A stretch of DNA of 64,000 bases from Oceanobacillus zhaokaii. Lineage in GTDB: Bacteria; Bacillota; Bacilli; Bacillales; Amphibacillaceae. Position 1 is the first letter of the stretch. The number at the start of each line of letters is the position of its first letter. The notes beneath the pieces are model-generated. The model saw only the letters and a list, made by a program, of their open reading frames with translations, did no database searches and was not told the origin of the DNA. This document shows, one piece after another, positions 1 through 64,000 of the stretch. The position numbers and the translations under genes were made by a program. Where the stretch lies: NCBI RefSeq assembly GCF_003352005.1, contig NZ_CP024848.1, positions 2,427,001 through 2,491,000 on the forward strand, given 5' to 3'.

Positions 1-763
1 AAGGCAGGATTCGGCGTTGATTTTTAAGAATTGCTTCGGCCATTACCGTTAGCGAGGCCGCAGGCGCATAATACGCGCTTCCATTTCCAAGCAGATTGAC
101 GATTTCACCGCCTCCTGTTCGTGTACGGTTAACAATCTCATCTAGACGTTCTTTGGAAATGAGCGCCTCCAATGGAATTCCACCTGCATAGGAATAGCGA
201 ATCAATGGGACCATATCATCGCCATGCCCACCTAATACAAATCCAGTAATATCCTTGACAGAAATGTTCAGTTCTTCTGCGATAAAAGCACGAAAACGAG
301 CAGTATCAAGTACCCCAGATTGTCCGATAACACGTTCCTTTGGTAGTCCTGATTCTTTGAACACGGTATAAGTCATTGCATCAACTGGATTGGTTAATAC
401 AATAATCGTTGTATTTGGTGAATACTTGACAATGTCCTTTGCGACTGTTTTCATAATCTTTGCATTCGTAGTTACTAAATCATCTCGACTCATCCCCGGC
501 TTGCGTGCAATCCCAGCGGTAATGATGACTATATCGGAGTCTGCAGTATCTTCGTAGTTCGATGTTCCAATTATTTTTGCGTCAAACCCTTGGACAGGCG
601 CTGATTCTGCCATATCCAGTGCCTTTCCTTTTGTTGGGTTTTCCATGTTCGGGATATCAACTAAGACAACATCGCCCAATTCTTTTTGCGCAAGTAGGAA
701 TGCGGTTGTAGCTCCCGTAAATCCAGAACCAATTACGGAAATCTTCTTGCGATTTGCTCCCAT
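1..763 (-). CDS. mdh: malate dehydrogenase, partial (C-terminus off the left edge)
   Basis: NAD-dependent malate dehydrogenase of the LDH-like type used by Bacillus; it converts malate to oxaloacetate in the TCA cycle. Translation from ATG 763 begins [20 protein letters not shown], a Rossmann dinucleotide-binding start, and continues with the substrate-site stretch [14 protein letters not shown] and the catalytic segment [12 protein letters not shown]. About 254 codons are present; the family is about 312, so some 58 residues are missing. An AAAAGGGG ribosome binding site lies 9 nt before this ATG; another in-frame ATG two codons upstream is too close to it. It is the third gene of citZ-icd-mdh and starts 32 nt after icd, as in B. 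subtilis. Confidence 0.95.
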
Positions 764-795
764 TATCATAATCCCCTTTTGTCTGTCTTATGCGA

Positions 796-2067
796 TTAGT
801 TCATGTTCTTAATTAATTCTGAACCGAATTCAGAGCATTTCACTTCTGTTGCACCTTCCATTAGACGTGCGAAATCATAAGTTACAACTTTTGTTGCGAT
901 TGTTTTATCCATAGAATCTGTAATTAATTTACCTGCTTCTCTCCAGCCTAAATGATCAAGCATAAGAACTGCTGATAAAATAACAGATGATGGATTTACT
1001 TTATCAAGTCCAGCGTATTTTGGTGCTGTACCATGTGTTGCTTCAAAAATTGCATGACCAGTATCATAATTGATGTTTGCTCCTGGCGCGATACCAATTC
1101 CACCAACTTGCGCTGCTAATGCATCAGAAATATAATCTCCATTTAAGTTCATCGTTGCAACAACGTCGAATTCATTTGGACGAGTTAAGATTTGTTGCAG
1201 GAAAATATCTGCAATCGAATCTTTAATAAGAATTTTTCCTGCTGCTAATGCATCGTCCTGTGCTTTGTTAGCAGCATCTTTTCCGTCTTTCTCCACGATG
1301 CGATCATATTCAGCCCAAGTGAAGACTTTATCTGCGAATTCTTCTTCCGCTACTTCATAGCCCCATTGCTTGAATGCACCTTCTGTAAATTTCATGATGT
1401 TACCTTTATGTACTAAAGTAACACTCTTACGGCCTTCTGTTATTGCATATGTGATTGCTGAGCGGACCAAGCGTTTTGTTCCTTCTTCGGATACTGGTTT
1501 AACCCCAATCCCTGATGTTTCCGGGAAACGAATATTGCTTACATTCATCTCTTTTTGAAGAAACTCAATTACTTTCTTCACTTCATCAGAACCTTTTTGC
1601 CATTCGATTCCTGCATAAATATCCTCGGTGTTTTCACGGAAAATAACCATATCTACGTCTTCCGGACGTTTTACTGGTGATGGAACACCTTCAAAGTAAC
1701 GAACTGGTCGTAAGCATGTGAATAGGTCTAATTCTTGACGTAATGCAACGTTAAGGGAACGAATTCCTCCACCGATTGGTGTTGTTAATGGACCTTTAAT
1801 TGCAATTTTATATTCATCAATTTTATCAAGTGTATCTTGTGGCAGCCATTCACCTGTTTTATCAAATGCTTTTTGACCTGCATATACTTCCAACCATTCG
1901 ATTTTCTTTGTACCGTTATATGCTTTTTCTACTGCTGCTTCAATTACGCGTTGTGCAGATGCCCAAATATCTGGACCTGTTCCATCCCCTTCGATAAAAG
2001 GAATAATTGGATTGTTTGGTACATTCAATTTGCCATTTTCTACTGTGATTTTTTCACCTTGAGTCAT
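796..2067 (-). CDS. icd: isocitrate dehydrogenase (NADP)
   Basis: Oxidative decarboxylation of isocitrate to 2-oxoglutarate in the TCA cycle. The 423-residue protein is the usual length for Bacillus Icd. Visible are the substrate loop around residue 105 ([18 protein letters not shown]), the Arg-rich site LRPVRYFEG, the [12 protein letters not shown] segment and the cofactor region HGTAPKYAG. An ideal GGAGG site precedes the ATG. It is the middle gene of citZ-icd-mdh; the 145-nt gap after citZ holds a probable extra promoter, consistent with icd in B. subtilis also being transcribed separately. Confidence 0.96.
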
Positions 2068-2156
2068 TTTAGTAATACCTCCTAATATAATAAGGGAGGA
2101 ATAGCGACAGAATGGTTGCTATTCACATGCCCATTGCTCACTTGCTTATCGCTTCG

Positions 2157-2185
2157 ATTATATTGTTAACTGTCTGAAGCGTAAA
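2157..2185 (-). promoter_or_regulatory. probable internal sigma-A promoter for icd-mdh
   Basis: On the minus strand TTTACG (2180-2185), a 17-nt spacer and TATAAT (2157-2162) lie between citZ and icd. Spacing and the -10 box are consensus. B. subtilis icd has a comparable internal promoter. No transcription data are available. Confidence 0.5.
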
Positions 2186-2212
2186 TAAAAAGTCACTGAA
2201 TCTCTAAATCTC

Positions 2213-3334
2213 TTAAACTCTGTCTTCAATCATTACATAATCCTGTGTCGATGGTCCAACGTATTCTGCTCTTGGACGGATTAGGCGGTTATTTTCATAT
2301 TGTTCAAGAATATGTGCATTCCAGCCGGATGTTCGGCTAATTGCAAATATTGGTGTAAATAAGTCATGGTCAATCCCTAATGCGTCATAAACAGAAGCAC
2401 TATAAAAATCAACATTTGCTGGCAAGCCTTTATGTTCTTTAATATAGTCCTCAATTACTAAAGACATATTATACCATTTTTCTTGTCCGTTTAACTTTGT
2501 CAATTTGCGTGACATTTCCTTTAGGTGCTTTGCACGTGGATCGCCATTACGATAAACGCGGTGTCCCATCCCCATAATTTTCTCTTTATTATCGAGCTTT
2601 TTCTTAATATATGGAATTGCATTTTCTTCTTCGCCGATTTCAGTGAGCATTTTCATAACCGCTTCATTTGCCCCTCCATGAAGTGGTCCTTTCAATGCGC
2701 CAATAGCTGCTGTTATTCCAGAGTAAATATCAGCTAATGTTGCAACACAAACCCTTGCAGTAAATGTCGAAGCGTTTAATTCATGGTCTGCGTGCAAAAC
2801 GAGCGCCTTATTAATCGCTTCTTTTTCGATATCTTTTGGCTTTTCATTATTCAGCATGTATAGGAAGTTTTCTGCATAACCAAGATCTTTCTGTGGCTTG
2901 ACAGGCTCTAAACCTTTACGGAGTCTTGAGAACGCTGCAACAATGGTCGCAATCTTAGCTTGGATGCGAACCGCTTTTCTTTTATTTGCTGCTTCATCCA
3001 TTACATCTGCTTCGTCATCATACAACCCAAGCAATGAGATTGCAGTACGTAAAGCCCCCATTGGATGTACGGTTGTTAAGTCATAAGAACGCAAATGATC
3101 GATTATCGCATCGGGTACTTCCATATTGGCAACGAGATCCGCTTTCATCGCATCTAACTCTGTTTGATTCGGTAGTTCCTTATTCCATAATAAGTAAACT
3201 ACTTCTTCAAAACTAGAATTATTAGCTAAATCATCAATTCTATAACCAACATATGTGAGTTGATCATCAATAATAGAACTTATGGATGACTCGGCTGCTA
3301 CAACCCCTTCTAGTCCTCTAGTTGTTGTTGTCAT
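2213..3334 (-). CDS. citZ: citrate synthase
   Basis: Condenses acetyl-CoA and oxaloacetate; entry step of the TCA cycle. The 373-residue protein has the type II citrate synthase pattern: GPLHGGANEAV with the substrate His near residue 222, the catalytic MGMGHRVYRNGDPRA segment near 261, and the active-site Asp in NVDFYSASVYDALGI near 312. A GAGGAGAGGG site precedes the ATG. It is the first gene of the citZ-icd-mdh operon. The 350-nt region upstream, shared with divergent ytvI, holds a sigma-A promoter and a cre-like site, so catabolite control is likely. Confidence 0.96.
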   Translation of the reverse strand: MTTTTRGLEGVVAAESSISSIIDDQLTYVGYRIDDLANNSSFEEVVYLLWNKELPNQTELDAMKADLVANMEVPDAIIDHLRSYDLTTVHPMGALRTAISLLGLYDDEADVMDEAANKRKAVRIQAKIATIVAAFSRLRKGLEPVKPQKDLGYAENFLYMLNNEKPKDIEKEAINKALVLHADHELNASTFTARVCVATLADIYSGITAAIGALKGPLHGGANEAVMKMLTEIGEEENAIPYIKKKLDNKEKIMGMGHRVYRNGDPRAKHLKEMSRKLTKLNGQEKWYNMSLVIEDYIKEHKGLPANVDFYSASVYDALGIDHDLFTPIFAISRTSGWNAHILEQYENNRLIRPRAEYVGPSTQDYVMIEDRV

Positions 3335-3380
3335 AACAAACCCTCTCCTCTATTAAATATTGTATTCGGTTTCAGATGTT

Positions 3381-3409
3381 GTTCAAAAAGTCCTATCCTT
3401 TTTTTGAAC
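3381..3409. repeat. inverted repeat in the citZ leader, possible solo remnant of a dispersed repeat
   Basis: GTTCAAAAAG and CTTTTTTTGAAC flank a short centre. The left half with its TCC extension matches the outer end of the repeat at 53663-53872 read on the minus strand. The right half resembles that repeat's other end. It lies between the citZ promoter and start codon, so it would be transcribed as a hairpin in the citZ leader. Confidence 0.45.
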
Positions 3410-3527
3410 ATTCACTTTAATGGAATACGTTTTAACAATATATATTCCCTTTTATACAGCCAGACTATCAATATAAAGTTATTAGGCTAGCAATTAATTA
3501 GAAATAAATACTGTCTCCCCAAATCTA

Positions 3528-3556
3528 ATTATAAAGTATTATGAATGTAAAGTGAA
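3528..3556 (-). promoter_or_regulatory. probable sigma-A promoter of citZ
   Basis: Minus-strand TTCACT (3551-3556), 17-nt spacer, TATAAT (3528-3533). The predicted leader to the citZ ATG is about 190 nt. The -10 is perfect and the -35 matches 4 of 6. Confidence 0.5.
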
Positions 3557-3557
3557 T

Positions 3558-3571
3558 TGAAACCGTTTAAT
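3558..3571. promoter_or_regulatory. cre-like CcpA site upstream of citZ
   Basis: TGAAACCGTTTAAT agrees with the cre consensus TGWAANCGNTNWCA at 12 of 14 positions; the last two bases deviate. It abuts the proposed citZ -35 box. citZ is CcpA-repressed in B. subtilis, which makes the site plausible but unproven. Confidence 0.4.
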
Positions 3572-3684
3572 TTATGTAAAATTATAATTGCAATACCAAA
3601 TTTTCTCTCGAAATACGTGCTATTTTATTATCTTTTAGCATATGTAGAATAGTACAAGCATTTTTTTAGAGAGGATTTTTTATT

Positions 3685-4797
3685 ATGTACAAGCCGTTGT
3701 TAATGCAGATTTTACGTCTTATTATCGTTATTGCTATCGTGATATGTAGTTATTTGATAATAAAATATGCATTTCTTTATTTATATCCATTATTTATTGC
3801 GGTGCTCCTTGCATTCCTGCTTCATCCGATCGTTCACTTCCTTGAATCTATCATTCGGATACCAAGAGCATTTGCAACTTTCTTTACTATTATATTTATT
3901 TTCCTATTTTTATTCGGGGCTCTATATTTTATTATTGTAGAAATCTATCAAGGAACAACTTATTTAGCGGAAAAACTTCCAGCATATTTCGAAGCAATTC
4001 TATTATATATGGAAGCATTATTTAATCAGACGATTATACCCATCTATGAAAAGGTCCTCTCCCTATTCCAAACATTAGGTGATTCACAGCAATTGACGAT
4101 TGAGCAGAACGTAAATAAGCTGACTTCTGAACTGGCTGCATCTGGTGCAGCACTATTACAGGATTTATTTTCAAGCATTCCTGGTTTGCTATCTTTCGTT
4201 CCAAATTCAGTTACCGTGTTTATTTTTACCATTTTGGCAACTTTTCTTATTACAAATGACTGGGAACGTTTAAAACGAGGCTTACACTCAGTCCTCCCAC
4301 CATTAGCAAACACATCAACGAAAAAAATTATCAGCCATTTAAGAGAGTCCTTACTTGGATTTATTAAAGCACAGTTAATTTTAGTTATCACTACATCGGC
4401 ATTAATCTTGATTGGACTGTTGATCTTAGGAGTGGAGCATGCTATAACCATTGCTATTTTAGCAGCATTTGTTGACATTATTCCATTTATTGGTACGGGG
4501 ATGATTTTTATCCCGTGGATGATTTATTTATTTCTCAACGCAAATTATTCGTTGACAATCGGGATTACAATCGTCTATATGGTTACGATTGTTTTTCGTC
4601 AATTGATCGAACCGAAAGTATTATCTTCTAATATGGGAATCCACCCACTTGTTGCATTGTTAGGATACTTTCTTGCGCTTCAGCTTTGGGGTGTTGCTGG
4701 ATTTCTTGTCGCACCACTTATTCTAATCGTCCTGCATGCATTTTTCCATGCAGGTGTATTCCATTCGATTGGTTCTTTTATTAAAGGATCAACTTGA
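3685..4797 (+). CDS. ytvI: AI-2E family transporter-like membrane protein YtvI
   Basis: Polytopic membrane protein of the AI-2E/PerM-like family, 370 residues. Hydrophobic segments lie near residues 7-45 and 60-85, then a soluble middle with HLRESLLGFIKAQL, then a C-terminal cluster of four to five helices. The YtvI subgroup is conserved in spore formers and classed as a sporulation membrane protein; its substrate is not established. An AGAGAGGA site precedes the ATG. It is divergent from citZ, and its stop codon directly abuts the stop of convergent fxsA with no spacer. Confidence 0.85.
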   Translation: MYKPLLMQILRLIIVIAIVICSYLIIKYAFLYLYPLFIAVLLAFLLHPIVHFLESIIRIPRAFATFFTIIFIFLFLFGALYFIIVEIYQGTTYLAEKLPAYFEAILLYMEALFNQTIIPIYEKVLSLFQTLGDSQQLTIEQNVNKLTSELAASGAALLQDLFSSIPGLLSFVPNSVTVFIFTILATFLITNDWERLKRGLHSVLPPLANTSTKKIISHLRESLLGFIKAQLILVITTSALILIGLLILGVEHAITIAILAAFVDIIPFIGTGMIFIPWMIYLFLNANYSLTIGITIVYMVTIVFRQLIEPKVLSSNMGIHPLVALLGYFLALQLWGVAGFLVAPLILIVLHAFFHAGVFHSIGSFIKGST

Positions 4798-5187
4798 TTA
4801 CCACTTCCGGTAAATAATTGTTCCATTCTTCATTTTTCGTTTGAGATAATGAAAAATCCATTGTTTAATCGGTCGTCGTGTATATGGCAGCACTAAGAGT
4901 ATCCCGACAATGTCAGAAATAAATCCAGGTGAAAATAAAAGGATTGAACCAAAAAAGATACAAACGCCATCTATCATAGCTTCTCCTGGTGGATGCCCCT
5001 GTTTCATCATTGTTCTTGCTCTATTCCATGTATCTGTCCCTTGTTTTTTTGCCATCGCTACTCCAGCAATACCCGTAAATAGAACAAGGAAGACAACCCA
5101 CCATGGGCCAATCATATTACCCAGCCAAATAAATACGCCAATTTCAGCTGCTGGTATGATGAGTAACGCAATTATCAACCAACGCAT
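4798..5187 (-). CDS. fxsA: FxsA family membrane protein
   Basis: Small inner-membrane protein, 129 residues, with three hydrophobic segments near 3-22, 26-46 and 72-98, followed by a basic tail. The N-terminal pattern (LLIIPAAEIGVFIWLGNMIG) is typical of FxsA, named for suppression of phage exclusion when overproduced in E. coli; its role in Bacillus is not defined. It is preceded by AGGAAGGAAG and lies downstream of pyk, separated from it by a strong hairpin. Confidence 0.85.
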   Translation of the reverse strand: MRWLIIALLIIPAAEIGVFIWLGNMIGPWWVVFLVLFTGIAGVAMAKKQGTDTWNRARTMMKQGHPPGEAMIDGVCIFFGSILLFSPGFISDIVGILLVLPYTRRPIKQWIFHYLKRKMKNGTIIYRKW

Positions 5188-5210
5188 AACAGCATCTTCC
5201 TTCCTAATAT

Positions 5211-5248
5211 GAAAATAGAAATCGGCGGATCCGCCGATTTCTATTTTC
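5211..5248 (-). terminator. perfect 38-bp palindrome, terminator after pyk
   Basis: Two 19-nt arms beginning GAAAATAGAAATCGGCGG are exact complements with no loop bases; the downstream arm ends in CTATTTTC. It sits between pyk and fxsA and could act in both directions. Confidence 0.75.
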
Positions 5249-5279
5249 TATTAACTCTATATATTATAGCATACGACGA

Positions 5280-7040
5280 TTAAAGAACGCTCGCATGACC
5301 TTTGTAAATATCACCTTTTGTACTATCAATTGTAATCGCTTGGCCGTCTGTTAACATTTCAAATACGTCATCAACACCGACAATTACTGGAATACCAAGG
5401 CTTAATCCTACAACTGCTGCATGTGATGTTAATCCGCCTTCTTGCGTGATAATTCCACCTGCTTTTTCAATTGCTTCCATCATATCGCGATCCGTTCCAT
5501 TTGTAACGAGGATGTCGCCTTCTTTAACTTTTTCAATTGCTTCTTTTGCATTCTTAGCAAATACAGCTTTACCGTATGCGGTACGTCTGCCAATACCTTG
5601 TCCCTTTGTAAGTACATCACCAATTACATGGACTTTAAGGAAGTTTGTTGTACCACTTACGCCAACTGGTACACCTGCAGTAACAATTACACGATCTCCA
5701 CGATTGCAAAGATCCGTGTTCAGTCCTAAGTCAATTGCAATATCCAGCATTTCATCTGTTGAATGAGCTTGTTTGCCCATAACAGCATGAACGCCCCATA
5801 CTAATGAAAGCTGACGATTTACAGATTCTGCATAAGTAACAGCAAGGATCGTTGCTTTCGGACGATATTTAGAAATCATTCTTGCAGTATGACCGCTTTC
5901 TGTTGGAGTGATGATCATATTGATATCTAAGTTAAGTGCAGTATGTGATACAGATTGTGTAATAGCTTCTGTAATTGACATGTCGACATTTCTTGAACGC
6001 TCTTGTAAAATTCGATTATGCTCAAGTGCTGATTCTACTTTTAAAGCAATATTATTCATGGTTTGTACTGACTCAACAGGATAGTTACCCGCTGCCGTTT
6101 CACCTGAAAGCATGATTGCATCTGTACCATCTAAAATAGCGTTAGCAACGTCTGATGCTTCTGCTCTCGTTGGACGAGGGTTTCTTTGCATGGAATCCAG
6201 CATTTGTGTTGCTGTAATAACTGGTTTTCCGACTGTATTACATTTTTTGATTAGTTCTTTTTGCACGAGTGGAACATCTTCTGCTGGAATTTCAACCCCA
6301 AGGTCACCACGAGCTACCATCAAACCATCACTAACTTCTAGAATTGTGTCAATATTATCGACACCTTCTTGGTTTTCAATCTTAGGAATAATATGGATAT
6401 AAGAGCCATTATATTCTTTCAGCACTTCTCTGATTTCAAGTACATCTGATGCACGGCGCACAAATGATGCAGCAATAAAGTCAACTTGGTTTTCAATACC
6501 GAAGATAATATCGCTCTTATCTTTATCTGTAATTCCTGGAAGGTTTACAGATACATTCGGTACGTTTACACCTTTTTTATTTTTTACAATACCAGTGTTT
6601 AATGCTTTTGTAATAATATCGCCTGCAGCTTTGTCGATCTCAATAACTTCTAATTCAATCAAACCGTCATCGATTAAAATTTTAGAACCAACATGGACAT
6701 CATTGATCAGCTCGTCATATGTTACAGAAAAACGTTCTGCTGTTCCTTCTACTTCTTCCATTGCAATTATTACAGTGTTACCTTCCACTAGTTCAGCAAT
6801 GCCATCTTTAAAGCTGCCTGTTCTAATCTCTGGACCTTTTGTATCCAGTAAGATTGCTACCGTTTTACCAGTGTTCTCGGAAGCTTGTCTGATATTTTTA
6901 ATACGATTTAAATGTTCATCATGGTCACCATGGGAGAAATTAAGTCGGGCAACGTTCATGCCTGATTCAATTAGCTGTTCTAAAGTTTCTACAGATTCTG
7001 AAGCTGGACCAATCGTACATACAATTTTAGTGTTTTTCAT
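5280..7040 (-). CDS. pyk: pyruvate kinase with C-terminal PEP-utiliser-like domain
   Basis: Final glycolytic step, phosphoenolpyruvate plus ADP to pyruvate plus ATP. The 586-residue protein has CTIGPAS at the start, the KIENQEGV active-site segment near 220, [12 protein letters not shown] near 240 and TATQMLDSM near 275. The last 110 residues form the extra domain found in Bacillus pyruvate kinases, with the PEP-utiliser motif [11 protein letters not shown] near 548 but no phosphotransfer partner domain. AAGGAGGAAG precedes the ATG. Only 29 nt separate it from pfkA upstream, so pfkA-pyk is one operon. Confidence 0.96.
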
Positions 7041-7069
7041 CTGTTACTTCCTCCTTAAATTGTGCAATG

Positions 7070-8032
<963 letters not shown>

Positions 8033-8321
8033 TTACATTCACCTCTAGTCGGAAATTATTTTAACCTAATTTACTGTACCATAATTTGTCGCAAAGTGGA
8101 ACTTCAATCAGTGCCGAGGATTGCCTTGCCGTACCTAATTATGTAACTGTACTATATTAAGGATAATGAAAAAATCATTAAATAGCAATGTTTTATTAGA
8201 AAACTAAGGTTAAACCATGCTTTTCGGTGGCTGCTTTAACTGCATTTCTGTAGTAAGAAAGTTTGTACATTTTGTTAACTGTCAAAAAAACATACAAAAA
8301 TTAAACAAACAACGTGAATCC

Positions 8322-8370
8322 GTAAGAAAAGGCTGATAATGCTAACATTATCAACCCAAGGACTTCTTAC
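8322..8370 (-). terminator. possible two-tier hairpin at the end of accA; rest of 8033-8366 shows little
   Basis: GTAAGAA (8322-8328) pairs with TTCTTAC (8364-8370), which overlaps the accA stop codon, and encloses GATAATG/CATTATC with a 4-nt loop. No T-run follows directly, so termination strength is uncertain. The remaining 8033-8321 stretch must contain the pfkA promoter, but I see no clean -35/-10 pair. Confidence 0.35.
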
Positions 8371-9323
8371 AATTGTTGGAATTCACCCATTACTTTGTAT
8401 TTTTCCCAGCGTTTTTCTAATAACTCATCTTTCGTGTATTTAGAAAGCTGTTCTAGTGACTGATTTATTACGAGGTCAATATAGTCTGCCTGCTGCTTCA
8501 CGTCGCGATGAGCTCCGCCTCTCGCTTCAGGAATAATCTGATCAATAACATGTAATTGCTTGAGATCATATGCAGTAATTTTCATCGTTTCAGCAGCTCT
8601 CTTTGCTTGTCCAGCATCCTTCCACAATAATGCAGCAGCACCTTCTGGAGAGATTACAGAATAAGTAGAGTTCTCAAGCATATGGAGATGATCACCTACA
8701 CCAAGAGCAAGCGCACCTCCACTTCCACCTTCACCAATAACAATACATATTATAGGAACCGTTAGGCCCGCCATTTCCATGAGGTTTCTAGCAATTGCTT
8801 CACTCTGTCCACGTTCTTCTGCTGCCTTACCTGGGTATGCGCCCTTTGTATCAATAAAGCATATTATTGGACGATTGAACTTCTCTGCCTGCTTCATATG
8901 GCGAAGTGCTTTTCTATACCCTTCAGGATGAGGCATACCAAAGTTTCTGCGAATATTCTCCTTCGTATCTTTTCCGCGTTGATGGCCAATAACGGTAACA
9001 GGTTGATCCCGATAATAAGCGATACCCGCAATGATTGCTTCATCATCACCAAAATAACGATCGCCATGGAATTCAATAAAGTTTGTGAAAATCTGCTCCA
9101 CATAGTCCATAGTTGTAGGACGTTCAGGATGCCTTGCCATTTGTACACGATCCCATGGCTTTAAATTGCCATAGACATCTGCCTCTAGCTCTGCCAATCG
9201 CTTTTCTAATGTTGTAATCTCTTCAGATAAATCAAGTTCACTTTCAGAAGTGAATTTCTTTAACTCAGATATTTTCTCTTTTAAATTAATGATTGGCTTC
9301 TCAAATTCTAAAATATGCTTCAT
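8367..9323 (-). CDS. accA: acetyl-CoA carboxylase carboxyltransferase subunit alpha
   Basis: With AccD forms the carboxyltransferase that moves CO2 from biotin carrier protein to acetyl-CoA, giving malonyl-CoA for fatty acid synthesis. The 318-residue protein has an N-terminal helical region, the [15 protein letters not shown] segment near 65, the crotonase-fold core ([18 protein letters not shown] near 160) and the [15 protein letters not shown] oxyanion segment near 198. It overlaps accD by 4 nt (ATGA), indicating translational coupling. Confidence 0.96.
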
Positions 9324-10180
9324 GCTTCGTTCCTACCCTTCTGATGCATTTCAAGCAGCGTTGTAAGAAGGTCTTTCATCTCATCTCTTGGTACAATTCG
9401 ATCCAATTGTCCATGCTTTAATTGAAATTCTGCAGTTTGGAAATCTTCAGGTAGTTTTTCACGAATGGTCTGTTCAATAATTCGTCGACCTGCAAAACCG
9501 ATCAATGCACCAGGTTCTGCGAAATTATAATCACCGAGTGATGCGAAACTCGCAGAAACTCCGCCAGTTGTTGGATGGGTCATAATTGAAATCATTAGTC
9601 CACCACTATCACTGAAGCGTTTAATAGCAACTGACGTCTTCGCCATTTGCATTAAACTCAAAACACCTTCCTGCATTCTTGCACCACCAGATGCAGTGAA
9701 AATAATGAACGGCAATGAAGCTTCTCTTGCATTTTCAATCGCTCTCGCAATTTTCTCGCCAATCGCCGAGCCCATACTCCCCATGCGGAAGGAAGAGTCC
9801 ATTACAGCAACTGAAGTAGCTTGTCCATTAATCAGACCTTCACCTGTAATGATTCCTTCATTTAATCCCGTTTTCTGCTGATCCTTCTTAATCTTTTCTT
9901 CATACCCTGGAAAATTAAGCGGGTTGACGGATGTTAATTGCTTATCCCATTCCTTGAACGTACCTTCATCAAATAAACTTTCAATTCGATCCCATGCCTT
10001 TAATGGGTGATGATAGCCACAGTTCGGGCAAACATTTAATGTTTTCTTCATTTCTTTACGGTAAAATATTTTATGACATTTATCACACTTTTGCATTAAA
10101 CCTTCAGGAACATCTACCTTGCTATGTTCGCTCGGTATCGTTGCGTATTTCTTACGCTTGCTAAACATAAATTTAGCCAA
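9320..10180 (-). CDS. accD: acetyl-CoA carboxylase carboxyltransferase subunit beta
   Basis: Partner of AccA in the carboxyltransferase. I chose a TTG start at 10180 because GGAGG sits 7 nt upstream; the in-frame ATG 24 nt earlier has no binding site and would add eight residues unlike the family. The product is then 286 residues. A four-cysteine zinc ribbon (CDKCHK and CPNCGYHH) lies near residues 31-53. The crotonase core shows [12 protein letters not shown] and [14 protein letters not shown]. It is the first gene of accD-accA; the preceding gene in the same orientation ends 145 nt upstream. Confidence 0.95.
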
Positions 10181-10324
10181 GGTAATTCCTCCTTCTAATA
10201 GCATCTTGACTACACTCTGAATGTATTAATCTCGTATCCCTAATCCTAGCTTATCCCTGCTAAAAAGGTTGTCTAAACTAGTCGAGTAGTCAAATAATAT
10301 CTTATTTCTTAATATAGAAAATGT

Positions 10325-10942
10325 CTATAAACTTTCTAATTTGTTAAATAAATTCTCAATCGCTGCATAATGACGCTCAGTATATAGTTCCACAAGCTTC
10401 CGATAAAATGATGGATTGTATGCGTCCTTTTTAATCGTATGTGAAAATTCTTCCATTAACTGCCATATTCGCGTTAATAATAAATTCTCCGTCTTCATAA
10501 AAATAAAGTTAAAAAAAGCGACATGGCGATCATTAGGATGATTATAAGTTAAATCAATGATTCGATTTATTTCTACAAAATCTGAATCCGTAAACCGATC
10601 GAAAGCAAGTTTCGCTGCTTCCTTCTCAATAATTCGCTTCGATAAAAACAAATCTTCTCTCGTATTGCTTTCCTGTAAAATAAAAGATGATAAAAGTTCA
10701 ACGGTTTGAAACGAACGATATGTACTCAAATAAGTACCCTCACCGGCCTTCGTTTCAATTAAACCAAGCAATTCAAGTGCTCGCAATGCTTCGCGTATCG
10801 ACGATCTGCCTGCCTGCAGCTTCTCCGATAGCTCGCGCTCCGATGGAAGCTTGTCTCCCGGATTTAACTTGTTTTTCTCTATAAAGCTACGGATTTCATT
10901 TAGTACTCCTTGATAAACCTTCTGATTCGGTAATAGTGACAT
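10325..10942 (-). CDS. FadR-subfamily GntR transcriptional regulator, probable regulator of malic enzyme
   Basis: Residues 10-75 form a GntR winged helix (GDKLPSERELSEKL, GRSSIREALRALELLGLIE). Residues 85-205 are an all-helical FCD-like ligand domain, as in FadR, LldR and PdhR. Total 205 residues, slightly short for the family. It is transcribed with the malic enzyme gene, starting 25 nt after it. A palindrome of the TGGT-N3-ACCA class bound by FadR-type proteins overlaps the operon promoter, suggesting autoregulation. The ligand is unknown; a C4 organic acid would fit the context but this is inference. Confidence 0.85.
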   Translation of the reverse strand: MSLLPNQKVYQGVLNEIRSFIEKNKLNPGDKLPSERELSEKLQAGRSSIREALRALELLGLIETKAGEGTYLSTYRSFQTVELLSSFILQESNTREDLFLSKRIIEKEAAKLAFDRFTDSDFVEINRIIDLTYNHPNDRHVAFFNFIFMKTENLLLTRIWQLMEEFSHTIKKDAYNPSFYRKLVELYTERHYAAIENLFNKLESL

Positions 10943-10967
10943 TGTCCTTTGTCACCCCTTTTGCCGA

Positions 10968-12215
10968 TTAATTTTCTTCCAAACTAGCTAGCGTACGTGT
11001 TCTTTCTGCCACACTTTCGGGATCAACATTGAGTCTTGCTACACCAGATTTAATTGCTGCTTTTGCCACACTTGCCGCAACAATTGGTGCGACTCGAGGA
11101 TCAAATGGTGCAGGAATAACATATTCTTCGTGTAGCGCTTCTTCAGGAATGAGCGAGGCAATTGCTTCTGCCGCTGCAACCTTCATTTCTTCATTAATTC
11201 TAGTTGCCCGAACATCTAAAGCACCTCGGAATATTCCTGGAAACGCAAGGACATTATTCACTTGGTTCGGATAATCAGATCGCCCTGTACCAATTACTCT
11301 TGCACCAGCATCCTTTGCATCTGCTGGTGTAATTTCTGGATTCGGGTTTGCCATTGCAAAAAGAATTGCGTCATTATTCATCTTCGCAACCATATTCTTT
11401 GTCAATGCATCACCGACAGATACCCCAATAAACACATCTGCACCAGTTAAAATATCATCCAAGCTGCCCTCAAGCTTATTCCGATTCGTAATTCTTGCTA
11501 CTTCTTCCTTCACTGCGTTCATTCGGTAAGTTCTTCCTTCAAAAATCGCACCACGCGAATCACACATGATGATATCCCTGACACCGAAGCTATGTAAAAG
11601 TTTTATGATGGCAATACCTGCTGCTCCGGCCCCATTGGCGACTACTTTTATCTCGGAGAATGACTTACCTACAAGTTTTAATGCATTAATTAATCCTGCA
11701 ACAGTAACAATCGCAGTACCATGCTGATCATCATGAAAAACGGGTATATTCATTTCGTTCTTCAATCTTTCCTCAATGATAAAGCAATTCGGTGCAGCAA
11801 TATCTTCTAAATTGATGCCGCCAAAAGTGGGCTCCATTAATTTCACGGTACGCACAATCTCATCGACATCATTTGTTGCTAAACAAATCGGAAACGAATC
11901 TACACCTGCGAATGTTTTAAATAGAACGGATTTCCCTTCCATAACAGGTAACGCAGCTTCTGGACCAATATTTCCTAATCCTAAAACGGCAGAACCGTCA
12001 CTTACCACTGCAACCATATTACCCTTCATCGTGTAATCATATACAGTATCGCTTCGATTGTATATTTCCATGCACGGTTCTGCAACACCTGGTGAATAGG
12101 CTAAACTTAAATCCATTGCATTTAGAACAGGAACCTTAGACTGTACTGCCAGCTTTCCCAGATTTTCTTTATGCAACCGTAAAGCATCATCTCTTAAGTT
12201 TCCCATTTGCTTCAA
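10968..12215 (-). CDS. ytsJ: NAD(P)-dependent malic enzyme (YtsJ type)
   Basis: Oxidative decarboxylation of malate to pyruvate, linking the TCA cycle with glycolysis. The short bacterial form shows SLAYSPGVAEPC near the N-terminus, HDDQHGTAIVTVAGLINAL near residue 150 and the dinucleotide fold VANGAGAAGIAI near 185. Start is uncertain: the longest frame opens at ATG 12248 without a binding site. AAGGGAG lies 4 nt before TTG 12215 and 13 nt before ATG 12206. Starting at either gives 412-415 residues, matching B. subtilis YtsJ at about 410. First gene of an operon with the FadR-like regulator. Confidence 0.93.
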   Translation of the reverse strand: MKQMGNLRDDALRLHKENLGKLAVQSKVPVLNAMDLSLAYSPGVAEPCMEIYNRSDTVYDYTMKGNMVAVVSDGSAVLGLGNIGPEAALPVMEGKSVLFKTFAGVDSFPICLATNDVDEIVRTVKLMEPTFGGINLEDIAAPNCFIIEERLKNEMNIPVFHDDQHGTAIVTVAGLINALKLVGKSFSEIKVVANGAGAAGIAIIKLLHSFGVRDIIMCDSRGAIFEGRTYRMNAVKEEVARITNRNKLEGSLDDILTGADVFIGVSVGDALTKNMVAKMNNDAILFAMANPNPEITPADAKDAGARVIGTGRSDYPNQVNNVLAFPGIFRGALDVRATRINEEMKVAAAEAIASLIPEEALHEEYVIPAPFDPRVAPIVAASVAKAAIKSGVARLNVDPESVAERTRTLASLEEN

Positions 12216-12350
12216 TTCGCTCCCTTGAGCTGTAGATTTTTGAGGCATTATCTAACAGAAAAGCTATTTGTAATGCAAGATTCATTCAGACAAAATTTAT
12301 ACTACCGATTGTACCATTTATTTGGTATTTAACAATGGATAAACCATACA

Positions 12351-12371
12351 ATAGGTGGTCAGACCACCTAT
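12351..12371. promoter_or_regulatory. FadR-type operator palindrome at the malic enzyme promoter
   Basis: ATAGGTGGT, CAG, ACCACCTAT: perfect 9-nt arms around 3 nt. The core TGGT-N3-ACCA is the class recognised by FadR, PdhR and LldR proteins. It starts 10 nt downstream of the -10 box at 12381-12386, so it would cover the transcription start. Its most likely ligand is the FadR-like protein encoded in the same operon. Confidence 0.75.
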
Positions 12372-12380
12372 AACTTCTCT

Positions 12381-12408
12381 ATTATATCAGACGCGTCAAG
12401 TCTTGCAA
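12381..12408 (-). promoter_or_regulatory. probable sigma-A promoter of ytsJ operon
   Basis: Minus-strand TTGCAA (12403-12408), 16-nt spacer, TATAAT (12381-12386). The operator at 12351-12371 lies just downstream, a typical repressor arrangement. Confidence 0.6.
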
Positions 12409-12502
12409 AAATATCATTTCTTTTTTCTGCTTTTGTAAGGACCTTAAGGCTTAACCAAGCCTTTGGTGACAGTAATAATTGCACTTATGCAGATAGATGT
12501 CG

Positions 12503-15500
12503 TTATACTTTCCTATCTGCCAGGACTACATCTGCCTTCCCAAAATAGTTTCTGAGGACGTCTAACGCCTCTCTAGCCGGATTAATATAGTACTCCTCCG
12601 CTAGCTGGTAGGTTTGCTTCGTCCCCTCTTGATAAATAATGATCGGGACACTGCCAGGAAATTGACGTGCCATCTGTTTAATCATATCCAATGCTTCCTC
12701 TGTTTTTTCATCGGTTAGCTTAATAAACAAACGCTGATTCGATTGCTCTATTAATTCCTCTGCAAGAAATGGTTTAATTTCATCAAGTATCCATTGCACT
12801 CGATTATTTCTTGATTCGATTTTCCCTTTAATCGTAATGAGCTTTTCATCCTCTAGAAATTTTCTAGTTTCCCGATATAAGTCTGGAAAAACGACTCCAT
12901 CCATCTCGCTTGTTTCATCGCCTAATGTAATAAATGCCATTGATTCCCCGCGCTTTGTGCGAATCGCTTTTATTTGCTGAATAATTGCAGCAGCTTTGAT
13001 ATTTCTTTTTCCCACTAAGGTTTCTGCATTTGCGATTGTCACATAACCATTTGCACGCAGTCGTGAGCGGTATTCTTTTAATGGATGACTCGAAATATAC
13101 ATACCGAGAAATTCCTTTTCATCTGCCAGCTTCTTAACAATACTGAAATCCTCTATTTCTACATAATTAACTTCTAGTTCAATTTGATCTTTAAATAGAC
13201 TTGGCTGATCCGAAAATTCTCGAAAAAGCTCTCCCTGCTCCATTGCTTGATCAAGCGATGCTAGAAGACTCGCACGGTTTGCATAGGTTTCATCGAAGGC
13301 ACCTGCAATGATTAGATTTTCAATTGTTTTCCTGTTGATTTGTTTGAAATCAATTCGCAAGCAAAAGTCAAATAAATTCTTGAACTTAGCTTGCTTCCTA
13401 ACACGGTTGATCTCCTTTATAGTCTGATTGTTAACCCCTTTAATGGATGCTAATCCCATTCGAACTTGCTGATGCTCTACAGTGTATTTTCCGTAGCTAT
13501 GATTGATCGATGGCGGCAAAAGTGTAAGACCTTGCTCCTTTAGTTCCTTCAGATACATGCTTATTTTATCCTGCTGGTTCCGTGCTGCACTTAATAGCTC
13601 AGCAAAGAAGTTTGCTGGGTAGTGTGCTTTTAAATAGCTTAACTGATAGGAAATTTTACTATATGCGGCTGCATGGCTTCGTGGAAATCCGTAATTTGCA
13701 AATTTAACGATCCAGCTAAAAATTTCCTCGGCAATATTAAGCTTATAGCCATTTTGAAGACATCCGTTTACAAAAGCTTCCCTTTGCTCATCCATTACTT
13801 CTTGCTTTTTCTTACTCACTGCACGTCGTAATATATCCGCTTCACCTAAAGTGAAACCCGCGATTCGGTTTGCAATCTGCATGATTTGCTCCTGGTAAAC
13901 CAATACACCATACGTACCCGCTAAAATCGGTGCTAGGTCTGGATGTGGATAGATTACTTGCTCCTTACCGTGCTTTCTCGCAATATAAGTTGGAATAAAA
14001 TCCATTGGACCTGGACGATAGAGCGCATTTACCGCAACAATGTCTTCAAATGAAGTCGGCTTTAATGTCTTCAAAACCCCTTTCATCCCTTGGGACTCAA
14101 GCTGGAAAACACCATTTGTTTGCCCTTTACGAAGCAGTGTGTAAGTTGCTTCATCATCTAATGGAATCGAATCTAGTGTGAGATTTTTATTTGCCGTGAT
14201 TTGAATTGATTTTACGATTTTCTCTAGCAACGTTAAATTTCGCAAGCCTAGAAAATCAATTTTCAGTAAACCAAGTGATTCCAAATCAGTCATCGTGTAT
14301 TGAGTTAATCGTGTTTCGTTTGAACCGACTGTCAGTGGCACATGCTCACTTAATGGCCTCTCACTAATTACAACACCTGCAGCATGAGTAGAAATGTGCC
14401 TAGGAATTCCTTCCAGTTTAATTGCGATTGTAAATAGTACTTTTAGCTTTGGTGATGCTTTAATAAAGTCGCGCAGTTCTGCTGAAGATTGAATGATTTC
14501 AACCAGTTTCTTATTCGTCTGTAATGGAAGCTCCTTCAAAATAAACCGTGCTTCCTGATCATCGACTTCCATTGTTTTAATAAGCTCACGGATTAATGAT
14601 CTTGCTGCAAACGTACCAAACGTAATAATTTGGGCAACATGCTCCAACCCGTATTTCTCACGAACATAATCAATCACCAAATCCCGTTTTTCATCCGCAA
14701 AATCAATATCAATATCTGGCATCGTTTGCCGCTCAGGATTCAAGAATCGCTCAAACAATAATTGATAGCGGATCGGATCGATATCGGTAATTCCTAGTAC
14801 ATAAGCGACAAGAGATCCTGCTGAAGATCCACGACCAGGTCCAACTAAAATTTGGTTTTCCTTTGCGTAGCGGATAAAATCAGCAACGATTAAGAAATAA
14901 TCACTAAAATTCATTGATTTGATAATACCTAGCTCATATTGCAATCGTTCGGAGATTTCAACTGTAACAGTGGCGTATTTTTTCTCGACGTTTTCTGTGC
15001 AAAGCTGTTCTAAATAGTCATTCGCAGTTAAACCTTCTGGAACAGGGAATGACGGTAATAATCGCTGGTCGAAATCGAATGTCACCTGACAACGGGATTT
15101 AATATTTTCCGTTTCCTGCAGCACTTCCGGCCATACTCCCGCAAATATTGCTTCCATCTCATTTGTCGATTTTAAATGCTTCTGTCTGCTGCGCGGGTCT
15201 GATAGCTGCATCCCCCAGCTATTTCCATGTTTCATCGCTTGCAGGCAATCATAAGCGATAGCATCTTTTTCATCTAAATAACGAACATCATTTATCGCCA
15301 CAACAGTGATATTGTATTGCTCATGGAACGCTTTTAGTGAACGTGTCAGCTCTATATCTCCAGTTGCTTGGATACCTAAATAAAAGTCTCCACTCAAGAT
15401 CTCCTCTTGCCACCTGTTTACAAATGCTGCTGCATGTTCGAAGGGATGATCAAGCAGTAACCCTTCCAATGTCTGATTGACGACAGGTAAAATACAAATC

Positions 15501-15853
15501 AAATGCTCTGTATAGGTATGCAAATCTTTAAAATCAATTGTATGCTCCTGCCCTAATTGCAGATTTGTACTCAGCTTGACAAGCGCTTTATACCCTTGAT
15601 TATTCTTTGCAAGTAGAACAATTTCATTCTCCTCTTCTCCGATCATTACCTTCGTTATCATGCCGATAATTGGCTTGATTCCCGCCTTCACACATGCTTT
15701 ATAAAAAGGAATTGCACCGTAGAGGACATTCTCGTCTGTCAGCGCAATTGCGCTAAATCTTAGCTCCTTGGAACGGTTCACTAATTTTTCAATTGTAATC
15801 GTACTATCCATCAGGCTATAGCCACTTCTAACTTGTAAATGTGTATATGACAT
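12503..15853 (-). CDS. dnaE: DNA polymerase III alpha subunit DnaE
   Basis: The second replicative polymerase of Firmicutes, which extends primers before PolC takes over. Start chosen at ATG 15853 (MSYTHLQVRSGYS), 5 nt after AAGGCGGG; this gives 1116 residues against 1115 in B. subtilis. The frame continues upstream to 15916 but without family similarity. The PHP domain is N-terminal, with the first metal-site histidine position read as Arg (QVRSGYS). The polymerase core has PDIDIDFAD near 380 with two catalytic Asp residues. HhH and OB regions are C-terminal. Divergent from ytrH. Confidence 0.96.
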   Translation of the reverse strand: MSYTHLQVRSGYSLMDSTITIEKLVNRSKELRFSAIALTDENVLYGAIPFYKACVKAGIKPIIGMITKVMIGEEENEIVLLAKNNQGYKALVKLSTNLQLGQEHTIDFKDLHTYTEHLICILPVVNQTLEGLLLDHPFEHAAAFVNRWQEEILSGDFYLGIQATGDIELTRSLKAFHEQYNITVVAINDVRYLDEKDAIAYDCLQAMKHGNSWGMQLSDPRSRQKHLKSTNEMEAIFAGVWPEVLQETENIKSRCQVTFDFDQRLLPSFPVPEGLTANDYLEQLCTENVEKKYATVTVEISERLQYELGIIKSMNFSDYFLIVADFIRYAKENQILVGPGRGSSAGSLVAYVLGITDIDPIRYQLLFERFLNPERQTMPDIDIDFADEKRDLVIDYVREKYGLEHVAQIITFGTFAARSLIRELIKTMEVDDQEARFILKELPLQTNKKLVEIIQSSAELRDFIKASPKLKVLFTIAIKLEGIPRHISTHAAGVVISERPLSEHVPLTVGSNETRLTQYTMTDLESLGLLKIDFLGLRNLTLLEKIVKSIQITANKNLTLDSIPLDDEATYTLLRKGQTNGVFQLESQGMKGVLKTLKPTSFEDIVAVNALYRPGPMDFIPTYIARKHGKEQVIYPHPDLAPILAGTYGVLVYQEQIMQIANRIAGFTLGEADILRRAVSKKKQEVMDEQREAFVNGCLQNGYKLNIAEEIFSWIVKFANYGFPRSHAAAYSKISYQLSYLKAHYPANFFAELLSAARNQQDKISMYLKELKEQGLTLLPPSINHSYGKYTVEHQQVRMGLASIKGVNNQTIKEINRVRKQAKFKNLFDFCLRIDFKQINRKTIENLIIAGAFDETYANRASLLASLDQAMEQGELFREFSDQPSLFKDQIELEVNYVEIEDFSIVKKLADEKEFLGMYISSHPLKEYRSRLRANGYVTIANAETLVGKRNIKAAAIIQQIKAIRTKRGESMAFITLGDETSEMDGVVFPDLYRETRKFLEDEKLITIKGKIESRNNRVQWILDEIKPFLAEELIEQSNQRLFIKLTDEKTEEALDMIKQMARQFPGSVPIIIYQEGTKQTYQLAEEYYINPAREALDVLRNYFGKADVVLADRKV

Positions 15854-15930
15854 CATATCCCGCCTTTTCTCTCCCTCCATTATAGCAATAAAGATAGAAC
15901 ATGCATACGGTGGCATACTAATTTATTTAC

Positions 15931-15957
15931 ATATCTCGTCCTATTGCATCATACAAT
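15931..15957 (+). promoter_or_regulatory. sigma-E type promoter for ytrH-ytrI
   Basis: ATA at 15931-15933, 16 nt, then CATACAAT at 15950-15957, matching the B. subtilis sigma-E pattern ATA-N16-18-CATACANT. The downstream genes are mother-cell sporulation genes in B. subtilis. It overlaps the upstream region of divergent dnaE. Confidence 0.6.
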
Positions 15958-15990
15958 GTGAAGAATAGGTTCTGAGGAGTGTGCATTGCG

Positions 15991-16323
15991 ATGGAGGAAC
16001 GTTTTTTTGCTTCATTTATTCATTGTTTTTTTATTGCCTTTGGCGTGGTCATTGGCGGATCGATCATCGGAAGTATTGGCGATTTTGTTACTGGCAATGC
16101 ACCACTGACCGCAATCGGCCGAATTGCTAACCGGCTAAGAATTTGGGCAATTGTTGCCGCAATCGGTGGTACTTTTGATGCTATTGCCAATTTTGAAAAG
16201 GGTGTTTTTGAGGGAACGACAATGGATTTACTGAAACAAGTATTATTAATATTATCAGCAATGGGTGGCGTGAAAACGGCAATCCTCTTAATTGAATGGC
16301 TGATCCAAGGGGAAGTTGAATAA
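15991..16323 (+). CDS. ytrH: sporulation membrane protein YtrH
   Basis: 110-residue membrane protein with three or four hydrophobic segments (near 8-30, 48-65, 78-105). GVVIGGSIIGSIGDFVTG and IWAIVAAIGGTFDAI match B. subtilis YtrH closely. ATG 15991 (MEERFF) was chosen over GTG 15979, which lies inside the ribosome binding site. YtrH and YtrI are made in the mother cell under sigma-E and are needed for efficient sporulation; the mechanism is unknown. The stop shares a base with the ytrI start (TAATG). Confidence 0.9.
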   Translation: MEERFFASFIHCFFIAFGVVIGGSIIGSIGDFVTGNAPLTAIGRIANRLRIWAIVAAIGGTFDAIANFEKGVFEGTTMDLLKQVLLILSAMGGVKTAILLIEWLIQGEVE

Positions 16324-16832
16324 TGCATATTCCGCCATATCATAAAAAGCCTTCTTGGCAGCGATTTCTCGCTGGTGCTGCTATAGGGTCAGTTCTATCC
16401 TATTGTCTTTTAATGTATATGTATGGCTACCAATATGAAAAACTGATTGCTGAGAATTACGAGCTGCAAGCAGAAGTGACTAAATTAAAGGCTCAAAATG
16501 AAGCATTACTGAAGGATAAGGAAGATTTAAGTGAGAAGTCCAATCAATCTCTAACTGTCCAAGCCATTGAAGTAGAAATTACGAATGGTACGGAGTTGAA
16601 ATTAGACCGGCTAATTACCTTTCAGCTGGAGGAAATGATGAAGGCTGCAATTCATTCGATTATTGGCGAGCCAATTAATGTTGTTGCCGGCAGTGAAGAA
16701 CTGCTCGTATCTACCATTGAAAATAAAGGGTTCACTGTCGATGACTTTACCTATTATTTCGATATTACTAGATTAACGATGATTTCACAGACGGTGAAAA
16801 TAACGGTGAAAACTAAATTATCGGGGGATTGA
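16323..16832 (+). CDS. ytrI: sporulation protein YtrI
   Basis: 169-residue protein with one membrane helix near 14-32, a coiled coil near 40-75 (rich in Glu, Lys, Leu) and a C-terminal soluble domain. Translationally coupled to ytrH. Orthologous by position to B. subtilis YtrI, a sigma-E dependent sporulation protein of unknown biochemistry. A terminator follows directly. Confidence 0.85.
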   Translation: MHIPPYHKKPSWQRFLAGAAIGSVLSYCLLMYMYGYQYEKLIAENYELQAEVTKLKAQNEALLKDKEDLSEKSNQSLTVQAIEVEITNGTELKLDRLITFQLEEMMKAAIHSIIGEPINVVAGSEELLVSTIENKGFTVDDFTYYFDITRLTMISQTVKITVKTKLSGD

Positions 16833-16833
16833 T

Positions 16834-16869
16834 AACAAGCTGATTTCACGATTGCAAAATCAGCTTGTT
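16834..16869 (+). terminator. intrinsic terminator after ytrI
   Basis: AACAAGCTGATTT (16834-16846) pairs perfectly with AAATCAGCTTGTT (16857-16869) over a 10-nt loop, followed by TTGG. Confidence 0.8.
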
Positions 16870-16940
16870 TGGTTGAGGCTATTCTGACACCGCTACGGAA
16901 TGTGCTTAATCTCAAAAAATCTACTGCATGCTAATAACAA

Positions 16941-17882
16941 TTAATTCTCCCTGCACAATGCCTCTAAATCTGCGATGATATTGTCTACTTCTTCCCATGA
17001 TTCGGCTTGTGCGCCAGATGCGAGCGGGTGACCGCCGCCGTTGTATTTTGCTGCAATTTGGTTAATTACTGGACCTTTTGAGCGAATGCTAACGCGGATT
17101 GAATCCTCTTCTTCTGTGAAAAATGCCCATACCTTAATCCCTTCAACATTACTAAGCACGTTAATAATTTTCCCAGGATCTCTTGGGCTGACATTAAATT
17201 TCTCTAATATTTCCTTTGGCAGTTTAATGGATGATGAACCTGCTGGTGTAAGCTTAAAATTTTGTAAAATATAGCCTTTTAATCTTGAGAGCGAATCTTT
17301 TTCCATGTATAAATTTTTATAGAGTTCAGTAAGATCAAAATCATACGTTACGAGCTCTGCTGCATATTGGAAGGTTTTCTTCGTTGTGCTCGGGAACATG
17401 AAGCGACCTGTATCACCAACAATTCCGCCGTAGAGAAGACGCGCTGCCTCGTCGCTCATCTTCAGGCCTTGATCTTTGCCATGCTCATATAATGCATAAA
17501 TCATTTCACTTGCAGAGCTTGCCTCTGTATTCTCCCAGCGAATGTCGCCATATTCATCAACGACAGGATGATGGTCGACTTTGATTAACTTCTTCCCTAA
17601 TCGATATCTTTCATCGTCGATTCTTGGTGAATTGGCAGTATCACAAACGATGACAAGTGCTTCTACATATCGTTCATCTTTGATAACATCCATTTTCGCT
17701 AAAAATTCGAGTGAGGCTTCTTGCTCGCCAACAGCATAAACCGATTTATTTGGGAATGACGCTTTAATGATTTCCTTTAGTCCCACCTGTGATCCTAGTG
17801 CATCTGGGTCTGGTCTGACATGACGATGAATAATAATCGTATCGTATTGTTTAATCGTTTCAATAATTTCAGTTTTTGACAT
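16941..17882 (-). CDS. nrnA: bifunctional oligoribonuclease / pAp phosphatase NrnA
   Basis: DHH-DHHA1 phosphoesterase that degrades nanoRNAs and 3',5'-bisphosphoadenosine. Start ATG 17882 has AGGAG 8 nt upstream and gives 313 residues, the B. subtilis length; the open frame continues upstream to 17927 without support. Metal-site motifs: HRHVRPDPDALGSQ near 17, CDTANSPRID near 80, VDHHPVVDEYGD near 103; the DHHA1 motif GGGHPLASGA is near the C-terminus. Monocistronic, divergent from ytpI. Confidence 0.95.
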   Translation of the reverse strand: MSKTEIIETIKQYDTIIIHRHVRPDPDALGSQVGLKEIIKASFPNKSVYAVGEQEASLEFLAKMDVIKDERYVEALVIVCDTANSPRIDDERYRLGKKLIKVDHHPVVDEYGDIRWENTEASSASEMIYALYEHGKDQGLKMSDEAARLLYGGIVGDTGRFMFPSTTKKTFQYAAELVTYDFDLTELYKNLYMEKDSLSRLKGYILQNFKLTPAGSSSIKLPKEILEKFNVSPRDPGKIINVLSNVEGIKVWAFFTEEEDSIRVSIRSKGPVINQIAAKYNGGGHPLASGAQAESWEEVDNIIADLEALCREN

Positions 17883-17988
17883 GATGATAGCTCCTGACCT
17901 TCTAGTAGACTTCAGTAACGCTCGCAAATTCAGTCGAAAAACGGTACAATAAGAATAGTAGGACTTAACTGAATTTAGGAGAGATTAC

Positions 17989-18285
17989 ATGATTATTTTT
18001 CCAATTATTATTATTATTTCCCTTGTGCTATATGTATATTATAAGGTTGCCATTGTTAAGAGTAAAGACGGACTGACTCAAAGCTATTTTAATGCAAAAT
18101 CCCGTATCTGTCTTGGCAGCTTCATATTCTTCTACGGAGTTAATCAATACATTTACTATTTATCCCGTTTTTCCTTGATTATCGGCATCATCTTCATCTT
18201 CTTTGGTGGCTTACAGCTATACCGTGGCTTCAGAGAGGTAAAGCATTACCGCAGTGAGTGGAAGCGATTGAATCCGACGGAATGA
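17989..18285 (+). CDS. ytpI: YtpI family membrane protein
   Basis: 98-residue protein with membrane segments near 2-20, 38-52 and 58-76 and the conserved GSFIFFYGVNQY and IFFGGLQLYRGFREVKHY patterns of the YtpI family. Function unknown. GGAGAG precedes the ATG. Its probable terminator hairpin is split by the insertion sequence that follows. Confidence 0.85.
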   Translation: MIIFPIIIIISLVLYVYYKVAIVKSKDGLTQSYFNAKSRICLGSFIFFYGVNQYIYYLSRFSLIIGIIFIFFGGLQLYRGFREVKHYRSEWKRLNPTE

Positions 18286-18388
18286 ACTAGAAAATCTCTG
18301 GACTGAATTAGAAAAAAGCTGGTTATTGACAAGATTAAAGCGTCCCGTTTTGAAGTGCATAAAATGACAGACCAACTGACGTATGAAT

Positions 18389-18414
18389 TGATATGCTCCC
18401 CTTAAGGTAGACAG
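18389..18414 (+). repeat. IS left inverted repeat
   Basis: Begins TGATATGCTCCCCTTA and ends GTAGACAG; pairs with 20052-20077 at 19 of 26 positions. Confidence 0.75.
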
Positions 18415-18458
18415 ATTAAAAAATAAAAATCTGTTTTTATCTTAGGGGGAGTTTTTTT

Positions 18459-19139
18459 ATGTCAAAAAGGTCTCATTCTAGTGAAGTTAAATATGAAGTA
18501 ATAATGGCTTATAAAAATGGAGATTACACAATAGGAGAGTTATGTTCAAAATATCGAATTTATTCATCTACACTTTACAATTGGATGGAGAAGTATGAGA
18601 AAGAAGGAGTTCGTGGTTTAGAAGAATCCAAAACATGGAGAAAATATTCTAAAGAATTAAAGGAAGCTGCGGTTAGAGATTATATTTCAGGAGAATATTC
18701 CTTACGTGAAATAGTAAGAAAATATAGTATATCTGGTGTAGCGGTACTCGAAAATTGGATTACAAAGTATAATAGTCATAGAGAATTAAAAGATACGGAA
18801 AAAGGGAGAACACGCTCTATGACTAAAGGGAGAAAAACGACTTGGCAAGAACGAATTGAAATTGTACAGGATGCATTATCGAATGACAAGGATTATCAAC
18901 AAACTGCGGGTACCCATAAAGTGTCTTATCAACAAGTCTATCAATGGGTGCGTAAGTATGAAGCCGATGGATGGGATGCGTTAAAGGATAGGAGAGGACG
19001 TTCCAAAAGTGAAGAAGAATTAACTACAGAAGAAAAGATGAAGCTAGAGATGCGTCGAATGGAAAAAGAGAATGAACGTTTACGTGCGGAGAATGCATTT
19101 CTAAAAAAGTTAGAGGAGATCGAAAGGAGGCGAACATAA
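18459..19139 (+). CDS. IS3-family transposase OrfA
   Basis: 226-residue DNA-binding component. Two to three helix-turn-helix units are visible (near 5-45, 55-95 and 128-165), each of the YxxG-DYTI-ELC type found in IS150-like OrfA, followed by a charged coiled coil near 180-222 that may serve as the multimerisation zipper. A strong AGGGGGAG site precedes the ATG. Near the end a slippery A AAA AAG heptamer in the zero frame allows -1 frameshifting into OrfB. Confidence 0.92.
   Translation: MSKRSHSSEVKYEVIMAYKNGDYTIGELCSKYRIYSSTLYNWMEKYEKEGVRGLEESKTWRKYSKELKEAAVRDYISGEYSLREIVRKYSISGVAVLENWITKYNSHRELKDTEKGRTRSMTKGRKTTWQERIEIVQDALSNDKDYQQTAGTHKVSYQQVYQWVRKYEADGWDALKDRRGRSKSEEELTTEEKMKLEMRRMEKENERLRAENAFLKKLEEIERRRT
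19103..19109 (+). other. -1 programmed frameshift site of the IS3 transposase
   Basis: A AAA AAG in the zero frame of orfA (codons CTA AAA AAG). Slippage enters the orfB frame and predicts a 524-residue OrfAB. A Shine-Dalgarno-like AAAGGAGG lies 14 nt downstream and might instead support separate OrfB initiation, but no ATG follows it at useful distance. Confidence 0.75.
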
Positions 19140-20032
19140 ACCAAGTAAGGTTTAAGGATAAGTATATCGCAATACAAGAGCTCCATATCGAGGGAAATCT
19201 ACCGATTTCTCTTCTTTGTGAAATTGCAGGAATTGCACGATCTGCTTATTATAAATGGTTAAATAGAACACCTTCAAAGCAAGAACTACTAAATCAGGAG
19301 ATTATTAAGGAAATGATAACTCTTCATGAAAAAGTGGAGGGCATCTATGGATACCGTCGAATGAAGACAAACGTGAACCGTATATTTAAAGAGAAACTTC
19401 AGCAAAAACTCAATCACAAAAGAATATATAGATTGATGAAAATCGCTGGATTACAATCTGTCATACGAAAAAAGAAGAATCGTTATAAACAATCTCTCCC
19501 CAAACACGTTGCGGAGAATATCTTAAATCGTAATTTTAAAGCAGAAAAACCAAATGAAAAATGGGTTACAGATGTGACGGAATTTAAGTATGGTGCTTCG
19601 AAGAAAGCATATTTAAGTGCTATTCGTGATTTATATGATGGATCGATTGTTAGCTATGTTTTTGGCCACCGAAACAATAACCAACTTGTGTTTAAAACGT
19701 TGGATCTGGCGACGGCCACATTGAATGATGAAGAACATCCACTAATTCATAGTGATCGAGGGTTTCAATATACTTCACACGGATTTAAACGTCGGATAGA
19801 CCAGGCAGAGATGACACACAGTATGTCTCGAGTCGGGAAGTGTATTGATAATGGACCAATGGAATCGTTTTGGGGAACTCTCAAATGCGAGAAATATTAT
19901 TTACATAAGTACGGGACATTCGAAGAATTATCCAAAGCTATCAACGAATACATTCATTTTTACAATCATACGAGGTATCAAGAAAAATTAAACGACCACA
20001 GCCCACTGGAATACAGGGCTATGGCCGCTTAA
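19109..20032 (+). CDS. IS3-family transposase OrfB (read by -1 frameshift)
   Basis: Catalytic integrase-like half. The coding frame opens at the slippage site; the first ATG is not reached until 19313, which would remove the conserved helical lead-in (EIAGIARSAYYKWL). The DDE triad is visible: Asp in EKWVTDVTEFKY, Asp in HSDRGFQYTS, Glu in NGPMESFWGTLKCE. HEKVEGIYGYRRM marks the usual HTH_21 region. About 307 residues after the frameshift; no internal stops. Confidence 0.9.
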   Translation, partial: VRGDRKEANINQVRFKDKYIAIQELHIEGNLPISLLCEIAGIARSAYYKWLNRTPSKQELLNQEIIKEMITLHEKVEGIYGYRRMKTNVNRIFKEKLQQKLNHKRIYRLMKIAGLQSVIRKKKNRYKQSLPKHVAENILNRNFKAEKPNEKWVTDVTEFKYGASKKAYLSAIRDLYDGSIVSYVFGHRNNNQLVFKTLDLATATLNDEEHPLIHSDRGFQYTSHGFKRRIDQAEMTHSMSRVGKCIDNGPMESFWGTLKCEKYYLHKYGTFEELSKAINEYIHFYNHTRYQEKLNDHSPLEYRAMAA

Positions 20033-20051
20033 GTTATTTTTATTATTTCCA

Positions 20052-20077
20052 CTGTCTACTTGACAGGGGGCAGTTCA
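20052..20077 (-). repeat. IS right inverted repeat
   Basis: Read on the minus strand it begins TGAACTGCCCCCTGTC and ends GTAGACAG. Followed on the plus strand by the AAT target duplicate. Confidence 0.75.
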
Positions 20078-20095
20078 AATTCGCATACGTCAGTT

Positions 20096-20389
20096 TTGTT
20101 GTTATATCAATGATTTCATCTTTAACGATTGCACCAAATAGTTTAAGTAAATAATTTCACTGTATTTCAAATACCTCCATTTCCAACTGTAATTTTTACA
20201 AGTTCTTGTTAAACAAACTCTTCTGCCATGTTAGTGAAATAGCGACTGCTCTATTCGAACAATCGCTACCCCTTGGTCCAATAAATATCACTTATTAAAA
20301 ATCCTTTTTTTCTTGCATAGTCATTAATAGATTTAATTAAAATCATTTTTAGATATAATTAACTAACAGTGAACAACTTAAGATAAATA
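20096..20389. other. AT-rich intergenic stretch right of the IS, nothing recognised
   Basis: No open frame with a ribosome binding site and no family similarity seen on either strand. It separates the old ytpI terminator from the small gene at 20390. Confidence 0.5.
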
Positions 20390-20575
20390 TCAATTGTTAT
20401 TAAGTTTTATAATGACTAAATGTAAAATCAAACCCATATACCCCAGATAGTTAGTACCTGTTATCAGCAGGAACCACCCTACAATTTCAGGAGAATTTGT
20501 AGTCAAACCAATTAATGTACAACTACAACCTATTGGTAGCATTGCGATTAGCACACGTAAGTTCTGTAATAACAA
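20390..20575 (-). CDS. possible small membrane protein, 61 residues
   Basis: Not recognised. A TTG start at 20575 is preceded by AGGGAG at 4 nt, and an extended -10 promoter (TGC TATAAT) lies 36 nt upstream of the start. Two hydrophobic segments are predicted near residues 7-24 and 31-56, ending in KLNNN. Low complexity and short length mean it could be spurious; the coincidence of promoter, binding site and membrane pattern argues for a real gene. Confidence 0.4.
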   Translation of the reverse strand: MLLQNLRVLIAMLPIGCSCTLIGLTTNSPEIVGWFLLITGTNYLGYMGLILHLVIIKLNNN

Positions 20576-20610
20576 TCTACTCCCTGTTTCTAAATAACAT
20601 TTATTTCCTT

Positions 20611-20619
20611 ATTATAGCA
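20611..20619 (-). promoter_or_regulatory. extended -10 element upstream of the 61-residue gene
   Basis: Minus-strand TGCTATAAT. No good -35 box at 17 nt, as is common for extended -10 promoters. Confidence 0.4.
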
Positions 20620-20815
20620 TGCCAAGTATATTTCTTTAGTAAAGGCCTCGTTAAATTATATTTACGATAAAAAAATGACTTATTCTCCTGATAATTTTTA
20701 GTACGGTTTTTAATAATTTCAGAGACCTCTTTGCTTCATTTCTTATAACCAATTGACTTTCGATTTCCATATAGACTTAAGCGAAGACGACTTTGATATA
20801 CAGAATCAGCTGATT

Positions 20816-20840
20816 GTTTAAAAGTTGGTGTAAAGGGTAC
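20816..20840 (+). promoter_or_regulatory. sigma-B type general stress promoter
   Basis: GTTTAA (20816-20821), 13 nt, GGGTAC (20835-20840), against the sigma-B consensus GTTTAA-N12-15-GGGTAT. The predicted start is about 25 nt before the downstream TTG start codon. Confidence 0.65.
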
Positions 20841-20873
20841 TATACCTCTATAAACATAAATGAGGTGATGGAA

Positions 20874-21362
20874 TTGTCTAACATGATAAAACAGGAAGAA
20901 TTGGAAACATTAAGAGAGTTAATCAAAGACGTAGACATTGCCATGCTGACTACGTTAACGGAGGAAGGGCTAATTTCTCGCCCTATGAAAACTCAAGAAG
21001 TAGAGTTTGATGGTGACTTATGGTTTTTCACTAAAAAAGAGACTAATAAATATGAAGAAATTTTACATGATAAAGATGTAAATGTTGCTTATGCAGGTAA
21101 ATCCTATGTTTCCGTTCGTGGAAGAGCAGAAATCGTTGAGGATTTAGACAAGAAAAAGGAATTATGGAGCAAAACATATGAGAAAATCATGAAAACCTCT
21201 TATGATGATCCTAACATTGTCTTGATAAAGGTAAAAGCGGAAGCAGCAGAATATTGGGAAACAGGTAATTTTACGAAAAAAATTGCTTTTCTCTATAAAC
21301 GAATGACAGGGCAAAGTTCTGAATCGACAGATATAAACGAAACGGTTGAATTGGATAAATAA
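20874..21362 (+). CDS. pyridoxamine 5'-phosphate oxidase-like general stress protein (GSP26/YdaG type)
   Basis: Flavin-binding split-barrel protein related to B. subtilis YdaG. Start TTG 20874 is 6 nt after GAGGTG and gives 162 residues; ATG 20868 is closer to the binding site than usual. The barrel runs from about residue 20 (AMLTTLTEEGLISRPMKT) through DLWFFTKK to YVSVRGRAEIVED, then IVLIKVKAEAAEYWE. Substrate unknown; some members bind FMN or F420. A sigma-B type promoter upstream fits the stress role. A strong terminator follows, so it is monocistronic. Confidence 0.85.
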   Translation: MSNMIKQEELETLRELIKDVDIAMLTTLTEEGLISRPMKTQEVEFDGDLWFFTKKETNKYEEILHDKDVNVAYAGKSYVSVRGRAEIVEDLDKKKELWSKTYEKIMKTSYDDPNIVLIKVKAEAAEYWETGNFTKKIAFLYKRMTGQSSESTDINETVELDK

Positions 21363-21366
21363 CACC

Positions 21367-21401
21367 AAAAATGGATTGCCTGGTATAGGGCAATCCATTT
21401 T
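21367..21401 (+). terminator. intrinsic terminator after the stress protein gene
   Basis: AAAATGGATTGCC (21368-21380) pairs with GGCAATCCATTTT (21389-21401) over an 8-nt loop. Confidence 0.8.
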
Positions 21402-21479
21402 GTTAGGTAGAGTTATGTTAATCCAATTTTGAAACTGCAACTTAAAACCGTAAGAATAGCAGCTTCTTTTCTAGATCTA

Positions 21480-22787
21480 TTATCGGTTCATCAATTGTGC
21501 CATGATTAAGCCCTTGCCGACAATTTTTTGCTTAATCAATACATCAACTTCAATTTTTGCATAGACCCGTCCAACATCAAGAAGTTTAGGTTTTATCGTT
21601 AGGATACTCTCGATTTGTACTGGTTTATTGAAATAGATTGTAATATTCTCAATTACAAGGTCAGCCTTTTTCCGCTTCATCATTAAACGACTGCTTGCAG
21701 TGGAAATGATTGAAGTAAAGACTCCGTATGATAGCGTCCCCAATGGATTCGTCATTTGAGGTGTTACTTCTGTTTGATACGTATCCTCTTCCCCATTTAC
21801 ATCTTCAAGGCTTGTGGAAATAAGATCATCAATCGTTTGCCCGACTTGTGGCTGCCGCTGTATTTGCTGCAATGCTTTTAGAACATCCTGTCTCGAAACA
21901 AGTCCCTGAAGCTTCGAATCTTGATCAACAATTGGAATAACCTCGATTCCTTCCCAAATCATCGTATGTGAAACAGACGCAAGCGAAGTTTTTGCTGTAA
22001 CAACTAATGGTTTTTTCGTCATTACTTTTGTAACAGGCGTATGATCATCCCTGCCAACGATATCCCTTGCTGAAACGATGCCGACAACACGAAACGTTTC
22101 GTCTACAACAGGGAAACGACTATGTTCTGATTTCTTATTCAACATATTCCACTGTAGAATTGTATCACTCGAATTCAAATAGTAGGTATCGTCTAATGAA
22201 GTTGCAATATCACCAACGAAAACGATATCCTTTTTAATTAGTTGATCATAGATTGCCCGGTTAATCATCGAAGCAACAGTAAAGCTATCATAGCTAGTTG
22301 AGATAATTGGTAATTCCTTCTCATCTGCAAGCTGCTTCACCTCTGCACTCGTATCAAACCCACCAGTAATGAGTACAGCAGCACCAGCCGTTAATGCTGC
22401 CTCATGTGCATTTTCCCTATTTCCGACGATTAATAAAGAATTTGCTTCTGTATAACGCATCATTGCCTTAATTTCCATCGCACCAATAACAAATTTCGTT
22501 AATGTTTTGTGGAGCCCAGATTTCCCCCCTAATACTTGTCCATCAATAATATTGACGACTTCTGCATAGGTCAGGTGCTCGAAGTTCTCCCGCTTTTTTC
22601 GCTCAATTCGAATGGTACCGACACGCTCAATCGAACTGACAAGCCCTTGATTTTCTGCTTCTTTAATTGCCCGATATGCTGTCCCATCACTTACATTCAA
22701 ATCTTTCGCAATTTGTCGTACCGATATTTTATGCCCAACCTCTAATGACCAGATATGTTGGATTATTTGCTCATGCTTTGTTGCCAT
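21480..22787 (-). CDS. ytoI: HTH-DRTGG-CBS-hotdog regulatory protein YtoI
   Basis: 435 residues with an N-terminal winged helix (near 1-65, VRQIAKDLNVSDGTAYRAI), a DRTGG domain (near 75-185), two CBS domains (near 190-310) that usually bind adenosyl ligands, and a C-terminal hotdog thioesterase-like domain (near 330-435). Same architecture as B. subtilis YtoI, of unknown function. GGTGAG lies 5 nt before the ATG. Its position beside ytpI and nrnA is conserved, although the IS and accessory genes now separate them. Confidence 0.9.
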   Translation of the reverse strand: MATKHEQIIQHIWSLEVGHKISVRQIAKDLNVSDGTAYRAIKEAENQGLVSSIERVGTIRIERKKRENFEHLTYAEVVNIIDGQVLGGKSGLHKTLTKFVIGAMEIKAMMRYTEANSLLIVGNRENAHEAALTAGAAVLITGGFDTSAEVKQLADEKELPIISTSYDSFTVASMINRAIYDQLIKKDIVFVGDIATSLDDTYYLNSSDTILQWNMLNKKSEHSRFPVVDETFRVVGIVSARDIVGRDDHTPVTKVMTKKPLVVTAKTSLASVSHTMIWEGIEVIPIVDQDSKLQGLVSRQDVLKALQQIQRQPQVGQTIDDLISTSLEDVNGEEDTYQTEVTPQMTNPLGTLSYGVFTSIISTASSRLMMKRKKADLVIENITIYFNKPVQIESILTIKPKLLDVGRVYAKIEVDVLIKQKIVGKGLIMAQLMNR

Positions 22788-22858
22788 CCATTCTCACCAG
22801 CCTTCAACTGTACTACTACGTTATCTTGTCAACATTATACAGTTGAAAGCGAATAAAC

Positions 22859-23086
22859 TCAATAATTATCGAATTGCCTTCTCCTCAATTCTTCCTGTTC
22901 CATAACTGGTGGTCTTGTCATTTGTAAAAGTGTTGCTAAATTCGCACCAACGACAAGGACTAAGAAGAACAGCCATATTCCCCAAAAGATGAAACCTAAT
23001 GTTGACGTCGCATTTGGAATAAATGGCCAGGCGAAATATAGGAAAAATGCCGCAAGCAGTAAGCGCAGAATTGCGTAGTGTTTCAT
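22859..23086 (-). CDS. small two-helix membrane protein, 75 residues
   Basis: Not recognised as a named family. AAAGGAGG lies 7 nt before the ATG, a strong site. Two hydrophobic segments near residues 5-24 and 29-54, then a charged tail (EQEELRRRQFDNY). Same strand as ytoI and 71 nt upstream of it. Confidence 0.7.
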   Translation of the reverse strand: MKHYAILRLLLAAFFLYFAWPFIPNATSTLGFIFWGIWLFFLVLVVGANLATLLQMTRPPVMEQEELRRRQFDNY

Positions 23087-23288
23087 GGGAGAGCCTCCTT
23101 TCGTTTTGTATTAGTTTATGAATGTCGGTGGAGATTAAGAACGTGGCTTCCCTGTAGTTTGGAAAGCCTTTTAAAATAAAAAACATAATTGAACCGAATA
23201 CACCCCCTAACAGCAAGTTGGATGGTTCTCACTTTGCAGATTCAGGAGATTTCTCAATCTATATGCTTCAAAATTAGTTGCTTGGGAG

Positions 23289-23498
23289 GAGGGATTGCGC
23301 CCAATGATGTCTGATTTACGAGATTCAGGAAACATCGAACAAGATGCAGACGTTATTTTCTTCCTTTACCGGGACGTTTATTATGATAATCAGGCTGAGA
23401 AGCAGAATAATGTGAAAGAGATCATTTCTAAGCAGCGAAATGAACCGACGGGTACGGTGGGGATGGGGTTTTGGAGGGAGTTTGGGCGGTTTGGGTGA
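23289..23498 (+). pseudogene. C-terminal fragment of replicative DNA helicase DnaB
   Basis: The translation [19 protein letters not shown], then FFLYRD-YY, then [14 protein letters not shown], follows the DnaB C-terminal ATPase domain closely (the family has [18 protein letters not shown] and AKQRNGPTGTV). Only about 65 residues remain; the Walker motifs and N-terminal domain are absent. A GGGAGGAGG stretch precedes it by chance or as an accidental start. The last 14 codons diverge sharply into a G-rich run. Most likely a relic of recombination or phage DNA. Confidence 0.85.
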
Positions 23499-23501
23499 GG
23501 G
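23459..23501 (+). other. G-rich tract with quadruplex potential
   Basis: Six runs of three or four G (23459-62, 23465-68, 23476-78, 23484-86, 23493-95, 23499-501) separated by short loops, in an otherwise AT-rich segment. It coincides with the degenerate end of the dnaB fragment. Confidence 0.6.
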
Positions 23502-23528
23502 TGGAGGTAATCGAAAGTTAGGTATGAA

Positions 23529-23570
23529 TGCCAAAGAATACAATAGCTTCGATTGTTTTATTCTTTGGCA
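23529..23570 (-). terminator. hairpin at the 3' end of the pilus operon
   Basis: TGCCAAAGAATA (23529-23540) pairs with TATTCTTTGGCA (23559-23570), with CAAT/ATTG pairing inside. It begins 6 nt beyond the stop of the last pilus gene. No long T-run follows on the minus strand, so it may be a 3' stabiliser as much as a terminator. Confidence 0.5.
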
Positions 23571-23576
23571 CTGGTT

Positions 23577-25124
23577 TTATTTTAAATTATAGGTTACTTT
23601 GATTTCTGGTTTGTTCCAGATTATGTTTGGATCTAGTCCACCTGGTGTTTTTTCATGCGTTTGACATGTTTTTTCTAATTCTTCCAGACTGCTTAACTTG
23701 ATAACTTCTTTATTAGAGTGTTCGTCACCTAAGATATAAATTTTACTTCCATCATCGACAGTAAAATTATTTTGATAACTGAGTGAACCTGCAATACAAA
23801 CTTTTGAATTATCACTAACTTTGAAATTATTCTCAGCGTTTAAGTTACCACGTACAAATAATGTTGAATGATCATTTACTTTTAAATTATTCTTTGCGTA
23901 AAAATTTCCTCCAACAAAAACAGATGATTTGTTGGATATCTCCGGATTATTATTAGCATCTAAATTCCTACCTACATATAATGTTGAATTACTATTAACG
24001 ATAAAATTGTTTTTCACGTCTAAATTTAGTCCAATTAATAAGGAGGAATCATTTGATATTTCAAAGTTGTTCTTAGCGTCCAAATTATTTTTGATAATTA
24101 ATAATGACTCATCTACTATCAGATTATTTTTAACAAACATTTCTCCACCAACAGTTATTTTTGAATTGGCCTTTAAGCTAACATTGTTCTCACTGTCCAG
24201 ATTTTGTTGTACACCAATCTCGGAGTTAGTTATTGTCATATTATTTTTCACTGTCATAGTATTCACTATGGATAGTATTGAATTATTTGAAGTAAAGCCA
24301 TTATCTGTTTTTAAATTGTTGCCTACATATAATTCCGATTTATTCTTTAATTCAAAAGGGGAGTTCTTAATATTCATATCCATACCTATTGATAAATGAG
24401 AGTTGTCTATCACTAATTTATCAGCATCAAAACTTGATACAACAAAGCACTTTTTGTCACTGATTTTCTCTAATTGATTAATTCCCATCTCGCATCCCTG
24501 CGAAGGTTTGTTAAGTTTAGGAAACTGTAATTCATTAAATTTTGGAATAGCGACTCCATCTCCACTGTCCTCATCCAGAATTGGCTTAAATTCTGGTACA
24601 AAAAATGTCAGATTAAAAGTTAATATTTGAGGATTTGTATCTACTTTATTATCACCATTTACAATACCTTTTATAAAAAATCTATATTTATCTTTCTTCT
24701 CTACAGTAATCTCATCTAACAGAAAGAAATAATCACTATTATCAAATGTTGATATTGATCTTCCTAATAAATTTATGATTATATAATTCTCTAGATTATA
24801 TTTGAGTTTATCCCTAACTTTTGTTCTAATATGACTATAGTCTTCTGAATCAACTTGACCCTTAATTTTCTCTATTTCAGATTCACCAAATTTGAATAAA
24901 TCATCAATTTGATTAAAATACTCATTCGTTATAGCGTTCGTATAATAATCGACACCCATTTCAGCAGCAACTACCGCAAGATTCTGTTGATCAACCTTTT
25001 GTTCCTGTTTTGCATTACTAAGTGAAGCGCTCATAAAAAAAGTGGAAAAACCGAGTACGAGCACAACCATAAGTACTACAACTAATAAAGCATAGCCTTG
25101 TTCGTTTTTAAGATTCTTCATCAC
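23577..25124 (-). CDS. PilX-like minor pilin with a C-terminal solenoid of about 20-residue repeats
   Basis: 515 residues. The N-terminus (KNLKNEQG, then YALLVVVLMVVLVLGFSTFF) resembles PilX-type prepilins: cleavage after Gly10, no Glu at mature position 5. Residues 50-180 form a globular pilin-like part. From about 240 to 466 there are 11-12 units of 19-20 residues, each like NNLDAKNNFEISNDSSLLIG, with Asn ladders and alternating hydrophobics; from 346 to 465 six units keep an exact 20-residue period. This suggests a beta-solenoid like those of bactofilins or adhesins. Final gene of the pilus operon, 16 nt after the preceding one. Adhesive tip role is inference. Confidence 0.75.
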   Translation of the reverse strand: MMKNLKNEQGYALLVVVLMVVLVLGFSTFFMSASLSNAKQEQKVDQQNLAVVAAEMGVDYYTNAITNEYFNQIDDLFKFGESEIEKIKGQVDSEDYSHIRTKVRDKLKYNLENYIIINLLGRSISTFDNSDYFFLLDEITVEKKDKYRFFIKGIVNGDNKVDTNPQILTFNLTFFVPEFKPILDEDSGDGVAIPKFNELQFPKLNKPSQGCEMGINQLEKISDKKCFVVSSFDADKLVIDNSHLSIGMDMNIKNSPFELKNKSELYVGNNLKTDNGFTSNNSILSIVNTMTVKNNMTITNSEIGVQQNLDSENNVSLKANSKITVGGEMFVKNNLIVDESLLIIKNNLDAKNNFEISNDSSLLIGLNLDVKNNFIVNSNSTLYVGRNLDANNNPEISNKSSVFVGGNFYAKNNLKVNDHSTLFVRGNLNAENNFKVSDNSKVCIAGSLSYQNNFTVDDGSKIYILGDEHSNKEVIKLSSLEELEKTCQTHEKTPGGLDPNIIWNKPEIKVTYNLK

Positions 25125-25140
25125 TCGTAGCCCTTTCCAC

Positions 25141-25581
25141 TTACTCCGTATTTTTATATCTTGAAATTATTGTTGTAATTTCTACTACTATATTTTCGTT
25201 CTCGGAATCTTGAATTCTGAAATTGGATAAATCAACATTTTCTATATTAGGATCGATTTTCTTTCTATCATAAGTACTTTCAGTCTTATAAACATATCCA
25301 CTACTTAAAACTTCCATTTTTTTATTCGCACAATCCTCCGCTACGGCTACTTCACTTTCCGTTATCGAAAGTACATAACATTCGCCATTTCTATGGATAC
25401 GTTGAAGGTCTGTAATGATATAATTGGCCTCTTGTTGTAGTTGCGTTTTCTTAGTTTCCACTGAACTATATTCCATAGACATCATAACTACTGTATAGAT
25501 GATTCCCATAAATAAAGAGGAGATAACGAGGGTTGCTAGAACTTCGATGAGCGTAATCCCTTTTTCATTATTCATCATCAA
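25141..25581 (-). CDS. minor pilin-like protein (PulJ/PilW type)
   Basis: 146 residues with a class III prepilin signal: NNEKG then ITLIEVLATLVISSLFMGII, with Glu at mature position 5. The remainder is a small globular domain ending NTTISRYKN-like. Sits between two other pilin-like genes in the pilus operon, where such proteins form the priming tip complex in type II secretion and type IV pili. The exact subtype is uncertain. Confidence 0.75.
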   Translation of the reverse strand: MMMNNEKGITLIEVLATLVISSLFMGIIYTVVMMSMEYSSVETKKTQLQQEANYIITDLQRIHRNGECYVLSITESEVAVAEDCANKKMEVLSSGYVYKTESTYDRKKIDPNIENVDLSNFRIQDSENENIVVEITTIISRYKNTE

Positions 25582-25603
25582 TTACATCACCTCTTCAAAT
25601 AGT

Positions 25604-26041
25604 TTAAAGAGAACACGTTATCTCGGCATTCTTCAAATAGCCAAATGTCTCACTGATCATTTTTTCATTTTTCATTACTTTAATGTGAATTTGATTCAGT
25701 TTTACTGAATCATTATGTTCATTTTTATTCAAATCCTCTACTGGGTCGTAAATAATTTCATAATCATAGCCATCTTGCACTTTTTCATAGATAAATTGAG
25801 GGTTTTCACAACTAGTTTTATTATACGGCGGATTGGATAATAGATTTGGAGATTCTTTTAATAATACTAACTCAACTCTAGCCAAGTTCATTGTCTCCAA
25901 TTTTTCTTCCGTTTGCACATTTGATTTTGTCATTTGAGGGAAAATAGAAACAAAACCGATAAAAACGATTCCTAAAATGGTAATAGCAGCTAGAAGTTCT
26001 ACCAGCGTCATTCCTCCTTGTTTCTTGATTTTATATGGCAT
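25604..26041 (-). CDS. minor pilin-like protein (PilV/PulI type)
   Basis: 145 residues with prepilin signal KKQGG then MTLVELLAAITILGIVFIGF, Glu at mature position 5. Two Cys residues (SCENP and ITCSL) could form a C-terminal disulfide as in many minor pilins. Lies after pilO and before the PulJ-like gene in the operon. Confidence 0.75.
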   Translation of the reverse strand: MPYKIKKQGGMTLVELLAAITILGIVFIGFVSIFPQMTKSNVQTEEKLETMNLARVELVLLKESPNLLSNPPYNKTSCENPQFIYEKVQDGYDYEIIYDPVEDLNKNEHNDSVKLNQIHIKVMKNEKMISETFGYLKNAEITCSL

Positions 26042-26108
26042 TGTTCACCCCCCTTTAACTCCTTTAAAATATACTTTTTCTATATCATTTTTCATCGAAA
26101 TCGTTCAC

Positions 26109-26849
26109 TTACTCTTCTTCAAAATAAAACGTCGTAATATCTATTGTAGCTATAATAGATTCATCAACCTCGTCACCAAGCATCATCTCGCTTTCTGCAG
26201 GCTTATCAAATTCCAATCGAGTGACCATCATGATTCTTTCTTTCTTTTCTATTTCTTTAAGAAGGACCTGGAATTGTTCATAATTTGGTGAAGCTATGTC
26301 CATACTCACTGTAAATAAATGTAAGTTCTCCGGTTTTTCTGCCATATCAATAGGGGCTGTTTCAACTTCTTCTAAATCACTCTTAGACTCTTGATCTTCA
26401 GCTGATTCCGTTTCTTCAATCACTTCTTCCGTTTCAGTACTCTCCGTAACTTCGTTTTCTTCCTCTGCAACAACACGTTCTGGTAACAAACCATCATATG
26501 AAAATCTTAATTCATCAATTCGACTTCCGCTCACAAATTCGATCTCATTCAATGTTTTTACGAAGCTCTCAAGCTCTGGTGCTGTTGGCATGATATTTGC
26601 TAATTTCATATTTTCAATGTCCAGATCGAGTGAATCGTCACTACCCACATGTTCAAGTTGTGCATTGTATAATGCAATATCGCTTTGTAGCTCTGTGATC
26701 TGACTTTCCTGAGTCTTAAGATTGTTTGTCAATGGCTGATAGAATAAGAAATATGCCACAATAATTAAAACAAAGACTAATCCAAGTAGAAGGACGAAGG
26801 ATCTCTTATTTTCTTGGAACAAACTATTCATCAGTTTCTTCCTCCTCAA
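26109..26849 (-). CDS. pilO: type IV pilus inner membrane component PilO
   Basis: 246 residues: a membrane helix near 18-36, a coiled coil near 38-70 (NLKTQESQITELQSDI), then a ferredoxin-like domain interrupted by a very acidic Glu/Ser linker near 125-165. PilO pairs with PilN to connect the cytoplasmic PilM ring with the pilus. Overlaps pilN by 26 nt. Firmicute PilO sequences are divergent; identity rests on order and architecture. Confidence 0.8.
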   Translation of the reverse strand: MRRKKLMNSLFQENKRSFVLLLGLVFVLIIVAYFLFYQPLTNNLKTQESQITELQSDIALYNAQLEHVGSDDSLDLDIENMKLANIMPTAPELESFVKTLNEIEFVSGSRIDELRFSYDGLLPERVVAEEENEVTESTETEEVIEETESAEDQESKSDLEEVETAPIDMAEKPENLHLFTVSMDIASPNYEQFQVLLKEIEKKERIMMVTRLEFDKPAESEMMLGDEVDESIIATIDITTFYFEEE

Positions 26850-27420
26850 CTAAAGCTTCTTTATTAACTTCAAGCGAATAGTGAGCATGATTACGGGGAA
26901 TAACTTCGTATCGTCTATCCATTTCCTCATCAATATCTTCCGTTTCATGATCAAATGTTTCTACTTCATCAATTACGACATTTTTCATATAGGCCGAGTT
27001 TGTCAGTGCTTCTACGTAGTTGGCAGTATCTGTAAGTACTTCAAATTGTGTTTCAACTTGTACCGTTTCATAATCATATAAAAAATAGCTTAAATAGCTA
27101 CTTTCAGGCAGCAATACTATAAATTCATCCACTAGTGTTGAAGTAGGGACGACATACTGCTCTGCATAAGCAATCGCACCTTCTAACGTACTGGAATCAT
27201 TCGTATTTAAAATATTTACCCTAGCTTCAAGCAATGTTTTTTCTTCTGTTAATTGGGATACATTGGCTTCTGCTTTTGTAAGTTCGCCATTAGTTGTTAC
27301 GTAAAAACAGATGAGTGTGCCGGAAAGCAGTAAGCAGACCACCAGTCCAATAATAAATAATATAAAAGGAACATTATTATATCGCTCGTACTTCGGTAAG
27401 AGATTAACTTCTGGCTTCAT
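26824..27420 (-). CDS. pilN: type IV pilus inner membrane component PilN
   Basis: 198 residues. The N-terminal cytoplasmic peptide MKPEVNLLPKYER is the conserved PilM-binding motif (consensus INLLP). A membrane helix lies near 18-40, a coiled coil near 45-70, then the periplasm-like ferredoxin domain. The C-terminus is acidic. Overlaps pilM by 17 nt. Confidence 0.88.
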   Translation of the reverse strand: MKPEVNLLPKYERYNNVPFILFIIGLVVCLLLSGTLICFYVTTNGELTKAEANVSQLTEEKTLLEARVNILNTNDSSTLEGAIAYAEQYVVPTSTLVDEFIVLLPESSYLSYFLYDYETVQVETQFEVLTDTANYVEALTNSAYMKNVVIDEVETFDHETEDIDEEMDRRYEVIPRNHAHYSLEVNKEALVEEEETDE

Positions 27421-28444
27421 CCGCTAATTCTCCCCCTTCTAACGCGAGCCCTAATGCTGGTATATAGAAGCTGCTAATTTCCTTAGCTTTTGTTTCATGG
27501 TTTTGCAACAAGTTGATTGGTAAGTCGCTCTGGCTTTTCACTTTTTGATAAAATTCCTGTTTGTTTGGATGGTCACCGAGAATAACGATATCAGTAACAC
27601 CTTTTTCACCCTTATGTATGGAAAAACGATAGAAATTCATAATCCGCTCTAATTCCAATATCTGATCCCCGACAATACCTTTGATTACTGCCTCTTCTTC
27701 CTCAAAATTCCAATGAACTGGCTCATTAGGGAGATTGCTTGCTTTCCATCCCTTTAATTTCAAATCTAAATTCTGAAAGCGTAAAAACTCAAGCTGGTGA
27801 TTGTGGAAAATACCGATATGAATAGATGTTACATTTAACTCAACAAAGAGGTAGCTATGACTAGTATCAATATGTTTCATCTGTTGATAATAACGGTAAA
27901 TACCCAATGCCTTCACATCGGCAACAATTGGCTTCATCGATACGTCTACCAATATTTCCGTATACTTTGTCATTTCTTCTTCCGGCGCAGCAAATAATAT
28001 ACCTTGGTGCATTTCATTTAAGTTCTCCATCATTGTTTCTTTGCGATTCGGAGTTTCGAACGGGGGATAATGGATATCAAAAACCGGAGTTTTGAATGGC
28101 AGATGAATGCTTTTACCAATCTCTGTATCAAAGTATTCCTTAATTTCTTTTTTATTTTTCAAATGTGCAGGAAACTCAACCTGACGCATAATGACAAGTG
28201 AGTCAGGAACATAAAAACGAACAAGGCGATTTTTCAAGCCAAGTTCCTTTACTAATTCCTTCATAAAACTATAAAACTGAATTTCATCTGCAACTTTCCC
28301 GTGAACGATAATACCTGCTGGAAGTGGCTTTTCAGAAACCATTTTAATGGAGGAAATATTATGACCAGACGTTTCCACGATCCGCAGCACATAATCTTCA
28401 ATTACGATGTTGATTACTTTTTTAGATTTTTTAAGCGAAAACAT
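27404..28444 (-). CDS. pilM: type IV pilus assembly protein PilM
   Basis: 346 residues, actin-like ATPase fold that forms the cytoplasmic platform with PilN. Features: N-terminal VINIVIEDYVLRIVE strand pair, GIIVHGKVADE near 46, SYLFVELNVTSIHIGIF near 190 (phosphate-2-like), and DIVILGDHPNK near 290. It follows the pilin gene and its 3' hairpin, starting a tightly overlapped pilM-pilN-pilO block. Confidence 0.88.
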   Translation of the reverse strand: MFSLKKSKKVINIVIEDYVLRIVETSGHNISSIKMVSEKPLPAGIIVHGKVADEIQFYSFMKELVKELGLKNRLVRFYVPDSLVIMRQVEFPAHLKNKKEIKEYFDTEIGKSIHLPFKTPVFDIHYPPFETPNRKETMMENLNEMHQGILFAAPEEEMTKYTEILVDVSMKPIVADVKALGIYRYYQQMKHIDTSHSYLFVELNVTSIHIGIFHNHQLEFLRFQNLDLKLKGWKASNLPNEPVHWNFEEEEAVIKGIVGDQILELERIMNFYRFSIHKGEKGVTDIVILGDHPNKQEFYQKVKSQSDLPINLLQNHETKAKEISSFYIPALGLALEGGELADEARS

Positions 28445-28606
28445 GATGTGAAATCACCTTTCTGTGACTAGGGTAGTTTGATAGTATTAAAGAATGATAG
28501 GCAATTCTTTTCACCAGCCCACCATTAGTATGATGAGATTGTGAAAGGAATTGACTATTAGGATAAGTTTTATTATGAATTTATATCTTCTTATTTGTTC
28601 ACCAAT

Positions 28607-28653
28607 ATTTACAATACTTCTCAACCGTTATATGGTCGAAAAGTATTGTAAAT
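28607..28653 (-). terminator. long hairpin after the pilin gene
   Basis: A 13-bp perfect outer stem (28607-28619 with 28641-28653, arm ATTTACAATACTT) encloses a second stem CAACC/GGTCG. It begins 10 nt after the pilin stop, inside the operon, before pilM. Likely a partial terminator or RNA-stabilising element that raises pilin mRNA over its neighbours. Confidence 0.65.
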
Positions 28654-28663
28654 TGAGACATAA

Positions 28664-29107
28664 TTATTGACAGGCTGTTTCTCTTCCTTCAAGGAGTTCT
28701 GCTTCTGTAGAAGCAGTGATTGCACATTCAGTATTATCATCTGAGCTTGAGAGGGTAACTGAATAATTTCCATCTATACTTGAAACAGTTGCAGTATCGT
28801 ATTCACCCTTAGTCCATGGATCTACTAAAGTATCAAGTGTCTCAAGTCCACCCGTTCCATCAGTTCCTGGATTTACATTAAAATCCGTCCCAATTTCAGT
28901 ACCACTAGCTTCGGCCAATTTGGCTGCTGATACTATTTGTTGTGCATTTGCCACGTGCGCATCCTGCCTAGAATTCTCCATAACATTCCCAATCGCCACA
29001 AACGCAATCGCCCCAACAATCGCCAAAATAACAACAACAGCAAGTAGCTCAACCAATGTCAATCCTCGTTCATCTTTTTTCAATCTTTGCAGAATTTTTT
29101 TCATCAT
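28664..29107 (-). CDS. pilA: major type IV pilin (prepilin)
   Basis: 147 residues. Signal KKDERG then LTLVELLAVVVILAIVGAIA: processing after Gly, Glu at mature position 5, then the long hydrophobic helix. The rest is a small acidic globular domain; two Cys near the C-terminus (ECAITA and ETACQ) may form the D-loop disulfide. GGAGG lies 5 nt before the ATG. Position after pilC and before pilM, plus the 3' hairpin, fit a highly expressed major pilin. Confidence 0.85.
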   Translation of the reverse strand: MMKKILQRLKKDERGLTLVELLAVVVILAIVGAIAFVAIGNVMENSRQDAHVANAQQIVSAAKLAEASGTEIGTDFNVNPGTDGTGGLETLDTLVDPWTKGEYDTATVSSIDGNYSVTLSSSDDNTECAITASTEAELLEGRETACQ

Positions 29108-29194
29108 TAAATCCTCCTATTTTTTATTATGTAATAGACCCAGTTAATAACTCTTTTTCCCTCTTCCCCCATCACCTCCCTAAAGTCTCAATTC

Positions 29195-30406
29195 TTACAT
29201 CTCGCCATAAATCGAGAACATCGGCACCATAATCGCAATAACAATAAATCCAACAACCCCAGCAAGAATAACAATCATCAACGGTTCAATCAGTGATTTC
29301 AACGTATCAACAGTTCGGTCGACATCTTCCTCATAAAAATCTGCAACCTTTGCAAGCATGAAGTCAAGCTGCCCTGTTTGTTCGCCAATCGCAATCATTT
29401 GAGCAACGAGTGGCGGGAATACCCAGCTTTTTTCGATTGGCTCAGAAAGCGGCCGCCCTTGTTCTAGACTGTCTCGTGATGCAAGGACAACTCTGCCGAT
29501 GACGGGATTGCCAACGACTTTTTCTACTATCGTAAGTGCCTGCAAAATTGGCACAGAGCTTGCGAACAGCGATGACAATGTTCGTGTCATCCGAGCGATT
29601 GCTGATTTTTGCAGCAGCTTGCCAAACACTGGCATTTTAAATAACGCCATGTGTACCGAGTAATGAAAAACTTTGTTGTTTCGATAGAAATATAGAAAGA
29701 CAGCGATTCCTACAAATACAACTAACATGCCAAACAACCAGGAATTCCGAATAAAATCACTCATACTCACAACAAGCTGGGTAATCGCTGGTAATTCACT
29801 CCCCATGTCTTCAAACATCGTCGTGAATTGTGGAACAATCGTTAGCATTAGGAAAATAACGACCGCAACAACGACAACTGATAGAATCACTGGATACGCC
29901 ATCGTTGATTGAATCTTCTTTTTCAAGGAGTTTTGTTTTTCAAAATAGCTTGCAAGTCTGTCCAATGTGCTATCAATATTTCCTGTGAGTTCCCCTGCTC
30001 GAACCATGTTTACAAACAGCGACGGGAAAACTTTTGGAAACTTAGCTACTGAATCGGAGAAGGAATGCCCTTCTTTAATCTCGGACTCTACTTGAAAGAG
30101 TGTCTTCTTTAACCCTTTGCTTTCGGTTTGGGCTGCTAATATATTTGTTGCCTGGACAATCGAAATTCCTGCACGAATCAAGGTAGCGAACTGGCGGCAG
30201 TAGATTACAAAATCCTCGGACTTTACTGTACTTCCACCTATCGCAATATCACGATTGAAGATCGTTGCCTTCGTTTCCGTAACTTCACGAGGGCTAATGC
30301 TTTTCTCTCGAAGCTCGGAGATTGCTTGACTTCTTGACACACTTTCAATCGTCCCGCGCTTCATCGTTCCCTTCTTCGTTCTTCCGACATATTTATAAAC
30401 TGGCAT
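29195..30406 (-). CDS. pilC: type IV pilus platform protein PilC
   Basis: 403-residue polytopic membrane protein with two GspF domains (near 65-190 and 270-395), each with the pattern of RQFATLIRAGISIVQA and TRTLSSLFASSVPILQAL. Anchors the assembly ATPase to the membrane. The N-terminus (MPVYKYVGRTKKGTMKRGTI) is standard. Its ATG shares a base with the pilT stop. Confidence 0.93.
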   Translation of the reverse strand: MPVYKYVGRTKKGTMKRGTIESVSRSQAISELREKSISPREVTETKATIFNRDIAIGGSTVKSEDFVIYCRQFATLIRAGISIVQATNILAAQTESKGLKKTLFQVESEIKEGHSFSDSVAKFPKVFPSLFVNMVRAGELTGNIDSTLDRLASYFEKQNSLKKKIQSTMAYPVILSVVVVAVVIFLMLTIVPQFTTMFEDMGSELPAITQLVVSMSDFIRNSWLFGMLVVFVGIAVFLYFYRNNKVFHYSVHMALFKMPVFGKLLQKSAIARMTRTLSSLFASSVPILQALTIVEKVVGNPVIGRVVLASRDSLEQGRPLSEPIEKSWVFPPLVAQMIAIGEQTGQLDFMLAKVADFYEEDVDRTVDTLKSLIEPLMIVILAGVVGFIVIAIMVPMFSIYGEM

Positions 30407-31449
30407 TAATATTCACCTGAATTTGCTATGTAGGGGCTTGCATCGCCAAAGGATAGCATTCCTTCGTCAAGAAGTTCTCGAACGGACATTTCTAACGTAT
30501 GCATCCCTGCTGCACGGCTCGTCTGCAAAATATTTGTAATCTGATCAACCTTCTCATTGCGTACTAAATTGGCAACCGATGGCAAATTGATTAAAATCTC
30601 AGTCGCAGCAATTCTGCCGCTTCCGTCTGCCCTTCGCAGTAACCGCTGGGAAATAATCCCCTCAAGGACGGATGCAAGCTGAATCCGAATTTGCGGCTGC
30701 TGAAATGGTGGGAACACATCGATAATCCGGTCAATCGTTTGTGCTGCACTGGTCGTATGTAACGTTGCTAGCACGAGATGTCCCGTTTCCGCTGCCGTAA
30801 TTGCAGTGGAAATCGTTTCATAATCACGCATTTCTCCGACTAAAATAATATCCGGATCCTGGCGGAGCGCCGCACGCAGCCCGTTTGCGAAGCTTTCGGT
30901 ATCCATGCCAACCTCACGCTGGTTAACGATTGACCTCTGATGATGATGCTCATATTCAATCGGATCCTCGAGTGTTATGACATGCTTTGCACTGCTCTGA
31001 TTAATATAATCAATTATCGCTGCTAACGTTGTTGATTTACCAGAACCGGTTGGGCCAGTAACTAAAATCAGTCCCTGGGGCTTCTTTGCTAAATCTTTTA
31101 AAATTTGTGGCATCCCCAATTGCTCGATACTCGGAATTTGATTCGGAATCACCCTGGCAACGATGCCGACTTTTTGTCGCTGATGGTATGTATTGACACG
31201 AAAACGCGATACATTTTCAATCATATAAGAAAAATCGAGCTCGCCGATTTCGATGAATCGATTCCAGTCAGACTCCTTGATAATTGCCTTGGCCATCTTC
31301 TCGGTATCCTCGGAAGATAGTATCGTGTCCCCTTGAGGAACAAGCTCGCCATTCAGTCGGAAAATTGGCCTTGATCCTGCCGTAATATGTAAATCAGATG
31401 CACCTTTTCCATATGCTTGTTCCAATAATCCTTCAATTGTCTCGTGCAT
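30406..31449 (-). CDS. pilT: type IV pilus retraction ATPase PilT
   Basis: 347 residues. N-terminal PAS-like domain (ASDLHITAGSRPIFRLNG), Walker A GPTGSGKSTTLAAI near 132, Asp box EDPIEYEH, Walker B-like DPDIILVGEMRDYET near 200, His box AAETGHLVLATLHT. PilT drives retraction and twitching; its presence separates this system from the ComG pseudopilus, which lacks a dedicated PilT in B. subtilis. Confidence 0.95.
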   Translation of the reverse strand: MHETIEGLLEQAYGKGASDLHITAGSRPIFRLNGELVPQGDTILSSEDTEKMAKAIIKESDWNRFIEIGELDFSYMIENVSRFRVNTYHQRQKVGIVARVIPNQIPSIEQLGMPQILKDLAKKPQGLILVTGPTGSGKSTTLAAIIDYINQSSAKHVITLEDPIEYEHHHQRSIVNQREVGMDTESFANGLRAALRQDPDIILVGEMRDYETISTAITAAETGHLVLATLHTTSAAQTIDRIIDVFPPFQQPQIRIQLASVLEGIISQRLLRRADGSGRIAATEILINLPSVANLVRNEKVDQITNILQTSRAAGMHTLEMSVRELLDEGMLSFGDASPYIANSGEY

Positions 31450-31461
31450 GATTTACTCCTC

Positions 31462-33117
31462 CTATTCTGCTCGGGTCACGCGGAGGACTTCTTCTGTCGT
31501 CGTTAATCCTTGTGCCACCTTTAATAGTCCATCATCAATGAGAAACGGCATTCCCATTTGTTTCGCATAATCGCGGATAGCTGCCATGCTAGCTGCTTTC
31601 ATGACAAGCCGATTGATCTCATCGTCAATGGGCAGAATTTCATGGATTGCTAGCCTACCGCGATATCCAGTCCCATTACAGCTCGGACAGCCTCTGCCGT
31701 GTTTGATTGCACCAGCTTCAATGCCCGCTTGCTGGAAAATCTCCTGTTCTCGTGCTGTTGGTAATACTTCCTCCGCACAATCTCTGCATATACGACGAAC
31801 TAGGCGCTGTCCCACTACACCAGCAAGTGATGAAGAAATGAGAAATGGTTCAATTCCCATATCGATTAACCTTGTTAGCGCAGCGATTGCACTGTTAGTG
31901 TGCAGTGTACTTAATACTAAATGCCCTGTCAGTGAGGCACGAATCGCAATTTGTGCCGTCTCGAAATCACGAATTTCCCCGATCATAATGATGTCTGGAT
32001 CCTGACGTAAAATCGAGCGTAATCCACTCGCAAATGTCATACCGACTTCTTCCTTAACCTGTACTTGGTTAATGCCACGCAAACGATATTCAACGGGATC
32101 CTCAATCGTAATAATGTTGACTTCCTCTGAGTTCAAACGGTTCAATGCTGCATAAAGTGTGGAAGATTTTCCTGATCCAGTTGGACCTGTAATAAGAACA
32201 ATTCCATTTGGCTTTTCAATCATTTTCGTGAATTTCACCAAGTTATCAGGTGTCAATCCTAATTTATCAAGCTGATCCATTGAACTTCCCAAATCAAGTA
32301 TCCGCATTACAATTTTTTCTCCGTAGACAGATGGCAACGAGGAAATTCGAATATCGATTGGTCGATTATTAATATCTACTTTTATCCGGCCATCCTGTGG
32401 TATTCGATTTTCAGTGATATTCAGATTCCCCATAATCTTAATTCGGGCAATTAGCACATTTTGCATATATTTCGGCAATGCTCGTTCTGTTTTTAGAACA
32501 CCATCCACACGATATCGAACGGTTAGATCTACTTCTTGTGGATCAAGGTGGATATCACTTGCCCGCTGTGCAACAGCATTCGTTATTATTTGATTAACAA
32601 GTTTTACAATCGGTGAATCCTCATCGGTAATCCCAGTTTCATCCATGCTTTCCTCTCGTGAATAATCATCCATTACTTCATTGATGGATTCCTGCAGATC
32701 ATAGTACTTTGTCACCATTCGGTACAAAGCGTCCTTGGTCGCAATACCAGGCATAATCTGATAGCCTGTCGCCATGCGAAGCTCTTCCATCGCAAAGTAG
32801 TCCATTGGATCTGCCATCGCCACAAATAATTTATTGCCATCGATGCGAATTGGTAGCAATAAGTGACGCTTTGCTAACTCTTTTGGTACGAGTTGAATGG
32901 TTTCTTGTTCGACCGGATATTGTGCCACATTAATGTGTGGAATACCCAACTGGAATTCAAGCACTTCAATTAGCTGCTGTTCGGTTATGTAACCTTCTCT
33001 CAGCAGTGCATCTCCTAATTTCTCGTCTTCACCTTTATTTGCTAGTGTCCCTGCCAATTGATCGTCTGTTATTAACCCTGACTCAACAAGTAAGTCCCCT
33101 AATCGTTTACGTGCCAT
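31462..33117 (-). CDS. pilB: type IV pilus assembly ATPase PilB
   Basis: 551 residues. Two N-terminal MshEN-like units (near 1-75 and 75-150), a domain that binds cyclic di-GMP in some PilB/MshE proteins. ATPase core with ASDIHLDPQ, Walker A GPTGSGKSSTLYAAL near 320, Asp box EDPVEYRL, Walker B DPDIIMIGEIRDFET near 385. A zinc tetracysteine is formed by CRDC and CPSC near 450-490. AGAGGTG precedes the ATG. Key MshEN residues should be checked before assuming nucleotide binding. Confidence 0.95.
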   Translation of the reverse strand: MARKRLGDLLVESGLITDDQLAGTLANKGEDEKLGDALLREGYITEQQLIEVLEFQLGIPHINVAQYPVEQETIQLVPKELAKRHLLLPIRIDGNKLFVAMADPMDYFAMEELRMATGYQIMPGIATKDALYRMVTKYYDLQESINEVMDDYSREESMDETGITDEDSPIVKLVNQIITNAVAQRASDIHLDPQEVDLTVRYRVDGVLKTERALPKYMQNVLIARIKIMGNLNITENRIPQDGRIKVDINNRPIDIRISSLPSVYGEKIVMRILDLGSSMDQLDKLGLTPDNLVKFTKMIEKPNGIVLITGPTGSGKSSTLYAALNRLNSEEVNIITIEDPVEYRLRGINQVQVKEEVGMTFASGLRSILRQDPDIIMIGEIRDFETAQIAIRASLTGHLVLSTLHTNSAIAALTRLIDMGIEPFLISSSLAGVVGQRLVRRICRDCAEEVLPTAREQEIFQQAGIEAGAIKHGRGCPSCNGTGYRGRLAIHEILPIDDEINRLVMKAASMAAIRDYAKQMGMPFLIDDGLLKVAQGLTTTEEVLRVTRAE

Positions 33118-33120
33118 TAT

Positions 33121-34662
33121 TTACTGCACCTCTTCTTCATTTATTGCCCCAGATGGAATTTCCTCATGTTGGATTACACTCTCTGTTTCTTCCGTTTGAG
33201 TTAGTATGTCTTCATTGCCAAACAGGCTCATGAAGACATACAAATACATCAAGTCACAATATGGGTTACTCTCTGCTTCTTCTGTTGCAACATCAGTTTC
33301 CTGCTCTGGATCTCTGGTAGCAGACTCCGTTTCATTTTCCATCATACAAGCGAGCAGCAGAGTACTTGGATCTGTCTCACTTTCCTCACATTGTACTTGG
33401 TCCGTTGTAGTACATTCTGGACTCGTACTTGGCAGCAGATCAGACGTGAGTGAATCAAGACTTAGCTGTGGTATTGTCGTTGATTCTTCGGGAGCCGCTG
33501 TCTCCGTTGCTACATCCTCTTCTGGAATTACTCCTTCTGTTGACACTTCGATAATTTCTGGTGTTGGAAAATAGAAATCTCTGCTAATTAACTCATGTTC
33601 GTTGATACTTCCGTCTTCTGCAAGCTCATTCCGGTATACTTCGATTTGTACTCCTGGTTCCCCTTGCTGCACTACTTCCTCTTCCCCTAAATCTAAGTCA
33701 GGATTATAGCGATACAATGTTCTTGGCTCGACATCGACTTTGTTTTCAAACTCATATGTGTATGTAATATCCTCTGGAAAAGAATGAATCGACATCTTCA
33801 TTTGCTGTTCATCGATGCTTGCATGGACGGTATAAGCATATGCATTTGGGTTATACAGCAATAGATTTTTCTTTGTTTCTCGATTTACTTCAACGTCCAA
33901 ACCTGCCTCGGCATAGCTCGTCACTTTCTTCTGTTGATGACGTTCGGTGATTTCGACATTCGTTTGCAATGTTAACGCATATAATCCGGAAGCAACGAAG
34001 CTCATTTCAACCTCCGAATTGTCCATGCCATTCGGTAAGGAAACCGTATCTAAGAATGAAAATGCACTTTCCGCTTCAATGGTAAGTCCATTAAGCTCTT
34101 CAACTAAATAATTAATCGCTGCATTGGATGCTTCTGGAATACTATAGGTAATTTCGGCAATAGCCTCTTGCTCGATAATTGCACCATCTATGTATTTAAT
34201 ATTGATATTACTTTCTTCCAAATTACTTACGATTAATGCTGCATTTGCCAAGGTTTTTTCCACGTCAACATGTGCTGGCCAGTCAATCGCATCATTTGCT
34301 ATCGAGACTTCTAACGGGAGCTGCACATTCTTTAGCTTCATAAAAAAAGTTGACCAATTTCGTTCCGTCCGCTCATCAAGCTGTTTTAATGTAGCATCAA
34401 TGTCAAACTGAAATAAATGACGGGGAATCGCTATGCTTTCATATTCACTCACAGCAATGACTGGCTCACCGCTTTGCCATTCCGCCACTTTCGACTCTAG
34501 CTTCTGCTTTGCTTCCTCTAGTGATAAACCTTCTAACGGTATACCAGCAATTGCAGAGCCTTCTGAAACTTTTCCAGCTGCTTCGACAACTTCATTCGGT
34601 AATAAGTAAATAATCAGAAAGGCAAGAGCAATCTTTACTATAGGATTTTTCAATAATTTCAT
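33121..34662 (-). CDS. VanW-like surface protein with G5 domain, first gene of the pilus operon
   Basis: 513 residues from ATG 34662 (GAAGGAAG 9 nt upstream; the TTG seven codons earlier lacks support). Signal helix near 5-27. Residues 30-65 resemble a peptidoglycan-binding-4 repeat (GIPLEGLSLEEAKQKL). Residues 195-300 are a degraded VanW domain (SAFSFLDTVSLP, TNVEITERHQQKKVTSYA). A G5-like module follows near 305-370. The last 130 residues are rich in Glu, Thr and Ser with scattered Cys. Probably an envelope anchor or channel for the pilus; this role is inference. Confidence 0.75.
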   Translation of the reverse strand: MKLLKNPIVKIALAFLIIYLLPNEVVEAAGKVSEGSAIAGIPLEGLSLEEAKQKLESKVAEWQSGEPVIAVSEYESIAIPRHLFQFDIDATLKQLDERTERNWSTFFMKLKNVQLPLEVSIANDAIDWPAHVDVEKTLANAALIVSNLEESNINIKYIDGAIIEQEAIAEITYSIPEASNAAINYLVEELNGLTIEAESAFSFLDTVSLPNGMDNSEVEMSFVASGLYALTLQTNVEITERHQQKKVTSYAEAGLDVEVNRETKKNLLLYNPNAYAYTVHASIDEQQMKMSIHSFPEDITYTYEFENKVDVEPRTLYRYNPDLDLGEEEVVQQGEPGVQIEVYRNELAEDGSINEHELISRDFYFPTPEIIEVSTEGVIPEEDVATETAAPEESTTIPQLSLDSLTSDLLPSTSPECTTTDQVQCEESETDPSTLLLACMMENETESATRDPEQETDVATEEAESNPYCDLMYLYVFMSLFGNEDILTQTEETESVIQHEEIPSGAINEEEVQ

Positions 34663-34847
34663 AGTAGATAACTTCCTTCTCAATCACTAAATGACGTAAT
34701 TTTCGAACATTTATACATAATGAAAAAACCTTACATATCAGCACTTCACGCATTCTATGAAAGGTCGGTTGCACCACTAGCTCCATACGATATAGGTACC
34801 CATATATAATCGTATTTCATCACTTCATCTATCATTTTACTAGTTCA
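34663..34847 (-). other. about 180-nt untranslated leader of the pilus operon
   Basis: Between the promoter at 34848-34876 and the ATG at 34662. It contains short complementary stretches (for example GTGCAACC and GGTCGG near 34765-34775), but I could not match it to a known riboswitch class. Upstream to 35051 the sequence is AT-rich with only a weak hairpin (GGGATTTC at 35003, GAAATCCC at 35041). Confidence 0.4.
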
Positions 34848-34876
34848 ATAGTATCAATTGGTAAAAATTGTGTCAA
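34848..34876 (-). promoter_or_regulatory. sigma-A promoter of the pilus operon
   Basis: Minus-strand TTGACA (34871-34876), exactly 17 nt, TACTAT (34848-34853). This is one of the best promoter matches in the window. It gives a leader of about 180 nt before the VanW-like gene. Confidence 0.75.
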
Positions 34877-35051
34877 CTAAAAAACTGAGCCAAAATAACT
34901 ACTTAAAATCACAACGCTTACAACTCTAGTACTATTAGCACATTAGCCAATTATTAATTTAATGTAAAATTCAATTATGTGGTAAGTTTTGCTAAGTGAA
35001 GAGGGATTTCCTTCCTTTGATTAAGTGTTAAAGGGAAATAGAAATCCCCCT

Positions 35052-35810
35052 TTAGACCATTAACCCCAAATACCAATCAATCAGCAAATCTCCATAAAAA
35101 TAAGCAATCAACGCTGCCAATACAATATACGGTCCAAATGGCACAGGCTGTTTACGTTTAATGATTTTAAATACCATTAGCAACATCCCAATTATCGCAC
35201 CAAGTAAACACGAAAGGAAGAATGCAAGCAGCACTTTCTCAACACCAAGGACAACACCGAGAACAGCAAATAATTTCATATCACCTGCACCCATACCTCC
35301 ACGACTAACAAGGATTATGATTGCTAGAATTAAGGCAATGACGATTGCCCCAACAATTGGCGACCACCATGGATCTAGCGGTTGAATCAGCCTTGTGATA
35401 ATCAGTAATGGCAAGAAAAAGAGTAATACTTTATTTTGAATGACCATGTATGTAACATCAGAAACGAGAATAATCATCAGCATCGAAACGAGTAATAATG
35501 CCGTAATTAATTCCCATTCCAAGCCGATTTCCCAAAAGCTAAAGGCAAACAGAAAGCCTGTCAGCAATTCAATTGACGGATAAATGAAGGATATTTGTGT
35601 TTTACAATGACGGCATTTTCCTCTTTGTATAAGGAATGAAAAGACAGGAATAAGCTCATACCATGAGAGCTGATGCTTGCAGGAGGGACAATAAGAACGG
35701 TCATTAACAAAGGTTTCATTTTTTGGAGAACGTAAGCCGACAACATTATAAAACGAGCCAAACGTGATGCCAAATAGAAAAAAGAATAGAGCAAATAATA
35801 GTTGGATGAT
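35052..35810 (-). CDS. prepilin peptidase (A24 family) without canonical start codon
   Basis: Cleaves and N-methylates prepilins at the membrane. The frame reads without stops from 35819 to 35052. The N-terminal domain has GITFGSFYNVVGLR and a zinc tetracysteine (CPSC, CRHC); the peptidase half has VSDVTYMVI with the first catalytic Asp and GMGAGDMKLF with the second (GxGD). From 35810 it is about 252 residues, the normal length. No ATG, GTG or TTG occurs before these domains; the only one in frame (TTG 35567) would delete the whole N-terminal domain. AAAGGA lies 7 nt before an ATC at 35810, suggesting AUC initiation or a lost start. Confidence 0.8.
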   Translation of the reverse strand: MIQLLFALFFFLFGITFGSFYNVVGLRSPKNETFVNDRSYCPSCKHQLSWYELIPVFSFLIQRGKCRHCKTQISFIYPSIELLTGFLFAFSFWEIGLEWELITALLLVSMLMIILVSDVTYMVIQNKVLLFFLPLLIITRLIQPLDPWWSPIVGAIVIALILAIIILVSRGGMGAGDMKLFAVLGVVLGVEKVLLAFFLSCLLGAIIGMLLMVFKIIKRKQPVPFGPYIVLAALIAYFYGDLLIDWYLGLMV

Positions 35811-35938
35811 AAACGCTTCCTTTCAAAAAATGTAAAATATAGGTAAAAAGTATCACAAACCAAATTATAGCAACATTCAATTATAAAGAAAACAATTTTT
35901 TCCATTCATGGTCCTTTATTCGCTCACTTGTTTGTCAA

Positions 35939-36015
35939 ATATCGCGTTATGTGGATATATCGGCGTGTTTCGGGTGGATATCGGCGTATTTTCATATATA
36001 TCGGTATTTCCTCAG
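35939..36015. repeat. degenerate short tandem motif ATATCGGYGT
   Basis: ATATCGCGTT, ATATATCGGCGTGTTTCGG, ATATCGGCGTATTTTC and ATATCGGTATTTCC follow one another at about 20-nt intervals, with GTGG joining the first units. It lies between the prepilin peptidase and the ytkL terminator. No gene is seen in 35820-36050. Confidence 0.5.
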
Positions 36016-36050
36016 TAGCACCACACCCACGTAGCCAAACATCCTCACGC

Positions 36051-36081
36051 AAAAAAATAACGCGAGCCATACAGCTCGCGT
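36051..36081 (-). terminator. intrinsic terminator after ytkL
   Basis: ACGCGAGC (36060-36067) and GCTCGCGT (36074-36081) with a 6-nt loop; the minus strand continues TATTTTTTT. Confidence 0.85.
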
Positions 36082-36090
36082 CACCTCTAA

Positions 36091-36771
36091 TTATAGTTCA
36101 ATACTATCGCCAATCTCCATTGCCCGTCCCTCACCCGTTCTGACTTGACTCGCAAACGTATAGGGGTCCTGCTTAATAACAGGAAATGTATTATAATGGA
36201 TTGGCACGACAATCTTAGCATTAATCCAATCCGCGGCTACAAGCGCATCGTCCGGTCCCATCGTAAAATTATCGCCAATTGGTATAAATGCTGCATCTAT
36301 CTCATTCATCTCACCATATATTTTTAAATCGGTAAATAGTGCTGTGTCACCTAAGTGGTAAATCGTTTTTCCTTCAGCGGTATACAGAATTCCACCTGGC
36401 ATGCCACCATAGATGACAGTTCCACTTTCTTCGACATAGGAAGATCCATGGAATGCCTGAGTGAATTTTACACGTCCAAAGTCAAAATGATAGGAACCGC
36501 CAATATGCATTCCATGTACTTTTAATCCCTTAGAACCGAAGTAATCTGCAAGTTCATTTGGTGCGACAACAAGCGCATTATTCCGTTTTGCAATGTCAAG
36601 AGTATCACCAACATGATCATTATGTCCATGTGTTAATAAAATCACGTCCGCTTTAATTGTACTCTCATCCAAGTCGCATGCTGGATTTCCCGAAATAAAC
36701 GGATCAATTAAAATCGTATGTGTCCCTGTTTCGACCTTTACTACTGAATGTCCATGATAAGATACTTTCAT
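36091..36771 (-). CDS. ytkL: metal-dependent hydrolase, YtkL family
   Basis: 226 residues, metallo-beta-lactamase fold of the UPF0173 group. Metal motif [10 protein letters not shown] near 50, [10 protein letters not shown] near 110, HLGDTALF near 145 and a late His in VPIHYNTFP. Substrate unknown. ATG 36771 starts MKVSYHGHS as in the family; a TTG one codon earlier is also possible. Monocistronic with a strong terminator. Confidence 0.9.
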
Positions 36772-36847
36772 CAATTATATCTCCCTTTCTATTAGATAAT
36801 CTTCTACTTAACTATTCCACAAGAACCCTGCCTATTCCTCTACCCTA

Positions 36848-38401
36848 TTAATAGTTTTTCCATGCATTCTCATATAGTTGAATTAAATGTGGATCAATTA
36901 ATGTATTAGGCTTTAATGTAACTGAATCACCGTTTTTATCCTCGATAATCGAGTCCTCGTCAGCACCAAAAGCCGTTAAACTCGGGAGCAGATCCGTTTT
37001 CAAAAATCGAGTTGGGATGGTAATATCAACTGTTTGAAGATCAATCTTCCCACGACTTGCCATCACAAATCCCCAGTTGCCGAAGCTTGGTACATCAACA
37101 TGAAGATTTTCCGTATATAATCCCGCCGAGATGACGGTTTCAGCTATTGTCCAATATACTTCAGTTGCAAACACAGGGCTTGTCGCCTGAATCATCGCCG
37201 CTCCACCTGGAAGCAAATGATTACGGACAAGTGAATAAAATTCCTTCGTGTACAGCTTATTTAAGCTTTCGTCATTTGGATCTGGTAAATCGATAATAAT
37301 TACATCGTACCATTCCTCTGATTCTTCTAAAAACTGAAAGGCATCCATATTTTTCACATCAACTTTATCATTTTGCAAAGCACCTTCATTTAATTTCAGC
37401 AGCCGCTCATTCGTATTCGCAAGCTCTGTCATCGCTGGATCAAGGTCGACCAAAGTAATATGCTTGACTTCATCATATTTCAGTACTTCCTTTGCGGCAA
37501 TCCCGTCACCACCACCTAGAATCAGCACTTTTTCCGGATTCTCTGCATAGGCAATTGTCGGGTGGACGAGTACCTCATGGTAACGATATTCATCTGCCGA
37601 GCTAAATTGCAAGGAGCCATTTAAATAAAGCCGCACATCCTCATCTGCACCCTGTGTAAGAATAATTTTCTGGTAATTTGTTTCTTCCATAAGTAAAATT
37701 GGGTCCTGATATAGCTTTTGTTCAAAATTAAAGGCAGCAGCCTCGCCGAATAGCAAACCAATGATTAAAGCGACTAATATCACAATCCCACAAATGGCAT
37801 GTACCAAGAACTTACGTATTTCTTTTCGGAATAGCCATAACACGGTTAATGCTACAAGAACATTAACACAGCCTACTAGAAATGCCGATTTCACCATGCC
37901 AAACTGCGGGCGTAATAGGAAAACGAATAGCAGCCCACCAATTAGTCCACCAGCATAGTCAGAAAACAGTACCCTCGCTGTACTCTTATTTAATTTCACA
38001 CCAATTTCATTTGCCTTGCGGATAAGGATTGGCAACTCAAATCCGGTTAACGCACCGACTAAAATCGTAATGAAATATAAATAAAATGCATCGGTTCCAG
38101 CAGGCGCATATGCGGTAATCCCAAACATCGTAAAGCTGGAAAATCCGCCGATCAGCCCTACACTGAATTCAACCCAAATAAAGGAAAGTATTAGATTTTT
38201 CATTACCTTCTCACTCAGGCTTGCACCAATTCCCATTCCCGTTAAAAACAGCGAAATTGTTAATGTATACTGTTTGACTCCATCACCTAATATGTACGAT
38301 CCTAACGCACCAAACAGAACCTCAAAGATAATGCCACAAATTGAAACAATTCCAGATGACCAATAAATAATCGTGCTTTTTCTTATTGCTTCCTCATTCA
38401 C
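36848..38401 (-). CDS. membrane-fused spermidine synthase-like protein
   Basis: About 517 residues. The N-terminal half has seven or eight hydrophobic segments (near 10-210). The C-terminal half is a polyamine aminopropyltransferase fold: YHEVLVHPTIAY near 278, ILGGGDGIAAKEVLKY near 298, TLVDLDPAMTELA, and DVIIIDLPDPNDE near 365. In true SpeE the HPAL, GGGDG and D(S)TDP motifs bind aminopropyl donor and amine; here HPT and DLPDP deviate. Start is GTG 38401 with GGGGTG 6 nt upstream; GTG 38410 is also in frame. Last gene of the sigma-W module, after a terminator-like hairpin. Product not proven to be spermidine. Confidence 0.8.
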   Translation of the reverse strand: MNEEAIRKSTIIYWSSGIVSICGIIFEVLFGALGSYILGDGVKQYTLTISLFLTGMGIGASLSEKVMKNLILSFIWVEFSVGLIGGFSSFTMFGITAYAPAGTDAFYLYFITILVGALTGFELPILIRKANEIGVKLNKSTARVLFSDYAGGLIGGLLFVFLLRPQFGMVKSAFLVGCVNVLVALTVLWLFRKEIRKFLVHAICGIVILVALIIGLLFGEAAAFNFEQKLYQDPILLMEETNYQKIILTQGADEDVRLYLNGSLQFSSADEYRYHEVLVHPTIAYAENPEKVLILGGGDGIAAKEVLKYDEVKHITLVDLDPAMTELANTNERLLKLNEGALQNDKVDVKNMDAFQFLEESEEWYDVIIIDLPDPNDESLNKLYTKEFYSLVRNHLLPGGAAMIQATSPVFATEVYWTIAETVISAGLYTENLHVDVPSFGNWGFVMASRGKIDLQTVDITIPTRFLKTDLLPSLTAFGADEDSIIEDKNGDSVTLKPNTLIDPHLIQLYENAWKNY

Positions 38402-38422
38402 TACAGACACCCCATTAAACGA

Positions 38423-38456
38423 AAATAAAAACAGCGGCCGAGCTTTGGCTGGCCGC
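38423..38456 (-). terminator. strong terminator-like hairpin between DUF350 gene and the SpeE-like gene
   Basis: GCGGCC (38434-38439) with GGCCGC (38451-38456) and AGC/GCT inside, 4-nt loop, followed on the minus strand by TGTTTTTATTTT. It ends about 20 nt before the SpeE-like start codon, so expression of that gene depends on read-through or a separate start. Confidence 0.8.
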
Positions 38457-38473
38457 CCATATCTTAAAACACA

Positions 38474-38869
38474 TTATGTAATCGACGCACCAACAACGAG
38501 CGCAATCCCAATTGATACACTAAACGAAATAATACCAACCGCGATATTATTCTTCTTCAATTCATCTTCAACGGAAAATCTTCTTATCACCAAATTAACG
38601 AGCACATAGGCAATCATTTGCAGGACAACCCCAAATACTCCCCATATTACTGTTTCATAAATGTAATTGCTGTGATAAATTGCAAAGGCAAGAATGATAC
38701 TTATGCCGACAATCTTCCCTGCAATCGATAGGGCGACAGCTGAATTGCCATTATGCACTTCTTCCATATCCTTATACTTTCTAGTTAAAAGTTCAAAAAT
38801 AACGACCCCTATTAAAATGATAACAATCGAAATGAAAAAATATGCAATCGTTGCGATATATGCCTCCAT
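38474..38869 (-). CDS. DUF350 (YjfL-like) membrane protein
   Basis: 131 residues with four hydrophobic segments near 3-25, 46-66, 72-95 and 108-130, the pattern of DUF350. Function unknown; DUF350 genes recur next to PspA and polyamine-related enzymes in distant bacteria, including the E. coli yjf cluster. AAAGGAGG precedes the ATG. 15 nt after the DUF4247 gene. Confidence 0.85.
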   Translation of the reverse strand: MEAYIATIAYFFISIVIILIGVVIFELLTRKYKDMEEVHNGNSAVALSIAGKIVGISIILAFAIYHSNYIYETVIWGVFGVVLQMIAYVLVNLVIRRFSVEDELKKNNIAVGIISFSVSIGIALVVGASIT

Positions 38870-38884
38870 CGATAATCCCTCCTT

Positions 38885-39508
38885 TTACTTTCCTGTGTTC
38901 GGACCGCCGCCCCTAAATGTCGTATTTCCTCGATTTGGTGTGCCATAACCAGAATATGTTCCGGAGTTCCGCTGGCTTCCCCAATTACTGCCAAAGATAC
39001 TATCTAGAAGCCTAATTCCGAAATATGTTTGTAAAAAGCTTGGTGAATAATTTCTTTGTACAAATTGCTCTGTAGCAACTTCAATCAGCAATACATTCTC
39101 ATCATCCACACTAGGCTTCAGCGTAACAAAATAATCCGGATAAATAAAGATTTGCTGCTGATCGATGACCTCACTAGTTTCCTCTGGCTCAACCTTCGAC
39201 GTTAAAACACTAGCAAGTTCTTCTAAGGTAAATTCCTTCGTTGCATAGATTTCTGCTGTAGTGGACTCATCTGTCACAACGTCAACTAGAGGAAAGTTTG
39301 CCTCGATAATCGAATCGATTTGGCTACTCGGACTTGCAGCAATAGCAGCTTCAATTTCTTCTTTTCCAGATTCATCGGGAATACTCTCCGCTGTTATCGT
39401 GATTTCCTGTTGAATTCCTCGATCAGAATTATCCATAGGGGATGAGCAGGCAGTTAAATATAAGATAAATAATATAAAGCCACTAAGCATACACCATCTC
39501 TTTAACAA
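38885..39508 (-). CDS. DUF4247 lipoprotein
   Basis: About 207 residues from TTG 39508, which has AAAGGGGG 6 nt upstream; the open frame continues to 39616 but that part overlaps a hairpin and lacks similarity. A lipobox LYLTAC at residue 21 predicts a lipoprotein on the outer face of the membrane. Residues 60-165 are the DUF4247-like core, ending FFVQRNYSPSFLQTYFGIR-like; the C-terminus is a Gly/Asn/Arg-rich tail. Part of the PspA operon. Confidence 0.8.
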   Translation of the reverse strand: MLKRWCMLSGFILFILYLTACSSPMDNSDRGIQQEITITAESIPDESGKEEIEAAIAASPSSQIDSIIEANFPLVDVVTDESTTAEIYATKEFTLEELASVLTSKVEPEETSEVIDQQQIFIYPDYFVTLKPSVDDENVLLIEVATEQFVQRNYSPSFLQTYFGIRLLDSIFGSNWGSQRNSGTYSGYGTPNRGNTTFRGGGPNTGK

Positions 39509-39612
39509 CTTAATCCCCCTTTCGATAGGAAACCGGGCATTCGCCAAGTCATTAGGTGAATGCCATAGTTGCCCTATGCAGAAAGAAATATCGATATACT
39601 TTCTTACTGCGA

Positions 39613-39646
39613 ACATAAGGGAGCAGTAATCACTGCTCCCTTATGT
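39613..39646 (-). terminator. perfect 15-bp hairpin after pspA
   Basis: ACATAAGGGAGCAGT (39613-39627) and ACTGCTCCCTTATGT (39632-39646) with a 4-nt loop. No T-run follows, so it looks like an intra-operon attenuator or RNA-stabilising stem rather than a full stop. Confidence 0.65.
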
Positions 39647-39662
39647 CAGATCCCATCATGCC

Positions 39663-40331
39663 TTATTCTTTACCCATTTTTTGTTTCAATGCAGCTAGTT
39701 CATCATCTACATCATTTTTAATTAAATCTTCAAATTCATCATCTAATGAACGGCTAGCCTGTGACAAGTCTTCACTTGTTTCTGCCTCTGCTTCAAAACG
39801 CATGACTTTCTCTTCCATACGCTCGAATCCACGCTTCGATGCATCATCGCCAATCGATGACATTGTACGATTTATTTTCGTACGTACTTGCGCAGATTCT
39901 GCACGTGCCTTAAGCGAATCGCGTTTTAAATTCATTTCTTGATATTCTTTCTTCATTTCATCTAAGCGTTCGCGAAGTAAATCTGCATCAGCCTTCGCTC
40001 TTTCCCAAGATTCATTTAATGCTACTGCTGTCGCATCATGATCCTTCTTATCTTGCAGTGCACGACGAGCTAAGTCATCATTACCAGCTTCAACAGCTTT
40101 TTCTGCTTGTTCTTGCCTTTTTTGTACTAATGCTAGTGCATCATTTGCTTTACGTTTCAGCATTTTCTCATTTGCGATTTGTTTTGCTACAGCCGCTTCT
40201 ACTTCGCGAATGTCTTCTCCCATGTCACGCATGTACTGATCCAGCATTTTCACCGGATCCTCTGCTTTATCAAGCATTGCATTCAATTCTGAACCTACTA
40301 CTGTTTTTACTCGTTTAAAAAATTTAAACAT
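39663..40331 (-). CDS. pspA: phage shock protein A homolog (PspA/IM30)
   Basis: 222-residue, almost entirely helical coiled-coil protein that binds stressed membranes. N-terminus MFKFFKRVKTVVGSELNAML is an amphipathic helix, followed by AEDPVKMLDQYMRDMGEDI typical of PspA. Heptads run to about 180; the C-terminus ends ELAALKQKMG. Second gene of the sigma-W module; in B. subtilis pspA (ydjF) is likewise sigma-W dependent. Confidence 0.93.
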   Translation of the reverse strand: MFKFFKRVKTVVGSELNAMLDKAEDPVKMLDQYMRDMGEDIREVEAAVAKQIANEKMLKRKANDALALVQKRQEQAEKAVEAGNDDLARRALQDKKDHDATAVALNESWERAKADADLLRERLDEMKKEYQEMNLKRDSLKARAESAQVRTKINRTMSSIGDDASKRGFERMEEKVMRFEAEAETSEDLSQASRSLDDEFEDLIKNDVDDELAALKQKMGKE

Positions 40332-40361
40332 TTATTTTCCTCCTTTATATTATATCCTTCT

Positions 40362-40874
40362 TTAGATGGATCCTGCGATTATCTTGAGCTCATAAGGCTC
40401 AATCGCGAATCCGGTACTTACTTCAATTTCAGTGTCCCATGATTCTAACCCGAGAAAGTTCTCCTCTGAATCATCCTCATAATCAGCATAATGGGTTTCC
40501 ATTCCATGCACATTAGAACTTCGACCTTCACCGATTACTCTCGCAACGCCCTCTTCCTCCAAATAATACGTTTTATTGTCATACGTCAACTTCTTCGGAT
40601 ATGGCTCAGACACTTGGAACTTCACCTTTTCATACATTGCCAGCTCAAGTTCATCATCCATTTCCACTGACAACCATAATGTCTTCTCTTCCCCTAGTAG
40701 CTGGTAATCATACCATTCATAGCTGCCATCTCGGAGTGTAATTTTTCCTACAACCTCGAAATCCTGTAATTCATAGGTGATGATATCGCCTACTTTCATA
40801 TTAAGTACAGTTCTTTTTTCTGTTGTAGGCTGGTTTTGATCCTTTTTTGAAAAAAACTTTGAAAAAAATCCCAT
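40362..40874 (-). CDS. DUF4178 protein, first gene of the PspA module
   Basis: 170 residues from ATG 40874 (GAGGTG upstream). The central domain has MKVGDIITYELQDFEVVGKI near 27, YEWYDYQLLGE near 56 and a beta-rich body, matching DUF4178. It is soluble with a short basic start. Function unknown; DUF4178 occurs beside PspA in many bacteria. Preceded directly by the sigma-W promoter. Confidence 0.82.
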   Translation of the reverse strand: MGFFSKFFSKKDQNQPTTEKRTVLNMKVGDIITYELQDFEVVGKITLRDGSYEWYDYQLLGEEKTLWLSVEMDDELELAMYEKVKFQVSEPYPKKLTYDNKTYYLEEEGVARVIGEGRSSNVHGMETHYADYEDDSEENFLGLESWDTEIEVSTGFAIEPYELKIIAGSI

Positions 40875-40912
40875 CAATTCACCTCTAGTTCATTTCGACG
40901 TTATAATAGTTA

Positions 40913-40938
40913 TACGAATATAAATCAGAATGGTTTCA
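40913..40938 (-). promoter_or_regulatory. ECF sigma-W promoter of the PspA module
   Basis: Minus-strand TGAAAC (40933-40938), exactly 16 nt, CGTA (40913-40916), followed by TA. This is the full B. subtilis sigma-W consensus. The expected leader to the DUF4178 ATG is about 30 nt. Confidence 0.85.
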
Positions 40939-40983
40939 AAAAAAATATATAAATTTCTCATTTCATAAAGATTGTTGTAATTT

Positions 40984-41341
40984 TGATAAACTGCTAATTA
41001 GGTGTAACTTTGATTTAAGCTCCGGAGAGTCGCACCACCTTAAGGCAACGCGGTCTGCTCCATCGAAAGCAGTAATTTTTCCTGCAGGAGTCTCCTGTCC
41101 TGCTGCAATCAACAGCCATAAGAGAGGCAAATGCTGTTCTATCTCTAATAGGGGGATAGAACATATCATTACTGCACAATCCCAGCGGAGGAAATACACT
41201 GAGACTCCTGCGGGAGGAAGAGCTTTGGTGAGACTTCGAAGTGCGTCAGCACGAGAAGGCTCACCAGCCCTCCACGGAAAGCGTAGTGTATTTCCGTAGC
41301 GACTGGCCAGGAAGCATCCCTCTTAGTTCGTACCTTTAAAT
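40984..41341. repeat. MITE-like repeat copy A (composite)
   Basis: Left edge TTGATAAACTGCTAATTA and right edge, read inward, carrying CGAACTAAGAG resemble the ends of copies B (43450-43826) and C (57478-57626). Inside is a segment with GGAAATACACT (41190-41200) and AGTGTATTTCC (41285-41295) as perfect inverted repeats. It contains GACTTCGAAGTGC and AGGCTCACCAGCC, also present in copy B. No gene; fills the 400-nt gap upstream of the peptidase. Confidence 0.65.
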
Positions 41342-41408
41342 AAACCTTTTTGATAAACACACCTTACATTTGTTATACTAGTTATATTCTAACATAGAGG
41401 TGAAAACG

Positions 41409-42506
41409 TTGACTACTCGAATGGATAGCTTATTAACAGAAATTAACAAACAACAGATTGAAAGTGTGCTCGTTACATCAAAGGCAAACTTTTATTACTT
41501 AAGTAATTATTATACAGACCCACACGAACGTGTAATCGGCGTATACATTAGCAATAAATTAGACCCAATTCTAATCCTTCCCAAAATGGAAGCAGAAGAT
41601 GCGAAAAATGCTGGGTGGAAAAATGAAATGATTGGCTATTATGATCACGAGGATCCATGGGAATTACTCCGCAGTCATTTAGAAAAAAATGGGGCTGCTC
41701 CAGCTTCAATTGCACTAGAACAGGATCATATTACATTAGAAAGATACCAAGCAATTAAGCGGATTTTACCGAATGCAGAAATATTTGATGCCAAAGAAAT
41801 CTTAGCAAACCAACGTGTCATCAAAACGAAAAAGGAATATGCACTATTAAAACAAGCCGCACAGCTCGCTGATTTCGGTGTAGAAACTGGAGTAAAAGCA
41901 ATTACTGAAGGAGTTACCGAATTAGAACTGATTGCAAAGATTGAATATGAATTAAAAAGACAAGGTGTACAAGAAATGTCATTCTCTACGATGGCCCTTT
42001 CCGGGATAAAAACTGCATCCCCACATGGTAATCCATCGAATAAGAAAATTACTGCTGGTGACTTAGTCATGTTTGACCTTGGGGTTGTGTTTGAAGGCTA
42101 TTGCTCCGACATAACAAGAACCGTTGCTTTCAAATCAATTACGGATGAACAGAAGAATATTTACGAAACTGTTCTTGCAGCAGAGCAAAATGCAATCGAT
42201 ATTTCACAATTAGGGACAGCAGTTGGTAATATTGATAAAGCTGCGAGATCTACAATTGAACAGGCTGGATATGGTGAATATTTCACACACAGAATTGGCC
42301 ATGGTCTAGGAATTGAAACGCATGAATATCCATCAATGCATGGTAATAACGAACTTGCGCTTGTTGAAGGCATGTGCTTCACAATCGAGCCAGGAATTTA
42401 TATTCCGAATACTGGCGGTGTTCGGATTGAGGATATGATTTTCACAACAGAAAAAGGACCTGAAATCCTCACCGCATATCCAAAAGAATTGCAAATCATT
42501 AAATAA
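41409..42506 (+). CDS. M24B family Xaa-Pro dipeptidase/aminopeptidase
   Basis: 365 residues, pita-bread metallopeptidase that removes or splits N-terminal Xaa-Pro units. The N-terminal creatinase-like domain covers residues 1-130; the catalytic domain has metal ligands in MFDLGVVFEGYCSDITRT (two Asp), HRIGHGLGIETHEYP (His), FTIEPGIYIP and GVRIEDM (two Glu). TTG 41409 was chosen since GAGGTG lies 6 nt upstream; GTG 41400 is part of that site. Resembles B. subtilis YkvY/YqhT. Strong terminator follows. Confidence 0.92.
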   Translation: MTTRMDSLLTEINKQQIESVLVTSKANFYYLSNYYTDPHERVIGVYISNKLDPILILPKMEAEDAKNAGWKNEMIGYYDHEDPWELLRSHLEKNGAAPASIALEQDHITLERYQAIKRILPNAEIFDAKEILANQRVIKTKKEYALLKQAAQLADFGVETGVKAITEGVTELELIAKIEYELKRQGVQEMSFSTMALSGIKTASPHGNPSNKKITAGDLVMFDLGVVFEGYCSDITRTVAFKSITDEQKNIYETVLAAEQNAIDISQLGTAVGNIDKAARSTIEQAGYGEYFTHRIGHGLGIETHEYPSMHGNNELALVEGMCFTIEPGIYIPNTGGVRIEDMIFTTEKGPEILTAYPKELQIIK

Positions 42507-42534
42507 GGCTGTTAAAAATGAACCTTAAACATGT

Positions 42535-42569
42535 AAAGCGGCTCGTCGAATCGAACGACGAGCCGCTTT
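42535..42569 (+). terminator. intrinsic terminator after the peptidase gene
   Basis: AAAGCGGCTCGTCG (42535-42548) and CGACGAGCCGCTTT (42556-42569), 14 bp perfect, 7-nt loop. Confidence 0.85.
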
Positions 42570-42581
42570 CATTGAACAACT

Positions 42582-42743
42582 TTATTTTTTTGCATTATTA
42601 AACTTGTGTATCCCTCGATTATTTGTAAGTTGATCTTCTACTACACCGCTTTGATAACTTTCGAATAACTGGTTTTGTACAGCTGCCACACCCTCAGGAT
42701 CTAATTCATAATTACTTGATATTTTACCTTGTTTTTTTGACAA
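42582..42743 (-). CDS. small hydrophilic protein, 53 residues, unknown
   Basis: TTG start at 42743 with GGAGGTG 7 nt upstream. The translation starts MSKKQGKISSNYELDPEG and ends KFNNAKK; it is charged, without Cys or Trp and with one Tyr pair. The small, polar composition resembles minor spore proteins, but it matches none I know. A CAAACTA sequence upstream is a weak sigma-G -10 candidate without a good -35. Convergent with the peptidase gene, divergent from uspA. Confidence 0.6.
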   Translation of the reverse strand: MSKKQGKISSNYELDPEGVAAVQNQLFESYQSGVVEDQLTNNRGIHKFNNAKK

Positions 42744-42870
42744 ATGACCCACCTCCGTAGGCGTAGTTTGTCCAATAAAAATGAAAAATAATGGGTTCCT
42801 TTTCTTCCATTTTTTGTTTGAAGCGTTTCCTGATAGGGTATATACTTAAAGGGAAAGGGGAGGAATAATC

Positions 42871-43299
42871 ATGGAATATAATAATATCGTAGTAGCTGTA
42901 GATGGTTCAGAAGCCGCAGAAAAAGCATTCAAAAAATCACTAGACATTGCAAAAAGAAATAATGCGCGATTGATACTTGCACATGTTGTTGATTCACGTA
43001 CCTTTGCAACTGCTGAAGCATATGACCGTTCGCTTGCTGAGCGTGCTGAACAATACGCAAAGGAACTACTTGACTCTTACGTTGAAAATGCGAAAACAGC
43101 AGGTGTTACTGATTTAGTTCGCTGCATTGAATATGGATCTCCCAAAGTGAAAATCACAAAAAACATTGCTAAGGATTTTAAAGCTGACCTCATCATTTGT
43201 GGTGCAACAGGTATGAACGCAGTGGAACGATTCTTAATCGGAAGTGTTTCCGAAAGCATTACAAGATATGCTGAATGTGACGTATTGGTTGTACGATAA
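42871..43299 (+). CDS. universal stress protein A family
   Basis: 142 residues with the Rossmann-like Usp fold: NNIVVAVDGSEAAEKAFKKS at the start and the ATP-binding motif GATGMNAVERFLIGSVSESI (G-2X-G-9X-G-S) near 110, so ATP binding is likely. GGGGAGG precedes the ATG. Monocistronic with a strong terminator. Located next to ackA as in several Bacillaceae. Confidence 0.92.
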   Translation: MEYNNIVVAVDGSEAAEKAFKKSLDIAKRNNARLILAHVVDSRTFATAEAYDRSLAERAEQYAKELLDSYVENAKTAGVTDLVRCIEYGSPKVKITKNIAKDFKADLIICGATGMNAVERFLIGSVSESITRYAECDVLVVR

Positions 43300-43345
43300 T
43301 AAATCATACTGTTCTATTAAAAATAAAATAACATTTCTTTTTTAC

Positions 43346-43384
43346 ACTAAGGCTGTCACCTTAAAACATGGTGACAGCCTTAGT
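43346..43384 (+). terminator. intrinsic terminator after the Usp gene
   Basis: ACTAAGGCTGTCACC (43346-43360) pairs with GGTGACAGCCTTAGT (43370-43384). Its right arm and the following TTGTACTTAT recur near 51757-51776. Confidence 0.8.
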
Positions 43385-43449
43385 TGTACTTATCAGCAAG
43401 TAAGTGTATTTTACTTTGGTATTTCCTGTAACCGAATATTAATAGATGA

Positions 43450-43826
43450 TATAAAGTGCGAACTAAGAGTACAGTTGATTTCCGCTCCGGACATTCGCAA
43501 TATTTCTTATCCACCAGAAGACGTTGCTATTCCCTAAGTAGTCTCCTTTCCTTAATCAATGATCAATTTCGATAGTTAGTGCGTTTGCTACTTCTATGTC
43601 GGTAGGTTTCGTAAAATACACGAAGACTCCACGAAAATAAAGAGCAATTTGTCTGATTGCGATGTAACGCTGCCGAAGCCTTCCTTATCCTATGGGAGGA
43701 AAGGCCTCGGTGGGACTTCGAAGTGCACAGCACAAGGAGGCTCACCAGCCGCCCTAAGATGCGCTCCGTGTATTTCCGGGACTGGCCCGAGTGCATTTGC
43801 TATCTTAAGTTACGTTGCACTTTATA
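43450..43826. repeat. MITE-like repeat copy B, 377 bp
   Basis: Perfect 10-bp terminal inverted repeats TATAAAGTGC (43450-43459) and GCACTTTATA (43817-43826). The left end continues GAACTAAGAG as in copies A and C. It includes TTAGTGCGTTTG (also in copy C, opposite strand) and GACTTCGAAGTGC plus GGCTCACCAGCC (also in copy A). No coding frame. It fills most of the 587-nt gap between the Usp gene and ackA. Confidence 0.7.
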
Positions 43827-43851
43827 CAAATAGCAACAAGGAAAAATTTAA

Positions 43852-43877
43852 AAGCGCTCCATACACATGAAGCGCTT
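43852..43877 (-). terminator. intrinsic terminator after ackA
   Basis: AAGCGCT (43852-43858) with AGCGCTT (43871-43877); the minus strand continues TTTAAATTTTTCC. Confidence 0.7.
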
Positions 43878-43886
43878 CTAATTACT

Positions 43887-45071
43887 TTATTTAGCTAAAC
43901 GTAACGTATCCCTTGCAATAACTACTTCTTCATTCGTAGGGATAATCAATACTTTCACAGGTGAATGCGGATAGTTGATGAATCGTTCATCTCCACGAGT
44001 TTCGTTTAATTTAGGATCCCAGTATACGCCCATAAATTCTAGGCCATGCAAGATTTTTTCTCTTACAGCAGAACTGTTTTCGCCGACACCTGCTGTAAAG
44101 ATAATTGCATCTACACCAGACATTTTCGCTGCATAAGATCCGATATATTTATGGATTCTTTCAGCAAATACGTCTAAAGCTAATTCTGCACGTGGATTCG
44201 TATCCACTTGCTCTTGAATATCACGTAAATCACTAGAGAATCCTGAAAGTGCAAGCATTCCACTTTCTTTATTAAATACATCAATTACTTCTTCGGCTGT
44301 CTTACCAGTTTTCTCCATAATGTACGGAATTAATGCAGGGTCAAGATCTCCTGAACGTGTTCCCATTGTTACCCCAGCAAGTGGTGTGAAGCCCATTGAT
44401 GTATCAATTGATTTTCCACCTTCGATTGCAGTGATACTAGCACCATTTCCGATATGACAAGAAATTAATCGTAATTTTTCAATAGGAACGCCCATTAAGT
44501 CTGCTGCACGCTCTGATACATATTTATGTGATGTACCGTGGAAACCATATTTACGGATACCAAAGTCATCATAGTATTCCTTTGGTAAGCTATATAAATA
44601 AGATGTATTAGGCATTGTTTGATGGAATGCTGTATCAAATACTGCTACCATTGGCACATTTGGCAAGATTTCCTGGAAAGCATAAATACCAGTTAAGTTC
44701 GCTGGGTTATGCAATGGTGCTAATTCCGATGTTTCTACAATTTTTGCGATTACATCATCTGTAATTAATACAGAATCATCGAAGTATTCTCCGCCATGTA
44801 CTACACGATGTCCAACTGCATCAATTTCATCAAATGACGCTACAACCCCTGTTGAGATTAAAGCATCTAATAGTTTCTTAACGGCTACAGCATGATCTGG
44901 AATATCGCCAACTGTTTTCTCTTTCTTACCATCCACTTCAATCTTGAAAACAGAATCTGCTAAACCGATTCTTTCCACTAGACCGATTGCTTTTACTGTT
45001 TCCTCTGGCATTTCAATTAATTGGAATTTTAATGAAGAACTACCAGCATTAATTGCTAACACATTACTCAT
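43887..45071 (-). CDS. ackA: acetate kinase
   Basis: Acetyl phosphate plus ADP to acetate plus ATP in overflow metabolism. 394 residues from ATG 45071 (AGGAG 9 nt upstream; TTG 45080 is too close). Motifs: [15 protein letters not shown], the catalytic [14 protein letters not shown] near 90, DTAFHQTMP near 147, [13 protein letters not shown] near 172, and [16 protein letters not shown] phosphate loop near 205. Directly downstream of ytxK, as in B. subtilis. Confidence 0.97.
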
Positions 45072-45091
45072 TGATGACAACTCCTAAAAAA

Positions 45092-46081
45092 TTATTTATT
45101 ATTTTCGTACGTTTTAAACCATGCATTCATTTGTCCAAGAATGTCTGCCATTCCATTTGCATTCTTAAAGGCTGGCATTTGTACAAGCAGCGGTTGTTTC
45201 GGTGTCTTCGTATGCTCGCCCTTCTTCTGCAATATCAAAATGCTTTTTACATTCGTTTTTGACTTAAATGCACTTTCGGGTAAACGTATAACCCCGACGA
45301 TATGAGCATGTTCTTGAAGATAACGGTGAAGCTTGTCCGATTGATCACTGTCGAACAAGAAGTCTGGAATGACGAGAATCAAATAGCCTGCTTCTTTCGT
45401 ATAATTCATACTTTGCTCGATAAATAAATGATGGGCATAGGAATGACCACTGTCCGCCTTTAGTTCGAAATTATTCGCCCTGATATCATCTGGATAATAA
45501 CCAACTGGTAAGTCGGCAACAACTAAATCAACAGGATCTAGCAGAAATGGTCGTAAACTATCCTGATGGAAGAATTCAATTTGTTTCTTCTGCAAATTCG
45601 CATTCAGTACAGATAGCTGAATTAATGTAGGATCAACTTCACTAGCAAATGCTGCAACATCCTGTCCAAGCTGTTCGAGTACTGTCGTAATTAAATTACC
45701 CGTACCACTTGCCGGGTCAAACATACGAATGCTTTCTTTACCTTTCAAAAGCTGATCGGCAAGGTATCCGATAATTAATGCCACTGTCTCTGGTGTCATT
45801 AAATGCTGTTGCTGCGTTGAATCCTTCATACCTTTGAGGATTGCTAATTGAATCGCTTTACGAATATCAATTGATGCATATGAGGATAAATCGATTTTTG
45901 CTAATTCATTTTGTAAATTCCGTGACAGTATCTCATCCATATCTTCTGCTGTATCATTAAAAAACAACGTTTCCATTGTAACAGCCAAACTGTCTAAATA
46001 GGGTTCATCATTATGCTTTTGAATTAATTCAGTAGTATGGTCTACCCACTCAAAAAGTGGTTCAACATTTGATTTATCCAC
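45092..46081 (-). CDS. ytxK: class I SAM-dependent methyltransferase YtxK
   Basis: 329 residues from GTG 46081, which has GGAGG 8 nt upstream and gives exactly the B. subtilis YtxK length; the open frame continues upstream to 46213 without similarity. Resembles adenine-specific N6 methyltransferases of type I restriction systems: FDPASGTGNLITTVLEQLG near 120 for AdoMet and VVADLPVGYYPDD in place of the NPPY motif, so it is probably not an active DNA methylase. Target unknown. Co-transcribed with ackA, 20 nt gap. Confidence 0.88.
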   Translation of the reverse strand: MDKSNVEPLFEWVDHTTELIQKHNDEPYLDSLAVTMETLFFNDTAEDMDEILSRNLQNELAKIDLSSYASIDIRKAIQLAILKGMKDSTQQQHLMTPETVALIIGYLADQLLKGKESIRMFDPASGTGNLITTVLEQLGQDVAAFASEVDPTLIQLSVLNANLQKKQIEFFHQDSLRPFLLDPVDLVVADLPVGYYPDDIRANNFELKADSGHSYAHHLFIEQSMNYTKEAGYLILVIPDFLFDSDQSDKLHRYLQEHAHIVGVIRLPESAFKSKTNVKSILILQKKGEHTKTPKQPLLVQMPAFKNANGMADILGQMNAWFKTYENNK

Positions 46082-46253
46082 TACCATGACCTCCATTCGC
46101 CCTTTCTTCAACTTTACTATTGTACCAAATGAACAAAGGTTAGTAAAAGATTTATCATAATTTAATTTATTTTTTCTATAACAGTTAAGAAGTTTCGGAA
46201 GTTTTCGTTGCATTTGCTCAACATAAACTGTGATATATCATCAATCTTAAAAA

Positions 46254-46284
46254 AAATCTCCCTCAAATTAATAGAGAGAGATTT
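46254..46284 (-). terminator. intrinsic terminator after tpx
   Basis: AAATCTCCCTC (46254-46264) pairs with GAGAGAGATTT (46274-46284) with one G-T-type mismatch position; eight or more T follow on the minus strand. Confidence 0.8.
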
Positions 46285-46302
46285 CTTGTTTGTTATTAGG
46301 TT

Positions 46303-46803
46303 TTATTTTGCTGCTTTTACTGCTTCAAGTGCTGCTTCATAGTTTGGATGTGTTTTTACTTCAGGAACATATTCAACATATGTAACCTTATTGCTAGAAT
46401 CAACAACAAAGATAGCTCTAGCTAATAAACGATGTTCAGCCATTAGCACGCCATAAGCTTCTCCAAGTGATGCATCACGATGATCGGATAATGTATCTAA
46501 GTTCTTCACGCCTTCCGCTGCACACCAACGTGCTTGCGCAAATGGTAAGTCCATACTAACTGTTAGAACTTGTACATTGTCTAATTTATCTGCTTCCTCA
46601 TTGAAGCGTTTTGTTTCTTGAGAACAAACGCCAGTGTCAAGTGATGGCACTGTTACGATTAATTTCACTTTGCCATCGTAATTAGCTAATGAAACTTCTT
46701 GAAGATCATTTGATAAAACTTTAAAATCTGGTGCTTGATCCCCAACTTTAACTTCTGTCTGTGGTAATGTAACGGATTCTCCGCCAAATGTAATATTAGC
46801 CAT
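46303..46803 (-). CDS. tpx: thiol peroxidase (atypical 2-Cys peroxiredoxin)
   Basis: 166 residues; reduces alkyl and hydrogen peroxides using thioredoxin. Peroxidatic Cys in PSLDTGVCSQETKRF near 60 and resolving Cys in ARWCAAEG near 93, separated by 33 residues as in Tpx. GGAGGAG precedes the ATG. Flanked by ytxK and ytfJ in the same orientation. Confidence 0.96.
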   Translation of the reverse strand: MANITFGGESVTLPQTEVKVGDQAPDFKVLSNDLQEVSLANYDGKVKLIVTVPSLDTGVCSQETKRFNEEADKLDNVQVLTVSMDLPFAQARWCAAEGVKNLDTLSDHRDASLGEAYGVLMAEHRLLARAIFVVDSSNKVTYVEYVPEVKTHPNYEAALEAVKAAK

Positions 46804-46884
46804 TCAAAAACTCCTCCACTTCTTATTGTCCTTCGATTATATTATGAATAGTTTCCAGGCGGATGTCCAATAAAAGGGATTTTA

Positions 46885-47325
46885 TTAAATATCAAAATCA
46901 AGTGGAGGTTTTTGCTTTTTATTTTCCTTCTGTTTAGAACTACCAGAATCCTGCATCATTTGTTGTACCTTCTCCATAACTTGCGGGGCAAAATCAATCA
47001 TCTTTTCATATAAATGGGTACTTTGATCTAAGTGTATCATCTTAACTCCGTGCTGACCCACAATTAGAAAGGCAACTGGTGTAATAGAAACTCCACCACC
47101 GCTTCCTCCGCCAAATGGCAATGTAGCGTCAGAATCTCCTTGAGAATTGCTTGCATTGAATTCACTGCCCCCAGCAGCAAAGCCGAATCCTAGCTTGGAA
47201 ACTGGAATAATCAGCGTTCCATCTGGTGACTCTACTGCATCACCAATGATTGTATTTACTTCTATCATGTTTTTTAAATTTTCCATTGCCGTTGTCATTA
47301 GACCTTGAATTGGATGCTCATCCAT
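46885..47325 (-). CDS. ytfJ: sporulation/germination protein YtfJ (GerW)
   Basis: 146 residues from ATG 47325 (MDEHPIQGLM as in the family); the ATG three codons earlier lies only 2 nt from GGAGG. Conserved core MIEVNTIIGDAVESPDGT and KLGFGFAAGGSEF, then a Gly-rich loop (PFGGGSGGGVSITPVAFLIV). In B. subtilis it is made in the forespore and needed for normal germination. Follows ytfI at 17 nt. Confidence 0.9.
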   Translation of the reverse strand: MDEHPIQGLMTTAMENLKNMIEVNTIIGDAVESPDGTLIIPVSKLGFGFAAGGSEFNASNSQGDSDATLPFGGGSGGGVSITPVAFLIVGQHGVKMIHLDQSTHLYEKMIDFAPQVMEKVQQMMQDSGSSKQKENKKQKPPLDFDI

Positions 47326-47342
47326 TGTTAACATTTCCTCCT

Positions 47343-47909
47343 TTAATTTTCCGAATCATCTTTGAAAAACGATTTATTACGAAAAAGTGTATGCCTAGCT
47401 TTCCCAAATGGCAATGAAATAATGCACTCAATTGTTGTAGTAAATTCCTTTGATTGAAACGCAGGCAACACCTCGATATGCGGGCGGCATACTTGTCTCC
47501 CTTTTTCAGAGATATAGCCAATAATCATCCCTTTTATCGACCAAATTGCCCCCGTCATAATACCAGTTAAGAATGCATCGCCACTCCCTCCTGCTGTTGA
47601 CCAGTTCAATTTATGAATTCGAATCACAGTCAATATATAATCTATCTTTTCTTTTGCATCCTTTACATTTTCAATCATGCGTTTCACTTCATCCGTAAAC
47701 GTTGTAAAATCTACCGATTCTGGATCAGGAGATGCTTTTGCAATGTCGAGCTCTTTATGGTAAAGACGAATATTATAAATCGATATACTCAAAAATAATT
47801 GTTGCTGTTTATTTTTAATGGAATAGTGCAAGTGATAATAGACTCTCGAAAAGAATAGAAGCATAAGCAATAGGAATAGGATGCATAGTATTATTAGGCT
47901 TATGAGCAT
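47343..47909 (-). CDS. ytfI: DUF2953 membrane protein YtfI
   Basis: 188 residues with an N-terminal membrane helix near 3-22 (LISLIILCILFLLLMLLFF) and a soluble DUF2953 domain (WSTAGGSGDAFLTGIMTGAIW near 100). Expressed with ytfJ in sporulation in B. subtilis; function unknown. GGAGGG precedes the ATG. Confidence 0.88.
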   Translation of the reverse strand: MLISLIILCILFLLLMLLFFSRVYYHLHYSIKNKQQQLFLSISIYNIRLYHKELDIAKASPDPESVDFTTFTDEVKRMIENVKDAKEKIDYILTVIRIHKLNWSTAGGSGDAFLTGIMTGAIWSIKGMIIGYISEKGRQVCRPHIEVLPAFQSKEFTTTIECIISLPFGKARHTLFRNKSFFKDDSEN

Positions 47910-48055
47910 GTCAATCCCTCCATTCCTGCTTCTGGCATATTTCCTATTTTTGCTCTCCTATCATATATTTAAACCTAAAAATTCTACAAATTATTAGGGC
48001 AATTTGTCATTTAATGATACGATAATAATGTTGACATAAATTGGAGGGATGACAA

Positions 48056-48856
48056 ATGACAGATAGAAACAAAATGTTCTTTTATTTCCACAATGATAAT
48101 GAAACAACTGAAAATTTGAAACCGCTATTTTCCTTGGCAGAGGAGCATGGTTTTGAGCTTGTTGAGAATTACAAACGAGCAAATATAATCGTAAGCATCG
48201 GTGGAGACGGAATGTTCCTGCAAGCAGTGCGAAAGACAGGATTCCGCCAAGACGCCATTTACGCTGGGTTAGCAAGAGAAGACGAATCATCGCTTTATTG
48301 CGATTTTAATTTAGATAGCTTTGATGATCTTCTCGATTCTGTGCTCAAAGAAGAGCTGGAAGTGCGTCGCTTTCCAATTATTACCGTAAAAATAAATGAC
48401 GGAACTGAATTTCATTGTCTAAATGAGGTAAGTGTTCAGTCAACAATTGTGAAAACAATTGTCATCGACGTTTATATTGATAATCAGCTGTTCGAAACAT
48501 TCCGTGGCGATGGCTTAGTAGTTGCCACACCAACCGGAAGCACTGGCTATAGTAAATCAGCAAATGGCGCAGTTGTAGATCCACTTATCCCAAGTATTCA
48601 AGTCTCTGAAGTTGCATCAATGAACAATAATAATTATCGTACATTAGGATCATCCTTCATCCTAAATAAAGACCGCGAGTTAAAATTAAAGCTAAGACAA
48701 GAAGGAAATGTCCACCCAATCATAAGCCTTGATAACGAAGCACACTCCATCCAACGAATCGATAATGTCGTTGTAACGATGGATGACCAAGTAATTAAAA
48801 CGGTGAAATTAAAAAACAATTCCTTCTGGGATCGTGTAAAACGCTCGTTCCTGTAA
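48056..48856 (+). CDS. nadK: NAD kinase (second paralog type, YtdI)
   Basis: Makes NADP from NAD. 266 residues with the diacylglycerol-kinase-like GGDGMFLQAVRK near 52, NEVSVQST near 120 and the conserved TPTGSTGYSKSANGAVVDP near 160. Firmicutes carry two NAD kinases; neighbours and length match the YtdI one. TTGGAGGGATG provides the binding site. Monocistronic, divergent from ytfI. Confidence 0.94.
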   Translation: MTDRNKMFFYFHNDNETTENLKPLFSLAEEHGFELVENYKRANIIVSIGGDGMFLQAVRKTGFRQDAIYAGLAREDESSLYCDFNLDSFDDLLDSVLKEELEVRRFPIITVKINDGTEFHCLNEVSVQSTIVKTIVIDVYIDNQLFETFRGDGLVVATPTGSTGYSKSANGAVVDPLIPSIQVSEVASMNNNNYRTLGSSFILNKDRELKLKLRQEGNVHPIISLDNEAHSIQRIDNVVVTMDDQVIKTVKLKNNSFWDRVKRSFL

Positions 48857-48983
48857 TTTTCGTTAGCGATTGGTGTATTGCTAAACGATGAGTAATAATA
48901 GTGGGTTTAAATTGCAATGTTGATTACACTGAAGTACAGTCGTTTGCACGGGAAATCAAAGGTTCGATGCCAGGAAGTAATAA

Positions 48984-49014
48984 AGGGCTATCCCTCAGTC
49001 CGAGGAATAGCCCT
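48984..49014 (-). terminator. terminator between nadK and the SASP gene
   Basis: AGGGCTAT (48984-48991) pairs with ATAGCCCT (49007-49014), with CCTC/GAGG inside. It can serve both convergent genes. Confidence 0.7.
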
Positions 49015-49040
49015 AGCCATAATATTATATTTATTAATTG

Positions 49041-49238
49041 TTATTGTTGTCCGCCAAATTGCTGTTCGGCCATTTGAACAAGACGTTTTGTAATTTCTCC
49101 ACCAACAGATCCGTTAGCACGAGAAGTTGTATCGGCACCAAGTTGAACACCAAATTCTTGTGCAATTTCATACTTCATTTGATCTAGTGCTTGTTGCACA
49201 CCAGGAACTAGCAATTGATTGCTATTGTTATTTGCCAT
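49041..49238 (-). CDS. alpha/beta-type small acid-soluble spore protein
   Basis: 65 residues that coat and protect spore DNA. It has both family signatures: [18 protein letters not shown] (with the GPR protease site Glu-Phe near 30) and the second helix [27 protein letters not shown] precedes the ATG and a sigma-G promoter lies upstream. By position it corresponds to sspA of B. subtilis. Confidence 0.95.
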
Positions 49239-49262
49239 ATTAGTTCACCTCCTTGGTACACA

Positions 49263-49293
49263 TAGAATGTGTCATTTGGAGGGAAAACATTCA
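49263..49293 (-). promoter_or_regulatory. sigma-G promoter of the SASP gene
   Basis: Minus-strand TGAATG (49288-49293), 18 nt, CATTCTA (49263-49269), close to the sigma-G consensus TGAATA-N17-18-CATACTA. Confidence 0.7.
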
Positions 49294-49348
49294 TCCAATT
49301 AATTGGTAGTTCCTGTTACTTTTCCATATTTTTTCCAGTTGCTACAGC

Positions 49349-50551
49349 TTAGAATAGCCCGCTAAATCCTTCGTCGGCATCTTTCCGGTCATGCGCAACA
49401 ATCGTTTCAATCCCAGCAATTGCCTCTTCAATTGACTTTGTAAAATCGTAAGTCGATTCATAATAGGAAACCTTATCAAGTCTCGGTTTCGTTTTCGGTG
49501 CTTTCGGAACAAAAATCGTACAGCAATCTTCATAAGGTAAGATAGAGGTTTCATAGGTACCAATTTGCTTCGAAATATCAATAACCTCTTGCTTATCCAT
49601 TGCAACTAGCGGACGGATAATTGGATAGTTTGTCACGTTATTAATCGCATGCATACTTTCCATCGTCTGACTCGCTACTTGTCCTAGATTTTCACCGGTC
49701 GTTAACGATAAAATAGATTCATTGCGACTTACCTGCTCTGCAATTCGGAACATCATGCGACGCATAATCGTCATCGCATAGCTTTCTGGCATTTCTCTGA
49801 AGATTTCCTGCTGTAGCTTGGTGAATGGCACAATATGAATTTTTATTGATTTTGCATATTTCGTAAGCTGCTTCGATAAATCAATTACTTTTTGTTTCGC
49901 TCTTTCACTCGTATATGGTGGTGAATGGAAATGAATTGCTTCTAAGTGTACCCCACGCTTCATCGCTAAGAACCCTGCTACAGGACTATCAATCCCACCT
50001 GAAAGAAGTAATAATGATTTTCCAGATGTTCCTACAGGCAGTCCACCTAATCCAAGAACAGCTTTCGATGTAATATATGCTGCTTCCAGTCTAATTTCCA
50101 CTTTAACTTCTACATCTGGATTATGAACATCTACTGTGATACCGTCCGTATTCGTTAATAGATGCGCACCCAATACTTGATTTAATTCATTCGTGTGAAT
50201 TGGAAAGTTTTTATTGATTCGCTTCACTGCCACTTTAAATGTTTTTACATCTTTTGCGTTTTGCAATGCGAATAATGCCGCCTCTTTGATTTGCTCAATA
50301 TCATTATCGACTTTAATTGCTAGACTTAAACTTTGTATCCCGAATACTTTCTTACACTTCTCCATGACAGGTTCAGGATCATGTCCATTTAATAATACAA
50401 ACATCCTGCCTTGTGTGCGTGTTACCTTTACATTGGGAAATTCTTTGATTTTTTGTTGAAGGTTTTCTTGCAGTTTAATAATAAATTGCTTTATGTTTTT
50501 CCCTTTTAATGACATTTCGCCGTAGCGAATTAATATATGATCATATTGCAT
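49349..50551 (-). CDS. thiI: tRNA 4-thiouridine synthetase ThiI
   Basis: 400 residues; adenylates U8 of tRNA and supplies sulfur for thiazole in thiamine synthesis. N-terminal ferredoxin-like domain and THUMP (near 60-165), then the PP-loop ATPase with LLLLSGGIDSPVAGFLAMKRG near 180. Lacks the C-terminal rhodanese domain, as in other Bacillus ThiI. Immediately follows its sulfur donor gene (6 nt). Confidence 0.96.
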   Translation of the reverse strand: MQYDHILIRYGEMSLKGKNIKQFIIKLQENLQQKIKEFPNVKVTRTQGRMFVLLNGHDPEPVMEKCKKVFGIQSLSLAIKVDNDIEQIKEAALFALQNAKDVKTFKVAVKRINKNFPIHTNELNQVLGAHLLTNTDGITVDVHNPDVEVKVEIRLEAAYITSKAVLGLGGLPVGTSGKSLLLLSGGIDSPVAGFLAMKRGVHLEAIHFHSPPYTSERAKQKVIDLSKQLTKYAKSIKIHIVPFTKLQQEIFREMPESYAMTIMRRMMFRIAEQVSRNESILSLTTGENLGQVASQTMESMHAINNVTNYPIIRPLVAMDKQEVIDISKQIGTYETSILPYEDCCTIFVPKAPKTKPRLDKVSYYESTYDFTKSIEEAIAGIETIVAHDRKDADEGFSGLF

Positions 50552-50557
50552 AATTAT

Positions 50558-51697
50558 CTACTCCATAACTTCTCTAAATTGTGTAATTGCCGCTGCTAAT
50601 GCTTGGACAAAGGTCTCGAGTTCTTCCCTTGTATTATCATATGCCAAGCTAATCCTTAATGCAGATGTTGTTCGATCATTATCAAGTCCGCAGGCAGCTA
50701 ATATCTTGCTTTCATCCTTTTGCTTTGAAGAACAGGCAGATTTAGTTGAAATATAAATATCCCTTTCTCCAAGTATATGAATGATTACTTCTGGTTTAAT
50801 CCCAGGAACGGAAATATTCACTATGTGTGGCGCTCCGTCTATCGGTGTATTTATAAAAACCCCTTCGATTGCTCGAAGCTCATCCAAAAGATACTCTTTC
50901 ATCCCGTTTAATGCTTTTACTTCTTTTTTCTCACGGTCTTTAATCAAGCGCATTGCTTTAACCATTGAGACAATTCCAGCTAAATTCTCAGTACCAGATC
51001 GAATTGCTTGCTCCTGATCTCCACCATGGAAAAGTGGAAATAGCTTCGTATGCTTATTTACATATAAAATTCCAGTTCCCTTTAACCCATGGATTTTATG
51101 ACCCGATATGGTACATAAATCAATCCCGCTATTTGGAAGCTCAAGTGGTACTTTACCAAACCCTTGCACATCATCCACATGGAAGAACAGCTTCGGATGC
51201 TGCTTGGCGATTTTGCCAATTTCTTCGACTGGCTGAATAGAGCCTGTCTCGTTATTGACATGCATAATACTAATTAATATCGTATCATCCTGAATTGCAT
51301 TTTTTAAATCATCTAATGATATTACACCATTTTCATCCACCGGTAAATAGGTTACGGTAAATCCTAATTTTTCTAATGCAATACACGATTCCTCGACGGA
51401 AGGATGCTCAATTACCGAAGTAATAATATGCTTCCCTCTCCCCTGGTGCTCAAGAGCAATTCCTTTGATTGCTGTATTATTCCCTTCCGTTCCTCCGGAT
51501 GTGAATACAATTTCATTTCTTTCTACTTGCAATATTTCCGCAGCTTGTTGTTTTGCCGCGTGCAAAAGCTTTTCTGCTGTCCCACCAAATTGGTGAATTG
51601 AGGAAGGATTAGCATAAAATTGCTTTGTGACCTGGTCAAAACTCTGCAATACTGCTTCATCTGGTTTTGTTGTTGCACTATTATCTAAATATATCAT
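50558..51697 (-). CDS. nifZ: cysteine desulfurase paired with ThiI (NifZ/IscS-like)
   Basis: 379-residue PLP enzyme that takes sulfur from cysteine for ThiI. PLP motifs: TSGGTEGNNTAIKG near 66, HVDDVQGFGKVPL near 172, and the Schiff-base Lys in CTISGHKIHGLKGTG near 200. The catalytic Cys loop is STKSACSSKQKDES near 318. In B. subtilis nifZ-thiI is also a pair between ezrA and sspA. Confidence 0.94.
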   Translation of the reverse strand: MIYLDNSATTKPDEAVLQSFDQVTKQFYANPSSIHQFGGTAEKLLHAAKQQAAEILQVERNEIVFTSGGTEGNNTAIKGIALEHQGRGKHIITSVIEHPSVEESCIALEKLGFTVTYLPVDENGVISLDDLKNAIQDDTILISIMHVNNETGSIQPVEEIGKIAKQHPKLFFHVDDVQGFGKVPLELPNSGIDLCTISGHKIHGLKGTGILYVNKHTKLFPLFHGGDQEQAIRSGTENLAGIVSMVKAMRLIKDREKKEVKALNGMKEYLLDELRAIEGVFINTPIDGAPHIVNISVPGIKPEVIIHILGERDIYISTKSACSSKQKDESKILAACGLDNDRTTSALRISLAYDNTREELETFVQALAAAITQFREVME

Positions 51698-51734
51698 CGT
51701 TATTTCTCCTTTTTCCCGGTCATTTAGAAAACTC

Positions 51735-51763
51735 GGCAGTCACCAAGTTTTACGGTGACTGCC
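51735..51763 (-). terminator. intrinsic terminator after ezrA
   Basis: GGCAGTCACC (51735-51744) pairs with GGTGACTGCC (51754-51763); the minus strand continues GAGTTTTCT. Sequence is similar to the hairpin at 43346-43384. Confidence 0.7.
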
Positions 51764-51871
51764 TTAGTTGTACTTATTCGTTAAAAAAGATTTTCTAAAC
51801 TACCAAAAGCTAGGGCTGAACGCCTAATGTGGAATCATATCCAAATATAGCGACAGCCCTCTATGAATTAC

Positions 51872-53566
51872 TTAATTTATAATCATTGTCTGATTCTCTT
51901 CAACACGTTTTAACGCGCCCGGTTCAACCTCTTCAATTGCCTTCGCTGCCGTTTCTAATGCAAGCTCGTATTCATACGCCTTAAATAATCGCTCTGACTC
52001 GATTAATTTCGCTGCCAGGATTGGGTTTCTGCTTCGATAACGATTCGCATATTGAATGACCTGCTCGGTTAAGTATGCTTGATCAAGCATTATATCAGTC
52101 TGTTCAATAGTTTGATCCAGTGAAATCTGAGCATCCGTTAATGCTTGCTGGACATTTCCCATATCAAGTGGCAATTTTTCTAAGCTGGCAATCACCTGTT
52201 GATTTTTATTAGTTGTATTCTCCATCATATTCCATATAAAATTCGGTACTCCAGGAATATTGCTCTTTTTCAGCTTACGATTCAATGCTTGCAATTGATT
52301 ACGCATTTCTTGCAGCTTCTCTCTTGCCTCGAGTTCATCTTTTCGCAAGTTTGCAATACTCTCTTTAAAAACTCCATGACTAACTTCCAGCTCTTCTAAT
52401 TTGTCAAAGCCACTTTCAATTTTTTCTCTCAGATTAGAATGCCCAACGTTAACATCTTCTATTTCATCCTTAATAACGACTAACCGATCATTTAAGGCAC
52501 TAATGCTTTTACCGATAGATAAATATTTTTCCATATCATCGTCTTCGAAGTAATAGGCTTTTCGGAGTTGCTCTACTTCTTCTTTTGTCGAATCATACTC
52601 TTCTGTTATTGCTTCAAGTGACTGTTCAAAGCGTGGAAGCTTCGATTCTAAATAATTTTTGGCGATTGCTTCTTTTTCTAAAAGCTGATACATTTCTTTA
52701 ATTCTTTCATCGATTTCTTCAATCATGTCAACAGCAGCATTTGTTTCACCATTATTTAATAATTGCAGTAAATCGTTAAGTCTTTCATGATATGTACGAA
52801 TCTCTTTTTCAAATGCAAGGTGCTCGATATGATAACCATCTGCCTTCATCTCTTTTACACCAGCTAATAAATTATCTAGTTGTGAAGGTAATTCATGTCT
52901 GCATTTTTTGTAAATCGCCGGAAATTCTTCTAGGCGAGCTTCTAATGCTTCTTTATCACGCTTTATTTGCTCGACAAGCTCTCTTGCTTCAAGATAATCA
53001 CCAGAATCAACTAGTTCATGATATTTTGCGAATGCCTCATCTAACTCGTCCATCAAGTTTTCAAAATGGGTTTCCGCTCTGCCGTACTGGAGGCGATTTC
53101 TAGAAAATAGTTTACGGATAGCTTTAATGCTAGGTTCAAGCTCCTCTACCTCTAGTCTGCTTGTTTCCTCCGATTCCAGAAGTTCATCCAACTCCTTTAA
53201 CATCCGCTCAATATCCTTCTCAATTGAATCCAATGTTGTTTCTATTGTAGCAAGTGTCTTATTCGCTTTTGAAACACGGAATCTATCGGCTGCTTCCTCA
53301 GTATCCAGAAGGTATTCCTCAATATCTGGCAATTCCTTTGTAACAATATGCTCCCAACGGTCTCTCCAAGTTTCAAACCGATCCTGGGTTTCACCCGAAA
53401 GATTTAAACTTTTAATTTGACTTATTTGCGCTGCAATATTACGCCCCATAATATCGAGCTTCCATTCTTCCAACCTGTCGATTCCATCATAAATCCGTTT
53501 TCTTAAAATTAGTCCAACAATTAATATTACGATGATAACTAAAATAGCCCCAATGAAGTAAACCAT
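51872..53566 (-). CDS. ezrA: septation ring formation regulator EzrA
   Basis: 564 residues: one N-terminal membrane helix (near 2-22, then RKRIYDGIDRLEEWK) followed by spectrin-like coiled-coil repeats to the C-terminus. Restrains FtsZ ring formation and links division with cell wall synthesis. The C-terminal QNR-type patch reads YRSRNPILAAKLIESERLF near 520. Length equals the family norm (about 562). Position upstream of nifZ-thiI is conserved. Confidence 0.96.
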   Translation of the reverse strand: MVYFIGAILVIIVILIVGLILRKRIYDGIDRLEEWKLDIMGRNIAAQISQIKSLNLSGETQDRFETWRDRWEHIVTKELPDIEEYLLDTEEAADRFRVSKANKTLATIETTLDSIEKDIERMLKELDELLESEETSRLEVEELEPSIKAIRKLFSRNRLQYGRAETHFENLMDELDEAFAKYHELVDSGDYLEARELVEQIKRDKEALEARLEEFPAIYKKCRHELPSQLDNLLAGVKEMKADGYHIEHLAFEKEIRTYHERLNDLLQLLNNGETNAAVDMIEEIDERIKEMYQLLEKEAIAKNYLESKLPRFEQSLEAITEEYDSTKEEVEQLRKAYYFEDDDMEKYLSIGKSISALNDRLVVIKDEIEDVNVGHSNLREKIESGFDKLEELEVSHGVFKESIANLRKDELEAREKLQEMRNQLQALNRKLKKSNIPGVPNFIWNMMENTTNKNQQVIASLEKLPLDMGNVQQALTDAQISLDQTIEQTDIMLDQAYLTEQVIQYANRYRSRNPILAAKLIESERLFKAYEYELALETAAKAIEEVEPGALKRVEENQTMIIN

Positions 53567-53662
53567 ACCGTGCCTCCCAACCAGATTCCAAACAAGAGGA
53601 TATTTCTTTTTTTATTTTAAAATTAGTAAAAATAATTAATTCAATCATTTTTCTTAAAGTGC

Positions 53663-53872
53663 GTATTCAAAAAGGAGGATGAAAAGGACCGAGAAGTTCA
53701 AGGCGGCGTAGCTCCCCGTAGCGGGCTTTCACAGGATGTGGTGACTTCAACGTTGTCCACAGGACGTGAACGGCTTTAGTAGAAGTTCCTTGTCTGTTTT
53801 AGCGTGAGCAACGGAAAAGCAAGCCAACGAAGAAATTCGAAGTGTCATTTTTACCGGACTTTTTGAACAACC
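53663..53872. repeat. intergenic repeat of a second family, about 210 bp
   Basis: Ends carry GTATTCAAAAAGGAGG on the left and CTTTTTGAACAACCTC on the right, an inverted pair of TTCAAAAAG. The interior is markedly richer in GC than the flanks (for example GCGGCGTAGCTCCCCGTAGC) and has no coding frame. I recall similar blocks as dispersed repeats in Bacillaceae genomes; that is memory, not a search. A short derivative may lie at 3381-3409. Confidence 0.6.
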
Positions 53873-53947
53873 TCTTAAATATATTAACTATGATACCATG
53901 GAATGTATGATTTTGGTTAATGTTTTAGCAAATTAATTCATGATTCG

Positions 53948-54601
53948 CTAGATTTTTGCACTTCCATATCGATTTATCTGTTTTTCAATCGAATTCCCTT
54001 CATTATCAACGATAAAGTCAATCCATTTTTGGATGATGCTGACATACTTTTTCACAAACATTTGATGGGAGTATTCGCCAATGATTTGATCCTTCCAATC
54101 ATTATGTAATATATATGGCGTAATTAGCATTCCTTTAAACTGTAAAAATAAATATTCCTTCATACCGTTTTTAATTAGACCTTCGAGTGCCCGATAGAAT
54201 GCCTTCTGAATATAATGATTTTCCTTTGCTAAATAGGTAACAGCCATTTCCCTGACGAATACGGAATCAAACGATAGTTCTCGTTGAATAAAACAGGTTA
54301 ATTGATGGTTCATCTGTTTGTATTGTATAATGGTATAAATTAATTCATGTAAAGTTTCCAGAGGTGTGAATGTAACCATTTGCTCTAGGTGTTCTTCTAT
54401 CGTCTTCAAGTATTCTTCATAATAATTCGTCACCGCATACTCGAGAAGACCTTGCTTACTGTTAAAGTAATAACTGATAGAGGATACGTTAACCGAAGCC
54501 TTTTCAGCTATATCACGAACAGTTGTAGCCTGAAAGCCTTTTTGAAAAAAGAGGGAAGAAGCTGCATCAATCACTTTTTGTTTTGCTGGATTCTTTTGCA
54601 T
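53948..54601 (-). CDS. refZ: TetR/AcrR family regulator RefZ
   Basis: 217 residues. N-terminal TetR helix-turn-helix (KQKVIDAASSLFFQKGFQ, ASVNVSSISYYFNSKQGLLEY) and a helical C-terminal domain. In B. subtilis RefZ (YttP) binds oriC-proximal motifs and corrects FtsZ ring placement during sporulation. Identity rests on the family and on the location between ezrA and ytsP. Confidence 0.85.
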   Translation of the reverse strand: MQKNPAKQKVIDAASSLFFQKGFQATTVRDIAEKASVNVSSISYYFNSKQGLLEYAVTNYYEEYLKTIEEHLEQMVTFTPLETLHELIYTIIQYKQMNHQLTCFIQRELSFDSVFVREMAVTYLAKENHYIQKAFYRALEGLIKNGMKEYLFLQFKGMLITPYILHNDWKDQIIGEYSHQMFVKKYVSIIQKWIDFIVDNEGNSIEKQINRYGSAKI

Positions 54602-54727
54602 TTTTAATCAACTCCTTAATTTTAAAAATACGACAAAGGATATAATTATCCTGCAAATTGTTCTCGACAAATACTTGTTCTAAATGTCGAATATGCTCAG
54701 TTAGTGATGGTAGAAAGGGGAAAAATT

Positions 54728-55207
54728 ATGTTTGAAACAACTACAAAAGCAGGTAACAAGGAAAAAGACTATGAATTACTCATCAAGCAATTAGCCGCCC
54801 TTACGGAAGGTGAAACAGATGAAATTGCAATTCTCTCAAATGCTTCAGCGTTATTAAATCAATTTTTAACGGAAGTAAATTGGGTCGGCTTCTACCTTTG
54901 GAGACAGGAAGAATTAGTGCTTGGACCTTTTCAAGGACTACCAGCATGTATCCGAATTCCTTATGGGAAAGGGGTATGTGGTACAGCAGTCAAGGAAGGT
55001 AAAACCCAGCGCGTTGCTGATGTACATCAATTCCCAGGGCACATCGCCTGTGACAGTGCCAGCAACTCTGAAATCGTTGTTCCCGTGTTCGTGAACGGTG
55101 AAGTATATGGTGTGCTCGACATCGATAGCCCAATAACGAACCGTTTCGATGAAACAGATCAATTATACCTTGAGAAATTTGTGAATACATTAGAAAAGTA
55201 TCTTTGA
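54728..55207 (+). CDS. ytsP: free methionine-(R)-sulfoxide reductase, GAF type (YtsP)
   Basis: 159 residues from ATG 54728 (AAAGGGG 7 nt upstream). Single GAF domain with the three fRMsr cysteines: CIRIPYGKGVCGTAVKEGK (two) and FPGHIACDSASNSEIVVP (one). Reduces free methionine R-sulfoxide through a Cys relay. Divergent from refZ, convergent with the GGDEF gene. Confidence 0.93.
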   Translation: MFETTTKAGNKEKDYELLIKQLAALTEGETDEIAILSNASALLNQFLTEVNWVGFYLWRQEELVLGPFQGLPACIRIPYGKGVCGTAVKEGKTQRVADVHQFPGHIACDSASNSEIVVPVFVNGEVYGVLDIDSPITNRFDETDQLYLEKFVNTLEKYL

Positions 55208-55441
55208 GTGAACAAAGTTTAGCGACGTCCTTCCAGGCCTTTAGCCGCAGGAGATAAAGGAAACATGCACCTGCACTTTAGGGGTATGGCGACGTTGGCA
55301 AAGCCAGTTTTAAGTCGCCGTTCCATAAATACTAGAATGATGTTGACTTTCAACACAAGGGTTAGCGCTAGAGTTAGACGCGACCTATCTTATCACGGGA
55401 AATTTTATTAGTAAATTTTTATACTATCTCTAGATACTAAA
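55208..55441. other. intergenic stretch after ytsP, no gene seen
   Basis: GC content is higher than the flanks and there is a loosely repeated GGCGACGTT/GCGACGTCC pair, hinting at another repeat relic. No open frame with a binding site. Confidence 0.4.
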
Positions 55442-55443
55442 TG

Positions 55444-55477
55444 AAAACTAGCAGCGGGCAATAAAGCTGCTAGTTTT
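55444..55477. terminator. bidirectional terminator between ytsP and the GGDEF gene
   Basis: AAAACTAGCAGC (55444-55455) pairs with GCTGCTAGTTTT (55466-55477); seven T follow on the plus strand, and TTTTCATTT follows on the minus strand. It overlaps the stop codon of the GGDEF gene. Confidence 0.8.
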
Positions 55478-57311
55478 TTTCAATCCGATTCTTCCCTAAA
55501 CGTTTTGCCTGATACAGCGCTTTATCGGTTCGTAAAAATAGATTAATCGTCGTATCTTGTTCTCCCCTTCTCCAAGTAGAAATACCACAAGAAACCGTCA
55601 CTGCCGGCTTTGACGTTACCATTACCCTTTCACGAATACGTGTGGCAATTTCTATTCCTTTTTCTAACTTCGCATTTGGCAAATAGATAGACAATTCTTC
55701 GCCCCCCCACCTCGCAGGAACGTGTCCGACATCAATGTCGACATATTGCCTTATAGTATCCGCAACTTGTATGATAACCTCATCCCCTGTATGATGTCCG
55801 TAACTGTCATTTACCTGCTTAAAATCATCAATATCAAATAATATTAATACCCCTCTATCATCTGTGTCAAAGGATTCCTCAATGCTTTGTTCCAAATAAT
55901 TCCTTGAGTACAGACCAGTTAAATAGTCGGTAATAATCGTTCGTTCTAACCGCTCTCTTAATAACGTATTCGTTATCGCGAGTGAGGTATGCTGTATTAA
56001 AGCCTGCATCAACTTAAAGATCTCAAATGTGAAATGATATTTATCTTCATGCAGAATAACTGCTAGCCCGTTCGTATCATCGGCATGATTTATCGGAATG
56101 GCCATCACGGAATGGTATGGAGAAGCTATGTGATTAGTAAAATTTCCACTAAATATCATTTCTCTGTCAGATCTTATCTTTTCCATTAAAAGTCTAGTAA
56201 ATTCTTTTCCTCGTTCCGAACTAAAATATGCCGTACTTTCTGCCAATACAATATATTCTGCTTCGTTTTCTTGATCGTAAAAAATAAACCCAACCTCACT
56301 AGCATGACAAAGATTAATAATTTCATTTTTAACAAGCTTCGTAATCTCATCTATTTCAAGATTTGAATTTAATCTTCTGGAGAACTCATTTACGAATGAT
56401 AGAGAAGAAACCTGTTCCTTAGAGTTCTGATATAGGGTTATTCTTTCAATGGCAATCCCTGCTAAATTAGCAAATTGGGTAATAAATTCTAAGCTTTTAC
56501 GAGAAAAGTAGGTGGAAATAGGCGTGATAATTTGCAGGACACCATATATCGCTTGGTCGCCAACAAGTGGTGCATATATATTTGCCACATTCTTTTCTAC
56601 TTGTATTTCGATCTGCAATTCTCCAGTAAGAAATGCAAGCGTGCTCTTGCTTTCCGTTTGTTCATCCGTATACTGAATCATTTTAATTGGCAGGCATCCG
56701 GCATCACTGTCCTGTGATAGAAATAAATAATATGTATAGCTAGGATAGCGAATTTTTAAAGCATCAACAATTTCGTTTAATATTTCTGCCTGTGCATTTT
56801 TGGCAAATAATCTTAAACTTAATTCATACAGAAATTCATAATTATGTTTGTTTTCCTTATTATTTATCAACGGAATAATTATCGATAGAAACTTTTCTGT
56901 TTCCTTAATAAAGAGACCTTTCTCTTTATCCGTAAACGGCTTACGATCCTGACCTACAGAAAAGACAAATAATATCTCCACTTCATCAATTGACTTCAGT
57001 GGGATGATTTTCACCTCATGCCCCGACGGAGCATGCTGAAATACCATATCTCCATCATAGTGATTTGTTCTTTTCACAATTTCCAGCGGCAGAAATAATC
57101 CATTGTCCGTTTGATAATGCATCAAACGGAATTGTTGAACCCTTTGATGATAAACATAAATTGCACCATAAGAAGCATCAATTAATTGCTTCAGCTGTTC
57201 AATTGATGATTGAAATATATGTTCAACATCTGTAGCCGAATTTACAATGTCAGCTAATAAATCGAAATAAAATTGTTGATACTTTAATGAATTGTTTTCT
57301 ATTATTTTCAT
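55470..57311 (-). CDS. GAF-GGDEF diguanylate cyclase (YtrP-like)
   Basis: 613 residues. Two or three GAF-type sensor regions (near 15-150, 165-290 and 300-440), no membrane segment. The GGDEF domain is near 450-610 with RDYLTGLYSRNYLEQ-like entry, LFDIDDFKQVNDSYGHHTGD and the active-site GGEEL in ARWGGEELSIYLP, so catalysis to cyclic di-GMP is expected. No clear RxxD inhibitory site just before the motif. Same place as B. subtilis YtrP. Monocistronic. Confidence 0.9.
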   Translation of the reverse strand: MKIIENNSLKYQQFYFDLLADIVNSATDVEHIFQSSIEQLKQLIDASYGAIYVYHQRVQQFRLMHYQTDNGLFLPLEIVKRTNHYDGDMVFQHAPSGHEVKIIPLKSIDEVEILFVFSVGQDRKPFTDKEKGLFIKETEKFLSIIIPLINNKENKHNYEFLYELSLRLFAKNAQAEILNEIVDALKIRYPSYTYYLFLSQDSDAGCLPIKMIQYTDEQTESKSTLAFLTGELQIEIQVEKNVANIYAPLVGDQAIYGVLQIITPISTYFSRKSLEFITQFANLAGIAIERITLYQNSKEQVSSLSFVNEFSRRLNSNLEIDEITKLVKNEIINLCHASEVGFIFYDQENEAEYIVLAESTAYFSSERGKEFTRLLMEKIRSDREMIFSGNFTNHIASPYHSVMAIPINHADDTNGLAVILHEDKYHFTFEIFKLMQALIQHTSLAITNTLLRERLERTIITDYLTGLYSRNYLEQSIEESFDTDDRGVLILFDIDDFKQVNDSYGHHTGDEVIIQVADTIRQYVDIDVGHVPARWGGEELSIYLPNAKLEKGIEIATRIRERVMVTSKPAVTVSCGISTWRRGEQDTTINLFLRTDKALYQAKRLGKNRIEKN

Positions 57312-57477
57312 ATATACCCACCCGCACGCTACTCGAATTTACTTGTTGATAGCAATTATACCTTAACTAGTCATATTTTCCTATATTTTACTAAAAATGA
57401 ATTGTAAAATTTTTACACATTACCGATGTAGCATTGGAATTAATTTAGCTTCCTATATAAAAATGGTCGGTATTTAG

Positions 57478-57626
57478 ATAAACTGCGAACTAGATATTGA
57501 GAGCAATTGCTCTCTAGCCGATCGCTCCGAAAATACACTTCGCTTGGTTTGTACAAAAACCCACGATATTGGAGAGACAAACGCACTAATTATCGACCTT
57601 TATCTTTGACTTAATTCGCAGTTTAT
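57478..57626. repeat. MITE-like repeat copy C, 149 bp (shortened, opposite orientation)
   Basis: Perfect 12-bp terminal inverted repeats ATAAACTGCGAA (57478-57489) and TTCGCAGTTTAT (57615-57626). Minus strand shares TTAGTGCGTTTG and the GTGTATTT block with copies A and B but lacks the GC-rich centre. It fills part of the 608-nt gap upstream of rpsD. Confidence 0.7.
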
Positions 57627-57678
57627 ATCAAAGTTTCATTACAACTTCTCACATAAAAAAAATATGCAAGATTTTTTC

Positions 57679-57707
57679 TTGACATTCTCCTTGATAGATT
57701 ATATACT
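57679..57707 (+). promoter_or_regulatory. sigma-A promoter of rpsD
   Basis: TTGACA (57679-57684), 17 nt, TATACT (57702-57707). Near-consensus, as expected for a ribosomal protein gene. Confidence 0.8.
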
Positions 57708-57713
57708 AGTCGT

Positions 57714-57919
57714 TGTGTAAATTAATAAGGTAGCCTAGTGTGTTCGACGCTTGAACCCATTTTGTTCCTCTAGAAGGGCAGAAGATGCCCAATAATTTCG
57801 AGGTGTATCGTGTAACTCTTTGCTGCTGGAGCGATGGTACATGAAAACATAATGGACAACGTTAAGAATACGGTCATTTTATTTTTATACAAAATAAAAT
57901 ATAAAGGAGGAAATGTCCT
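57714..57919 (+). promoter_or_regulatory. structured leader of rpsD, probable S4 autoregulatory site
   Basis: About 205 nt between the promoter and the ATG. It contains a GGGCAgaagatGCCC hairpin (57777-57792) and other complementary stretches. In B. subtilis S4 represses its own synthesis through the rpsD leader; the length and position here agree, though I did not align the pseudoknot. Confidence 0.55.
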
Positions 57920-58522
57920 ATGTCACGTTATACTGGATCAGTATGGAAAAAATCACGTCGTCTTGGCATTTCATTAACTGGAACTGGTAAGGAATTAGAT
58001 AAACGCCCTTACGCTCCTGGTCAACATGGACCGAACCAAAGAAAGAAACAATCTGAATACGGCTTACAATTACAAGAGAAGCAAAAACTTCGCTTCACTT
58101 ACGGACTTAACGAACGTCAATTCCGTAACTTGTTTGACAAAGCTGGTAAACAAAAAGGTATTCATGGTGAGAACTTCATGATCTTACTTGAATCACGTCT
58201 TGATAACCTTGTTTACCGTCTTGGTCTTGCTCGTACTCGTCGTCAAGCACGTCAATTAGTAAACCATGGTCATATCTTGGTTGATGGATCACGCGTTGAT
58301 ATCCCATCATACCTTGTTAAACCTGGTCAAGTAATTGCTGTTCGCGAACGTTCACAAAAGCTTGATATCATCAAAGAAGCAATTGAAGTAAACAACTTTG
58401 TTCCTGAATATACAACATTTGATGCTGATAAATTAGAAGGAACTTTCACTCGTTTACCAGAACGCTCTGAACTTCCAGCAGAAATTAACGAAGCGCTTAT
58501 CGTTGAGTTCTACTCTCGTTAA
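57920..58522 (+). CDS. rpsD: 30S ribosomal protein S4
   Basis: 200 residues, primary 16S rRNA binder and assembly initiator. N-terminus [20 protein letters not shown]4 RNA-binding domain near 90-150 ([30 protein letters not shown]). This is the C-minus (no zinc cysteine) form of Bacillus. GGAGGA precedes the ATG. Monocistronic, with leader and terminator. Confidence 0.98.
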
Positions 58523-58542
58523 TTTTAGAACTATTTATTTTA

Positions 58543-58577
58543 AAAACCTTAGAGACTTTATGTTTCTAAGGTTTTTT
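58543..58577 (+). terminator. intrinsic terminator after rpsD
   Basis: AAAACCTTAGA (58543-58553) with TCTAAGGTTTT (58565-58575) and continuing T-run. Confidence 0.85.
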
Positions 58578-58651
58578 GCTTTTTAATAGTTTGATTAGAA
58601 ATCCCATCATAATATAGAAACACTGAACTGATTAAAGGAATAATAAAAGAA

Positions 58652-58682
58652 GCACGAACAAGTTTCTCCAACTTGTCCGTGC
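58652..58682 (-). terminator. intrinsic terminator after tyrS
   Basis: GCACG and ACAAGT (58652-58663) pair with ACTTGT and CGTGC (58671-58682) with one bulge each side; the minus strand continues TTCTTTTATTATT. Confidence 0.75.
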
Positions 58683-58689
58683 CCTCTTC

Positions 58690-59961
58690 TTAATTAAAGT
58701 TAACCAAAGAATATTTCTTCTTCCCGCGACGAATAATCGTAAATGTATCCTCAATACGATCATCTGCCGTTACAACATAACTTACTTCCTGCTGCCTCTC
58801 ACCATTAATGTAGATAGCACCATTTTGAATATCTTCTCTCGCCTGTCTTTTCGATGGAGAAATCTTAGCATTTACGAGAAGGTCAACTAAGCCAATCTCT
58901 TCTTTTGCCGACTCAAATGTTGGTACATCTTTAAAGCCCTGCTCAATATCGCTTCCTGACAACTGTTTCAAATCGCCACTGAATAATGCATCAGAAATCT
59001 TCTGCGCTTGAAGAAGTGCTTCCTCACTGTGAACTACTTTTACCATTTCTTCAGCCAATCGTTTTTGTGCAACACGATTTTCCGGACGGTTGTCGACTTC
59101 CTCTTGTAATGCATTAATTTCTTCAGCATCTAGAAACGTAAAGTAGTTAATGAACTTAATAACATCACGATCATCGGTATTAATCCAGAATTGGTAAAAT
59201 TCATATGGTGTTGTCTTTTCAGCATCAAGCCAAATCGCTCCACCAGCAGATTTACCGAATTTCGTACCATCTGCCTTTGTAATTAGTGGTACAGTGAGAC
59301 CGAATACTTTAATTTCCTCGTCTTGATTTTCTCTTGAACGACGAATTAATTCCATTCCAGCAGTAATATTTCCCCACTGGTCACTGCCACCAATTTGTAA
59401 TGTACAGTTCTCTGTTTCGTTTAGTTTCAAGTAATCAAGTGATTGCAGAAGCATGTAGCTGAACTCGGTGAACGAAATCCCGTTTTCGATCCGCGATGCA
59501 ACAGAATCCTTTGCAAGCATGTAATTGATGCTAAAATGCTTCCCTGTATCACGAAGAAAATCGATAACAGTTGTATTTCCTAGCCATTCAAAGTTATTTC
59601 TAGAAACAACCGGGTTCTCTCCTTCGCCAGACGCGACTAATTTTGCGATTTGCTGCTGAATTTTATCTACAAAGCCATGAACTGTATCTGTCGTATTTAA
59701 AGATCTTTCCGTCGAGCGGCCACTAGGATCACCAATCATTCCTGTCCCACCGCCAACAAGTGCAATCGGTTTATGCCCTGCCTTTTGAAAACGCTTCAGC
59801 ATTGTTAAGGGAACTAAATGACCAATATGTAAGCTATCCGCTGTTGGGTCAAATCCGCAGTATAAAGTAACTTGATTCGTTGCTAGGTGCGCAGCAAGCC
59901 CTTCTCTATCTGTCACCTGTTGAATTAGCCCACGATTTTCTAAATCTTGTAAAATGTCCAT
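58690..59961 (-). CDS. tyrS: tyrosyl-tRNA synthetase
   Basis: 423 residues from ATG 59961 (GGAGAG 8 nt upstream; GTG 59970 overlaps that site). Class I motifs: TLYCGFDPTADSLHIGHLVP with HIGH, ITKADGTKFGKSAGG with KFGKS. Tyr recognition loop QIGGSDQWGNITAG near 195. C-terminal S4-like RNA-binding domain near 355-423. Controlled by a T-box leader. Confidence 0.97.
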   Translation of the reverse strand: MDILQDLENRGLIQQVTDREGLAAHLATNQVTLYCGFDPTADSLHIGHLVPLTMLKRFQKAGHKPIALVGGGTGMIGDPSGRSTERSLNTTDTVHGFVDKIQQQIAKLVASGEGENPVVSRNNFEWLGNTTVIDFLRDTGKHFSINYMLAKDSVASRIENGISFTEFSYMLLQSLDYLKLNETENCTLQIGGSDQWGNITAGMELIRRSRENQDEEIKVFGLTVPLITKADGTKFGKSAGGAIWLDAEKTTPYEFYQFWINTDDRDVIKFINYFTFLDAEEINALQEEVDNRPENRVAQKRLAEEMVKVVHSEEALLQAQKISDALFSGDLKQLSGSDIEQGFKDVPTFESAKEEIGLVDLLVNAKISPSKRQAREDIQNGAIYINGERQQEVSYVVTADDRIEDTFTIIRRGKKKYSLVNFN

Positions 59962-59998
59962 TCCAATCACTCTCCATCACGATTATTTAAAGTAAAAC

Positions 59999-60272
59999 AA
60001 AAAAACTCACCCCTATCGAAAAAAGGGACGAGTTTAACACGCGGTACCACCCTTGTTGCTAATATATTAGCCACTTGGGATTGTTAACGATGTCTCCACC
60101 GTTTCAATTCATAGTCATTCACTCAAACGACATATGAAACTGAAAATGCTCCAGATTGTAATTCGCCTGCAAATGTATACTAGCTTCCACCAGCCGCTAG
60201 CTCTCTATCAAAGGGATTTGCAACACTACTCGGGTTCCTTCATCACATAAATAATATACAGTAAATTTCATA
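59999..60272 (-). promoter_or_regulatory. T-box riboswitch, tyrosine specific
   Basis: The T-box sequence AGGGTGGTACCGCG is at 60040-60053 on the minus strand, followed by a terminator hairpin AAACTCGTCCCT / AGGGGTGAGTTT with T-run (59999-60035). Stem I region spans about 60170-60260; a UAC codon within CTAGTATACAT near 60175-60183 is a plausible Tyr specifier. It senses uncharged tRNA-Tyr and controls read-through into tyrS. Confidence 0.92.
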
Positions 60273-60278
60273 TATCTA

Positions 60279-60307
60279 TTCATACCATATTTGTAATCTG
60301 TTTGCAA
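60279..60307 (-). promoter_or_regulatory. sigma-A promoter of tyrS
   Basis: Minus-strand TTGCAA (60302-60307), 17 nt, TATGAA (60279-60284), just upstream of the T-box leader. Confidence 0.55.
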
Positions 60308-60383
60308 TGTATAGTTCGAAAATACTGTATAACAAAAATCGCTCTTATGCTATAATAATATAAGAATTTTAGGGGGTTTTTAC

Positions 60384-63299
60384 ATGAATTTTAAAGAATC
60401 GCTGCAAAAAGTTGCGACTAAAATAAAAGCATTGTGGAAAACAGGTAAGATTCAGCTAGCATCAAGGATTACATATGATGTTGCTTGGAGCGTCATTTTA
60501 TTCTTTCTTATTACCGGTTTTATCGCTGTCTTCTTCATTGGCGGAATTGGCGCAGGTTATTTTGCATCTCTCGTAAAGGACGAGCCGCTCCGAAGTGCTG
60601 AAGAAATGGAAAAAGATATATACAATTATGAAGAAACATCAAAGCTGTATTTTGCGAATGATGTTTATTTTGGTGATGTAAGATCTGATTTATATCGTGA
60701 GGAAACAACATTAGAAAATATATCCCCTATCTTAACTAACGCTGTAATCGCAACAGAAGATGAATACTTTAGAGAACATAATGGAGTTGTTCCAAAGGCT
60801 ATTTTGCGTGCATTATTACAGGAAGTGATGAACACCTCCGTACAAACAGGTGGCAGTACATTAACACAGCAATTAATCAAGAACCAAATTCTTACAAATG
60901 AGGTATCGTTCGAACGTAAAGCAAAAGAAATATTACTTGCCTTACGCTTAGAACAATTTTTCGATAAAGATGAAATATTAGAAGCATATTTAAACATCAT
61001 TCCATATGGCCGGGATGCATCAGGTAGGAATATTGCCGGGATTCAGACTGCCGCTCAAGGAATATTTGGAATTAATGCGAATGAAGTAAACTTAGCGCAA
61101 GCTGCTTATTTGGCCGGTCTACCGCAAAGCCCCTCCGCCTACACTCCTTTTAAAAATGGTGGTGGACTAAAGGATGAGGCTGGGGTTCAACCAGGATTAA
61201 ACCGAATGAAGACCGTGTTAAACCGAATGTTAGATATGAACTATATTACAGAAGATGAATATAACGAAGCCATTAACTATGATATCGTAGCAGATTTCAC
61301 GGGTGGAGTCGATTCTCCTAATGAAATTTACCCATATTTAACAACCGAAATAGAAAAAAGAGCGAAAAGTATTATCAGAAATTATCTTGCAACAGAAGCA
61401 GGATACACAATGGAGGATTTAAGGAAAACAGACGGATTGCTTGAAGAGTACAATACACTAGCAGACCGTGCGTTGAGAATGAATGGTTATCAAATTCATA
61501 CGACAGTAAATAAAGAAATCTATGATAAATTCCAGGAAGTTGCGAAGAATTTTACACAATATGGTCCTGACACTGTAACAACTGTAAAGACTGAGGATGG
61601 AGAAGCTCAAATCCAGCAGTCTGTTCAAGCAAGTGGCGTTTTAATTGAAAATAGTACAGGAAAAATCATTAGCTTTCTTGGTGGACGTGGATTCGATGAG
61701 GATAATCAAATCAATTACATGACCCGCCCACGTTCAAACGGAAGTACGATGAAGCCATTGCTTGCCTATGCACCAGCAATGGAAAAAGGGATCGTTCAAC
61801 CTGGAACACCGATAGCAGACATTCCTACATCATGGGGAGGATATACTCCAGGAAACTTTGACCTAAGATTTCACGGAATACTTTCTGCTCGTGATAATTT
61901 AACGGATTCTTATAATATACCAGCTCTTAAAACATATGAGCGGGTGATGAATGATAATCCTGTAGATCAATACCTAAGGAAAATGGGTATTACAACACTA
62001 GCTGACGACGAATATGCGAATCTATCTCTCGCAATCGGGGGTACGTCAAAGGGGGTTACTCTCGAAGAAAATACGAATGCCTATGCAACATTTGCTAACA
62101 ATGGACAATTTGTCGATGCCTATATGATTGATAGGATTACAACAGTAGATGGAGACGTTATTTATCAGCATGAAAGCAAACCTGTTCCAGTATTTTCACC
62201 GCAAACAAGTTATTTAACACTAGACATGATGCGTGATGTTATTTCCGAAGGATCTGCAGCATACTTAAATTCACAATTAAAGTATCGAAATGTTGATTGG
62301 GCAGGAAAAACTGGAACATCGCAAAACACAGAAAATGTGCAATTTGTTGCCTCTAATCCTAATGTAACGTTTGGTGCATGGATTGGTTATAAAACACCAG
62401 ATTCATTAGTCTGTGAATCATGTGACCTGCATCATACGAATCGAAATATCAAGCTCTGGGCTGAACTTGTAAACGCGGCATCTGATATAAATCCGGAATT
62501 AATGGTACCTGCTGAGAACTTCGCACGACCAGATGGGATTGTTGAGCAAAGCTATTGTTCTATTTCAGGAATGCTTCCATCTGATCTATGTTCCAGAGCA
62601 GGACTCGTTAAGACGGATCTCTTTAATGCCAAGTTTGTCCCTACACAACGAGATGACAGTTTAATTACGGGAAGACAAGTAATTGTTAATGGAAAATCTG
62701 TATTAGCAGGTGCAAAAACACCAGCTGAATTTGTCCAAGGTGATGGCTTGACATTCAATCCAGAATTTTTGAAGCGGAATGGCTATGATCGCCTATCCGA
62801 TCTTACCCAGCTCTTCCCAGCAGCTGAGCGAAGTAAATGGGAAAAAATCGGCATCCCAAGTGCGAGTATTGGCAGCTCGGTTTCAGATGACGGTAAAGCA
62901 CCAGGTGCTCCTACTTCCGTTACGAAATCAGGTAGTAACTTAACATGGAAAATACCTGGCAGTAAAGATGTAGTTGGTTACCGTATCTATCGTGCAGAAA
63001 AGCCTGGTGGTAAGTTTACGAAGATTGGACAAACAACATCAACGTCCTATTCAATCGGAAACGGTGCTGGAGTATATCATGTAAAAGCAGTTGATTATTT
63101 CGGCTTAGAATCCGCCGCATCTAAGGAAGTAGCAGTTGGTGCTCCAAAAGTCGAGCTTCCGGAAAAGCCTGAAAAAGCAGAAGAAGAGAAACCGGAAGAA
63201 GAGAAAACAGAAGAAGATAGCGGGGAAGAAACTGCAGAAGAAACAAGTGAAGACACCCCACCTGCTGAAGAAAACGCAGAAAATAGCGACACCGAGTAA
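60384..63299 (+). CDS. class A penicillin-binding protein (PBP1A family) with fibronectin III-like tail
   Basis: 971 residues. Membrane helix near 36-62. Glycosyltransferase domain near 80-270 with TEDEYFREHNG and GGSTLTQQLIKNQ. Transpeptidase near 390-700 with SxxK as STMK (Ser454), SYN (Ser509) and KTGT (Lys642). After 730 comes a linker, then a fibronectin III-like module near 830-915 (PGAPTSVTKSGSNLTWKIPG, GYRIYRAEK), and a Glu/Pro-rich acidic tail. Architecture is like PonA. A GGGGG site precedes the ATG. A peptidoglycan polymerase and cross-linker at the membrane. Confidence 0.94.
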   Translation: MNFKESLQKVATKIKALWKTGKIQLASRITYDVAWSVILFFLITGFIAVFFIGGIGAGYFASLVKDEPLRSAEEMEKDIYNYEETSKLYFANDVYFGDVRSDLYREETTLENISPILTNAVIATEDEYFREHNGVVPKAILRALLQEVMNTSVQTGGSTLTQQLIKNQILTNEVSFERKAKEILLALRLEQFFDKDEILEAYLNIIPYGRDASGRNIAGIQTAAQGIFGINANEVNLAQAAYLAGLPQSPSAYTPFKNGGGLKDEAGVQPGLNRMKTVLNRMLDMNYITEDEYNEAINYDIVADFTGGVDSPNEIYPYLTTEIEKRAKSIIRNYLATEAGYTMEDLRKTDGLLEEYNTLADRALRMNGYQIHTTVNKEIYDKFQEVAKNFTQYGPDTVTTVKTEDGEAQIQQSVQASGVLIENSTGKIISFLGGRGFDEDNQINYMTRPRSNGSTMKPLLAYAPAMEKGIVQPGTPIADIPTSWGGYTPGNFDLRFHGILSARDNLTDSYNIPALKTYERVMNDNPVDQYLRKMGITTLADDEYANLSLAIGGTSKGVTLEENTNAYATFANNGQFVDAYMIDRITTVDGDVIYQHESKPVPVFSPQTSYLTLDMMRDVISEGSAAYLNSQLKYRNVDWAGKTGTSQNTENVQFVASNPNVTFGAWIGYKTPDSLVCESCDLHHTNRNIKLWAELVNAASDINPELMVPAENFARPDGIVEQSYCSISGMLPSDLCSRAGLVKTDLFNAKFVPTQRDDSLITGRQVIVNGKSVLAGAKTPAEFVQGDGLTFNPEFLKRNGYDRLSDLTQLFPAAERSKWEKIGIPSASIGSSVSDDGKAPGAPTSVTKSGSNLTWKIPGSKDVVGYRIYRAEKPGGKFTKIGQTTSTSYSIGNGAGVYHVKAVDYFGLESAASKEVAVGAPKVELPEKPEKAEEEKPEEEKTEEDSGEETAEETSEDTPPAEENAENSDTE

Positions 63300-63304
63300 A
63301 CACG

Positions 63305-63334
63305 TAGAGAAGCAATCCGCTTCTCTATTTTTTT
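63305..63334 (+). terminator. intrinsic terminator after the PBP gene
   Basis: TAGAGAAGC (63305-63313) with GCTTCTCTA (63319-63327), 5-nt loop, then seven T. Confidence 0.88.
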
Positions 63335-63573
63335 GTAGTTAAGAAAATATAAAAACTTCATTATCCTAATAATAAAGTTAGCCCGAATTTAGAATTGGCA
63401 ATGTTTTTTCCGCTAAATACTAGTGCATTTTAGGGAAACGTTAAGTCTTCGTCAGAAAAGACCTCCGCATTTTTAAAGAATCTCTCGCCTTCCAGAAATC
63501 ATTAATGATCCTCCAATAAATTAACCCGATAAATAACTTTCAAAAAATACTAAAAATTTCTTTATAAATCCTG

Positions 63574-63601
63574 TATAATAGAGTTATGTAAGCGTATTAC
63601 A
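63574..63601 (+). promoter_or_regulatory. acuA promoter -10 with cre-like inverted repeat
   Basis: TATAAT (63574-63579) is followed by TGTAAGCGTATTACA (63587-63601), whose arms TGTAA/TTACA and AAGCG core resemble a cre with one extra base. acuABC is CcpA-repressed in B. subtilis. The -35 is poor. Nothing else is seen in 63335-63573. Confidence 0.4.
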
Positions 63602-63618
63602 CTTTAGGTGGTGAAACA

Positions 63619-64000
63619 ATGAAACACACTAAGACCTACAACCAACGAATCCTGGAAACTTCAAAAGGAGCCATTGTAATCGAAGGCCCGGTTGCTAGAA
63701 ATGAATTGGAGCTATATCATTTCCATGAGCATTTGAAGGCATTCCGACCAGCACCGAAGCAATTTGAAGCAGTATTAGACATTGCGGACATTTCGGAAGG
63801 ACGAATTATTATCGCTCGGACAGAGGATACCATTATCGGCTATGTAACATACTTGCACCCAGACCCTCTTGAAAGATGGTCCACCTTTAATATGCAGGAT
63901 TTAATCGAGTTAGGTGCAATTGAAATCATTCCTGATTATCGCGGTGAAAGAGTCGGTTCAAGCCTCATCGAAGTTTCTATGCGCGATGAATATATGGAGA
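63619..64000 (+). CDS. acuA: acetoin utilization protein AcuA, GNAT acetyltransferase (partial, right edge)
   Basis: 127 codons present of about 210. AcuA acetylates and inactivates acetyl-CoA synthetase. Start ATG 63619 (AGGTGGTGA upstream) gives MKHTKTYNQRILETSKGAIV. A GNAT core is visible with IIGYVTYLHPDPLERWS near 76 and the acetyl-CoA pyrophosphate loop PDYRGERVGSSLIEV near 110. The rest lies beyond the window. Confidence 0.92.
   Translation, partial: MKHTKTYNQRILETSKGAIVIEGPVARNELELYHFHEHLKAFRPAPKQFEAVLDIADISEGRIIIARTEDTIIGYVTYLHPDPLERWSTFNMQDLIELGAIEIIPDYRGERVGSSLIEVSMRDEYME

Follow-up and report, generated by a model that had tools for sequence, protein, structure and literature searches.

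A CesT/Tir-PspA-spermine synthase operon has been described, with a suggested tie to the aminopropylation of 'other substrates', in an article whose main text also names the pspA-ydj operon of Bacillus subtilis (mSystems 2024, PMC11237479). The Oceanobacillus zhaokaii operon analysed here lies in a 64,000-nt stretch of the genome (the window, to which all coordinates refer) and has in common with the operon in that main text PspA, a 7TM-spermine-synthase fusion, DUF350 (YjfL), DUF4178 and a lipoprotein; with its operon type already published there, the cluster as such is not new. The published operon, as the main text presents it, has a CesT/Tir partner and the lipoprotein Ctha_1186, whereas the host operon has a DUF4247 lipoprotein and a conserved SigW-type promoter. 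No CesT/Tir-like chaperone gene was found in the host operon or its two flanking genes. The B. subtilis pspA-ydj operon is SigW-controlled and is not known to include DUF4178, DUF350, the lipoprotein or the SpeE-like enzyme. An MFS-SpdSyn fusion occurring with AdoMetDC and DUF350 was reportedly described by Li et al. in 2019 (Biochem J 476:2579), who are said to have proposed a polyamine-independent role for AdoMet decarboxylase and to have named no acceptor.

Organisation of the operon

Five adjacent minus-strand genes had been predicted, and five minus-strand ORFs were found at that position:

40362..40874, minus strand: DUF4178 protein, 170 aa, beta-rich; RBS GAGGTG, ATG at 40874; PF13785, 117.7 bits (cut-off 25)
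39663..40331, minus strand: PspA/IM30 family protein, 222 aa; PF04012 (PspA_IM30), 151.7 bits (cut-off 33.9)
38885..39508, minus strand: DUF4247 lipoprotein, 207 aa; lipobox LTAC; PF14042, 37.9 bits (cut-off 27); ORF open from 39616
38474..38869, minus strand: DUF350 (YjfL family) membrane protein, 131 aa; four TM segments predicted by hydropathy; PF03994, 124.8 bits (cut-off 26)
36848..38401, minus strand: multi-TM and spermidine-synthase-like fusion, 517 aa from GTG 38401; open from 38410; Spermine_synth, 124.9 bits (cut-off 22.9)

For the lipoprotein the most likely start is TTG 39508, where an RBS and the lipobox LTAC are found, and not ATG 39616; for the fusion it is GTG 38401. The AF2 model of the DUF4178 protein (pLDDT 89.6) consists almost entirely of strands, and Foldseek gave no PDB match to it at E<=0.001. 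A lipobox pattern is present in 56/56 DUF4247 proteins (clusters L021-L082). PspA, the fusion, DUF350, DUF4178 and the lipoprotein occur together, in the same gene order, in all 53 contiguous operons of the host family, a count that excludes one genome (G541) with the operon split over two contigs; one fusion of 330 aa, below the family cut-off (L082), was excluded from alignments.

Comparison of neighbourhoods across genomes, proposed earlier as a check, revealed a conserved and not a random association of these families. The description of the locus as a PspA module was found to hold for Bacilli, where PspA is a common partner (26/29 Bacilli-type loci), and not elsewhere. With PspA at 5 of the 51 other named loci, its candidacy as a core partner was ruled out. 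In other phyla, FAD oxidases neighbouring the fusion look Tat-exported; the 12 FAD ORFs concerned were picked by position, those at L182, L186 and L188 being the only ones Pfam-checked, and the one at L174 lies upstream of the fusion.

Promoter and intergenic hairpins

Three non-coding elements were identified in the operon:

40913..40938, minus strand: SigW-type promoter TGAAAC-N16-CGTA, exact match; SigW gene in the genome
39612..39647, minus strand: long hairpin between the PspA and lipoprotein genes, without a T run; RNA fold z -4.95
38432..38458, minus strand: GC-rich hairpin followed by a T-rich run between the DUF350 and fusion genes, terminator-like; fold z -0.89

The promoter is thus the exact match that the original prediction had reported. 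Exact copies of the pattern number 15 in the 4.10-Mb genome, compared with 3 for the pattern read backwards. Upstream of DUF4178 it is found, with a spacer of 16 or 17, in 51/53 host-family operons, and the remaining two (L022 and L062) each have one mismatch; 6000 base-shuffled copies of 60 upstream regions gave three exact matches. Promoter conservation is far above chance. Similar promoters are also read by other ECF factors; the earlier claim of SigW control is retained as probable SigW-type control, to which the conserved promoter and the SigW gene encoded in the host genome both point. No SigW-type site with one mismatch or fewer was directed toward the divergent speD genes at five loci (see below).

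A stem of at least 10 pairs is present at the PspA/DUF4247 junction in 27/53 host-family operons and at the DUF350/fusion junction in 24/49. The former hairpin is the only one of the two that folds better than shuffled sequences, and neither was listed in a terminator scan. The hairpin between PspA and the lipoprotein is a possible attenuation or mRNA-stability element, and the presence of hairpins at both junctions suggests that the five genes may be unequally expressed.

The fusion enzyme

The motifs HPT and DLPDP had originally been described as altered, which was misleading: at these sites HPA and DLTDP or DLADP occur in aminopropyltransferases of solved structure (1uir/3anx and 6bq2), and the catalytic Asp residues are kept. 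Since near-identical letters occur in solved enzymes and the Asp residues are retained, a dead enzyme was ruled out. Residues Q244, Y274, D299, D321, D371 and D374 are invariant in 61/61 fusions and in 141/141 when 80 named loci are added, the latter conservation being partly built in because the search patterns that retrieved those loci already included D299 or D371/D374/N376; N376, E378 and K382 are present in 124, 110 and 133 of the 141, respectively. The dcAdoMet and catalytic residues (the GGGDG Asp, the DxxD Asp pair and the Tyr79 equivalent; roles as excerpted from PMC10146546) are common to the fusions and to the canonical SpeE proteins compared (23 of 51 sequences), 20 of which have E at position 374.

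The acceptor side is different. Relative to the 23 canonical SpeE, D/E is replaced by T407 and Y by F440, and the loop after DLPDP differs; the canonical features missing from the fusion are the D/E of QxD/ENP, the Tyr241 equivalent and the GPA loop (PNxExxxKLYT in the fusion). The fusion scores below the cut-off of the canonical spermidine synthase model TIGR00417 (149.8 vs 249.55 bits) and above that of the NCBIfam model NF002956, 'polyamine aminopropyltransferase' (599.1 bits, cut-off 472). Its predicted structure has the SpeE fold, with best structural matches to 3anx, an agmatine/triamine aminopropyltransferase, and 6bq2, a thermospermine synthase. By sequence, therefore, the donor and catalytic site is intact and the acceptor side is unlike canonical SpeE.

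Link to AdoMet decarboxylase

Genes for AdoMet decarboxylase (SpeD) and spermidine-synthase-like proteins are routinely annotated as polyamine synthesis. The complete, single-contig host genome encodes one AdoMet_dc protein and one Spermine_synth-domain protein, which is the fusion, and no other SpeE. Fusion and DUF4178 co-occur in the same 54 of 90 host-family genomes, in 40 of which a canonical SpeE coexists with the fusion. Among the 39 host-family genomes without canonical SpeE, SpeD was found in 14/14 with the fusion and in 0/25 without it (p 6.6e-11, a value not corrected for kinship; the 14 span eight genera). In 5 of these 14 fusion-only genomes the speD and DUF4178 matches are divergent and 299-490 bp apart, and SpeD is beside the fusion in at least 26/80 named loci from several phyla. 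The host and 13 further family genomes have kept AdoMet decarboxylase with neither canonical SpeE nor speE-linked agmatinase, the membrane fusion being all that accompanies it. The fusion is probably the user of decarboxylated AdoMet (dcAdoMet), a donor use for which the co-occurrence with SpeD gives good support.

The fusion could still be a membrane-anchored synthase of spermidine or a longer polyamine, with the operon raising free polyamine under stress and so stabilising the membrane. Its retained catalytic residues, NCBIfam name and best fold matches are consistent with such a role, and the acceptor side alone leaves room for a polyamine because the canonical D/E and Tyr are likewise missing from 1uir/3anx, enzymes whose substrates are agmatine or triamines; moreover, putrescine supply was followed through agmatinase only. 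The departure of the acceptor side from canonical SpeE argues against it, as does the lack of speE-linked agmatinase in 14/14 fusion-only genomes. No agmatinase-model match was found in the host genome at E<=1e-25; fusion-only genome G572 has one above cut-off elsewhere in its genome (203.5 bits), and a strong agmatinase is missing from seven genomes with canonical SpeE. Such fusions reportedly fail to complement a speE mutant, with spermidine absent (Li et al. in 2019), which also counts against polyamine synthesis. Taken together, the fusion is probably not a spermidine synthase, and the free-polyamine explanation is quite unlikely.

C-terminal lysine tails

The lipoprotein of the operon ends in a short tail whose last residue is the proposed aminopropyl acceptor:

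38888..38914, minus strand: lipoprotein C-terminal tail RGGGPNTGK-COOH; candidate acceptor, the terminal Lys

All 56 DUF4247 proteins at the clusters end in GK, as do 49/49 homologues retrieved with a query lacking the tail (11 proteins belong to both sets). Lysine is therefore the last residue in every close lipoprotein relative checked, suggesting that the fusion attaches an amine to the tail and does not synthesise spermidine; free-polyamine synthesis would leave the tail unexplained.

Outside the phylum of the host, other proteins of the same clusters carry the lysine tails. A terminal-Lys tail was present at 70/80 named loci (66 GK, 4 HK), or 70 of the 78 usable ones, with the qualification that tails at distant loci were found partly by looking for K ends; L126 and L184, with less than 1 kb upstream of the fusion, were unusable for this count. 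No tail was found at 8/78. Two GK ORFs, one at L180 (5881-6114) and the first of those at L160, appear spurious, and L180 is counted by its HK peptide. GK-ending ORFs make up 70 of the 433 just upstream of the fusion vs 20 of 3992 elsewhere. The carriers include lipoproteins, DUF4178-TM-tail proteins (13 loci), other proteins and small peptides. A clear hydrophobic segment is present in only 37/50 distant tail proteins, and the sequences of the other 13 thus give no evidence of membrane anchoring. At plasmid loci (10 of 13 matches, leaving out H7, H8 and H12 and scoring the truncated fusion on L204 as a miss), GK was found in 3/10, the number passing the criterion set beforehand, and HK or VK occupies the same slot in four more, giving 7/10 for any terminal Lys, a criterion adopted after HK ends had been seen. 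Neither of the two Burkholderia plasmid loci yielded a tail.

Partners encoded beside YgiC/YjfC-type peptide-spermidine ligases were surveyed in 11 clusters. One cluster (L207) gave no partner, and the 10 partners found all end in Gly or Ser, those of Pseudarthrobacter, Acinetobacter and Proteus having been chosen by tail or place among unnamed or misnamed neighbours.

These end residues bear on a further explanation, according to which the fusion aminopropylates a membrane lipid or another small amine while the lysine tail stays unmodified and serves in docking, in sensing or in binding anionic lipid. The fusion of the enzyme to a multi-TM domain, the PspA and SigW-type context and the Gly/Arg/Lys-rich composition of the tail are in keeping with it, and the Gly-rich GK end might act as a signal for binding or sorting. 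However, the end residue tracks enzyme class (K for aminopropyltransferases, G or S for ligases), for which substrate chemistry is a better fit than docking, and the C-terminal Lys is kept even though the tail sits on different proteins. A lipid or small-amine substrate is accordingly judged unlikely.

No report of a terminal-lysine tail was found in the literature searched, which comprised the available portions of PMC11107197, PMC10407285, PMC8503589, PMC10146546, PMC10948618, PMC12506659 and PMC12568646 among other sources, and not the full texts of Li 2019 and Pederick 2023. The main text of PMC11237479, as distinct from its supplements, makes no mention of a lysine tail.

Membrane topology

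The side of the membrane on which the tail would be modified depends on the number of TM segments in the fusion. If this number is even, and not seven, the catalytic domain would be cytosolic and the tail modified before or during export. Several observations favour such an arrangement: dcAdoMet is made in the cytosol, TM5-TM6 form a single continuous helix in the AF2 model, and single-sequence hydropathy gives only six segments above threshold. Against it, family-average hydropathy shows seven peaks, the second being the weakest, and loop charges favour seven TM segments with the catalytic domain outside. Seven are also described in the main text of PMC11237479, and the Tat-exported appearance of the FAD oxidase neighbours in other phyla likewise disfavours a cytosolic site. 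Cysteine is absent from the SpeE domain in Bacilli (0/15628 residues) and present in distant ones (87/14688); cytosolic PspA also has none (0/11771), and cysteine content is at best a weak indicator here. A cytosolic catalytic domain falls somewhat short of being evenly balanced against its opposite.

Proposed mechanism

The original prediction proposed modification of a polyamine or of a lipid- or membrane-linked amine, of which we infer that a membrane-linked amine is favoured over free putrescine. SpeD would make dcAdoMet, which the fusion would use to aminopropylate an acceptor other than putrescine, most likely the epsilon-amine on the last residue, a lysine, of the lipoprotein encoded in the same operon. 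Putrescine and the lysine side chain have an aminobutyl amine in common. Aminopropylation would yield N6-(3-aminopropyl)lysine, and the membrane-anchored tail would then hold a spermidine-like cation at its tip. DUF350 may be the membrane partner and DUF4178 the cytosolic partner of the enzyme/tail complex, and PspA may shield the inner leaflet. The dcAdoMet donor, the acceptor, the product, the membrane side and the physiological role are all inferred, and the reading as a whole, that the fusion aminopropylates the lipoprotein lysine with dcAdoMet under SigW-type envelope-stress control, is offered tentatively, as just short of evenly poised between right and wrong. More speculative, and an extension that we lean against, is a widespread, undescribed modification in which fused SpeE-like domains would aminopropylate operon-encoded C-terminal lysines (GK, HK or similar), giving a spermidine-like membrane tip under envelope-stress control. 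In its boldest form, the reaction would take place outside the cytoplasm with dcAdoMet that has been exported, and its product might, in other phyla, be a substrate of a Tat-exported amine oxidase. The tail narrows the question of what the fusion aminopropylates to a single residue, and the mechanism would bring polyamine chemistry together with DUF350, DUF4178, DUF4247 and PspA in a single testable response to envelope stress.

Comparison with known systems

As far as searched, the tie between SpeD and the fusion, the lysine tails of the lipoprotein and other cluster proteins, and the Gly/Ser ends of ligase partners are new. The original prediction included neither the lysine tail nor the tie to SpeD, and did not mention that this type of operon had been published. 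The fusion of Li et al. is reportedly of the same class and comes with the same idea of a role for AdoMet decarboxylase apart from polyamines; the proposal of the terminal Lys as a concrete acceptor is made only here. SigW-type control of pspA would be common to B. subtilis and the host operon. Hypusine is formed on an internal lysine of cytosolic eIF5A by deoxyhypusine synthase, with an aminobutyl group taken from spermidine; both it and the proposed modification put a polyamine-derived chain on a protein lysine. The E. coli yjf cluster resembles the host operon in having DUF350 and PspA neighbours. YgiC/YjfC are ATP-grasp ligases, unlike the aminopropyltransferase-type fusion, and their partners YgiB/YjfM have a Gly/Ser/Arg-rich C-terminal tail like that of the host lipoprotein, but with Gly or Ser in place of the terminal Lys. 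If the proposed mechanism is correct, the operon would be a chemical parallel to peptide-spermidine ligase clusters with Gly/Ser-ending partner tails, and the ygiBC and yjf clusters of E. coli might be read in a matching way.

Operon layout, promoter and conservation

The original prediction placed five minus-strand genes behind an exact TGAAAC-N16-CGTA promoter, and all of these elements are present.

36848..40938, minus strand: operon encoding DUF4178, PspA, DUF4247 lipoprotein, DUF350 and the multi-TM/spermidine-synthase fusion
40913..40938, minus strand: exact TGAAAC-N16-CGTA promoter, ahead of the five genes
39508, minus strand: most likely start of the DUF4247 lipoprotein, lipobox LTAC
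40963..41380: region upstream of the operon, short ORFs only

The host genome is complete (4.10 Mb; the window spans 2427001-2491000), and the fusion is 89-90% identical to its closest named relatives, which are Oceanobacillus proteins. One hairpin follows pspA (fold z -4.95) and another, with a T-rich run after it, precedes the fusion gene (fold z -0.89).

Among 90 automatically drawn Amphibacillaceae genomes, 54 have the fusion and exactly these 54 have DUF4178; canonical SpeE is present in 51 of the 90 and SpeD in 65. The gene neighbourhood proved to be conserved, with the same five-gene order on one strand in 53/53 contiguous family operons. An exact match to the promoter, with a spacer of 16 or 17, lies upstream of DUF4178 in 51 of these 53 and at L077, a locus from another family of the same order; base-shuffled upstream regions gave 3 exact matches in 6000. 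It was absent at six other Bacillota loci with a DUF4178 match, where the best sites had 2-4 mismatches. SigW is encoded in the host genome (TIGR02948, 319.6 bits; cut-off 243.1), in which the promoter pattern occurs 15 times versus 3 for the reversed control. Since similar promoters are also read by other ECF factors, control of the operon by SigW itself is what we infer. A second PspA-like gene in the host (locus L007) has its own exact TGAAAC-N16-CGTA at 1581589-1581614 (minus strand); SigW-type promoters therefore precede no fewer than two PspA genes in the host.

In a phylum sample of 299 genomes, fusion family matches were found in 10 at E≤1e-60, 9 of them above the cut-off. A genome-contig scan confirmed at least 568 fusion relatives, the best 80 of which are the named loci. 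At the 29 Bacilli-type loci among these 80, neighbours included DUF4178 (26), PspA (26), DUF4247 (28), DUF350 (28) and SpeD (5), and at the 51 others DUF4178 (25), PspA (5), DUF350 (39) and SpeD (21); all are lower bounds, because the search profiles were built largely from Bacilli and many contigs were short.

A terminal lysine beside the fusion

The host lipoprotein ends in RGGGPNTGK. A GK end was present in 56/56 DUF4247 proteins at the clusters examined and in 49/49 homologues retrieved with a query lacking the tail, 11 of which overlap the 56. At the named loci (best 80 of at least 568), 47 of 3409 ORFs had GGGx1-7K ends, and all 47 have the form GGGx2-5GK and sit a short way upstream of the fusion gene; a GK end was found in 70/433 ORFs a short way upstream of the fusion versus 20/3992 elsewhere. 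Long open frames in general end in lysine in 104 of 860 cases. After loci left over from the GK count were inspected by eye, a terminal-lysine tail was assigned at 70 of these best 80 loci (66 GK, 4 HK), two had sequence too short for a call, and none was found at eight (L154, L155, L159, L170, L171, L174, L175, L187).

In most Bacilli a lipoprotein carries the tail. The carrier is a DUF4178-TM-tail protein with one predicted TM at 13 clostridial or coriobacterial loci of the best 80; distant Bacillota have other carrier proteins, and in Acidobacteria, Bacteroidetes and others the carrier is a small peptide (~46-80 aa). A clear hydrophobic segment was seen in 37/50 distant tail proteins and not in the other 13, mostly acidobacterial peptides. 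Ten plasmid loci served as new material for a check: three have a GK end and, at the position flanked by DUF4178 and DUF350, three more have HK and one VK, counted after the criterion was widened from GK to any terminal lysine once the plasmid results were known. No tail was found at two Burkholderia plasmid loci, and one of the ten has a truncated fusion. On an Alteromonas mediterranea plasmid (L201, 4911-11551), the cluster also holds a 'toxic anion resistance' gene, flanked by speD and DUF4178, and its lysine tail belongs to a protein of 510 aa whose start is lipobox-like.

Probable use of decarboxylated AdoMet

The host has one AdoMet decarboxylase (SpeD; TIGR03330, 148.2 bits; cut-off 75.65), and the fusion is its single Spermine_synth-domain protein. 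SpeD was found in 14/14 family genomes with the fusion and no canonical SpeE (eight genera) and in 0/25 with neither, counts uncorrected for kinship. In five of the 14, speD is divergent, with 299-490 bp between the speD and DUF4178 matches (181-378 bp gene to gene). Strong agmatinase matches (>280 bits) occurred in 44 genomes, every one with canonical SpeE, and in none of the 14 fusion-only genomes; the agmatinase model had no host match at E≤1e-25. Counter-cases are the fusion-only genome G572, with a 203.5-bit agmatinase match elsewhere, and 7/51 canonical-SpeE genomes without a strong agmatinase. From this pattern, therefore, the fusion is very probably the user of decarboxylated AdoMet in fusion-only hosts and probably not for making spermidine, putrescine and spermidine supply being judged from agmatinase and SpeE. 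Host speD (L087:3954-5829) comes after a gene for a GntR/MocR-type regulator and lacks an adjoining speE; because a related speD precedes speE and an agmatinase gene in three relatives (G539, G570, G564), speE-speB may have been lost in the host.

Side of the membrane

Hydropathy of the fusion gives seven peaks in the family average versus six in the single sequence. If there are seven TM segments, loop charges (K+R 10.1 vs 2.8 in 61 homologues; 8.7 vs 1.5 in 51 distant homologues) would put the N-terminus on the inner side of the membrane and the catalytic domain on the outer. However, decarboxylated AdoMet is cytosolic, and the AF2 model joins TM5 and TM6. An outer location would also fit the FAD oxidase genes that adjoin the fusion in other phyla, with an RRxF Tat motif in 9 of 12 checked. 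Those with Tat-like signals lie downstream of the fusion in Acidobacteria, Gemmatimonadetes and Bacteroidetes (L176, L182, L186, L188 and others); two (L182, L188) are of amine-oxidase type by Pfam. Oxidation of an aminopropyl group by an exported enzyme of this kind could yield reactive aldehydes.

Comparison with known clusters

The cluster was reportedly already known from work by Li in 2019. It is also described in PMC11237479. As far as we searched the accessible literature, conservation of the promoter, the fusion-only/SpeD/agmatinase pattern, the difference between the fusion and canonical SpeE on the acceptor side of the enzyme and the terminal-lysine tail are new, and together they narrow a vague idea of 'envelope stress and polyamines' to a one-residue experiment.

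A parallel is offered by clusters with YgiC/YjfC-type ligases, named peptide-spermidine ligases in RefSeq. One partner there (L213:2896-3393, 165 aa) is annotated as a tRNA-dihydrouridine synthase, which looks like a misannotation. Ten ligase partners (L192, L205, L208-L212, L213-L215), three of them chosen by tail or place, have tails rich in Gly, Ser and Arg whose last residue is Gly or Ser (10/10), eight with an RGG[FY]G motif, in contrast to the terminal lysine beside the fusion; one further ligase locus yielded no partner. Mainly because an acid end pairs with a carboxylate-using ligase and an amine end with an aminopropyltransferase, we infer by analogy that the lysine tail would be the substrate of the fusion.
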